Source of the DNA: Leptolyngbyaceae cyanobacterium SM1_4_3
GTDB lineage: Bacteria > Cyanobacteriota > Cyanobacteriia > Elainellales > Elainellaceae
Assembly: GCA_012031415.1 (NCBI GenBank)
Contig: JAAUTN010000020.1
Span: 1-39,862, forward strand
Length of the DNA stretch: 39,862 nt
Reading direction: 5' to 3'
Of the stretch, positions 1 through 39,862 are shown one piece after another. Both the position numbers and the translations under genes were made by a program. Position 1 is the stretch's first letter, and every line of letters starts with the position of its first letter. Below the pieces are notes generated by a model that saw nothing but the letters and a program-made list of their open reading frames with translations, had not been told where the DNA came from and did not search any database.

Positions 1-27
1 TACACATACTTGCCCCCTGCCCCCTTT

Positions 28-55
28 CATCCCTCATCCCCCATCCCTCATCCCT
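28..55. repeat. CATCCYT heptamer tandem repeat (STRR), 4 units
   Basis: Four adjacent 7-bp units read CATCCCT, CATCCCC, CATCCCT, CATCCCT. The last unit supplies two bases of the cysH stop codon (TAG on the minus strand). The same heptamer recurs at 33,137-33,164 and 37,621-37,648, again touching start or stop codons. Short tandem heptamer repeats of this kind are known in filamentous cyanobacteria. Confidence 0.8.
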
Positions 56-788
56 AGACATGAATTCCACACTCCGTCTTGCCCGTGCCGCGCCAACGAC
101 CTGCCCGCTCGTCTTCGCCTTCGGCAACGGGAGTGGTGATCGGTTCATCGCCAATGCTGGGATAACCCTGGTCATGTAGCGGGTTGTAAACTACGCCATG
201 CTCAACAACGTATGCCCAGCTTTGTTTGCGAGTCCAGTTAACCAGCGGATTTACTTTAAGGCGCTGGTTTGCGTCTAGCTCCAAAATGGGCATATCGGCG
301 CGGGTGGTTGCCTGATCGCGGCGGCGACCTGTGATCCAGGCTTGGGTGTTGAGTTCCTTGAGTCCGCGCTGTAGAGGCTCAATCTTGGTCAAGCGATGAA
401 ATTTTTGAATGTCTGCATCCCAAAGCGCCTCACCATACCGTGCAGTGAAGGCTTCGCGGCTATCTAAATCGGGAATTTTGTAAATTTTCAGGTCTAAGCT
501 GTAGATTTCTTTAGACTTGGCAACCAGTTCCAGGGTTTGCGGGAAGTGATGCAGCGTGTCCAGGAAAATGACGGGAACGGGTTGAACCGGATTGATTTGG
601 CGATAGAGAATGTCTGTGATGATCAAATCATCCGCGTTAAAGGCACTCGTCTGCACCAGCCCGGTTGGGAAGTTTGCGACACACCAGGCAAGAATTTCTG
701 AAGGATGAGCAGCCTCAAATTTTTGGTTTAGTCCATCCAAATCAAAGTTCTGATTTCGGACTTCACGCTCTACGGAATAACTAGTCAT
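54..788 (-). CDS. cysH: Phosphoadenylyl-sulfate reductase (thioredoxin-type)
   Basis: A 244-aa protein expected to reduce PAPS to sulfite in the cytoplasm during assimilatory sulfate reduction, with thioredoxin as electron donor. The N-terminal half has the adenylyl-binding region SAFNADDLIITDIL (about residues 48-61). RRRDQATTR lies near residue 155. The C-terminus is ECGIH (residues 239-243), carrying the catalytic cysteine. The Cys-Cys pairs that hold the iron-sulfur cluster in APS reductases are absent, so PAPS is the likely substrate. The length matches the family. It is divergent from the small CxxC protein at 889, and the 100-bp gap holds an inverted repeat. The 3' end overlaps a heptamer repeat. 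Confidence 0.93.
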   Translation of the reverse strand: MTSYSVEREVRNQNFDLDGLNQKFEAAHPSEILAWCVANFPTGLVQTSAFNADDLIITDILYRQINPVQPVPVIFLDTLHHFPQTLELVAKSKEIYSLDLKIYKIPDLDSREAFTARYGEALWDADIQKFHRLTKIEPLQRGLKELNTQAWITGRRRDQATTRADMPILELDANQRLKVNPLVNWTRKQSWAYVVEHGVVYNPLHDQGYPSIGDEPITTPVAEGEDERAGRWRGTGKTECGIHV

Positions 789-830
789 TTCTTCAGTAAG
801 CTGTTTGTGGTTCTAAGAACCATTTTAGCT

Positions 831-868
831 GGTAAGCCTCGTATTCCGATTGGGAAAGGAGGCTTACC
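831..868. repeat. Perfect 10-bp inverted repeat in the cysH/grx divergent gap
   Basis: GGTAAGCCTC (831-840) and GAGGCTTACC (859-868) are exact reverse complements separated by 18 bases. The element lies 20 bases upstream of the rightward start at 889 and 43 bases upstream of the cysH start. It could be an operator or a 5' leader hairpin. No regulator is assigned. Confidence 0.5.
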
Positions 869-888
869 TGTTTTGGGAGGGATTTTTC

Positions 889-1170
889 ATGCGATTGATT
901 TTGTACAGCAAGCCCGGATGTCATCTGTGTGAAGGACTTGAGGAAAAACTAGGGCAAATTCACAGCCTCCAATTTGAGTTAGAGGTGAGAGACATTACCA
1001 CTCGTAAAGATTGGTTTGAAGCCTTTCAATACGAGATCCCAGTCCTCTTCCTGGAATCTACTTCCCACTCCCACTCTCCAATTCCCCTTCCCCGCCTTTC
1101 TCCTCGCGCTACAGTTGCCCAAGTGGAGCAGATGCTACAGAAATATAGGGTGGGAAATAGTTCAGAATAG
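889..1170 (+). CDS. Glutaredoxin/thioredoxin-fold protein (DUF836-like)
   Basis: A 93-aa small redox protein. It starts MRLILYSKPGCHLC with a CxxC pair at residues 11-14, and the region EIPVLFLE precedes the cis-Pro-type loop. The ATG at 889 is chosen because GGGAGGG lies 6-8 bases upstream; an in-frame ATG at 850 would add 13 unusual residues. This short glutaredoxin family is common in cyanobacteria and is thought to act in thiol-disulfide exchange; its partner is unknown. A low-complexity stretch, STSHSHSPIPLP (DNA about 1063-1098, C/T-rich), sits where homologues usually have a shorter loop and looks like a repeat-derived insertion. murE starts 27 bp downstream on the same strand. Confidence 0.82.
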   Translation: MRLILYSKPGCHLCEGLEEKLGQIHSLQFELEVRDITTRKDWFEAFQYEIPVLFLESTSHSHSPIPLPRLSPRATVAQVEQMLQKYRVGNSSE

Positions 1171-1197
1171 GCGCAGCAGATGTGAGGAGTTGTTGAC

Positions 1198-2714
1198 ATG
1201 AAACTAAGAGAACTCTTGATGACTTTGCTCGAATCCGTTCATCTATCAGAGCATCCGGCTCTAGAGGCTGAGGTAAAAGGGTTAGCGACCAATTCTCATG
1301 CCTGTCAGCCAGGATATTTATTTATCGGGATGCCGGGAACGCGGGTAGATGGGGGTGAGTTTTGGCCCAGTGCGATCGCTCTGGTGCGATCGCGGCTTTG
1401 ATCTCTTCCTCGGCCGCCCAAAAGCAGCCCTCGACAAATTCCACTGCCTGCGTTGTTCCCGTAGCTGATATGGTGCAGGCTTGCGCTCAGGTGGCAACAG
1501 CGTTTTATGGCTACCCGGCGCAGCAGCTTCAACTGGTTGGGGTGACGGGCACCAACGGCAAGACCACCACCACGCACCTGATCGAGTTTCTGCTCAATCA
1601 GGCGCAGCAGCCAACCGCTTTAATGGGAACCCTTTACACCCGTTGGGCGGGTTATCAGCAAACGGCAGTTCACACGACTCCCTTTGCGGTAGAGTTGCAG
1701 CAGCAGTTGGCGGAGGCAGTCGCGGCAGGCTGCAAACTGGGCGTGATGGAGGTCAGTTCTCATGCGCTGGCGCAAGGGCGGGTGTTGGGCTGTCCGTTTG
1801 AGGTGGCGGTGTTTACCAATTTGACTCAGGATCATCTGGACTATCACCGTGACATGGAAGACTATTTTTCTGCGAAAGCGCTGCTGTTTTCGGCAGATTA
1901 TCTCAAAGGGCGAGCAATTTTGAATCTGGATGATGCCTATGGGCGACGGCTGATTCAGCAATTGCAGCCTGAGCAAGTCTGGACCTACAGCGTTGAGAAG
2001 CAAACGGCGGATTTGTGGACAAGCGGTTTGGTGTACGAGCCGGATGGCGTGAGGGGCACTTTGCACACCCCCAAAGGCGAAATAGCGTTTCAGTCGCCGC
2101 TGGTCGGTCAGTTTAATCTGTCAAATTTGCTGGCGGCGGTTGGGGCAGTGCTGCATTTAGGCGTGGAATTGGAGGCGATCGCCCACGCTCTCCCACGCTT
2201 CACAGGCGTTCCTGGACGCATGGAGCAGGTGCAGGTTTCTCCGGCGCAAGACATTAATGTGATTGTGGACTATGCCCACACGCCAGACAGTTTAGAAAAT
2301 TTGCTAAAAGCAGCCCGTCCTTTCATTCCGGCTCGAATGATTTGTGTGTTTGGCTGTGGGGGCGATCGCGATCGCACCAAGCGTCCCCTGATGGGCAAAA
2401 TTGCGGCAGAACTCGCAGACTGGGCGATCGTCACCTCCGATAATCCTCGCACTGAAGACCCGGAGCGCATCTTGCAGGACATTCTCACGGGCATTCCTGA
2501 GGCAGCAGAGCCGCTGGTAATTGGCGATCGCGCTGAGGCGATTCGCACCGCTATTATGCAGGCTCAGCCTGGAGATGGCGTACTGATTGCCGGAAAAGGA
2601 CACGAAGACTATCAGATTCTAGGCACCGAAAAAGTTCACTTTGATGACCGAGAGCAGGCACAGGCAGCTTTAGCTGAACGAATTGAGCAGATGGGAATTA
2701 AGCAGGCAGATTGA
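1198..2714 (+). CDS. murE: MurE, UDP-MurNAc-L-Ala-D-Glu meso-DAP ligase; reading frame broken by a 1-base deletion
   Basis: Adds meso-diaminopimelate to UDP-MurNAc-Ala-Glu in peptidoglycan precursor synthesis (cytoplasm, ATP-dependent). The N-terminal part (1198 to about 1380) gives the UDP-binding domain with EVKGLATNSHACQPG. The rest is in the next frame and holds the P-loop GVTGTNGKTTTTH, the substrate site VDYAHTPDSL, and DNPRTEDPE; the DNPR motif marks meso-DAP specificity. Frame 1 stops at a TGA near 1399-1401, while homology continues without loss from about 1381. Restoring one base between the two HIP1 octamers at about 1372-1394 gives a normal 505-aa protein. As MurE is normally essential, sequence error is more likely than true loss. 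Confidence 0.93.
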
Positions 2715-2908
2715 TCTTCAAAAGGTAGATTTCTAACTCGAAGGGACACAAATTTGTTTGTCAGCGTTGTCTTTTCTGTTTCTACAACAGCGGACAAACA
2801 TTCAAGAATGGTGGATAAATCTCTAAACCAGGTTTACCCTAATAGTCAGTGATCCCTCGGTTTCAATCTATCTTTACCACTAAGTTTCAAAGTGAAGAAT
2901 GTTAATTC

Positions 2909-4618
2909 ATGAACTCATCCAGCTTCCAGGACGTTTCTCTTTATGAGCTAGCCCATAGCTTAGAGTTAGCTCCTCGTCCTTTGCAGGTTAGCCCTACTAT
3001 CTTTAAGTCACTGGTCAGTACCTTGATGGACTTGCTGCTTGACCAGAAAATTCCTGCAACCTTGTGGCTCAAGCTACCTCGTGGCGAAGCCTGGCAATCT
3101 GAGATTGAGCGTTTTCAGAAGCTAACTCGTGTGCCTTCTTCAATTTATATCCTTAGCTCTCACCAAGAGGATTTTGAGAAGCGTACCGTGACAGAGTTTG
3201 AGCTATCCCACACGGAACCTGAGGCAATAGCCGATGAGCCAAAAGATCCGCCCTACAGTGAGCTAGAGCCAACCCCTCAGTCAGACTCAGACGATGGACT
3301 AGCGCAGAATCACGAGCCACAAAATTACGAGTCACAGTCATCTGAATCACGAGCTAACGAATCCGAGGATGAGTGGCTGGAGCGCGACCTTACTCCCCCC
3401 GTGACAGGGCACGCTGGCAGCCTGACCCTACCCTTAGCGGCTGAAAGCAATCTCAGGCGAGAATACTTTTTGCTGGTGCTATCGGGTGAGTTTTGCGGGC
3501 TGGTGCTAGCTCATCGTCCTCGTACTGGGCGATCGCCTCGTGATGCTGATAACCAGGAAGTGCTGCTCAATCACCCTAAACCTATTCCCGGCGAGGAAGA
3601 AATAGACCGCAAGCATCCCCTGCTGGGGCTTTTTACCCTTAACCCTAAGACAATACAGCAAGTTTTAGAAGGAATTCATCGAGCGGTTTGTTGTGGGCAA
3701 TCTCAGGCTGAGCCAACCGCCGAAATCGAAGAACTACTGGTTAACTGGGATGGGTTCGTTGAACAGGCGGCAGATTGTCCCCTCAACCCTACCCTGTTGA
3801 GCCACTTGTTTACCAAGCAAATTCAGCGACAAGAAGAAATTTGGTATAGCACAGCAGTTTGGCGTAGACAGGCAGATGCCGCTGCTACGCTTCAGCTTGA
3901 AAATGAGGAATTGCTGCATTCGATTCGGCTTAAGGATGAATTCTTGAAAAACGTTGGGCAAGAACTGCGAACGCCTCTCACTACAATGAAAACGGCTCTC
4001 ACCCTGTTAGCTTCTCCTAACCTTAAGCCTACTCAGCGACAGCGCTACATGGATATGCTGACGCAGGAGTGCGATCGCCAAAGTTCTCTTATTACCAGCG
4101 TGCTTGACCTAGTGCAGATTGAAGACGCGGTTGATGCACCTATGCAGCCCCTCCGCCTAATCGAAGCAATCCCCGGAATAGTTAGCATCTACCAGCCCCT
4201 AGCTCAGGAAAAGGGCGTAATGCTGGCCTACACGGTGCCCGAAGATTTGCCTGCTGTCTCTTGTCTACACAACTGGCTGAGGCAAATCGTGATCAACCTG
4301 CTGCACAACAGCATCAAGTTCACCCCTAAAGGCGGGCAGGTGTGGGTCAAGGCAAAGCAGCAGGGCGACTATATTCAAGTAGAGGTGCGAGATACCGGAA
4401 TTGGCATTCCGCCGGCCGAAATCCCCAAAGTTTTCGATCGCTTCTATCGAGTGCGACAGGGCAGTGCAGAAGAACAAAGCGGCGCAGGTTTAGGGCTATC
4501 GATTGTTCGACAGCTTTTGCTGCGCTGCGGTGGCTCCATCTCAGTTAGAAGCAAACCAGGTGAAGGGTCTGCCTTCACCGTCCTGCTACCGCTCTATAGC
4601 TACGGTCACAAGAGATAG
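2909..4618 (+). CDS. DICT-type sensor histidine kinase lacking the phospho-acceptor His
   Basis: A 569-aa protein. Residues 1 to about 110 and 185 to 275 resemble the DICT sensory domain of cyanobacterial signalling proteins, split by an acidic Q/S/E-rich stretch (about residues 115-155). A HisKA-like dimerisation region (about 340-405) contains NVGQELRTPLTTMKTAL. The usual SHELRTP His is Gln351 here (CAA at 3959-3961). The HATPase_c domain (about 450-565) is intact: N-box NLLHNSIKFTP, G1 DTGIGIP, and GAGLGLSIVRQ. There is no transmembrane segment, so it should be cytoplasmic. No response regulator lies beside it. It could be a pseudokinase, an adaptor that pairs with another kinase, or a family-wide variant. 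The DICT assignment is by recollection. Confidence 0.82.
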   Translation: MNSSSFQDVSLYELAHSLELAPRPLQVSPTIFKSLVSTLMDLLLDQKIPATLWLKLPRGEAWQSEIERFQKLTRVPSSIYILSSHQEDFEKRTVTEFELSHTEPEAIADEPKDPPYSELEPTPQSDSDDGLAQNHEPQNYESQSSESRANESEDEWLERDLTPPVTGHAGSLTLPLAAESNLRREYFLLVLSGEFCGLVLAHRPRTGRSPRDADNQEVLLNHPKPIPGEEEIDRKHPLLGLFTLNPKTIQQVLEGIHRAVCCGQSQAEPTAEIEELLVNWDGFVEQAADCPLNPTLLSHLFTKQIQRQEEIWYSTAVWRRQADAAATLQLENEELLHSIRLKDEFLKNVGQELRTPLTTMKTALTLLASPNLKPTQRQRYMDMLTQECDRQSSLITSVLDLVQIEDAVDAPMQPLRLIEAIPGIVSIYQPLAQEKGVMLAYTVPEDLPAVSCLHNWLRQIVINLLHNSIKFTPKGGQVWVKAKQQGDYIQVEVRDTGIGIPPAEIPKVFDRFYRVRQGSAEEQSGAGLGLSIVRQLLLRCGGSISVRSKPGEGSAFTVLLPLYSYGHKR

Positions 4619-4679
4619 CAACACGACTTTACGCTTGTCGAACTGACATCAAAAAACCAGACAAGAGAGATAAAGCAGT

Positions 4680-5777
4680 TCAAGGATTTGAGAAAGACTC
4701 CACCTCTCGACCACCAATCGAGTACCCAGCGCTAGAGCGAGGTACAGAAAATGGCTGGGCAGGAGGTTGAACCACTTGAGGCTGCTGCACATTAGGGGCT
4801 GGAGTGCTAGCCGTTCCTCCTCCGTAAGGTGTTTGAAGGGGTTGCCCTATTCCAGGTTGGGTTGGAATGGTCTGCGGCAACACCTGTGGAGCCTGTGGCA
4901 AGCCCGGTACAGCCTGAGGGCTAACCGGATTGGGGCTAGCTGGGTTGGTGTATGTATTATTGCCCCCGTAAATCAGCGAGGGTGGAACCGTGTAGCCCGT
5001 CGTTCCGGGCGCTGGAGAAGTGCGAGGAGCATACTGAGCTTGACCTAACGGCTGAGGAGGTAGATAGGTAGGAGTTGCTGCTGGCTGTCGCCTCGAATCT
5101 CCTGAAGCTTCGGTAGACTGAGCTTGAGATTCTGTGGAAGGTTGGTTAGAAGAGTTAGCGTATTGCTCAACCGCTGTACGAAGGGGGGTTGTAGGAGCGT
5201 TAGTTTGAGCGGTTCCCAGTCCAAGTCCAGAGCCTGAAGTTCCAGACGGAACGGCATCAGCAGTAGTCGGACTTCCAGGCAGCACCGTAGGACTGTTAAA
5301 TAGATTCAAACTTAGGGGCTGGTTGTTCTGAGCATAAGCTGACGAAAAGGGAGACTGGCCGGACTGAGGCGCACCGCTCACCAAAGGGGAACTGGTCGTT
5401 CTTGAAGCCGCACTCTCTTCGTCTTCTTCTGAAGGGCGGGACGGCGGAGCCAGCAGATCAATTTCTGCTTCTTCATCAAAGCTGCTAATTTCCTCTCGCA
5501 AAACTGACAGACTATCAATGTCCATGCCAATTGCGTTGTCTTCTTCGGGTGGCAGGGCATTGGGGTCAACTCCTTCGGCTGCGTTTAAGTCAGTTTCAGG
5601 AGAAGTGCGATCGCTCTCAGTGACAGTCAGCCAGTCTGGACGCTGCAAAAAGGTATAGACGGAGAATAAGGTTAGCAAAAGGACTGCCGCAGATCCCCAA
5701 ACCGCAGGGCGCTTCAAAATCCGCAGTCGCGCTTTGAGATAACGAATGGAAGCCGGAGAATGATTAAGAGGTGACAT
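4680..5777 (-). CDS. Uncharacterised membrane-anchored Pro/Ser/Gln-rich protein
   Basis: A 365-aa protein I do not recognise. Residues 1-25 are basic (KARLRILKR). One hydrophobic segment, WGSAAVLLLTLFSVYTFL (about 28-45), would anchor it with the C-terminus in the periplasm. An acidic stretch (about 50-120) follows, then a long low-complexity region rich in P, Q, S, T and G with PQ-rich motifs to the end. It lies 166 bp downstream of the lptF-type gene on the same strand, so it may be expressed with the lpt cluster. Composition and topology suggest a periplasm-spanning or cell-wall-associated linker; no enzymatic motif is visible. Confidence 0.6.
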   Translation of the reverse strand: MSPLNHSPASIRYLKARLRILKRPAVWGSAAVLLLTLFSVYTFLQRPDWLTVTESDRTSPETDLNAAEGVDPNALPPEEDNAIGMDIDSLSVLREEISSFDEEAEIDLLAPPSRPSEEDEESAASRTTSSPLVSGAPQSGQSPFSSAYAQNNQPLSLNLFNSPTVLPGSPTTADAVPSGTSGSGLGLGTAQTNAPTTPLRTAVEQYANSSNQPSTESQAQSTEASGDSRRQPAATPTYLPPQPLGQAQYAPRTSPAPGTTGYTVPPSLIYGGNNTYTNPASPNPVSPQAVPGLPQAPQVLPQTIPTQPGIGQPLQTPYGGGTASTPAPNVQQPQVVQPPAQPFSVPRSSAGYSIGGREVESFSNP

Positions 5778-5943
5778 CGCTATGGCAGTTTGAACTCTAC
5801 AACAAGACCATCAACTGAACCTACAGTTGGTTACATCCTAACCGCTTCTTAAAATTTGTACCTGTCTCTTCTAAAGTCTTCTTCAACACTTCACATAGAA
5901 AACTACGTAGATTTGCTAGTATCTGCTGAATTTTGTTAAAGCT

Positions 5944-7128
5944 TTAGCGAGAAGCACGAACTAGCAGTAAACCACCAGCCACCAGCCCAAACAGGTTAGG
6001 TAACCACGCCCCCATAAAGGGCGAGAGGACTTCGTTTTGGGCAAGGGAACCCGTTATCACCGCAGATAGATAATAGCCAAAGATAATGACTAGACTGATG
6101 GCAAAACCGGTTGCTCGGCCTTTTCGCCGCGATCGCGTTCCGAGTGCTGCCCCGACCAGTCCAAACGCTACGCAAACAAACGGCAAGGAGTACTTTTGCT
6201 GAATTCGCACTCTGAGTTTGCGAATTTTTGCCTCGTCTCCTCCCTGTCTCAGCAGCGCCAGATAGTCTAGCGATTGCTTGATATTCATCTCGTCATAGTC
6301 ACGCCCTCTGGAGGCAAGATCAAGCGGAGTGCGGGGTAACTGAATCTGCTGCTGGTCAAAGGTGACAATGTTGCGGAATGAGCCATCGGACGACACAACA
6401 TAAATAGTGCCGTCAAAGAAATCCCAGGTGCTTTGAGCCAGATTCCAGATAGCGGTTTTGGCGCTGACAATCTGGTTTAGCCCCTCCCGCGAAAAGTCAA
6501 GGATAGTTAGTCCCTGCATTTCTTCGCCGTCAAACTCTCTGGCGTAAAATAGCCGCGCTAGGCGCTGTTTGCGATCGCCATCTGGTTCCACAAACTGCTG
6601 AAACTCCTGATAAAAAATGTTTTCTTCCTGAAATTCAGGCCTTTCGTCCCCCAAGGCCCGCTCCAGCGTCGTTGCTGCACGATAGTTAGCTGCCGGAACA
6701 ATTAGCTCGTTAAATACAAAGGTCAGCCCCGTTACAAGCGTGCAAAGCACAACTGCTGGAAGCACTAGGCGAAATACACTAACGCCGCAGCCGCGTAGCG
6801 CTACCAGTTCACTGTCACTGGAAAGCCGCCCATAGGTCATCAGGGTTGCCAGCAGCGCAGAGGCAGGAAAACCATAAACCATAAACTGAGGAAAGTTTAG
6901 CGCCAGCACCTCTACTGCTGTAGAAACTGGCAACCCCGACTCTGTGACGCGACGAATCAGGTCAAACAGTGCGCCTACCGAAACGCCCAGAGATGAAAAA
7001 ATTCCTACCCCAAATAAGAAGGGCAGCGTTAGCTCCGCTGCGATGTAGCGATCCATCACTGACAGTTGAGGGAGCCAATTCCATAAATTGATCTTCGGGT
7101 TAGCGAGTTTTGAAAAACCTGAACTCAT
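5944..7128 (-). CDS. lptF: LptF/LptG-family LPS export permease
   Basis: A 394-aa inner-membrane permease of the YjgP/YjgQ family, which with LptB moves lipopolysaccharide from the inner membrane into the Lpt bridge. It starts with a short cytoplasmic part, MDRYIAAELTLPFLFGVG, typical of the family. Three N-terminal membrane segments follow, then a periplasmic beta-jellyroll domain (about residues 150-290) and three C-terminal segments ending AGGLLLVRASR. Cyanobacteria often have a single permease of this type, so F versus G cannot be decided. It is 50 bp downstream of lptB on the same strand, consistent with an operon lptA-lptB-lptF. Confidence 0.88.
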   Translation of the reverse strand: MSSGFSKLANPKINLWNWLPQLSVMDRYIAAELTLPFLFGVGIFSSLGVSVGALFDLIRRVTESGLPVSTAVEVLALNFPQFMVYGFPASALLATLMTYGRLSSDSELVALRGCGVSVFRLVLPAVVLCTLVTGLTFVFNELIVPAANYRAATTLERALGDERPEFQEENIFYQEFQQFVEPDGDRKQRLARLFYAREFDGEEMQGLTILDFSREGLNQIVSAKTAIWNLAQSTWDFFDGTIYVVSSDGSFRNIVTFDQQQIQLPRTPLDLASRGRDYDEMNIKQSLDYLALLRQGGDEAKIRKLRVRIQQKYSLPFVCVAFGLVGAALGTRSRRKGRATGFAISLVIIFGYYLSAVITGSLAQNEVLSPFMGAWLPNLFGLVAGGLLLVRASR

Positions 7129-7178
7129 AGGAGAACCAGCAACAGCAGGGAGTGTAAAGGGGATTTTATAGAGTAACT

Positions 7179-7907
7179 TTATGGCTGGAAACTGTCACCC
7201 AAGTAGTATTGACGTACCAGCGGATTACTGTAAAGTTCTTCTGAATTGCCCGATGCTAAGATTTGTCCATCTCGCATGATGTAGGCGCGATCGGTAATCG
7301 CTAAGGTTTCTCGGACGTTGTGATCGGTGATGAGAATTCCCATTTGGCGATCGCGCAGTTTAGCAATGATTTCTTGAATCTCGGCAACGGCAATCGGATC
7401 GACTCCTGCAAAAGGCTCATCTAGCAGCAAGAACTTGGGACCATCCTGCCCACTTGCCAGCGCTCTAGCCAGTTCGGTGCGCCGTCGCTCTCCACCGGAA
7501 ACTTTGATTCCAGATGTGGTAGCGACTTTCTCCAGGCGAAACTCTTTCAGCAGTTGATGCAGGCGATCAATATGCTCGTAGCGGGGCACTCCTGTCTGCT
7601 GCAACACCAACATGATGTTGTCTCGCACGTTAAGATGCCGAAAAATGCTGGGTTCCTGCGCCAGATATCCAATTCCTAACTTGGCCCGCTCGTGTATGGG
7701 CAGGTCGGTAATTTCTAGATCATTCAACCAAACCCTACCCTGGTCAGGCTTTTCTAGCCCAGTAGCGATATAAAAGGTTGTTGTTTTTCCTGCACCATTA
7801 GGTCCCAGTAGCCCCACTACTTCTCCCTGTACTACTGAAAGGTTGACGCGATTAACTACTGCGCGTCTGCCATAGGATTTGTGAACATTTTCCAGGACGA
7901 TCTTCAA
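7179..7907 (-). CDS. lptB: LPS export ABC transporter ATP-binding protein LptB
   Basis: A 242-aa ATPase powering LPS extraction with the LptF/G-type permease. Walker A is GPNGAGKTTTFY (about residue 35). The Q-loop region is GYLAQEPSIFRHL. The ABC signature is SGGERRR, Walker B is FLLLDEPFAGVDP, and the H-loop is ITDHNVRET. The C-terminal YYLGDSF is characteristic of LptB. The length matches the family. It sits between lptA (upstream) and lptF (downstream) on the minus strand. The 151-bp gap to lptA holds an 18-bp direct repeat. Confidence 0.95.
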   Translation of the reverse strand: MKIVLENVHKSYGRRAVVNRVNLSVVQGEVVGLLGPNGAGKTTTFYIATGLEKPDQGRVWLNDLEITDLPIHERAKLGIGYLAQEPSIFRHLNVRDNIMLVLQQTGVPRYEHIDRLHQLLKEFRLEKVATTSGIKVSGGERRRTELARALASGQDGPKFLLLDEPFAGVDPIAVAEIQEIIAKLRDRQMGILITDHNVRETLAITDRAYIMRDGQILASGNSEELYSNPLVRQYYLGDSFQP

Positions 7908-7984
7908 AGGCTAACCCTCGGTAGTATTCCATTGTAAAAGGGCTAACCTAATCCTACCAGAGGCAGTTCACTCGTTACCTAACG

Positions 7985-8032
7985 GTGTGCCAGAAGCAGA
8001 CAGTGTGCCAGAAGCAGACAGTGTGCCAGAAG
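7985..8032. repeat. 18-bp direct repeat, 2.7 copies, between lptB and lptA
   Basis: GTGTGCCAGAAGCAGACA occurs at 7985-8002 and 8003-8020 without mismatch, and its first 12 bases recur at 8021-8032. The array lies in the short gap after the lptA stop codon (transcription runs leftward). It has no hairpin of note. Copy number is likely to vary between strains. Confidence 0.85.
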
Positions 8033-8058
8033 TGTAGAGGAAGCCTATGCAAGCGCTG

Positions 8059-8580
8059 CTATGGGCTGATGGGGGTCTTAAACTCTGGTTTGGGGTTAAA
8101 GTCTGACGATTCTTCCGTCGTGGAAACAGGCGTGGTCGTGGCGATAGGGGCATTGGGGTCAGGCACGATGTAGATCGACTCCACCTGCCGCTGATCTTCA
8201 GGAAGCGCAACAAAGCGCCCTTCATCGATCAGGTAGGTGATTGTTTCGGCGCGAAGGCTGTTGCCCTCTTGCAGGACATAAACATCGCCGCTCAGCACAA
8301 TTCGCCGTTCACGGCTGTAGTACTGGGCCTGGGCCGAGGTAGCCTGAATTTGACGGGCCGGGTAGTTGATTTGCACATTTCCACGAGCCGTAACTACACC
8401 TGTCACGGCATTTGCTTCTTGCACATCTGAGCGTAGAGTCAATGGCTGGTTTGATTGGGCTGGAGCAGTCTGAGCGATCGCCCAAGGAAGAGGGGCGGGG
8501 GCGATCGCCCCTACCGCAGCAGCCGATATCAGTGCCAGTGTGGAGTGTAAATTGAAGCGAAACCAATACGCAGATTTCAT
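8059..8580 (-). CDS. lptA: LptA/OstA-like periplasmic LPS transport protein
   Basis: A 173-aa protein with an N-terminal signal-type segment (STLALISAAAVGAIAPAPLPWAIAQ; cleavage expected after about residue 35). An OstA-like beta-jellyroll follows: LTLRSDVQEANAVTGVVTARGNVQINYP and AQYYSRERRIVLSGDVYVLQEGNSLRAE. LptA forms the periplasmic bridge for LPS export. It is the first gene of the leftward lpt cluster with lptB and lptF, which supports the call. The C-terminus is low-complexity and followed by direct repeats. Confidence 0.85.
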   Translation of the reverse strand: MKSAYWFRFNLHSTLALISAAAVGAIAPAPLPWAIAQTAPAQSNQPLTLRSDVQEANAVTGVVTARGNVQINYPARQIQATSAQAQYYSRERRIVLSGDVYVLQEGNSLRAETITYLIDEGRFVALPEDQRQVESIYIVPDPNAPIATTTPVSTTEESSDFNPKPEFKTPISP

Positions 8581-8822
8581 AACGAATAGATTAGAAATAT
8601 AAAGTTTAGTAAAGGCAAGGCAGCAAAGTTTGAAGCTAAACGCAGTCTTCTGTCACGACTTTCTCGAACAGATAGCATAAAACCTAATACAAGCTAACAA
8701 ATCAAATTCCTGTAGCTTCCCTGACGCTTCCATCTTCACAGAAGTTTCAGCCCTAACAGAACTTTTGTTACAAAGCTTGCACCTTCCACAAGAAAGTTGC
8801 TTCAAAAAGGTTGCCTCCCAGA

Positions 8823-9251
8823 CTATGCCCCTTCCTCAACCTTTAGAATAACTGGAATCTCCAGGGAACTTGTTGAGGTAAGGCGATCGCCTCCCTCCAG
8901 TTGCACCAACTCGGACACCCGTTCTGCTCCTATCTGTTGCAGGACTTCTAACATATCTGCTGCTTGATTGAGCAGCTTCGATACATCTACCTCTGCATAA
9001 GCGGGCTGATAGTATCGCAGTCGATTGATTCCTTCTCCTAGCAAAATGACTGCGCCCCGCCAGTTGTGATTGCCCAAATGGTGCAGCGCCACAGCAATCT
9101 GTAGCACTCCCTGATAGAAGCGCTTTTCTGGCTCGGCAGCATCCATCCACAGCGCTTCTAGTGTGTCATGGCAGTCATAAAACCGCCGCTGGTTAAACTG
9201 CTCTACGCCCAGCCAAAATTCCTGTGGAATCTGCTCCATGATTTCATTCAC
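8823..9251 (-). CDS. DUF309 family protein
   Basis: A 142-aa protein. The DUF309 core is clear: FNQRRFYDCHDTLEALW (about residues 18-34), EKRFYQGVLQIAVALHHL and NWRGAVILLGEGINRL. The family is a small helical fold widespread in cyanobacteria and plastids, with no settled function. The invariant His in YDCHDTLE and the Arg/Tyr residues are present. A 240-bp gap separates it from lptA, so it is probably transcribed alone. Confidence 0.85.
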   Translation of the reverse strand: MNEIMEQIPQEFWLGVEQFNQRRFYDCHDTLEALWMDAAEPEKRFYQGVLQIAVALHHLGNHNWRGAVILLGEGINRLRYYQPAYAEVDVSKLLNQAADMLEVLQQIGAERVSELVQLEGGDRLTSTSSLEIPVILKVEEGA

Positions 9252-9336
9252 TTTTTGATTTCGTCCACGTTTTGAATAGATTTGCGAACCAGGTTTTCTA
9301 TTACGCAGTTTTCACTTGCATAAGACACAAATCCCT

Positions 9337-9386
9337 GTAGGGGCGAACGACCGTGCCCCTACCCAAGCATTGCTGATCGCACGGTC
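9337..9386. repeat. Dispersed GTAGGGGC inverted repeat with an alternative pairing
   Basis: GTAGGGGC (9337-9344) pairs with GCCCCTAC (9355-9362). GACCGTGC (9349-9356), which overlaps the second arm, can instead pair with GCACGGTC (9379-9386), so the two hairpins exclude each other. The GTAGGGGCG core also starts the inverted repeat at 38,635. This sequence type is a common interspersed palindrome in cyanobacterial intergenic DNA. Confidence 0.6.
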
Positions 9387-9405
9387 ATTTTTTTCTGGAA
9401 ATCTT

Positions 9406-10602
9406 CTAATATCGCGGTAAAGGTGCCTGAAGCTGAATCTGCAAGTCTTTTTCTGGCTGAACTACAAAGCCAGGATAATTGGAGAAACCGGGATGGCTAG
9501 AGTCTGAGGATTTCTCTATCGGCGGTTTTTCAGGCTGCAATTCACTGGAACTCTTTCGTTGCCACAGGAGCCAACGGCTGCCCTGGGGTAAGTCGCTAAG
9601 ACGGTCAGGGTTTTGGCTGAGCCAGACCAGAGGTAGTAGAGGGATGCGATCGCCCCCTTCCTCTTCTCCCGCATACGTTTCTGCTAGCGCTTCTAGCACC
9701 GCTTGACCGCCGCGCAGCAGCCCCGTTTGGGCAGTCCAGAGACTAACCTGAAGCTGGCGTTGAACGGCGTAGAAATACAGCGAAGCTGCTGCAATTACCG
9801 CTTGCTCAAAGTCTTCCAGGTTCCAGGCGATCGCACTATCCAAGCCAATCACAACTTCCTGCCCACCCGTAAACACTTCTAGCTCTCGCACCCTTAACTC
9901 TCCATAGCGGGCACTGGTGCGCCAGTGAACCAGCCGAATTGGGTCTCCCCAACGATAGGGGCGCAGCGTCCGCGTCACTCCCTCGGTTGCCCCCAGAGCG
10001 CGATAGTTATTTTGCACCTGGTTATTCACATCCTTTCCCATTTCGTCTACCAGAGGGCATCGGCTTAGCGGCAGAACGGTGGGGTAAACGATGGCGATCG
10101 CTCTAGCTGTTCGACTCTGCCGACTCCAAAATAGCCCCAACGGTGCCGCTGTTCTCAAATTTACCGTGTGCCATCGATACACCCCCCGCCGCTGAGTTGG
10201 CTGCTGATAAACCCAGCGCTGCACTCCCTCTGCTGGAATTAGCTCCAATGCTTGCTTTATTGGCTTGCTCAAAACATAGGGCAGAAGGTCTTGAACCTCA
10301 ATCAGCGTTTTGGGACGAAGGGTTGGGTTATGTAATTCCAGTTCAATGGTTAACGGCTCACCAGAGCTAACGGGCTGAATCGGCTGTCGGACAACCCGAA
10401 TCTGGCGTAGCGATCGCCTGGGGAGAATAGTGGCGATCGCTAACAGCGCAAAAATCACCCCGCTAATTACGTACAGCCATCCCGCCATCGTGTTTGTCGC
10501 AGCCGCAAAGAAAAACAGCGACAGCCCCGCCAATAGCCAACCGCTAAAGGCAGGCTTAACCCAGCGTGTCTCTAGCCAATGATTAATCTGCTGATGTTGC
10601 AT
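9406..10602 (-). CDS. DUF58 domain protein with two membrane segments
   Basis: A 398-aa protein. Two hydrophobic segments lie near residues 20-55 (GWLLAGLSLFFFAAA and WLYVISGVIFALLAIAT). A beta-rich region follows, and then the DUF58 signature PYRWGDPIRLVHWRTSARYG with RELE (about residues 215-240). The family has a von Willebrand factor A-like fold and is often encoded beside MoxR ATPases, but no MoxR gene is visible here. The C-terminal 60 residues are low-complexity and probably disordered. Function unknown; membrane protein assembly or cell-envelope roles have been proposed for the family. Confidence 0.85.
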   Translation of the reverse strand: MQHQQINHWLETRWVKPAFSGWLLAGLSLFFFAAATNTMAGWLYVISGVIFALLAIATILPRRSLRQIRVVRQPIQPVSSGEPLTIELELHNPTLRPKTLIEVQDLLPYVLSKPIKQALELIPAEGVQRWVYQQPTQRRGVYRWHTVNLRTAAPLGLFWSRQSRTARAIAIVYPTVLPLSRCPLVDEMGKDVNNQVQNNYRALGATEGVTRTLRPYRWGDPIRLVHWRTSARYGELRVRELEVFTGGQEVVIGLDSAIAWNLEDFEQAVIAAASLYFYAVQRQLQVSLWTAQTGLLRGGQAVLEALAETYAGEEEGGDRIPLLPLVWLSQNPDRLSDLPQGSRWLLWQRKSSSELQPEKPPIEKSSDSSHPGFSNYPGFVVQPEKDLQIQLQAPLPRY

Positions 10603-10745
10603 AGGAAGTTTGCGGATGAGGATCAGGAATATAGGAATTGAGAATTAGAAATTAAAGGATTAGGGCTAAAGGCTAGGCTGCAATCCTTCCCCTCAATCTG
10701 AGTAAGCAGGCTATAATTTTTGCGGAAGCGTAACATAACTTGCAC

Positions 10746-11075
10746 ATGAGTAATCCCCTGGTTCATGCGTTTTTTGTAGGCAGAGCTTTTGCGGAGGCAC
10801 TCGGTGAGCAGCTTGAGAACGCTGTAACTGATACCCTCAGCGAACTTGGTAAATTTGATGCTGAGCAACGCGAACGTTTACGACAGTTTACAGAACAGGT
10901 CGTCGAGCGGGCCAATCGTGAAGAAGAGTCTGCGATGCAAGGACGGACAACGACCGCACTGGTGCGTCGTGGCTCTCAGCCCGAAGACTTGCAGGCTACG
11001 ATTGACGAACTTCGAGCAGAGGTTGCCCAACTTCGGGCAGAGCTACAGCGCTACCGCAGTCGTTCGTCTGGATAG
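10746..11075 (+). CDS. Small conserved cyanobacterial protein, PG18-like (DUF6825 type)
   Basis: A 109-aa protein beginning MSNPLVHAFFVGRAFAEAL. The hydrophobic start is followed by helices EQLENAVTDTLSELGKFDAEQRERL and a C-terminal coiled coil (LQATIDELRAEVAQLRAELQRY). The ATG at 10,746 is preferred over an upstream TTG at 10,740. From memory, this family is conserved from cyanobacteria to plants, where the plastoglobule protein PG18 affects thylakoid complexes; that link is not proven here. It is 105 bp upstream of an ABC1 kinase, another plastoglobule-type family. Confidence 0.7.
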   Translation: MSNPLVHAFFVGRAFAEALGEQLENAVTDTLSELGKFDAEQRERLRQFTEQVVERANREEESAMQGRTTTALVRRGSQPEDLQATIDELRAEVAQLRAELQRYRSRSSG

Positions 11076-11180
11076 CCCAATAGCTCTCTTCACCGCACCT
11101 CTTTTAAGATTTCAAAAGCTATCTCCTGATAGGCTCCTAATAATTTAAATCATTTTCCTGAAGTTTCTTTAAGCACTTGA

Positions 11181-13001
11181 GTGTCTCTCCCTCCTGATGA
11201 TCCCATTCAATCTGCACGGAACGCGAGGCAAGTAATGTCAGCGCTCCCTTCTCATGCTGAATCAGAGTCGAGCGATGCACTAGCTAGCTCAGAGCAAAAT
11301 CTATCGGCTCGCGACCGGGGTAAGCCCAACTCCGGAAAAGCCTATCGCTGGAGCCGCAAGAACTATTCTCGCCAGCGACGCTTTATCGACATCTGGGCAT
11401 TTGTGCTGAAGCTTTTAGCCGCACAGTGGCTCTATAAAAAATCGTGGAGCTATCGGGGTGGAGCAACCGAAGAAAACAAAGCCCAACGCCGTCGAAGGTT
11501 AGCAGTCTGGATCAGAGAAACATTTCTGGATCTGGGTCCTACGTTCATCAAGCTGGGGCAACTCTTTTCTACTCGCGCCGATTTGTTTCCAGTTGAATAT
11601 GTTGAGGAGCTATCTAAGCTTCAAGACCGAGTTCCTGCTTTTAGCTATGAGCAGGTTGAAGCGATCATCCAGGAAGATTTTGATAAAGCGATCCCAGAGC
11701 TTTACCGTAGTTTTGATCCGATTCCTCTAGCTGCCGCTAGCTTGGGACAGGTTCATCGTGCCCAACTTCACTCTGGTGAAGAAGTTGCGGTGAAGGTACA
11801 GCGCCCAGGGCTAAAGAAATTATTTGAAATTGACCTGCGAATTCTCAGGGGAATTGCTCGCTATTTTCAAAATCACCCTAATTGGGGTCGTGGTCGCGAC
11901 TGGATGGGGATCTACGAAGAATGCTGCCGCATTCTATGGGAGGAGATCGACTATCTAAACGAGGGACGCAACGCAGATACATTCCGCCGCAACTTTCGAG
12001 GTGAAAACTGGGTAAAAGTTCCCCGAATTTACTGGCGCTATACCTCCCCTAGAGCGCTAACACTGGAGTACGTTCCTGGCATCAAAATCAGTCACTACGA
12101 AGCGTTGGAGGCGGCAGGATTAGATCGAAAGCTTTTGGCTCAACTGGGTGCCAAGGCCTACTTGCATCAACTGCTGAATGACGGTTTTTTTCACGCAGAC
12201 CCTCATCCTGGAAATATTGCCGTTAGCCCGGAAGGATCGCTGATTTTTTACGATTTTGGCATGATGGGGCAGGTTCAACCCGTCACTCGTGAAAAACTGC
12301 TGCAAACTTTCTTTGGCATTGCTCAAAAGGATGCCGATCGCGTGGTGGCTTCGCTGATTGACCTGGGTGCATTGGCCCCAGCAGAAGACATGGGGCCTGT
12401 GCGGCGATCGATTCAGTATATGCTGGATCACTTTATGGATCAGCCCTTTGAGGCTCAGTCTGTCAGCGCTATCAGTGATGACCTTTACGAAATTGCCTAC
12501 GATCAACCCTTTCGCTTTCCAGCAACCTTTACTTTCGTGATGCGGGCGTTTTCGACCCTGGAAGGGGTAGGGAAGGGCTTAGATCCAGAATTTAACTTTA
12601 TGGAGGTTGCAAGACCCTTTGCAATGCAGATTATGACAAACGGACATTCTTCTGAGTCAAATGGCTTGTTCAGCGAATTGGGTCGTCAAGCTGCCCAAGT
12701 AAGCAGTACCGCATTCGGGCTGCCTCGCCGGATTGAGGACACTATTGAGAAGCTAGAGCGAGGAGATCTACGCATTCGAGTGCGATCGACGGAAACTGAG
12801 CGCGCCTTGCGTCGTCTCAGCGGCGTTAACATGGGGACTAACTATACTTTACTGATCGGGGCCTTCACGTTGTCGGCTACGATTCTATTAGTAAACCAGT
12901 ACGTTTGGTTGGCGGCCCTGTCAGCGATCGCAGCGGCGGTTGTGGCGGTGGCTTTAGTTCGACTTTTGATGAAGCTCGACCGACTTGAGCGTATGCTTTA
13001 G
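11181..13001 (+). CDS. ABC1/UbiB (AarF) atypical kinase
   Basis: A 606-aa protein starting at GTG. After a disordered 55-residue lead comes the family-specific KxGQ motif in [12 protein letters not shown] (K124-Q127). The Ala-rich loop SLGQVHRAQ, the catalytic Lys in VAVKVQRPG, the catalytic loop [12 protein letters not shown] and the DFG motif FYDFGMMG follow. Two C-terminal membrane segments (about 545-595) anchor it. ABC1 kinases act in isoprenoid-quinone and thylakoid lipid metabolism; the substrate here is unknown. The PphA-like phosphatase starts 35 bp downstream, so they are probably co-transcribed. From memory, the same order is found in Synechocystis (sll1770-sll1771). Confidence 0.93.
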
Positions 13002-13036
13002 GATCTAGATTCGCTTTCGATGCAAGCAGCCATTCT

Positions 13037-13780
13037 ATGAAACGCCTCTTCACGGGTCTTACTGACCCTGGATTGATCCGATCCGTGAACCAGGATGCCT
13101 TTTACAACGACCCGGACGGGCGTTTTTTTATCGTGGCAGATGGCATGGGCGGTCATGCAGGCGGTCAAGAGGCTAGCCGAATTGCAACCCGCGCAATTCA
13201 AATGCACCTGAATAAGTATTGGGCTTCGCCTGAGCAGTCTAAGACGCTGCTGGAGGCGGCGTTTTTGGAAGCAAATCGGGCAATTCTAGAGGATCAGACG
13301 GCTCACCCAGAACGCTCTGATATGGGCACAACCGCTGTAGTAGTGATTTTCCGGGAAGAGCAGCCTTACTGCGCTCACATCGGAGATTCGCGGCTTTATC
13401 GCCTGCGGGGAGCGAAACTGGAGCAGATTACGGAAGATCATACCTGGGTGGCTCGTGCCATGAAGGTAGGAGACTTAACTCCTGACCAGGCACGAATTCA
13501 TCCCTGGAGACATATTTTGTCTAAATGTCTGGGGCGGGAAGATCTACGCCAGGTGGATGTGCAGTCGTTTGATTTGTTGCCCAGCGATCGCCTCCTACTG
13601 TGCAGCGACGGCTTAACCGAAGAGCTACCCGATCACCTCATTGCCTCCCATCTGAAATCAGTTCGGGCTTGCGAGAAGGCGGCTTCTGCCCTTGTGAAAG
13701 CTGCCAAAGAAAAGGGTGGACGAGACAATATCACCGTTGTGATTGTAGGTAGCGATAGCTCTGCTCGAACGGAAGAGTAG
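13037..13780 (+). CDS. pphA: PP2C-family phosphatase, PphA-like (PII phosphatase)
   Basis: A 247-aa PPM/PP2C phosphatase. The metal-binding motifs are complete: NQDAFY (18-23), [11 protein letters not shown] (D35), [27 protein letters not shown] and GGRDNITVV. The length and the pattern [14 protein letters not shown] match PphA of Synechocystis and Thermosynechococcus, which dephosphorylates the nitrogen regulator PII. It lacks membrane segments, so it should be cytoplasmic. It lies just after the ABC1 kinase and upstream of nblA. The orthology rests on remembered sequence and gene order, so a different phospho-substrate remains possible. Confidence 0.87.
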
Positions 13781-13962
13781 CGATCGCTAAGGCAAACTTC
13801 AACAGTGTTAGCCTAGATTCAGGTTTCGTTTGTCGTGAACTTTTTTACAAATTGTAACTTGTTAGAAATACCTATAACCTATGAGCAGAGAAGCTTTTGC
13901 AGATCCCCATCTTCTGGGCTATGCAATTTTTGGGCAAAAGTACCCCTCCGGGGATAGGCAAT

Positions 13963-13992
13963 TTGTCAAACGATTGTTATCTTTTGTAATAT
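13963..13992 (+). promoter_or_regulatory. Candidate sigma-70-type promoter for nblA
   Basis: TTGTCA (13,963-13,968) and TAATAT (13,987-13,992) are separated by 18 bases, which would place a start near 13,999 and give nblA a leader of about 128 nt. The gap 13,781-14,126 otherwise shows no gene. I looked for the NtcA consensus GTA-N8-TAC there and found no exact match. Confidence 0.4.
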
Positions 13993-14126
13993 AAAGCGAT
14001 CCTAAAGCTTGTTCATGGGAAACCTGAAGCGTAACAGCGATTGCCGAATAGATTTCGTGGAGCCTGCAATATCTGTCTAGATTTGCACACGCCGCGAATT
14101 CACTCACTACCCAAGAGGAGTCAATC

Positions 14127-14321
14127 ATGAACCAACCAATCGAACTTTCTCTGGAACAACAGTTCAGCCTTCGGTCGTTTGAGACTCAGGTTGAGCGAAT
14201 GAGCCGTGAACAAGCTCAGCATTTCCTGATTAAGCTGTATGAACAGATGATGTTGAGAGAGACAATGTACAAGCATTTCCTCAAGCATCAGTGGGGCATT
14301 GAGGCTGGACCTCAGTTCTAG
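14127..14321 (+). CDS. nblA: NblA phycobilisome degradation protein
   Basis: A 64-aa protein starting MNQPIELSLEQQFSLRSFE, with the helix-helix core MSREQAQHFLIKLYEQMMLRE and the C-terminal LKHQWGIE. These are diagnostic of NblA. NblA dimers bind phycobiliproteins and bring them to the Clp protease during nitrogen or sulfur starvation. AAGAGGAG (14,113-14,120) is a strong ribosome site 6 bases before the ATG. It follows pphA, whose product type acts on PII, so two nitrogen-response genes lie together, though with 346 bp and a promoter candidate between them. Confidence 0.97.
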   Translation: MNQPIELSLEQQFSLRSFETQVERMSREQAQHFLIKLYEQMMLRETMYKHFLKHQWGIEAGPQF

Positions 14322-14760
14322 AATCTGCCTTCGCCGCAGTGGGCGACCTCCCTCTCTTGCTAAGTTCCTGCTGGGAAAAGAGCTGGGGATGTTGGGGCGT
14401 CAACTCTTCACTTCTCTGAGAAATTCGTCTAGATGTTATAGGCAGCGGAACGCACATTTTATTTGCAGAATCGCTGATATTTGTTTGAGTCTGAGTTCGC
14501 TAGCCACTCCTGGTTGTTGCTTTATTTCTCCACAGTTAAGCTGCCAGGAATTTGAGCAGAATTTAAGTTGCAGTATTGTTTACTCTGATCAATAGGTTGA
14601 GTTAGTTAGGGGCTAGCTCTACACGGCTACTTGAATAGTGGCGATCGCCCCGCTCTATTTGCTGGATTATGGCTACAGCCATACAAGAGATTGCAGTAAG
14701 GATGTTAGGGTTAGGAAAAGATTACCGATAGTCCGCTAAGACCCTAACTAGATCTTATCC
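14322..14760. other. Intergenic, nblA to universal-stress gene
   Basis: No convincing gene. Just before the next gene, GTTAGGGT (14,704-14,711) and ACCCTAAC (14,741-14,748) form an 8-bp inverted repeat whose second arm ends 12 bases from the ATG at 14,761. It could mask translation initiation, as no clear ribosome site is seen. One HIP1 site is present near 14,642. Confidence 0.4.
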
Positions 14761-15642
14761 ATGTTTCAGCGCATCATCGTTTGCACAGACTTCTCAGATG
14801 GCGTTTATCGCCTAGCAAACTGCGTTCCCAGCCTTGCTGCTGGTGGTGCAAAACAGATCATTTTCTTACACGTTGTTTCCCTCTCAGACGAGCGAGAGAT
14901 TCCTCGACCCGATGAGAAGAAGATGCAGGCTGCACGCGATCGCCTTTCTGTAGCTTTAGAAAACGTGCCTGATGGCGTTGATGTCAGGGTCGTAGTCGAG
15001 TCAGGTAAGCCTTCTGACCACATTTTCAATGCGGCTAAAACGCACAACGCTGACCTGATCATTTTGGGAATGCCCAGCCGCAATCTGCTGGCTGAGAAGC
15101 TGTTTGGCAGTACGACCATGAATCTGTGTCAGCGGATGGCTATTCCGGTGATGACCCTACGCCCTCAGTTAGTTTCTACCTACACGGTGGAGGAGCTAAA
15201 TCTGCGTTGCCGTCACCTATTCCGCTACTTACTGTTGCCCTATGACGGCAGTGCGCCCTCTCAATATTTAGTTCAGCAGGTGAAGCAGTTTGCTCAACAG
15301 CCCGACAGTTCGCTGGAGTGCTGTATGCTGTTTTGGGTTGTTGACCCGTCGGGGCGCAGTGGCGCTGTCTTAAAGGAATCGCGGGCAAAAGAGGCAGAGT
15401 CCAAGCTGATAGAGGTCAAGGCAGACCTGGAAAAGCTGGGACTGCGAGTAGAAACTGAAGTTTGCCTGGGCGACCCGGTGCCAGAGGTGCTAAAGGCGGC
15501 TGAGGTCTATGACATTAGTGCGATCGCCACCTCTTCCGGCAGCCTGGGTAAGCTGATTGAGTGGTCAGTACCCAGCTTTACAGGCGAAATTTTACGCCGA
15601 AGCTGGCATCCAGTCATCTATTTTCCACCCACAAGAGGGTGA
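14761..15642 (+). CDS. Tandem universal stress protein (two UspA domains)
   Basis: A 293-aa protein with two Usp folds. The first (residues 1 to about 140) starts MFQRIIVCTDFSDGVYRLA and has DLIILGMPSRNLLAEKLFGS. The second (about 158-290) starts YLLLPYDGSAPSQYL and ends ISAIATSSGSLGKLIEW...HPVIYF. The first domain has an ATP-binding-like GMPSR...GST pattern; the second is more degenerate. Usp proteins respond to starvation and oxidative stress; the target is unknown. It converges with the kinase gene, with 15 bp between the stops. Confidence 0.88.
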   Translation: MFQRIIVCTDFSDGVYRLANCVPSLAAGGAKQIIFLHVVSLSDEREIPRPDEKKMQAARDRLSVALENVPDGVDVRVVVESGKPSDHIFNAAKTHNADLIILGMPSRNLLAEKLFGSTTMNLCQRMAIPVMTLRPQLVSTYTVEELNLRCRHLFRYLLLPYDGSAPSQYLVQQVKQFAQQPDSSLECCMLFWVVDPSGRSGAVLKESRAKEAESKLIEVKADLEKLGLRVETEVCLGDPVPEVLKAAEVYDISAIATSSGSLGKLIEWSVPSFTGEILRRSWHPVIYFPPTRG

Positions 15643-15657
15643 ACCAGCCTGCACTCC

Positions 15658-17199
15658 TCAGCCCGATAAATCGGTGTCTTCCTCAAAATAGAGTGATTCC
15701 AGCTTCATTAAAATCTTGGGCTTGATTTTTTCTAGCTCTGCTTTCAAGACGCTCTTGCTAATGTGAGCCTGAGAGATGGAACCCCGAGTCAACTGACCCA
15801 TCGTTGCCCAGTTGAGTAACAGTTGGCACTGGGGCGCAGCGATTGTTGAATTCAGAACATTGGCGCAGCGTTTCGGTTCTTCCCGGGCAAAAAATAGCAC
15901 CCGATACTCGCCTGATTCGCCCAACAGCCGAGTCATTTTTTGACCTTGAGGAGTTTTTAGGTCTAAATAACAAGGCAGCCAGCGAGGGCCATATTCGCGG
16001 TTGTAAAGAACGGTGAGCCACAACATCATTGGGTGGGGCGACTCTAGAAACAAAAACTGGTTGTAGCGAGTACATCTTTCCCGGTTTTGAATTTCCTTTT
16101 TGGGCAACATCACCCACAGCGTTGCTAGATGTCCTTTGCTGGTGCGAAGCGGATGGTGAAAAACAATTTCAGCGATCGGTTTATCGTCGGGCCAGGAGGC
16201 AAACCGACAGATTTCGATCACCGAAGGAGAATTAGAAATGCGCTCAGGTTTTCTGACGACTTCTTTTTCTTGCAGAATTTTGCGCCACTGTTTGCCCAGT
16301 TCTCGTCCATGCCCAAACCGTTGCTCTAAAGGCTCTAAGGCTCTGATAATTTCGGCTACGGTCTGGGGGCGATCGCTCGGTGACTTTGACAGACAACTCA
16401 TCACCAGGTTTTCTAACGCTTTAGGCGGCTTCATCTCAAGATTGACCGACTCAAACGTGCGGGGCTGCTGAAAGTGGTGGGTCTTATACCAACCGCCAAA
16501 GGTATGTGTATCGGCGTGCAGGGGCAGTTTGCCCGCCAGCATTTGGAACATCATCACGCCTAAACTGTAGATGTCTGAGCGTCCGTCTAGCTCACGCCCC
16601 TCCATTTGCTCAGGCGAAGAGTAAGCCAGGGTGCCCATAAAGCAATTAGTCTGGCCGCTGTCTGCCTGGAGCATTTTGGCAATGCCAAAGTCCAAAATTT
16701 TTGCCATTTCTCCCAGGCTGTCATCTTGAATCACCAGAATGTTGCTGGGCTTAATGTCTCGGTGAATCACGGGACAAAGCTCACCCTCAACCTGAATTCC
16801 CTGATGCGCTCGCTGTAGCCCCAAACAGACGTGGCGAACCAGGCTCAGGAAGCGGGGTAGGGAGAGCGGCTGATAGGCGATCAGGTCGCTCAGGCTTTCT
16901 CCGCGTAGATACTCCATCACGTAGAAAGGAATTTCGTCGTCATTCACACCGTAGTCGGTGACTCTAACAATGTGAATGCTTTTTTGCCCCAGCAGCGCAC
17001 AGGTCATCGCTTCACGTTCAAAGCGATCGCGCATTTTCTGGTTGAGCAACGTCTGTGAAAGAAACTTAATGGCAACAGGCACTCCTCCCAGCAGCACGTC
17101 CTTAGCGCCATAGACGCGCCCCATAGAACCCTGTCCTAGCATTTCTATGAGATGGTAGCGGTTTGCCAATGTACAGCCGATGTTTGAGTCTGTCATCAT
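15658..17199 (-). CDS. Serine/threonine protein kinase with unknown C-terminal domain
   Basis: A 513-aa protein. The Hanks-type kinase domain (about residues 14-290) has the Gly-rich loop LGQGSMGRVYGAKD, Lys in VPVAIKFLSQ, the catalytic loop HRDIKPSNILV, DFGIAKM, and the APE-like SPEQMEG. The next 220 residues (from VRKPERISNSPS) contain no domain I recognise and no membrane segment, so the kinase should be cytoplasmic. GGAG 8 bases before the first ATG supports the start. The next-codon ATG is an alternative. No phosphatase is adjacent except the PphA-like gene 2 kb away. Confidence 0.9.
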   Translation of the reverse strand: MMTDSNIGCTLANRYHLIEMLGQGSMGRVYGAKDVLLGGVPVAIKFLSQTLLNQKMRDRFEREAMTCALLGQKSIHIVRVTDYGVNDDEIPFYVMEYLRGESLSDLIAYQPLSLPRFLSLVRHVCLGLQRAHQGIQVEGELCPVIHRDIKPSNILVIQDDSLGEMAKILDFGIAKMLQADSGQTNCFMGTLAYSSPEQMEGRELDGRSDIYSLGVMMFQMLAGKLPLHADTHTFGGWYKTHHFQQPRTFESVNLEMKPPKALENLVMSCLSKSPSDRPQTVAEIIRALEPLEQRFGHGRELGKQWRKILQEKEVVRKPERISNSPSVIEICRFASWPDDKPIAEIVFHHPLRTSKGHLATLWVMLPKKEIQNRERCTRYNQFLFLESPHPMMLWLTVLYNREYGPRWLPCYLDLKTPQGQKMTRLLGESGEYRVLFFAREEPKRCANVLNSTIAAPQCQLLLNWATMGQLTRGSISQAHISKSVLKAELEKIKPKILMKLESLYFEEDTDLSG

Positions 17200-17902
17200 G
17201 GGGCGGACTCCTTACACCAGAACAAGGGCGAAACGTGACTGAACAGCCATTTTCGACATCTGCTGCATCATCTGCAACTGCAATAGCTGTATCAAACTGG
17301 GCGCGTTTGTAAAACTTACCAGAATCACTTGCTACCTCAAAAGCTGAGCAAAACGTTTAAGAAACAGTAAGAGAGAAAGTGAGATCGCCTGGTTGTTCAC
17401 CTCAGTTAATCAAGGTAACGACTTGAGCGAATCAGGATAATCGGGAGGACAATCGGCTGCACCCAGACAGAAGATTGGCTGAACCAACTAGAGAGAGGGC
17501 ATCAACGCTTCTTTAGACCCTGCATTAAACGTTTGACCAGCGCAGTAGTACAAGGCTTCAGGCAAAGATAGGGTAATAGCTAGCAAGTCGTAGCTTTGTG
17601 CAGAATGGTAGGGAAAGTTGACCAGTTTGGCGGTAAAACCCAAATTCATCAGCGCCTAGAGTTATTTTAGCGATTAGTACTACCTTATTATCTAGAGCGA
17701 TTGTGCGATTCACCCCTCCCAGTGAGGCAGATTCAACTTGGTCGTGCTGTCGTTTTATCTTGTCCTTCATTAACAGTGCCCAAATCTGTCCGAAAAGCCA
17801 CCGAGGTCAGGGTAAGAACTTTATGCTTGGTTTGCAAAGTATTGGGCAAGAATTGGGAAACCCCTGAATAGTTTTTGAATCAACTCGTCAATTCTTGGAA
17901 GG
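17200..17902. other. Intergenic region with one weak small ORF
   Basis: About 700 bp between the kinase start and the leftward ABC ATPase end. A minus-strand ORF at 17,488-17,649 (53 aa, starting MNLGFTAKLVNF, ending ALMPSL) has a protein-like composition but no good ribosome site. An overlapping 70-aa frame also exists, so both could be chance or a gene remnant. Nothing else is convincing. Confidence 0.3.
17488..17649 (-). CDS. Possible small hypothetical protein or gene remnant
   Basis: A 53-aa frame beginning MNLGFTAKLVNFPYHSA and ending in TAG. I do not recognise it. Its residue mix is ordinary for a soluble protein. The leader before the ATG has no clear purine-rich site, and an overlapping minus-strand frame (17,558-17,770) is also open, which lowers confidence. 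Confidence 0.18.
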   Translation of the reverse strand: MNLGFTAKLVNFPYHSAQSYDLLAITLSLPEALYYCAGQTFNAGSKEALMPSL

Positions 17903-18673
17903 CTATTGTCCTAAATAGGCTTCCAGTACTTGAGTATTCTTCTGTACTTCAGTAGGAGTGCCAGAGGCCAGGTTACGGCCTTCTGCTAAGACCCAGACGC
18001 GATCGCACAAAGACATGATTACGTCCATATTATGCTCAATTACCAGAAACGATAATCCTTCCCGGTTCCACTGGACGATGTGTTCGCAGATTTTGTTGAT
18101 TAGCGTCGGGTTAACTCCGGCAGCAGGTTCGTCTAGCAGAATCAATTTGGGTTGCACCATCAAGGCTCTAGCAATTTCTAACAGCTTGCGTTGACCGCCT
18201 GACAGTGCCCCAGCATATTCCTGAGCCATGTGAGACAGCCCAACCGACTCCAGAATTTCGCTAGCGCGTTCTCGTTGCGATCGCTCCTCTTTAAGTACCC
18301 GCCCTGGATGAAACCAAACATTCCAAAAGTTTTCGCCGGACTGTTGCTGAGTCGCCAGCAACATATTTTCCATCACCGATAGGCGAGATAAGACGCGGGC
18401 CACCTGAAAGGTTCTGACCATTCCCTGTTGAGCAATTTGGTGAGGCTGCAACTGCTGAATCGGCTCACCATCAAAGACTATCTCACCGCTATCGGGGCGA
18501 ATGAAATTAGACAGTAGGTTAAACAGGGTTGTTTTACCTGCGCCGTTTGGCCCGATTAGCCCAGTGATGCTGCCTTTAGGTACTTCGATAGAGGCATTAT
18601 CTACTGCTTTGATGCCGCCGAAGCTTTTGTAAAGATTTTTAGCGGATAGAAGGGAATGTGAATTATCGGCCAA
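17903..18673 (-). CDS. Branched-chain/hydrophobic amino-acid ABC transporter ATPase (LivG/NatA type)
   Basis: A 256-aa ATPase. Walker A is LIGPNGAGKTTLFN (about residues 37-50). The ABC signature is LSGGQRKLLE, Walker B is LILLDEPAAGVNP, and the H-loop is IEHNMDV. The insert after FQVARVLSRLSVMENML is typical of the LivG subfamily of HAAT transporters. Its start overlaps the end of the permease gene by 11 bp, so the two are translationally coupled. Partners expected from the family (substrate-binding protein, LivH, LivF) are not in this window; scattered Nat genes are usual in cyanobacteria. Confidence 0.9.
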   Translation of the reverse strand: MADNSHSLLSAKNLYKSFGGIKAVDNASIEVPKGSITGLIGPNGAGKTTLFNLLSNFIRPDSGEIVFDGEPIQQLQPHQIAQQGMVRTFQVARVLSRLSVMENMLLATQQQSGENFWNVWFHPGRVLKEERSQRERASEILESVGLSHMAQEYAGALSGGQRKLLEIARALMVQPKLILLDEPAAGVNPTLINKICEHIVQWNREGLSFLVIEHNMDVIMSLCDRVWVLAEGRNLASGTPTEVQKNTQVLEAYLGQ

Positions 18674-19994
18674 GGGTTAGCTCCTCCTTCTTGCCCAAAA
18701 TGCCCTGAGGACGCAAAACCATCAGCACCATCAGCAATAGTCCAATGATCATGACGCGAAATGCACCGAGACGCGCATCATCCAGGGGAACGATGTCAGC
18801 CAGAATGAAGCGAGTCATTGTCTGGTATGCCCAGAAAATAGCGGCACCCAGTAGCGTACCCACATTGTTGCCTGCGCCGCCCAGAACCACAATCGTCCAG
18901 GCGTTAAATGTGACGAGCGGCTGAAAGTTATCTGGGTAAACCGTTGTGAGTTGCCAGGCATAGAGCGCTCCAGCGACTCCGGCGACCAAGCCCCCTAACA
19001 TTAGCGCTTGCAGTTTGTACCAAAAGACGTTTTTGCCGAGCGCTTTTGCCACTTCTTCGTCTTCGCGAATGGCTTTGAGGACACGGCCCCAGGGCGATCG
19101 CACCAGCTTTTGCAAGCCCCAAAAAATCAGTGCTACTACCAGCACCGAGATAAACATTAGCCCCGTCTTAATCGAGGTGCGCGAGTAGGTATAGATTGCA
19201 TGGGCGGCAAATTGGTAAATCCATAAACCTGTTACCAGGGAGAGCAAACAAGAGACCAGGGACAGTCCAGCAGACCAGTCTGGCAGGCGAGGAATAGTTT
19301 GTCGCGCCAGCCAGGTGTAGAGCGAAATAATTGCAACCAGAGCGCCCAGCAGAGTTAGACCGACCAACCAGGCGGGTATGCCTTCTGCTAGCTTAAGCTG
19401 ACGTGCCCCAATGACGGTTCCATAGAGCAGCAGTCCGAGCGAACCCAGGTAGCCTGATACTGCCAGGGAACTTCTGATGATTGCCTGGCGAGAAATTCCT
19501 TTGAGCCTTTGCCGTAGCCATTTCCACAACTGCCAGTAACCCAGCGCCACTACTCCAGTAAAAATAGCCAGCATCCCAATGCGCGTAAGCAACGTGGGAG
19601 CAAAGCCTTGTAAGGGGAGCGGAAAGCCTTGAACGCCAAATGCCCCGCGAGTTAGCCATTCTTCATTCAAGGCAACGAGTCGCACCATTTCTGAAACGCC
19701 AATCGTGACGATCGCCAGATAGTCTTCTCGCAGTCGCACCGTTGATAGCCCAATCAGTAGCCCCAGCAGGGCTGCAAAAATTGAGCCAATCAGCACACAG
19801 AGCGGCAGCCAGATCAGCAGCGGAAGGGGTACGTCGAGGTCACTCAGCAGCACTGTGACGTAGCCGCCGACGGCCATGAACGCAACGTGTCCAAAGTTAA
19901 TCAGTCCGGTAAAGCCCCACTGCAAATTTAGCCCTAAGCCAAATAGGGCAAAGATTGCAGTAAAGATGATGAGTGAAACAATGTAGCCTTCCAT
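18663..19994 (-). CDS. Branched-chain/neutral amino-acid ABC permease (LivM/NatC type)
   Basis: A 443-aa inner-membrane permease. The N-terminus has the LivM signature GLNLQWGFTGLINFGHVAF (about residues 22-40). The C-terminal half has the EAA-like loop GRVLKAIREDEEVAKALGKN and VVLGGAGNNVGTLLGA. It is longer than LivM proteins of about 300-380 aa because of a membrane-rich insert (about residues 150-280), which also seems present in cyanobacterial NatC. Stop and start overlap the ATPase gene. With that ATPase it should import neutral or branched amino acids, but the substrate cannot be read from sequence. Confidence 0.88.
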   Translation of the reverse strand: MEGYIVSLIIFTAIFALFGLGLNLQWGFTGLINFGHVAFMAVGGYVTVLLSDLDVPLPLLIWLPLCVLIGSIFAALLGLLIGLSTVRLREDYLAIVTIGVSEMVRLVALNEEWLTRGAFGVQGFPLPLQGFAPTLLTRIGMLAIFTGVVALGYWQLWKWLRQRLKGISRQAIIRSSLAVSGYLGSLGLLLYGTVIGARQLKLAEGIPAWLVGLTLLGALVAIISLYTWLARQTIPRLPDWSAGLSLVSCLLSLVTGLWIYQFAAHAIYTYSRTSIKTGLMFISVLVVALIFWGLQKLVRSPWGRVLKAIREDEEVAKALGKNVFWYKLQALMLGGLVAGVAGALYAWQLTTVYPDNFQPLVTFNAWTIVVLGGAGNNVGTLLGAAIFWAYQTMTRFILADIVPLDDARLGAFRVMIIGLLLMVLMVLRPQGILGKKEELTLGR

Positions 19995-20227
19995 GCCAAA
20001 TTTGAAGAGTGAAACGCTTGGCGATCGCCATCATTGCAGGCTCAGAAACACCCCAGGCGATTGACCAACTGTTCTGTTTATTTAATATTGCGTATGAATT
20101 GTACCGCATTCAGCGAGGCAGCCCGTATCACAGGAGACGCAATACTTGCTTGGAAGATGGATTAAGCTCTCGTTTCACACCTTCTCAAAAGGTAGATTCG
20201 TACAGTGCTACGCGCATACTTTGGGAC

Positions 20228-20279
20228 ACGTTTTTGTGTGAAAGCTCCCGCTGTGCAGGGGGCTTTCACACAAAAACGT
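20228..20279. repeat. Strong near-perfect hairpin between the transporter and pgi
   Basis: ACGTTTTTGTGTGAAAGC (20,228-20,245) is an exact reverse complement of 20,262-20,279. Inside it, one G-T and three G-C pairs extend the stem to 22 pairs, leaving an 8-base loop. It lies 233 bp from the permease start and 111 bp from the pgi start, between divergent genes, so it is not a 3' terminator of either. It may be a palindromic mobile remnant or a leader structure for pgi. Confidence 0.75.
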
Positions 20280-20390
20280 CTTAATCAAGGCGTGTAGCGC
20301 CATAAAACCTAAACTCTATCCTTATGTTTCTCAAAGGTTTGGGCATGAGTCGCTAAACTGTGATTGACCCACTATGAGTTGAAATTTGCT

Positions 20391-21976
20391 ATGGATGCCG
20401 CTGCACTCTGGCAACGTTACCAAGACTGGCTTTACTACCATGAGGGATTGGAGCTTTATCTCGATGTCAGTCGAATGCGGTTTGATGACGAATTTGTAGC
20501 GATGTTGCAGCCTAAGTTTGAAAAGGCTTTTCAGGATATGGCGGCGTTGGAGAAGGGGCGATCGCCAACCCTGACGAAAACCGCATGGTGGGGCACTATT
20601 GGCTGCGCGACCCAGAACTAGCCCCCACCCCAGAATTAAAGCAAGATATCCTCGACACGCTAGAGCAGATTCGCACCTTTGCTCAGAGAATTCACAGCGG
20701 CGAGATTCATCCGCCCCAGGCAGAAAAATTTACTGATATTCTCTCCATTGGCATCGGCGGTTCTGCCCTTGGTCCAGAATTTGTCGCAGAGTCTCTGTCT
20801 CCGGTCTTTCCACCCCTGAACATTCACTTTATTGACAACACCGACCCCGCAGGAATCGATCGCATTTTGGCGCAACTGCAAGACCGACTTTCTACCACGC
20901 TGGTGATTACCATTTCCAAGTCGGGCGGCACGCCTGAAACACGCAATGGAATGTTAGAAATCAAGCACGCCTATGAAAAACAGGGGCTAAATTTCAGTCA
21001 ATATGCGATCGCCACCACAGGCAGAGGCAGCAACCTGGACAAAATAGCGCAAGCCGAGGGGTGGCTGGACAGCTTCCCGATGCACGACTGGGTGGGTGGA
21101 CGCACCTCAGAACTGTCAGCTGTCGGTCTACTTCCCGCCGCCCTTCAGGGAATTGGCATCGACGCGATGCTAGCTGGCGCAAAAGAAATGGACGCTGCCA
21201 CCCGCGTACCCGACATCAAAGGCAACCCAGCCGCACTGCTGGCACTGTCCTGGTACTTTGCTGGAAACGGGAAGGGCGAAAAAGATATGGTCGTTCTGCC
21301 CTATAAAGACAGCCTACTGCTGTTCTCGCGCTATTTGCAGCAGCTTGTAATGGAATCTTTGGGCAAGGAAAAAGACCTGGCTGGCAACACGGTCTATCAG
21401 GGCATCGCGGTTTACGGCAACAAAGGCTCAACTGACCAACACGCCTATGTGCAGCAGTTGCGAGAAGGCGTACCCAACTTTTTCCTTACCTTTATTGAGG
21501 TGCTAGAAGACCGCGAGGGTGAATCTGTTACAGTCGAACCAGGCGTAACCTCTGGAGACTACCTTTCCGGGTTGCTTCAAGGCACCCGTCAGGCACTCTA
21601 CGAAAATCAGCGAAACTCAATCACAGTCACAATTCCTGAAGTGAACCCTTACACGGTTGGGGCGCTGATTGCGCTGTATGAACGAGCAGTCGGTTTCTAC
21701 GCCTCCCTGGTTAACATCAACGCTTATCACCAACCTGGCGTTGAGGCAGGCAAAAAAGCAGCGGCGGCAGTTTTAGACCTGCAACGGCGAGTGGTTGAAG
21801 TTTTGCAAGAAACGGGACAGTCTATCCGCCTGACTGACCTGGCTGAAAAAGTTAACGCTTCTGACAAAATCGAAATCATTTATAAAATCGTCCGACATCT
21901 CCACGCAAATCAGCGCGGAGTAAGTTTGAGCGGCGACCCTAGCAAGCCTGAAACGCTGGCGATCGCCCGTAAGTAA
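20391..21976 (+). CDS. pgi: Glucose-6-phosphate isomerase; frame broken by a 1-base deletion
   Basis: Interconverts glucose-6-P and fructose-6-P. Frame 1 (from ATG 20,391) gives [21 protein letters not shown] to about 20,558. The second frame continues with [19 protein letters not shown]. The catalytic regions are present: [24 protein letters not shown], and the C-terminal [15 protein letters not shown]. One lost G at 20,555-20,558, directly before the HIP1 octamer, explains the shift; restoring it gives [13 protein letters not shown] and a 528-aa protein, the usual cyanobacterial length. The gene is probably functional and the loss a sequence error, or else a recent mutation. Confidence 0.94.
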
Positions 21977-22022
21977 GCCGATTCAACCCTCTGGCATTTG
22001 ACTGGTATCCGAATCTATAAAC

Positions 22023-23225
22023 ATGGTGGAACAACTCAAGCCCCGCTATTCCCTGGCTTGGATTAACAAGCTGGCTGAAGTCCCCCAAGCCGAATGGGAT
22101 GCGCTGGCACTGCCACTCAAGACCCCGTTCTTGGAGTGGGAATGGCTCAACAACATGGAAACGTCTGGTAGCGCTACTGCCAAAGCAGGCTGGTTGCCCA
22201 ACCACCTGACGGTATGGCGCGATCGCACCCTAATTGCAGCTGCGCCTCTTTACCTGAAGGGACACAGCTACGGCGAATTTGTGTTTGATCACCAGTGGGC
22301 AGACCTATCCCAGCGACTAGGCATACAGTACTACCCCAAGCTATTGGGAATGTCGCCCTTTACCCCGACTGAGGGCTATCGCTTTTTGATTGCCCCCAAC
22401 GAAGACGAAGACGAGATTACAGAACTGATGGTAGAGGCGATCGACCATTTCTGTACCCGCAACCGCGTCTCCGGCTGCAATTTCCTTTATGTCGATCCGC
22501 AGTGGCGCGTGATGATGGAGCGACACGGCTTTGTCAGTTGGCTACACCACAGCTACATCTGGCAAAATCAGGGCTACCAAACCTTTGATGATTACTTGGG
22601 TGCATTTAACGCTAACCAAAGGCGCAACATCAAGCGAGAACGCAAGTCCGTTGAGAAGGCTGGCTTACGGTTGACGGTACTCACCGGAGATGAAATTTCT
22701 AAATCACTGCTTTCCCAGATGTATGCCTTCTATGGCGACACCTGCGACAAGTTTGGCTGGTGGGGCAGCAAATACTTGACCTGCCGCTTCTTTGAGCAAC
22801 TTTACCCCCATTATTGTCACCGGGTTGCTCTAGTCGCTGCCTATGACGAGCAAGGGCATCGACCCGTTGCAATGTCGTTTTGCCTGACCAAAGGCGATCA
22901 GCTTTATGGGCGCTATTGGGGCTGCTTAGAGGAATTTGACAGCCTGCATTTTGATGCGTGCTATTACACACCGATTGAGTGGGCGATCGCCCACAACATT
23001 CAAACCTTTGATCCGGGTGCTGGCGGCAGACACAAAAAAAGGCGAGGTTTCCCCGCTACCCCCAATCACAGCCTGCACCGCTTCTACGACAGCCGCCTGT
23101 GCCAAATTCTCAACTCCTACATTGGTGAAGTCAACCGCCTGGAACAGCAAGAAATCGACGCAATCAACCTCGATCTTCCGTTCAAACAGTGCCCTAACGA
23201 CTCCCTTCTGAACAGTGACCAGTAA
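22023..23225 (+). CDS. FemAB/GNAT-like acyltransferase of the COG3146 (DUF482) family
   Basis: A 400-aa protein. It opens with PRYSLAWINKLAEVPQAEWDAL, followed by TPFLEWEWLNNMETSGSA, the family's typical front. The GNAT-like core includes YFLYVDPQ-type strands, NQRRNIKRERKSVEKAGL, YAFYGDTCDKFGWWG and the C-terminal FDPGAGGRHKKRRGF. The family is annotated as peptidogalycan biosynthesis or N-acyltransferase without proven substrate. It begins 46 bp after pgi on the same strand and may be co-transcribed. Confidence 0.82.
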   Translation: MVEQLKPRYSLAWINKLAEVPQAEWDALALPLKTPFLEWEWLNNMETSGSATAKAGWLPNHLTVWRDRTLIAAAPLYLKGHSYGEFVFDHQWADLSQRLGIQYYPKLLGMSPFTPTEGYRFLIAPNEDEDEITELMVEAIDHFCTRNRVSGCNFLYVDPQWRVMMERHGFVSWLHHSYIWQNQGYQTFDDYLGAFNANQRRNIKRERKSVEKAGLRLTVLTGDEISKSLLSQMYAFYGDTCDKFGWWGSKYLTCRFFEQLYPHYCHRVALVAAYDEQGHRPVAMSFCLTKGDQLYGRYWGCLEEFDSLHFDACYYTPIEWAIAHNIQTFDPGAGGRHKKRRGFPATPNHSLHRFYDSRLCQILNSYIGEVNRLEQQEIDAINLDLPFKQCPNDSLLNSDQ

Positions 23226-23311
23226 CTACAGCCGTTTTCAATTGCCTAAGCTATGGTTTCTTGCGTAAATCCTCAAAACCTAAACATCCTTGAGCGTAAG
23301 GCGCTGTAAAA

Positions 23312-23370
23312 AATATGCCTGCCGTAGCAGGAATCAGGTTTAACCAAACTCCTACCACAGCAGGCATATT
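23312..23370 (-). terminator. Hairpin terminator for the RNA-binding protein gene
   Basis: AATATGCCTGC (23,312-23,322) pairs with GCAGGCATATT (23,360-23,370), with further partial pairing inside. On the minus strand the stem is followed by a U-rich stretch (complement of TAAAAAAT at about 23,307-23,314). It lies between two convergent genes, so it could also stop rightward transcription from the acyltransferase gene. Confidence 0.6.
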
Positions 23371-23453
23371 GCTACCACAACCAGTCCCTTGTCAGACGAG
23401 CAGCGTTAGACCGTCTTCGAGGCTAGCAATTAAGAAACTATAGAACCGCAGAA

Positions 23454-23924
23454 TTACGAGCTAGCAGTTTGGGTCGCAAGAAGCTGCTTTAGCTTTTCTA
23501 GCTCCTGGGCCCAACGTGGATCGGGCTGCACTGCTTCAGGCTCAGAAGAGCTTACCGCAGCAGGACGCTTGGACTTGCCGCCGCCACCACCTTTGCCGCG
23601 CTTGCTGGTAGGAGCAGGAGCATTACTGCTGCTGCTGGCTTCAACTTCACTTGCATCGCCCTCCTCTTTGCCTTTGGAGCGGGGCAGCGCCTTTTCAATT
23701 TTGAGGGCACTGTCTTTGAGGACGAAGCCGTTAAACTTCTCAATCAACTGGTCAGCTTGTTCGTCATTTTTGACGGTGACAAAGCCAAAACCGCGACATT
23801 TTCCAGTCTTGCGATCGGTGATGACTTTGGTAGAGACTGAATCATCAAATTCAGCAAATACAGCCTCTAGTTCCTGGCGTTCCAGCTCTCTAGGCAAATT
23901 GCCTACATAAAGACGAATAGACAT
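23454..23924 (-). CDS. RRM RNA-binding protein (Rbp type)
   Basis: A 156-aa protein. One RRM fills residues 1-82: RNP2 LYVGNLP at the start, RNP1 CRGFGFVTV near residue 44. The 75-residue tail is lysine-, glycine- and serine-rich (KRGKGGGGGKSKRP), more extended than the short Gly-rich tail of most cyanobacterial Rbp proteins, and ends with an amphipathic helix (WAQELEKLKQLLATQ). Rbp proteins bind RNA in cold stress and mRNA localisation to thylakoids. No rpsU gene is adjacent. Confidence 0.92.
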   Translation of the reverse strand: MSIRLYVGNLPRELERQELEAVFAEFDDSVSTKVITDRKTGKCRGFGFVTVKNDEQADQLIEKFNGFVLKDSALKIEKALPRSKGKEEGDASEVEASSSSNAPAPTSKRGKGGGGGKSKRPAAVSSSEPEAVQPDPRWAQELEKLKQLLATQTASS

Positions 23925-24117
23925 AGAACAAAGATACCTCTAGACTTTGGAGTCGAACAAATTTGCTAAAAAGTGCTGCTTTGGGACTGGCTAAGGATAG
24001 AGAGCAGGGTCACTAAACTGTAAGACTCGATGAAACTCAATTAGTTGACACTTTGACCAAACTTCAGCAACACATCACCTTAGTGGATACTATTGAACAT
24101 TCTCTCTGGGGGACTTC

Positions 24118-24318
24118 ATGCTCAAGAGGGAAATAAGGCTTCCGATAATGACTCAGCGACCTCAACAGTTCTCGAAGCATGAAGTTCAGGAGCCTAACTG
24201 CGACTCTTCCACCTCAAAATGTCTGCGCCATCCACTAAATTACCATGACCTTAAATCTGGAGCTAGCTTAACCCCTAGTTCCAACGGTAGATTTCGATTT
24301 CTGAAGGAAAACCTGTAA
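24118..24318 (+). CDS. Possible small hypothetical protein
   Basis: A 66-aa frame (MLKREIRLPIMTQRPQQF...) with GGGGGA 5 bases before its ATG, a plausible ribosome site. It is polar and Ser/Pro-rich, with no recognised motif. The hairpin 47 bases downstream has its U tail on the other strand, so it does not support this frame. Confidence 0.2.
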   Translation: MLKREIRLPIMTQRPQQFSKHEVQEPNCDSSTSKCLRHPLNYHDLKSGASLTPSSNGRFRFLKENL

Positions 24319-24351
24319 TCCATAGGCAGCAGTTCCAGGAAGTACTGGAGA

Positions 24352-24390
24352 TTAATCAAACAAAAGCCAGCCTAACACTTTGGGCTGGCT
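24352..24390 (-). terminator. Terminator-like hairpin of a leftward transcript
   Basis: AGCCAGCC (24,365-24,372) pairs with GGCTGGCT (24,383-24,390) around a 10-base loop. On the minus strand it is followed by UUUUGUUUGAUU. No confident gene lies upstream on that strand, which suggests a small RNA or a small gene ending here. Promoter-like TTACAT and TATACC on the minus strand near 24,480-24,515 would give a transcript of roughly 120 nt. Confidence 0.5.
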
Positions 24391-24593
24391 GGACTTGCTG
24401 TGTTGGGAGGATAGAACCCGATACCAGAGCAGTGCGCCAGTGTCAGCCTGAAAAACTAGATCTGAGACCTGAGTCACGTCTAGGTATACTTGGTTTCTGT
24501 AAAGAAATGTAACATCTAACTCAGGTTTGTGCAACACTTCTTCATGCTACTCTGCCAGACTGCAAATGTGGAAATGAGAGTCAGTGCGATATA

Positions 24594-24639
24594 CCCCACT
24601 CAAATAAGTGTGGGGACGTAACGAATTACGCCCCCACAC
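24594..24639. promoter_or_regulatory. Hairpin with mutually exclusive pairings
   Basis: GTGTGGGGACGTAA (24,608-24,621) pairs with TTACGCCCCCACAC (24,626-24,639) around a CGAA loop, with one mismatch. GTGGGG (24,610-24,615) can instead pair with CCCCAC (24,594-24,599). The three-segment arrangement resembles an attenuator, but no gene follows closely and the U tract (CTTTACCC) is poor. Confidence 0.4.
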
Positions 24640-24914
24640 CTTTACCCAATCGGTAGATGCAAATCAGAATATTCAGTATCCAAAAGAATTTCTTTGCGAT
24701 CTCTTCATCGTTCTTCTGGATTTGGCGATCGCCTCTCAAGCTTCACTCTACCGGATGAATACTTAAGCTGTAACTCTCTAGTATCAAGCATTCCAGGACT
24801 TGATTTAGGAGCGATCGCTACGTTTGAAGCTCTAATATTACTTGAACTCTTTCAATCCTACAACCCCACTACCAATATTTCTGATGTGCTTTTGGATGCC
24901 ACTTCTAAAGCAAA

Positions 24915-25235
24915 TTACGGATTCTGCTCCGGTTTGCGAATTGTAAACGAAATAGAATGCTGCGACGACAGCTTTGGAGGCGTGAGGTGAGGAAGCTGAG
25001 GTGAGGGTCGGGGGGAAGAAGAGGGGGAAGTAGGGATAGGGGAGGAAGAGGGGGCGTTCTCTGTGAGGGTTGGGGAGTTAGGGGGGGAGGGTTTGAAGGA
25101 TTTTGGAGAGGGGCTTTGCCAGGGCAAACCTGCGGCTCTGTGGCGATTGGAGGCGATCGCCAGCAGCAGCCCCGCCACTATCAGAGCAGGCAGAGGCAAT
25201 ACGAACCCCTGTAACGATTGAGAGAGTTCTATCAT
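24915..25235 (-). CDS. Possible single-pass membrane protein with Pro/Ser-rich tail
   Basis: From the ATG at 25,235 the product is 106 aa, starting MIELSQSLQGFVLPLPALIV, with one hydrophobic segment (LPLPALIVAGLLLAIAS). The tail is Pro/Ser-rich, encoded by the G/A-rich low-complexity DNA, and ends with a basic stretch. Longer starts at 25,292 or 25,274 are possible. The membrane segment followed by a basic residue cluster looks real; the repetitive tail may be chance. Confidence 0.33.
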   Translation of the reverse strand: MIELSQSLQGFVLPLPALIVAGLLLAIASNRHRAAGLPWQSPSPKSFKPSPPNSPTLTENAPSSSPIPTSPSSSPRPSPQLPHLTPPKLSSQHSISFTIRKPEQNP

Positions 25236-25501
25236 TTCCAGAAAAATTACAAAGAAAGTATCCCAGAGTTGCATTTCTAACCCAGATTTCAACCCCGATT
25301 AGAATCAGGGGCTTGCAGCGATGCGATCGCTTAGATTTCGCCTCGTCTGCATGAGTCCTGCACATATCTTATTTGCAAATTTGATAAATATGAGCGTTGT
25401 CAAATTCCAAATTGCTCCTTCTGTGAGGACGGCGCTACGGGCTTTGTTTAGACGTTAGACTAGCTCTGGTTACTGGGAGCGATCGCCAGTGGAGAAAACC
25501 T

Positions 25502-27633
<2,132 letters not shown>

Positions 27634-27669
27634 AGAGTGTATGCGTTTCTGTGGACTGAAAGCGTTTTG

Positions 27670-27692
27670 ATTACGGCTTTTTTAGCTGTAAT
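27670..27692 (+). terminator. Weak hairpin after ligA
   Basis: ATTACGGCT (27,670-27,678) pairs with AGCTGTAAT (27,684-27,692), allowing one G-U pair, around a T5 loop, 37 bases after the ligA stop. The downstream tract is not U-rich, so termination efficiency is doubtful. Confidence 0.3.
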
Positions 27693-27721
27693 GGTGTAAA
27701 AATCACGGTTATTCAACAAAT

Positions 27722-29533
27722 ATGAATTGCTCTGATCCTGCCTTGCCTTTCATCGCCGGGCATTTGCGATCGCGCCTAATTTCTTCCCCTTCAATCCACC
27801 GCTCGGCTCGTTGGGTTAGGGCTAGACTAAAATCTATTCTAATTCCGGCGGTTTTACCCGCAGTTCTAGTGGCCTCTCCTGCTTCTGCGGCTGAGCGCAT
27901 CTACTTTTCCTATGGCATCATTGAGCGCTCTATTTCTATTGATTCTTTAGAGACGTATGCCAGACAGGGCACCATTGAGGCTGATCTTGAAGCCTACACT
28001 CGATACGCTAGCTCAGAGCAGTTAGAGCAATTGCGTACCCTGCTCCAAGCTGAAGCAGAACTAAGCCCAGTGGCGATCGCCCAATTTCTTTACACTGACC
28101 AGGGCGAAATCTTGCTCAGGCGGCTAGGCGAAATCATTCAAACTGAAGCTCGTGAATCAGGATTTTATGCCCTTCGCGCTGCCCTAATCTTGGCTGCTGA
28201 TGACCCAGGAGGGCTAACACCGCTCAACGTCCTGAAAAAGTTTCCGGTTGCAGGCATCCGCATTGACCTCAACCGCACCCTGGCAGTCGTCAGCAGTTTA
28301 GAGCAACTGATCAACCAAACTGCTGAAGCCGTCAATGCGATTGAACAACAATCTGCACGAGAGGCAGCCTCCGATCCGATTACTGACCTGTCATCGCCGC
28401 CCGATCCTCGACGGTTAGGGCAGTTTACCTGGCAAAGGCAAACCATTACGCTCAATGACACGAGCCGCGATCGCACCTTTGTCGCCGATGTTTATCTTCC
28501 CCTTGAGGTGACTAGCGACCCAACTTACCCATTAATGCCTGTCCCCTCTGTTCCAGTGATTATCATGTCGCACGGACTGGGTTCAGACCGCACTACCTAT
28601 GCCTACTTAGGAGAACACCTGGCTTCCTACGGTTTTGCAGTTGCCATTCCAGAGCATCCAGGCAGCAATGCTGATCAACTTCGGGCACTAATTGAGGGAA
28701 GAGCCAGCCAGGTGACAGAACCCGCCGAGTTCATCAACCGTCCGCTAGATGTTACTTATCTGCTGGATGAATTGGAAAGGCTAAATCAGTCAGACTTTGC
28801 CTTTCAAGGCAGGCTAGATCTCCGGCAGGTCGGTGTTGTAGGACAGTCCTTTGGAGGTTACACAGCCCTGGCGCTAGCAGGCGCACAGATTAACTTTCAG
28901 CAATTGACAGAGGACTGTGCTGCTGAGGAAAGCACGCTCAATTTGTCACTGCTGCTCCAGTGCCGAGCCGAAGAACTAGTGCTTCCCGCCGCTGACCTGC
29001 GAGACGAGAGAGTTGCAGCTATCATGGCAATCAATCCAATTGGCAGCATTATCTTGGGTCCAGCGGGCTTTAGCGAAATTGACATTCCCGTCATGCTGGT
29101 TTCAGGTAATGCAGACACCATTGCGCCAGCCTTGCTTGAGCAGATTCGTCCGTTTACCTGGCTCACTACGCCCAACAAATATTTATTAATGATGCGCGGC
29201 TCGACTCACTTTTCAACCATTGGTACGTCTGAAATTGGTAGCGAAATCGTGACCCTTCCACCAGAAATTATTGGCCCCAGTCCAGCCCTTGCCCGTAGCT
29301 ATATCAACGCCATGAGTACCGCGTTTTTTCAGCTTCATCTAGCCAAAGACACAGATTACCTGCGCTATCTTGGAGCGGCCTATGCTGAACGCATCAGTGA
29401 ACCTGCCCTGCCCATTGATCTAGTACGATTTTTAACGCCTGCACAACTGGCTCAAGCACTAGGCGAACCGCTAGAATCTTCTAGCAGGCTGCAATCTAAT
29501 TTTTCACCAAATTCTAATCTGTCGCTGAATTAG
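27722..29533 (+). CDS. Exported alpha/beta hydrolase with DUF1400 domain
   Basis: A 603-aa protein. A signal-type segment ILIPAVLPAVLVASPASA (about 39-56) precedes AERIYFSYGIIERSISI. DUF1400 spans about 57-190 (LEAYTRYASSEQLEQLRTLLQ and GIRIDLNRTL). The hydrolase domain has IIMSHGLGSDRTTYAYLGEHLA (oxyanion loop), the nucleophile elbow VGQSFGGYTAL, and a His-containing stretch MRGSTHFSTIG. DUF1400 hydrolases are cyanobacterial and predicted lipases or esterases; the substrate is unknown. The ATG chosen gives a long pre-signal arm; a later in-frame start is possible. Confidence 0.88.
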   Translation: MNCSDPALPFIAGHLRSRLISSPSIHRSARWVRARLKSILIPAVLPAVLVASPASAAERIYFSYGIIERSISIDSLETYARQGTIEADLEAYTRYASSEQLEQLRTLLQAEAELSPVAIAQFLYTDQGEILLRRLGEIIQTEARESGFYALRAALILAADDPGGLTPLNVLKKFPVAGIRIDLNRTLAVVSSLEQLINQTAEAVNAIEQQSAREAASDPITDLSSPPDPRRLGQFTWQRQTITLNDTSRDRTFVADVYLPLEVTSDPTYPLMPVPSVPVIIMSHGLGSDRTTYAYLGEHLASYGFAVAIPEHPGSNADQLRALIEGRASQVTEPAEFINRPLDVTYLLDELERLNQSDFAFQGRLDLRQVGVVGQSFGGYTALALAGAQINFQQLTEDCAAEESTLNLSLLLQCRAEELVLPAADLRDERVAAIMAINPIGSIILGPAGFSEIDIPVMLVSGNADTIAPALLEQIRPFTWLTTPNKYLLMMRGSTHFSTIGTSEIGSEIVTLPPEIIGPSPALARSYINAMSTAFFQLHLAKDTDYLRYLGAAYAERISEPALPIDLVRFLTPAQLAQALGEPLESSSRLQSNFSPNSNLSLN

Positions 29534-29992
29534 AGCGCTGTAGCAATTCTCGACGGGTGAATATATTAGCGGCAGTCGATTGGCAACAATCCAACCTGAT
29601 TTGCCGTCTAGAATGCCGACAGGGTGAGACTTTTCCTCCAAGCCATCTACGCCGGATGAAGATCTCCCCGATGGAAGAATGTATACTGATGGTCTACTTG
29701 CGTTTTCTGGCAGTACATTTCTTTAGTAGAGTACAAAGCTTGAATTTTGAGTTTGCTGTTGTAGTGACAGTCAACTTGGGTCAGGGTAAGGCAAGGTAAG
29801 GGCGATCGCCACTCGATATCGCAAACTCAGCTAGATTTTGCCTACATTCACTTAACTTCTACTCGGTTTAATTCTTCATCTGGATAAAGAGTCTCTGAAA
29901 AAATTCGTCTCAGTGTACGGATGTCTGAGCTACTCAACGTGGTTGAATATTAAGCTTTAAGAGCAGCTTTGTTCCTTGATTCAGCAATCGCT
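29534..29992. other. Intergenic, hydrolase to sensor kinase
   Basis: No convincing gene. A GTG-started frame at 29,557-29,799 (80 aa) has no known motif, poor composition and no ribosome site, so it is not called. One HIP1 site lies near 29,802. Confidence 0.5.
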
Positions 29993-32050
29993 ATGGCTAT
30001 GCTAGGTCAATCCTCCTTTCGCCGGATTCTGCTATCGCGGATTCTAGTACTCAGTATTCCAATTCTCTTGCTGGGAGTAGGAGTGACCTTTCGTAAGGCT
30101 CGTACCAGCCTGCTGTACACTGCTCGTCAAAACCTCGCCGAGAGCGCAATTCGCAAAGCAGAAGACATTCAGTCCTCAATTAAGGCGTTGCAAACGAATC
30201 TAGCCACTGCAAGTCGCACCTCCATCTTGCAAGCAGGACAACCTGAAACTATCCAGACCTACCTAAATCAACTCGCAACCGATCTGCCCACCGAAATTCA
30301 TTGTCTTCAGTTGATTGATTGGCAAACAGGTGATCTGACCGCTACAACCTGTGGAAATCAGCCCATCCTCTCTCAAGTTGAGATGCCCTGGTCTACCCAG
30401 CAAGGTGAACTCAGTGCCGACAGTTTTTACCTCAATACGCTGTTGAACAAGCGAGCTACACTAGACGGACAATCTGAACCGGACAGCGAATCTGCTCCAC
30501 CTGACCCAACAGAATTTGCCACCGAGTTAAATCTGATCATTAGTACCCCCGTTTATGACCAGAACGGGAAACTACGCTATACGCTGGCTGCTCAATCGGT
30601 TCTCCAGCAGCGGGAAAGCGGTGAGCCAGGTTCGCTGCTGGGCTACACCACAATCATTGACCAGGATGGTGTTTTTCTAGCGCATCCGTTAGTTAGCCGG
30701 GTCGGGCAAAATATTAAAGACGAGCCAGATGCCGATCGCTTTGAGAATATCGTCAACAACGTCCTACGAGGCGATGACCCTAACGTTCGTCATATTTTTA
30801 ACTTTGTTGGAGACAGAGAAGAGTGGCTAGCTGGCTACAGCCCCATTCACATCAACATTAGCCCAACCGAAGATCGGGTCTGGACAGTCCTGGCTGTAAC
30901 CCGCTTGGACAGCGCTCTGCACGGCTTGGAAGACATCAAGCGCATCCTGGTAATTTTAACTACAGGGCTGTTGGCTGCTCACCTTTTAGCTATGCTTTAC
31001 ATGGCCAGAGATTTAGCTCTACCCATTGAGCAATTGGGGAAGTATGCCCGTCACATTCATAAACGGGACCCCTTGCAACGTGCGCCCAAGAATTTTCGGA
31101 TTCGAGAACTCAACCATCTCGCTGAAGTCCTCGATAACATGGTGAGGCGACTGGAGGAGCGGGCTAAAGAGCTAGAGGCAGCATGGCAGGAAGCAGAAGC
31201 TGCTAACCAACTCAAAAGCGAATTTCTGGCTAATACTTCCCATGAACTCAGGACACCGCTAAATGCGATCATCGGCTGCATTCGCTTGGTTCGAGATGAC
31301 TGCTGCGATACGCCTGAAGAAGAGGTAGAGTTTCTTGATCGAGCAGATGAGGCCGCGATCCACTTGCTCAAAATCATTAATGATCTGCTGGACATTGCCA
31401 AAATTGAGGCTGGAACCCTTTCCCTTTCATTTGAGCTAATCGACCTGCGGCGGACTCTTCAAGAGGTCATTGATCTGCAAAGTATGCAGATTCATGAGAA
31501 GGGGCTGAGGCTGGGCGTACCAGAGATGACAGAGCCAGTTATGGTTCGCTCTGATCCGGCGAAGCTAAAGCAAGTGCTGCTGAATGTTATCTATAACGCA
31601 ATTAAGTTTACGGATCATGGCAGTATCACGGTTGACACTCGTATTGAAACCGCAGTGGATTCCGTTCAAACTGCTCACTCTAACGGACATCGCACAGACG
31701 AAACGCCTGCTAATCCTGAAGCGTGGGTAATTATTTCAGTTCAAGATACGGGTATTGGGATCGACCCGACCCAACAACATAAATTGTTTCGCCCTTTTGT
31801 TATGGTTGATGGTACGACAACGCGCAAATTTGAAGGAACTGGTTTAGGGTTGGCTATTTCTCGAAATTTGATTGAGTTGATGGGGGGCAGCATTACGCTA
31901 CACAGCGCTGGGGTGGGTCAGGGTACCACTGTAGAAATTGCACTACCGATCGCCAGTATGTCTCAACTTCCTGCGGCTTCTCCTGCGGAACCTGAAATCT
32001 CTCAGAAGCCAATTGCTGAGGCCGTTACGGAACATCCGGCTGTACGATAG
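29993..32050 (+). CDS. Membrane sensor histidine kinase (Cache-HAMP-HisKA-HATPase)
   Basis: A 685-aa protein from the ATG at 29,993; a TTG at 29,969 would extend it. Membrane segment 1 is ILVLSIPILLLGVGVTF. A dCache-type extracellular domain follows (about residues 35-310, with GYTTIIDQDGVFLAHPL). Segment 2 is ILVILTTGLLAAHLLAMLYM, then HAMP (ALPIEQLGKYARHIHKRD). HisKA has the intact NTSHELRTPLNAIIG (His417). HATPase_c has NVIYNAIKFTD, DTGIGIDP and GTGLGLAIS. The last 30 residues are Pro/Ala/Glu-rich. It likely senses a small external ligand and phosphorylates an unlinked response regulator; none is in the window. Confidence 0.92.
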   Translation: MAMLGQSSFRRILLSRILVLSIPILLLGVGVTFRKARTSLLYTARQNLAESAIRKAEDIQSSIKALQTNLATASRTSILQAGQPETIQTYLNQLATDLPTEIHCLQLIDWQTGDLTATTCGNQPILSQVEMPWSTQQGELSADSFYLNTLLNKRATLDGQSEPDSESAPPDPTEFATELNLIISTPVYDQNGKLRYTLAAQSVLQQRESGEPGSLLGYTTIIDQDGVFLAHPLVSRVGQNIKDEPDADRFENIVNNVLRGDDPNVRHIFNFVGDREEWLAGYSPIHINISPTEDRVWTVLAVTRLDSALHGLEDIKRILVILTTGLLAAHLLAMLYMARDLALPIEQLGKYARHIHKRDPLQRAPKNFRIRELNHLAEVLDNMVRRLEERAKELEAAWQEAEAANQLKSEFLANTSHELRTPLNAIIGCIRLVRDDCCDTPEEEVEFLDRADEAAIHLLKIINDLLDIAKIEAGTLSLSFELIDLRRTLQEVIDLQSMQIHEKGLRLGVPEMTEPVMVRSDPAKLKQVLLNVIYNAIKFTDHGSITVDTRIETAVDSVQTAHSNGHRTDETPANPEAWVIISVQDTGIGIDPTQQHKLFRPFVMVDGTTTRKFEGTGLGLAISRNLIELMGGSITLHSAGVGQGTTVEIALPIASMSQLPAASPAEPEISQKPIAEAVTEHPAVR

Positions 32051-32108
32051 CGATCGCCCAATCCCTACGGGATTTACCCTAAAACTAAGCTGTGACGCTG
32101 CACTAGTG

Positions 32109-33146
32109 CTAGGGTACGTTCACGACCTGACCGCCCTGATTGAGGGAAGCAGTTAGCGCTGAGAGAATCTGCACTAGCTTTGCGCCAACCCAACCAGAGG
32201 AAATTTCAGAGGGGCGATCGTGGGCAATGCAGTCCAGGAAGTGATCACAAACTTGTTGTAGCGGTTCAGCAGGCTCTAGCGCTAACGCTTCACTGCTCTG
32301 ACCTGCGGGAATAAAGTACTGTTCAACCTGCTCTAGATTTCCCCGCTGGAGCGTTAGAGGGGAAGCAGCTAGCTCATCAAAAATCAGCGTTCCCTGACTG
32401 CCAGCCACACAGAGCCGCCTTTGCTTGTCAGGATTAAACCAGCAGAGGTGAATAAATGCCTGAAAGCCGCTAGGGTAGATTAGTTTCAGCCACACCAGAT
32501 CAGACAATCCCTGAGGAAATAGCTGTGCATTGGGTGATTGAGACTGTAGCCAAACCGTACCCTGTGCTTGTACTTGGGTGGGTGCTTGATTCAACCAGTG
32601 GTTAAAAATGGCGATGTCGTGAATTGCCAAATCCCAAAGTGCATCAACGTCTTGACGGATGGGGCCGAGATGGGTTCGGGTAGCGTAGCCATAGCGAAGA
32701 TCTCCCAATACTCCAGATTGAACGGTTCTTTTGCCTTGCCGCACCGCTGGATGAAACAGATAGGTGTGATCAATTACAAGCTGCCGCTGATGTTGTTCAG
32801 CAAGCTGGCAAAGTTTGAGTGATTCTGCCCCGTCTAACGTCAATGGCTTTTCTGAAAGCACGTGATGTCCCTGCTCCAGCGCAGCCTGAATTAGCACGGC
32901 ATGGATTGTTGCTGGAGTAGCGATCGCCACCCCCTGCACTTCCGGCAGCCGCATCACCGCCGCCCAATCAGTACTTAATTTAACGTTGTCTAAAGGGAAC
33001 CGTTCTGCTAAGACATGGAGGCGATCGCCCTCAGGATCAACCACCGCCACCAGTCGAGCCTTCGGATGCTCCAAAAAATTGCGAACCAGATGTACACCCC
33101 ATCGCCCTGCCCCAAACACTGCAATGCCAATCTTTTCGTCCCTCAT
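32109..33146 (-). CDS. Gfo/Idh/MocA-family oxidoreductase
   Basis: A 345-aa NAD(P)-dependent oxidoreductase. The Rossmann motif is IAVFGAGRWGVHLVRNFL near the N-terminus. The catalytic region VLSEKPLTLD (EKP, about residue 99) and the conserved WDLAIHDIAIFNHWL follow. The sugar or cyclitol substrate cannot be told. The start ATG lies inside the CATCCYT repeat. It is 10 bp downstream of rnc on the same strand, so they are likely co-transcribed. It ends 58 bp from the convergent sensor kinase gene. Confidence 0.9.
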   Translation of the reverse strand: MRDEKIGIAVFGAGRWGVHLVRNFLEHPKARLVAVVDPEGDRLHVLAERFPLDNVKLSTDWAAVMRLPEVQGVAIATPATIHAVLIQAALEQGHHVLSEKPLTLDGAESLKLCQLAEQHQRQLVIDHTYLFHPAVRQGKRTVQSGVLGDLRYGYATRTHLGPIRQDVDALWDLAIHDIAIFNHWLNQAPTQVQAQGTVWLQSQSPNAQLFPQGLSDLVWLKLIYPSGFQAFIHLCWFNPDKQRRLCVAGSQGTLIFDELAASPLTLQRGNLEQVEQYFIPAGQSSEALALEPAEPLQQVCDHFLDCIAHDRPSEISSGWVGAKLVQILSALTASLNQGGQVVNVP

Positions 33147-33164
33147 CCTTCATCCCTCATCCTT
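33137..33164. repeat. CATCCYT heptamer repeat at the rnc/oxidoreductase junction
   Basis: Units CGTCCCT, CATCCTT, CATCCCT, CATCCTT. They fill the 10-bp gap between rnc and the oxidoreductase gene, provide the ATG of the latter (33,144-33,146) and include bases of the rnc stop codon (33,157-33,159). Confidence 0.8.
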
Positions 33165-33882
33165 CCCCTACCTCTCCCTGCCGCAATGCCAAAAACGCAA
33201 CTTTGGCGGCCGCCTGTTCTGCCGCCTTTTTGGATTGCCCTTTGCCCTGCCCCCATTGTTGCCCTTGAAACCAGACTTCTGCCATAAATCGTTCGTTGTC
33301 GCCGTAGTTCTGACCAATCTCGGTGACGCGGTATTCGGGCAGCATCTGGTAGTAAGTTTGCGTCCAGGCTTGCAGTGCGCCTTTGTAATTTTGCAGAGTA
33401 GGGTCGCGCAGAACCGTTTCGGTTGCTTCCTGCAAGTGAGAATCGAGCCAGGGATGAATCAGGTTCAGACCGTGTGTACTAAGGTAGAGTGCTGCTAAAA
33501 CGGCTTCTAGGGCATCTGCCAAACGGGTTTCTCGCCCAACTTTGTCTCGTGAGGCGCTATTCCCAACCAGCAGATAGCGGTCAAACCCGTAAGCGTCGGC
33601 GATCGCTGCTAGAGAGCGATCGCTCACTAAAACCGCTCGAATTGCCGAAAGTACCCCTTCACTAGACTGAGGATAAGTTTTAAATAAAAATTCTGCTGCT
33701 GCTAGCTTGACGACCGCATCTCCGACAAATTCTAGCCGTTCATAGTTTGCCTCAGGCGAAGCAGTTGGATGAGTCAGTGCTAAATCTAACAGATCCCACT
33801 TAACCGGAGAGTCGGATGGCAGTCCAAGCCTTTCTACCAGTTGACGAAGCTGCTTTGGGCGACGGGGATCAATCAGAGACAT
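33157..33882 (-). CDS. rnc: Ribonuclease III
   Basis: A 241-aa endonuclease that cleaves double-stranded RNA in rRNA and mRNA processing. The signature YERLEFVGDAVVKL (about residues 43-56) has the catalytic Glu and Asp. DALEAVLAALYLS holds the second metal-binding acidic residues. The C-terminal dsRBD (about 160-235) has YKGALQAWTQTYYQMLPEY and GQGKGQSKKAAEQAAA. It starts 30 bp after the 3' end of rnpB on the same strand, putting two RNA-processing genes together. Confidence 0.95.
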   Translation of the reverse strand: MSLIDPRRPKQLRQLVERLGLPSDSPVKWDLLDLALTHPTASPEANYERLEFVGDAVVKLAAAEFLFKTYPQSSEGVLSAIRAVLVSDRSLAAIADAYGFDRYLLVGNSASRDKVGRETRLADALEAVLAALYLSTHGLNLIHPWLDSHLQEATETVLRDPTLQNYKGALQAWTQTYYQMLPEYRVTEIGQNYGDNERFMAEVWFQGQQWGQGKGQSKKAAEQAAAKVAFLALRQGEVGEG

Positions 33883-33912
33883 TCAGCCTGAACCTGGACA
33901 TGAGGGAATAGA

Positions 33913-34314
33913 AAAAAGGGAAGAGTCGGACATAAGCCGGGTTCTGTTCTTCTAGCAGAAAAACTGCTAAAAGGGCAGTTATCTATCTGGGATGCCTGTT
34001 ACCAGACACCTCTAGCGGGTTTCGCAGAAACGGATTGCCCGTTTCTACCCGGAGCCGGAAAAAGACCAACCGTTGCTCCTTCGACCTTGCTCCCAACCGG
34101 GGTTTACCGAGCCAGCGCCTCTCGACGCTGCTGGTGCGCTCTTACCGCACCCTTGCACCCTTACCTGTGAGTTTGAACCTCCATCGGCGGTATGTTTCTG
34201 TGGCACTTTCCTCACGGTCGCCCGCACTGGGCGTTACCCAGCAAGTTTGGTCCTTGGGGAGCCCGGACTTTCCTCAGACTTGCGTCCGTAACCGCCTGCG
34301 CCTACTCTTCCCTT
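33913..34314 (-). ncRNA. rnpB: RNase P RNA
   Basis: A catalytic RNA of about 402 nt that matures tRNA 5' ends. On the minus strand, near the 5' end, come GAGGAAAGTCCGGGCTCC (about 34,250-34,275), then AGATAGATAACTGCCC, and near the 3' end ACAGAACCCGGCTTA. AAGGGAAGAGT at the 5' end pairs with ACTCTTCCCTT at the 3' end to form P1, followed by a U run (33,912-33,917) that can act as terminator. Ends are estimated from P1. The region contains no protein gene. Confidence 0.96.
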
Positions 34315-34377
34315 GATTCAAGTCTATAGCACGGGATGAATCGGTTGTGAGGGGCAAACCTCTTGGCTAGACTAATA

Positions 34378-34414
34378 AAAAATCTGCCCCGCGTATTGTA
34401 TGGGGCAGATTTTT
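34378..34414. terminator. Bidirectional terminator
   Basis: AAAAATCTGCCCC (34,378-34,390) is a perfect reverse complement of GGGGCAGATTTTT (34,402-34,414) with an 11-base loop. With A and T runs at both ends, it can stop transcription of the 69-aa gene (leftward) and also rightward transcription. Confidence 0.85.
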
Positions 34415-34442
34415 ACTGGTTCGTTGACGCTAGATGCCTGGA

Positions 34443-34652
34443 CTATGCGCTATGGCTGTATTCTGCGTCTATTTCCATCCAGGAGGAAGAAAGATCTTCA
34501 ATAATGCTGCCTTGAACTGCGCCTGAACCTTTGAGCAGATGCACTTTGAGCGTAGGTAAGTATGTACCGTTGAGCATCAGGTGTCCATAACCCGTAACCT
34601 TGCCAATCCATCCGGTTTTACGGTGAACTGCGTAATCTTCAACATTTAGCAT
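34443..34652 (-). CDS. Conserved small hypothetical protein (69 aa)
   Basis: Starts MLNVEDYAVHRKTGWIGKV and continues GYGHLMLNGTYLPTLKVHLL and a short acidic C-terminus. I cannot name its family. The beta-rich look (short alternating hydrophobic strands with Gly turns) suggests a small barrel, as in KOW/SH3-like proteins; this is inference. A terminator follows it, indicating its own transcript. Confidence 0.7.
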   Translation of the reverse strand: MLNVEDYAVHRKTGWIGKVTGYGHLMLNGTYLPTLKVHLLKGSGAVQGSIIEDLSSSWMEIDAEYSHSA

Positions 34653-34744
34653 TGCTCTGACTCCTCGTTTTGTGTCCTAACTTTTGTTAGTCAATCAAAA
34701 GCAACCACCCAATTAAATTCCTGAAGTTTGGAACTTATGGTGTC

Positions 34745-36049
34745 CTACGCTACGCGATTCTTCTTGGTGGCGATCGCCGTAGGAACAGATGACTTTGCTT
34801 GAACCGCAGTTGCTTGGGCAAGCAAGCTGGTATAAAGCTGACCCAGGTTAGCGGCGACGCTCTGCCAGCTAAAGGCGATCTCAACTCGCTGTCGAGCGGT
34901 TTCACCAAGCTGGTTCCGCCAGGCGGGATCGCTGAGGATGCGATCGATCGCAGCAGCAAACCCTAACTCATCTTTGGGTGGCACCAGCAATCCGGTAACT
35001 TCAGGAACAACGGTAAACTTTAGCCCGCCAACACTGCTGGCAATGACTGGGGTACGGCTAGCCATTGCCTCCAGCGGCACCAAGCCAAACGGCTCGTAGT
35101 GGCTAGGGACGACGCACACATCTGCTGCGGCATAGTGCTGCGGCAAGTTAGAATCGCCCAAACGACCAGGGAAAATTGTGATTGGGCCGAGTCCCAGTTC
35201 TGAGACAAGGCTGCCGATGCGATCGCGCTCTTTGCCATCAGACTGTCCCGGTCGGCTACCGCCGCCGATGATCAGCCTCAAATTACCCTGATCTCGCAAG
35301 CTAGATTTGGCAACCGCCCGCACCAAAGTTTCAATGCCCTTACGGGGATCAAAGCGACCCACGTAGAGGACGACCTTAGCTTCGGGGTCAATTCCTAGCT
35401 GCTGCCGCGCTTCCAGTCGGCTAATATTGCCAAACTTTTCTAAGTCTGTGCCGCAGGGGATCACCTCAATCTTGCCTTTCTTAGAAACCAGAGTCCTCAT
35501 ATGCTCTTGCTCCTGAGGGCTGGTTGCGACAACGCAATCAATCGTTTCCAGGCAAGCTTTTTCGACCTCTAGACGCTGGGTGGCGATCGCTGGAATATCG
35601 CTCACCGTGTTGTACTTAATTGCACCCAGCGAGTGGTAAGTATGCAACTGAACCAGGGGTTGAAACTGCTTTAGCTGCATTCCGACCCACGCCGCCAACC
35701 AATAGTGAGTGTGAATCAGGGAGTATTGCACCCCTTCCCGCTGCTGAAACTGCTGAAACTGCTCCACAAACTCTGGGAGATGGTCGAGCAAATGATCCCG
35801 ATTCATAAATGCGGCAGGACCAGCCTTTACCCGAATTGTTCGACAATTGGGCAAGTGCTGAACAATTGCAGCTTGGCTAGGATCATTCCGGCGAGTAAAC
35901 ATATCAACCTGCCAGCCCTGCTGAGCTAGCGTCAGTCCAACCTGACGAACATATACATTTTCCCCTCCAGCCTCTTCCTGCCCGATCTCAGCAGCAGGAT
36001 CACCACAAACAGAAATTAAAGCAACTCGCTTTTCTTGAGTCAGGAGCAT
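34745..36049 (-). CDS. GT4-family glycosyltransferase
   Basis: A 434-aa retaining GT-B enzyme. The N-terminal acceptor domain has VALISVCGDP, GGENVYVRQVGLTLAQQG and IHTHYWLAAWVG. The C-terminal donor domain has VLYVGRFDPRKGIETLVRA, AADVCVVPSHYEPFGLVPLEAMA (the E(x7)E motif) and TGLLVPPKD. It resembles sucrose-phosphate synthase-like and MshA-like glycosyltransferases, so the product is unsettled. It probably acts at the cytoplasmic side in polysaccharide or glycolipid synthesis. Gene standing alone, 92 bp upstream of the 69-aa gene. Confidence 0.88.
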   Translation of the reverse strand: MLLTQEKRVALISVCGDPAAEIGQEEAGGENVYVRQVGLTLAQQGWQVDMFTRRNDPSQAAIVQHLPNCRTIRVKAGPAAFMNRDHLLDHLPEFVEQFQQFQQREGVQYSLIHTHYWLAAWVGMQLKQFQPLVQLHTYHSLGAIKYNTVSDIPAIATQRLEVEKACLETIDCVVATSPQEQEHMRTLVSKKGKIEVIPCGTDLEKFGNISRLEARQQLGIDPEAKVVLYVGRFDPRKGIETLVRAVAKSSLRDQGNLRLIIGGGSRPGQSDGKERDRIGSLVSELGLGPITIFPGRLGDSNLPQHYAAADVCVVPSHYEPFGLVPLEAMASRTPVIASSVGGLKFTVVPEVTGLLVPPKDELGFAAAIDRILSDPAWRNQLGETARQRVEIAFSWQSVAANLGQLYTSLLAQATAVQAKSSVPTAIATKKNRVA

Positions 36050-36524
36050 GGTAGATTATTTCACCCTAAACGACTAACCCGACCCTAAGCTCTGAATCTA
36101 AGGCAACGCAAACTTCTCCCCAGAGCCAAGGGCAGGTATAAGAAGACGACTCTTTACCAACCAGGAACACTGACGAGAACAGGATGCTGCTGTATGGCAA
36201 TCATAAAATGCCAATCTTGCAGACTTCATCACCAAAGGCCAACGGAGCTAGTTGACGGGCAAGGACTTAGATAAAGTCCCCTCTAAGTTGATGCACCAAA
36301 TTAAATGAAAAATACGCATACATCAATTGAGATGTGCCCCAATTAAACCCCCCGTCTCAACATCAATCTGAAAGCAAATAGCTAAACAGAAGTGATTGAA
36401 TTTGGCTAAGCTTTGGTAACTGTAAAAATACCGTAAAGCTACGAAGAGGTCAATCTTTTTTTTTCTACAAAAATTTTTTAGGTTAAACACTCAAGCGTCG
36501 CAAACTATTAGAACCCTGATGGAC
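36050..36524. other. AT-rich intergenic region, glycosyltransferase to kdpD end
   Basis: No gene seen. A T-rich tract and an A/T-rich near-palindrome (36,450-36,480) lie near the kdpD stop. No conventional terminator hairpin is found. Confidence 0.5.
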
Positions 36525-37622
36525 TCAGGTAGGAGGCTGTTGGGTCGCGATGATGTGAAGATCAATGTCAGGAAGCGATCGCATTAATCGCTGTACGATC
36601 GATCCCCTAATAAACAACTCCCAGCGCGATCGATGTGTCTCCCCGACTACAATTTGGGTAATTCGTTCGTGGCGGGCAACTTCAATAATCTTAGAAAGGG
36701 GGTCAGCTCCTTCAACCCGCAAAAACTCGCCTCCAAACTCACGACAGAGCTTTTCACAAGTCTCTACGTGTAGGCTTTCGGCTTTTGTCAAAAACTTTTC
36801 TGGGTTATCTACAAATAGGGCATAAAGTCTTGCATTCATGTAGCTTGAAATTCTTGCGCCACGACGCAGTAATCGAATCGAATTGGGATAAGTTGAAAGG
36901 CAAACCATGACTCTTTCATGGATATTGCAGTAGCGTTTTTCCGCAGTTGTTGTGCCATTGTTTTCTTCAATGTTGTCAGCGACTTCTCGCAATGCAAGCT
37001 CGCGTAGTGCAATCAGATTGCGCCGCTGGAAGAAATTTTGCAGCGCCTGATCAATCTTTTCGGGAGCATAGATTTTCCCTTCGGTCAAACGTTCTTCCAG
37101 CGTTTCGGGCGTTACATCAACAACGACCACTTCGGTGGCTTCATCCAACAGGCGATCGGGAATGCGCTCTCGCACGACAACGCCTGAGATCTGCAACACA
37201 AGATCATTTAAACTCTCCAAATGCTGGATATTAACGGTAGAGAAAACATCAATTCCAGCAGTGAGGATTTGTTCTACATCCTGGTAGCGTTTCTCATGTT
37301 GAGAACCGGGAATGTTGGTATGCGCTAATTCATCGACTAGAACCAATTGAGGCTGGCGAGAGATGATTGCGTCGGTGTCCATTTCCCTCAGCTTTTGCCC
37401 TGACCAGATTGATTCTTTGCAGGGCAAAATCTCTAAGCCGATCGATTTTTGAGCGGTTTCTTCGCGTTTATGCGTTTCTAGCAGCCCAATGATTACATCA
37501 ATGCCTTCTTGCCTCAAGCATTGGGCTTCTTCAAGCATTCGGTAGGTTTTGCCTACGCCGGGTGCCATGCCGATGAAGATTTTGTGTTTTCCTCGCGGGG
37601 GGGGGGAGGGGGAGCCGTACAT
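36525..37622 (-). CDS. kdpD: Truncated KdpD (sensor N-domain plus Usp, no histidine kinase)
   Basis: A 365-aa protein. KdpD N-domain (about residues 12-210): Walker A-like GMAPGVGKTYRMLEEA, LVDELAHTNIPGS and VFSTVNIQHLESLNDLV. A Usp domain follows (about 225-360, RVMVCLSTYPNSIRLLRRG...VVGETHRSRW). The membrane and kinase parts of full KdpD are missing, which is normal for short cyanobacterial KdpD (about 365 aa in Anabaena, from memory). The 5' end is a run of ten G/C in DNA (37,597-37,606, SPPPRG), prone to slippage, and the ATG sits in the heptamer repeat. Confidence 0.92.
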   Translation of the reverse strand: MYGSPSPPPRGKHKIFIGMAPGVGKTYRMLEEAQCLRQEGIDVIIGLLETHKREETAQKSIGLEILPCKESIWSGQKLREMDTDAIISRQPQLVLVDELAHTNIPGSQHEKRYQDVEQILTAGIDVFSTVNIQHLESLNDLVLQISGVVVRERIPDRLLDEATEVVVVDVTPETLEERLTEGKIYAPEKIDQALQNFFQRRNLIALRELALREVADNIEENNGTTTAEKRYCNIHERVMVCLSTYPNSIRLLRRGARISSYMNARLYALFVDNPEKFLTKAESLHVETCEKLCREFGGEFLRVEGADPLSKIIEVARHERITQIVVGETHRSRWELFIRGSIVQRLMRSLPDIDLHIIATQQPPT

Positions 37623-37648
37623 GAGGGATGAGGGATGAAGGATGAGGT
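37621..37648. repeat. CATCCYT heptamer repeat ahead of kdpD
   Basis: On the plus strand: ATGAGGG, ATGAGGG, ATGAAGG, ATGAGGT, the reverse of CATCCCT-type units. The kdpD start codon overlaps the first unit. It lies in the 86-bp gap between kdpC and kdpD. Confidence 0.8.
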
Positions 37649-37708
37649 GAGAGACTGACTAGAAGCGGCATTGGTAAGCTAACTTTGTTTTGACTATTCC
37701 TTCGACTG

Positions 37709-38284
37709 CTATAGCTGGTCGAGGGCGAGGTTGAGTTTTAGGACGTTTACGCCGGGTTCGCCGAAGATGCCGAGGAAGCGCCTGTCGGTGTGCTGTTTGA
37801 TGAGGGGTTGAATTTGGTCGGGGGAGAGTCCGCGTGCTTGGGCGACGCGGTTGAGTTGAGCCTGGGCGGTGGCGATCGCCACATGGGGGTCAAGCCCAGA
37901 GCCAGACGCATAAACCAGGTTAGCGGTTGGTTGAATGCCTGCTGCTGCAAGCTGGCTAACAGACTGTTCGATTCGCTCTAGCAAATCTGGGTTGCTGGGA
38001 GCAAGGTTGCTGGCTCCAGAGAGTCCCGTTGGGGCGGCATCTTCCCCCTGGCTGTAGGTGATTGCGCTGGGACGCGACCAGAAATATTCGTCGGAGAGAA
38101 ATTCTTGCCCGATCAAGTCTGAACCAATTACTGTTTCACCCGTTTGAATCAGGCTGCCGTTTGCTTGAGATGGAAAGGCAACCTGTCCGATCGCCAGTAT
38201 CAGCAGCGGGTAAAGGACAGCGGTGAGTACCCACAGTACTAAGGTCATTCGCACGGCTCTGGCAGTTTCTCTTGTTAAGCTCAT
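37709..38284 (-). CDS. kdpC: Potassium-transporting ATPase subunit KdpC
   Basis: A 191-aa protein. One N-terminal membrane segment (VLWVLTAVLYPLLILAIGQV) is followed by the KdpC-specific QANGSLIQ, GSDLIGQEF, YFWSRPSA and YASGSGLDPHV. KdpC stabilises the KdpFABC high-affinity K+ pump. It begins with a TAATG overlap with the KdpF/G-like gene, so the pair is translationally coupled. kdpB, its normal upstream neighbour, is not here. Confidence 0.95.
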   Translation of the reverse strand: MSLTRETARAVRMTLVLWVLTAVLYPLLILAIGQVAFPSQANGSLIQTGETVIGSDLIGQEFLSDEYFWSRPSAITYSQGEDAAPTGLSGASNLAPSNPDLLERIEQSVSQLAAAGIQPTANLVYASGSGLDPHVAIATAQAQLNRVAQARGLSPDQIQPLIKQHTDRRFLGIFGEPGVNVLKLNLALDQL

Positions 38285-38631
38285 TAGAATCGCTCCGGTT
38301 GAAAAATGACGACAAATAAATAGACGGAAAGCCCTAAAGTGACGAGTCCCAGTAAGCCGATCGCATAGGCAGTGGTGCGGCTCAGCGATCCTTCACTGGC
38401 AGCGAGAACGGTTGGGGCGATCGCCAGGTTCAAACACAGCGCCAGAAATAACCAGAGGGGCGATCGCTGCCTGCGCCATTCAGAACCGATGTATGCGATC
38501 AGTTCAAGGAAATTTGTTGAGGCGGATAACGAAGAAGTTGATGCGGGTTTGTCTATCGGTTTCATGGCAGGCACTTTAGATTCAACGAAAGGTTTAAACG
38601 AAGGTTTAAGTGGAATGGCACGTTTGAGCAT
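38284..38631 (-). CDS. KdpF/KdpG-like small membrane protein
   Basis: About 115 aa from the ATG at 38,631 (an ATG at 38,649 lies within a repeat arm; another at 38,565 is possible). Two hydrophobic segments are seen: PLWLFLALCLNLAIAPTVLA and the C-terminal YAIGLLGLVTLGLSVYLFVVIFQPERF, whose last part matches KdpF. In Anabaena (from memory) a gene called kdpG sits between kdpB and kdpC, which matches the position just before kdpC. Immediately upstream come repeats instead of kdpB. Confidence 0.72.
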   Translation of the reverse strand: MLKRAIPLKPSFKPFVESKVPAMKPIDKPASTSSLSASTNFLELIAYIGSEWRRQRSPLWLFLALCLNLAIAPTVLAASEGSLSRTTAYAIGLLGLVTLGLSVYLFVVIFQPERF

Positions 38632-38634
38632 TGC

Positions 38635-38706
38635 GTAGGGGCGCAGCATTCGAGCAGGGATTTTCGGTTCATTCCAGGGTCTAACTGCCGAATGCTACGC
38701 CCTTAC
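38635..38706. repeat. Imperfect inverted repeat at the 5' border of the kdp remnant
   Basis: GTAGGGGCGCAGCATTCG (38,635-38,652) and CGAATGCTACGCCCTTAC (38,689-38,706) pair at 16 of 18 positions around a 36-base middle. The GTAGGGGCG core is shared with 9337. It begins where kdpB would be expected to end. Confidence 0.7.
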
Positions 38707-38758
38707 AGGGGCATTCGCTATTTTGCACACCTTACTGAACTAAAGATTGTGGATAAAT

Positions 38759-38902
38759 CCTGTGGGGTGGGTGTCTCACCCATCCGGACGGGCAAGATGC
38801 CCATCCTACAGGTTATGTAATTTTCATTTCTAAGCCTCACAGAGCAGGGTTTCAAACCCGTTTTAACGGGTTTAAGCTTTGAGCCTGAACTTTAGTTCAA
38901 GG
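38759..38902. repeat. Cluster of dispersed palindromic repeats
   Basis: CCTGT...ACAGG (38,759-38,812) encloses GGGTG/CACCC and GGGC/GCCC hairpins, the common cyanobacterial 'GATGGGCATCTTGCCC' type of repeat. AAACCCGTT (38,854-38,862) pairs with AACGGGTTT (38,865-38,873), then TGAAC (38,886-38,890) with GTTCA (38,895-38,899). All resemble intergenic palindromes I know from cyanobacterial genomes. Confidence 0.65.
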
Positions 38903-39240
38903 CGCATCTGACACAGAGCATTGGACAAACTCATTGAAGTGTCTTGAACGATGCTCTGAGCATCAGCCGCGAATGGTGGAGCATCAGCGCTCATGCTCTG
39001 AGTATCGCCAGTGAAGGTCTGAGTATCGCCAGTGAAGGTCTGAGTATCGCCAGTGAAGGTCTGAGTATCACTGTCCAAACTCTGAGTATCACCAGTGAAG
39101 GTTGAACTGTCTCCAACCAAGCTTTGAGTATCATCGTCCAAGCTCTGGGCATCGCCAGCGTTAGATGTATCTTGGCTGAAAGAGTAGGTTGGGTGGAGCA
39201 TGGCGAAACCCAACATTCGGCTGAATCTTGTGGATTCCAC
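38872..39240 (-). CDS. Heptapeptide-repeat hypothetical protein
   Basis: A 122-aa frame. After MESTRFSRMLGFAMLHPTYS it consists mainly of seven-residue units with Asp in the last place (TQSLDDD, TQSLVGD, TQSLDSD, TQTFTGD three times, TQSMSAD), then a basic tail. The first 20 residues come from a dispersed palindrome (39,188-39,214), so the true start may be downstream or the frame may be non-coding. A second minus-strand frame is also open through the repeat. I do not recognise a family. Confidence 0.35.
   Translation of the reverse strand: MESTRFSRMLGFAMLHPTYSFSQDTSNAGDAQSLDDDTQSLVGDSSTFTGDTQSLDSDTQTFTGDTQTFTGDTQTFTGDTQSMSADAPPFAADAQSIVQDTSMSLSNALCQMRLELKFRLKA
38958..39167. repeat. 21-bp tandem repeat, about ten units
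   Basis: The unit GAGTATCGCCAGTGAAGGTC plus T occurs three times perfectly at 39,000-39,062. Diverged units continue on both sides from 38,958 to 39,167. The period is a multiple of three, so it keeps a frame and gives heptapeptides on the minus strand. There are no spacers, so it is not CRISPR. Confidence 0.88.
39188..39214. repeat. GTTGGGT/ACCCAAC dispersed palindrome
   Basis: GTTGGGT (39,188-39,194) and ACCCAAC (39,208-39,214) form a hairpin of a type common in cyanobacterial intergenic DNA. It overlaps the start of the heptapeptide-repeat frame. Confidence 0.6.
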
Positions 39241-39258
39241 TTTGCTTCACTCAACTTA

Positions 39259-39862
39259 CTAGTTGTTTTTAGCTGAAAGTTCAGTTGATTCATCGGTTAA
39301 GTTATCCAGGATGTTTAAATTACTAGTGGATGTTCTGTCTTCCTTACTGCTATTCAACCCTTGTAAAAACTTCTCCACGTCCTGTGGGTTCTCAAAGAAA
39401 CCTTGATATCCAGACCAGCTATCTCCTGCTTCTGGGTCAAATGTCCATTCTTCAACCTTTTTGGGAAGAAAGGTCAGAATTTTGGGTTCAGGAATCTGAA
39501 AATACTCTTCAAATCGTTTGATGTACAAACGAAAATTTAAGCCGTTATTCGGGTTACTTTCACTTAAAACTAAGCTGAGTATGACGGCGCTTTTTCCTGC
39601 ACTACAGCCACCGTTAAATGTGATTGCGCCAGTTCTTCTATCTGTCCTGCTGAAATGACCTTTCAGTAATTCTTCTGTCATCGTTTTATACAGTTCACCG
39701 ACTCCTTTTCGGTCTGCTATTTCAGCCAATTCCTCATAAGTAGGGTTGGGCTTTTCGCTTTGAAGGTCAGCTTTTCCTGGGAAGCCTTGACTTGCTCTGG
39801 TTCAAGCAAAAAGACTCTTGCTAGAAGCTCTTGCTCGCCCGTATGAAGTAGCGAAACGTAAT
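39259..39862 (-). CDS. Partial unknown protein, probably frameshifted, cut by the window edge
   Basis: The C-terminal 156 residues (39,259-39,729) start in PTYEELAEIADRKGVGELY context and include RTGAITFNGGCSAGKSAV, NNGLNFRLYIKRFEEYF, and LTFLPKKVEEWTFDPE. GGCSAGKS fits the Walker A spacing, but the surroundings are not a clear P-loop fold. Toward the window edge another frame reads YVSLLHTGEQELLARVFLLE, ending KLTFKAK. One lost A in the A4 run at 39,752-39,755 would join the two as FKAKKPNPTYEELAEI. No family is assigned. No start codon is in the window. Confidence 0.55.

Follow-up and report, generated by a model that had tools for sequence, protein, structure and literature searches.

Histidine kinases without a phospho-acceptor are usually met singly and dismissed as degenerate, and the phosphotransferases Spo0B and ChpT combine a DHp-like His with a CA-like domain to which ATP does not bind. 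In DivL of Caulobacter, a Tyr replaces the acceptor His while the N, G1, F and G2 boxes are kept; the protein has neither kinase nor phosphatase activity and binds DivK~P (PMC4211667), its nucleotide binding is weak, and it can do without its CA domain (PMC4211667, PMC9491836). Catalysis and phospho-acceptor can also be divided between two proteins, as in CheA3 and CheA4 of Rhodobacter sphaeroides, one without the His and the other without the catalytic domain, where phosphorylation takes place in trans (PMC3591291). A split kinase has likewise been proposed in Synechocystis for Hik36 and Hik43 (PilL-N and PilL-C), of the tax3/pil cluster (PMC7656254). For the ChrS pseudokinase and HrrS of Corynebacterium glutamicum, the native kinases are known to heterodimerise (PMC9491836). 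The case we describe here is that of a whole cyanobacterial family that has lost the His yet keeps the ATP site under strong selection. We found no paper in the open-access literature on this family, on the partner described below or on a murE-linked kinase, and the one paper retrieved on the DICT domain and histidine kinases in cyanobacteria dealt with c-di-GMP proteins.

The gene lies on the plus strand at positions 2909..4618 of the window, by which we mean the whole stretch of 39,862 nucleotides analysed (Leptolyngbyaceae cyanobacterium SM1_4_3, contig JAAUTN010000020.1), as an ORF of 569 amino acids coding for a DICT-HisKA-HATPase_c pseudo-acceptor histidine kinase. Residues 9-203 (2933..3517, plus strand) make up a DICT sensory domain (Pfam PF10069, E 6.1e-30), which scores 104.2 bits against a gathering cut-off of 23.8 and is matched in 18/18 members of the family; it holds a low-complexity insert at about residues 86-168, where the pLDDT is below 50. 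The DHp (HisKA) hairpin, residues 342-406 (3932..4126, plus strand; Pfam PF00512, E 2.7e-12), and the HATPase_c (CA) domain, residues 455-563 (4271..4597, plus strand; Pfam PF02518, E 2.6e-32), reach 47 and 112 bits, respectively, each above the Pfam cut-off. At the phospho-acceptor position, identified by reading the codon and from the family alignment, stands Gln351, encoded by the CAA at 3959..3961 (plus strand) within NVGQELRTPLTTMKTAL; the surrounding protein reads LKDEFLKNVGQELRTPLTTMKTAL. In the AlphaFold model of the protein (mean pLDDT 67) this residue lies in the first DHp helix. The protein thus departs from a canonical HisKA kinase at the H-box, where it has Gln and not His, and agrees with one in the N, G1, F and G2 nucleotide-binding boxes. 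These are also close to invariant in an alignment of 137 distinct family sequences. The N-box Asn467 (4307..4309, plus strand) is found in 137/137 and F509 of the F-box in 136/136. In the G1 box D495-T-G497-I-G499 (4391..4405, plus strand), D495 is kept in 136/136, G497 in 135/136 and G499 in 131/136, and the glycines of the G2 box G525-A-G527-L-G529 (4481..4495, plus strand) in 131/135, 133/136 and 132/136, so that the G boxes are conserved at 96% or more. The initial annotation of this gene, made from the sequence alone, had its coordinates, residue number, codon and motif right, as an ORF and codon check confirmed, and the N, G1 and G2 boxes that it called intact are so in the window protein and nearly invariant in the family.

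A profile search recovered the family in 178 of 388 Cyanobacteriia genomes belonging to 85 genera, nearly always as a single copy. Residue 351 is Gln in 118 of the 137 sequences, Arg in 9, Leu in 4, Glu in 4 and His in 2; with 135/137 members lacking His, the replacement is orthologue-wide, as in DivL. By comparison, the acceptor is His in 49/49 canonical HisKA kinases, nearly all of them taken from the window's own genome, and this contrast (118/137 Gln and 2 His against 49/49 His) is far beyond chance. Gln is likewise present in a separate assembly, that of Cyanobacteria bacterium FACHB-471 (G022), at about 83% identity, and at 48-56% identity in Leptolyngbya sp. FACHB-8, Kaiparowitsia, Microcoleus vaginatus, Alkalinema and others. 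Since the 118 Gln sequences use both codons, CAA in 68 and CAG in 50, Gln351 does not go back to a single inherited base call. A decaying gene, an assembly error or a single-base change at 3959-3961 is therefore hardly credible, even though CAA is one base away from CAC or CAT, the window comes from a draft assembly of 700 contigs and a close relative (G021) also carries E352Q: beside the prevalence of Gln and its two codons, the frame is intact throughout, and dN/dS between the window gene and its FACHB-471 counterpart is 0.09 over the full length and 0.08 in the CA domain, close to the 0.058 of the neighbouring murE. On these comparative data we rejected a sequencing error or private mutation at codon 351, and with it the one-base change that the initial annotation had offered as an explanation. 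Another of its suggestions, the loss of His throughout a DICT subfamily, to be recognised by a Gln conserved in many genera, is what the alignment and the genome counts bear out. A quick maximum-likelihood tree, to be taken as provisional in the detail of its branches, groups the family in a single clade (SH-aLRT 94) with Gln in the earliest branches; Arg marks one sub-clade, Leu forms one cluster and Glu arose more than once, while the two His members (L055 of G201 and L115 of G432) are nested among Gln sequences and therefore look like reversions. We are almost certain that the acceptor His was lost in the ancestor of the family as a group, and the distribution of residues suggests that it was apparently lost once at the base and regained twice.

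Around the lost His the family is less strict than in the ATP site. E352, R354 and T355 are found in 129, 112 and 100 of the 137 sequences, against 49, 47 and 43 of the 49 canonical kinases, nearly all from one genome, and selection on these positions is relaxed. The ATP site, conversely, is shown by the invariance of its boxes and the low dN/dS of the CA domain to be under purifying selection, which is consistent with a protein that may, as the initial annotation proposed, bind ATP without autophosphorylating. We also looked for another His of the core that could serve as acceptor and found no conserved one among the 137 sequences; only H466 of the N-box came up, which is His in 84/137, and it was rejected.

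When the H-boxes were tabulated, a second kinase-like ORF came to light, which in several loci lies beside the Gln gene on the opposite strand and carries AHEVRTPLTTIRT. It is about 470-600 amino acids long; HisKA is over the Pfam cut-off (9/9 members) and HATPase_c is a weak match, and DICT is matched weakly in 2/9 (E 0.046). We sampled 59 of these partner sequences across the class. The motif used to pick them takes part of the H-box for granted, which slightly favours the His count, although it captured nearly every sequence with that region. The acceptor His is present in 59/59, the following Glu in 58/59 and the Thr in 59/59; DxGxG (G1) and GxGLGL (G2) are each found in 0/59, compared with 131/137 and 130/137 in the Gln family. 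The two families are thus reciprocal at the sequence level, one with His in 2/137 and the other with His in 59/59 and no G1 or G2 box. They are homologous, their profiles aligning over window-protein residues 168-567 (hhalign, E 4e-20), and the N-terminal halves alone show a weak profile similarity (P 3e-5). The quick tree does not recover the Gln and partner clades as sisters, the partner being on a long branch, and a single-sequence structure model of the partner (pLDDT 37) was unusable. The partner is single copy and near-universal, occurring in 369/388 genomes including the smallest (f19). Judged by their motifs, then, the Gln form is present in about half of the genomes and a presumably ATP-dead His form in nearly all cyanobacteria. 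This putative reciprocal partner adds to what the initial annotation had seen, and gives its heterodimer reading a concrete candidate in a neighbouring paralogue with His and without G1 and G2.

Our tentative choice, to which we give somewhat less than an even chance, is that the Gln protein and its partner form a HisKA-type split histidine kinase working in trans. The Gln protein would bind ATP and be unable to phosphorylate itself at the canonical site; it would pair through its DHp domain with the His-bearing paralogue that lacks an ATP site, and its CA domain would phosphorylate the partner's His within the heterodimer. The phosphorylated partner would then pass the phosphate to a response regulator, or remove phosphate from one. 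On this reading Gln took the place of the His in the family ancestor, to be followed by Arg, Leu or Glu in sub-lineages, with nucleotide binding kept. The stronger claim, that these are two homologous kinases of DICT type, both full-length and each lacking the motifs that the other keeps, which must pair to yield one phosphotransfer activity, seems to us rather doubtful. If pairing is real, the annotation of both proteins as ordinary histidine kinases would be wrong and, to our knowledge, no earlier HisKA-type split kinase is known. Even if they do not pair, a near-universal HisKA protein without an ATP site would be a phosphotransferase or phosphatase that needs a separate kinase.

None of the described systems is quite of this kind. 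CheA3 and CheA4 likewise divide catalysis and phospho-acceptor between two proteins, but they are CheA proteins (HPt/P1) from which whole domains are missing, whereas the Gln protein and its partner keep full-length HisKA-HATPase folds and have lost individual motifs. Hik36-Hik43 is a cyanobacterial split kinase, but a split CheA homologue and neither HisKA nor DICT. ChrS resembles the Gln protein as a kinase-dead HisKA paralogue that affects phosphotransfer by its paralogue HrrS; its dead form, however, is a laboratory-evolved frameshift in the CA domain, while the Gln family is ancient. The likeness to Spo0B and ChpT applies to the partner only, which still scores as HisKA.

The residues next to the acceptor bear on whether the Gln protein could be a dedicated phosphatase, which would only dephosphorylate a response regulator through an E/DxxT/N motif, ATP or ADP serving as cofactor. 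EnvZ mutants have shown that HisKA kinases without the His can keep phosphatase activity, the window protein has Q-E-L-R-T, and across the family E352 (129/137) and, in the majority, T355 are kept. The motif as a whole is nevertheless relaxed, as residue 355 is Thr in 100/137 and otherwise Ile, Ser, Asn, Ala, Met or others, compared with 59/59 in the partner and 43/49 in the mostly same-genome canonical kinases; R354 is relaxed likewise. Were the family maintained for its phosphatase activity, Thr355 should not have been lost in whole sub-lineages, and because this Thr is not retained we consider the explanation improbable.

In the DHp hairpin, 37 residues separate the acceptor position from the helix-2 Cys (Cys388 in the window protein) in 137/137 Gln proteins and in 56/58 partners, compared with 16/49 ordinary kinases, so that the hairpins of the Gln protein and its partner are matched in length. 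This is one of the reasons why we think it unlikely that the Gln protein finds its partner, or partners, among the ordinary His-bearing kinases and tunes them, in the way of RetS/GacS or ChrS/HrrS. HisKA heterodimers are known (PMC9491836) and about 105 HisKA matches in the genome would offer a choice, but besides the fixed spacing, which few ordinary kinases share, no ordinary kinase was found as a conserved neighbour in the loci examined, and the next best paralogue in the genome reaches 187 bits, against 701 for the family member itself. The best-scoring ordinary kinases against the Gln-family profile include the canonical SHELRTP...ECDRE proteins L111, L112, L185, L186 and L188, which share the HisKA-HATPase fold and have MK.A and ECDR motifs much like those of the family; they differ in having the His, ECDRE or similar in place of ECDRQ, and a hairpin of variable length.

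The partner is also linked to the Gln gene by position. Directly upstream of the latter is a murE-like gene (1362..2714, plus strand), which we name for MurE from a sequence motif; it is a conserved neighbour in many lineages (gene-order clusters c2-c1-Q), and upstream of it in the same conserved block lies a small ORF (850..1170, plus strand; cluster c2) named glutaredoxin-like by inference. The common order in many lineages is the glutaredoxin-like ORF, murE and the Gln-kinase on one strand, followed by the partner tail to tail on the opposite strand. The two kinase genes converge with a gap of 14-775 bp in f3, f6, f7, f16, f23, f24, f45, f55 and Microcoleus L010 (14-752 bp at L010, L214-L219 and L232), so that the convergent pair is seen in eight or more taxonomic families. 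At L010, from Microcoleus vaginatus, both genes are intact and separated by 103 bp. Reading the place lists by eye, we counted 13 genomes of f3, f6, f7, f16, f23, f24, f45 and f55 with the two genes convergent within 1 kb, and roughly ten more, f1 and f15 among them, within about 10 kb; linkage was part of the reason for choosing loci L295-L304, which makes them a biased sample. Because of shared ancestry, the adjacency should be regarded as one old arrangement retained and not as many independent events, and since the genes converge they do not form one operon. At L318, L320 and L323, where the genome lacks the Gln gene, murE and the partner have stayed near each other, which looks as though a Gln gene once between them had dropped out. 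The block of glutaredoxin-like ORF and murE (850-2714) is conserved ahead of the Gln-kinase in a large part of the class, and a link to the cell wall or to redox conditions is possible from this arrangement.

The main weakness of the split kinase is that about half of the genomes have the partner but lack the Gln protein. Almost every genome that carries the Gln gene has the partner as well, but co-occurrence runs in this direction only: a partner with the same degenerate CA domain is present in about 195 genomes without the Gln-kinase. It must therefore be able to work without it, and pairing can be at most one of its uses. We accordingly discarded strict co-occurrence as support for pairing, the partner being near-universal. 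Also against a split kinase, the adjacency could have been left behind by an old inverted duplication, and the two clades are not sisters in the quick tree.

The chief rival is a DivL-like pseudokinase, in which DHp and CA would be a non-catalytic scaffold or sensor exerting allosteric control over a bound response regulator or kinase, with ATP, if bound at all, setting the shape only. We regard it as quite possible, and only a little less probable than the split kinase. Foldseek places DivL (4q20) first among the matches to the window model, at 30% identity (a PDB sequence search with the DICT half gave no match to any solved structure), and DivL provides the precedent of a HisKA-type transmitter whose acceptor His is replaced throughout an orthologous family with the N, G1, F and G2 boxes present and both activities absent (PMC4211667). 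The DHp surface of the Gln family is unusually conserved (M/I360-K361-T-A, Q376-R-Q-R-Y380 and C388-D-R-Q391), and the many genomes with a partner and no Gln-kinase fit this explanation as well. The window protein is nonetheless no DivL orthologue, as it joins a DICT sensor to Gln where the alphaproteobacterial DivL joins PAS domains to Tyr. Moreover, DivL binds nucleotide weakly and can dispense with its CA domain, whereas few parts of the Gln family are as well conserved across very divergent members as the ATP site, and a scaffold leaves the reciprocal defect of the linked paralogue, for which no DivL counterpart is described, unaccounted for.

Another point against the split kinase comes from the window's own genome, where the partner lies on a separate contig, C301 (L294, G000:C301, 2059-3768, minus strand), and is frameshifted. 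One deletion of 1 nt, between the sensor and DHp, is common to G021; a second, after DHp, is absent from G021 and may be an assembly error. DHp and CA are still selected: comparing the own-genome partner with that of G021, each in its own frames, we counted 0 non-synonymous and 8 synonymous changes in DHp, and omega was 0.058 for CA and 0.275 for the N-terminal part. The transmitter half thus remains under selection while the sensor half is relaxing. The closest relative (L004/L013) has QQLRTPL, so that the Glu beside the lost His (residue 352) is missing as well, and the partner is frameshifted in the same genus. G021 also has, at a contig end (G021:C314:22898-23788, L006), a second, partial copy 100% identical to window residues 1-297; as it stands next to that genome's own 96% copy, a strain mixture between two draft assemblies is likely.

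Several further observations concern single members or residues. The two His members use CAC and CAT (L055/L218 of G201; L115/L219 of G432), and the ATP-less partner adjoins both; these natural Gln-to-His members are ready-made comparisons with their Gln relatives. At the g210 loci L103-L105, L107, L108 and L110, and at L102 (G428), the kinase is reduced to about 254-303 amino acids consisting of DHp and CA, with DICT lost and Gln kept. Finally, the helix-2 Cys388 (4070-4072), within ECDRQ, is present in 133/137 family members, most partners have an equivalent Cys (ECTEQ) and 6/49 ordinary kinases do; a redox role or a dimer contact is possible.
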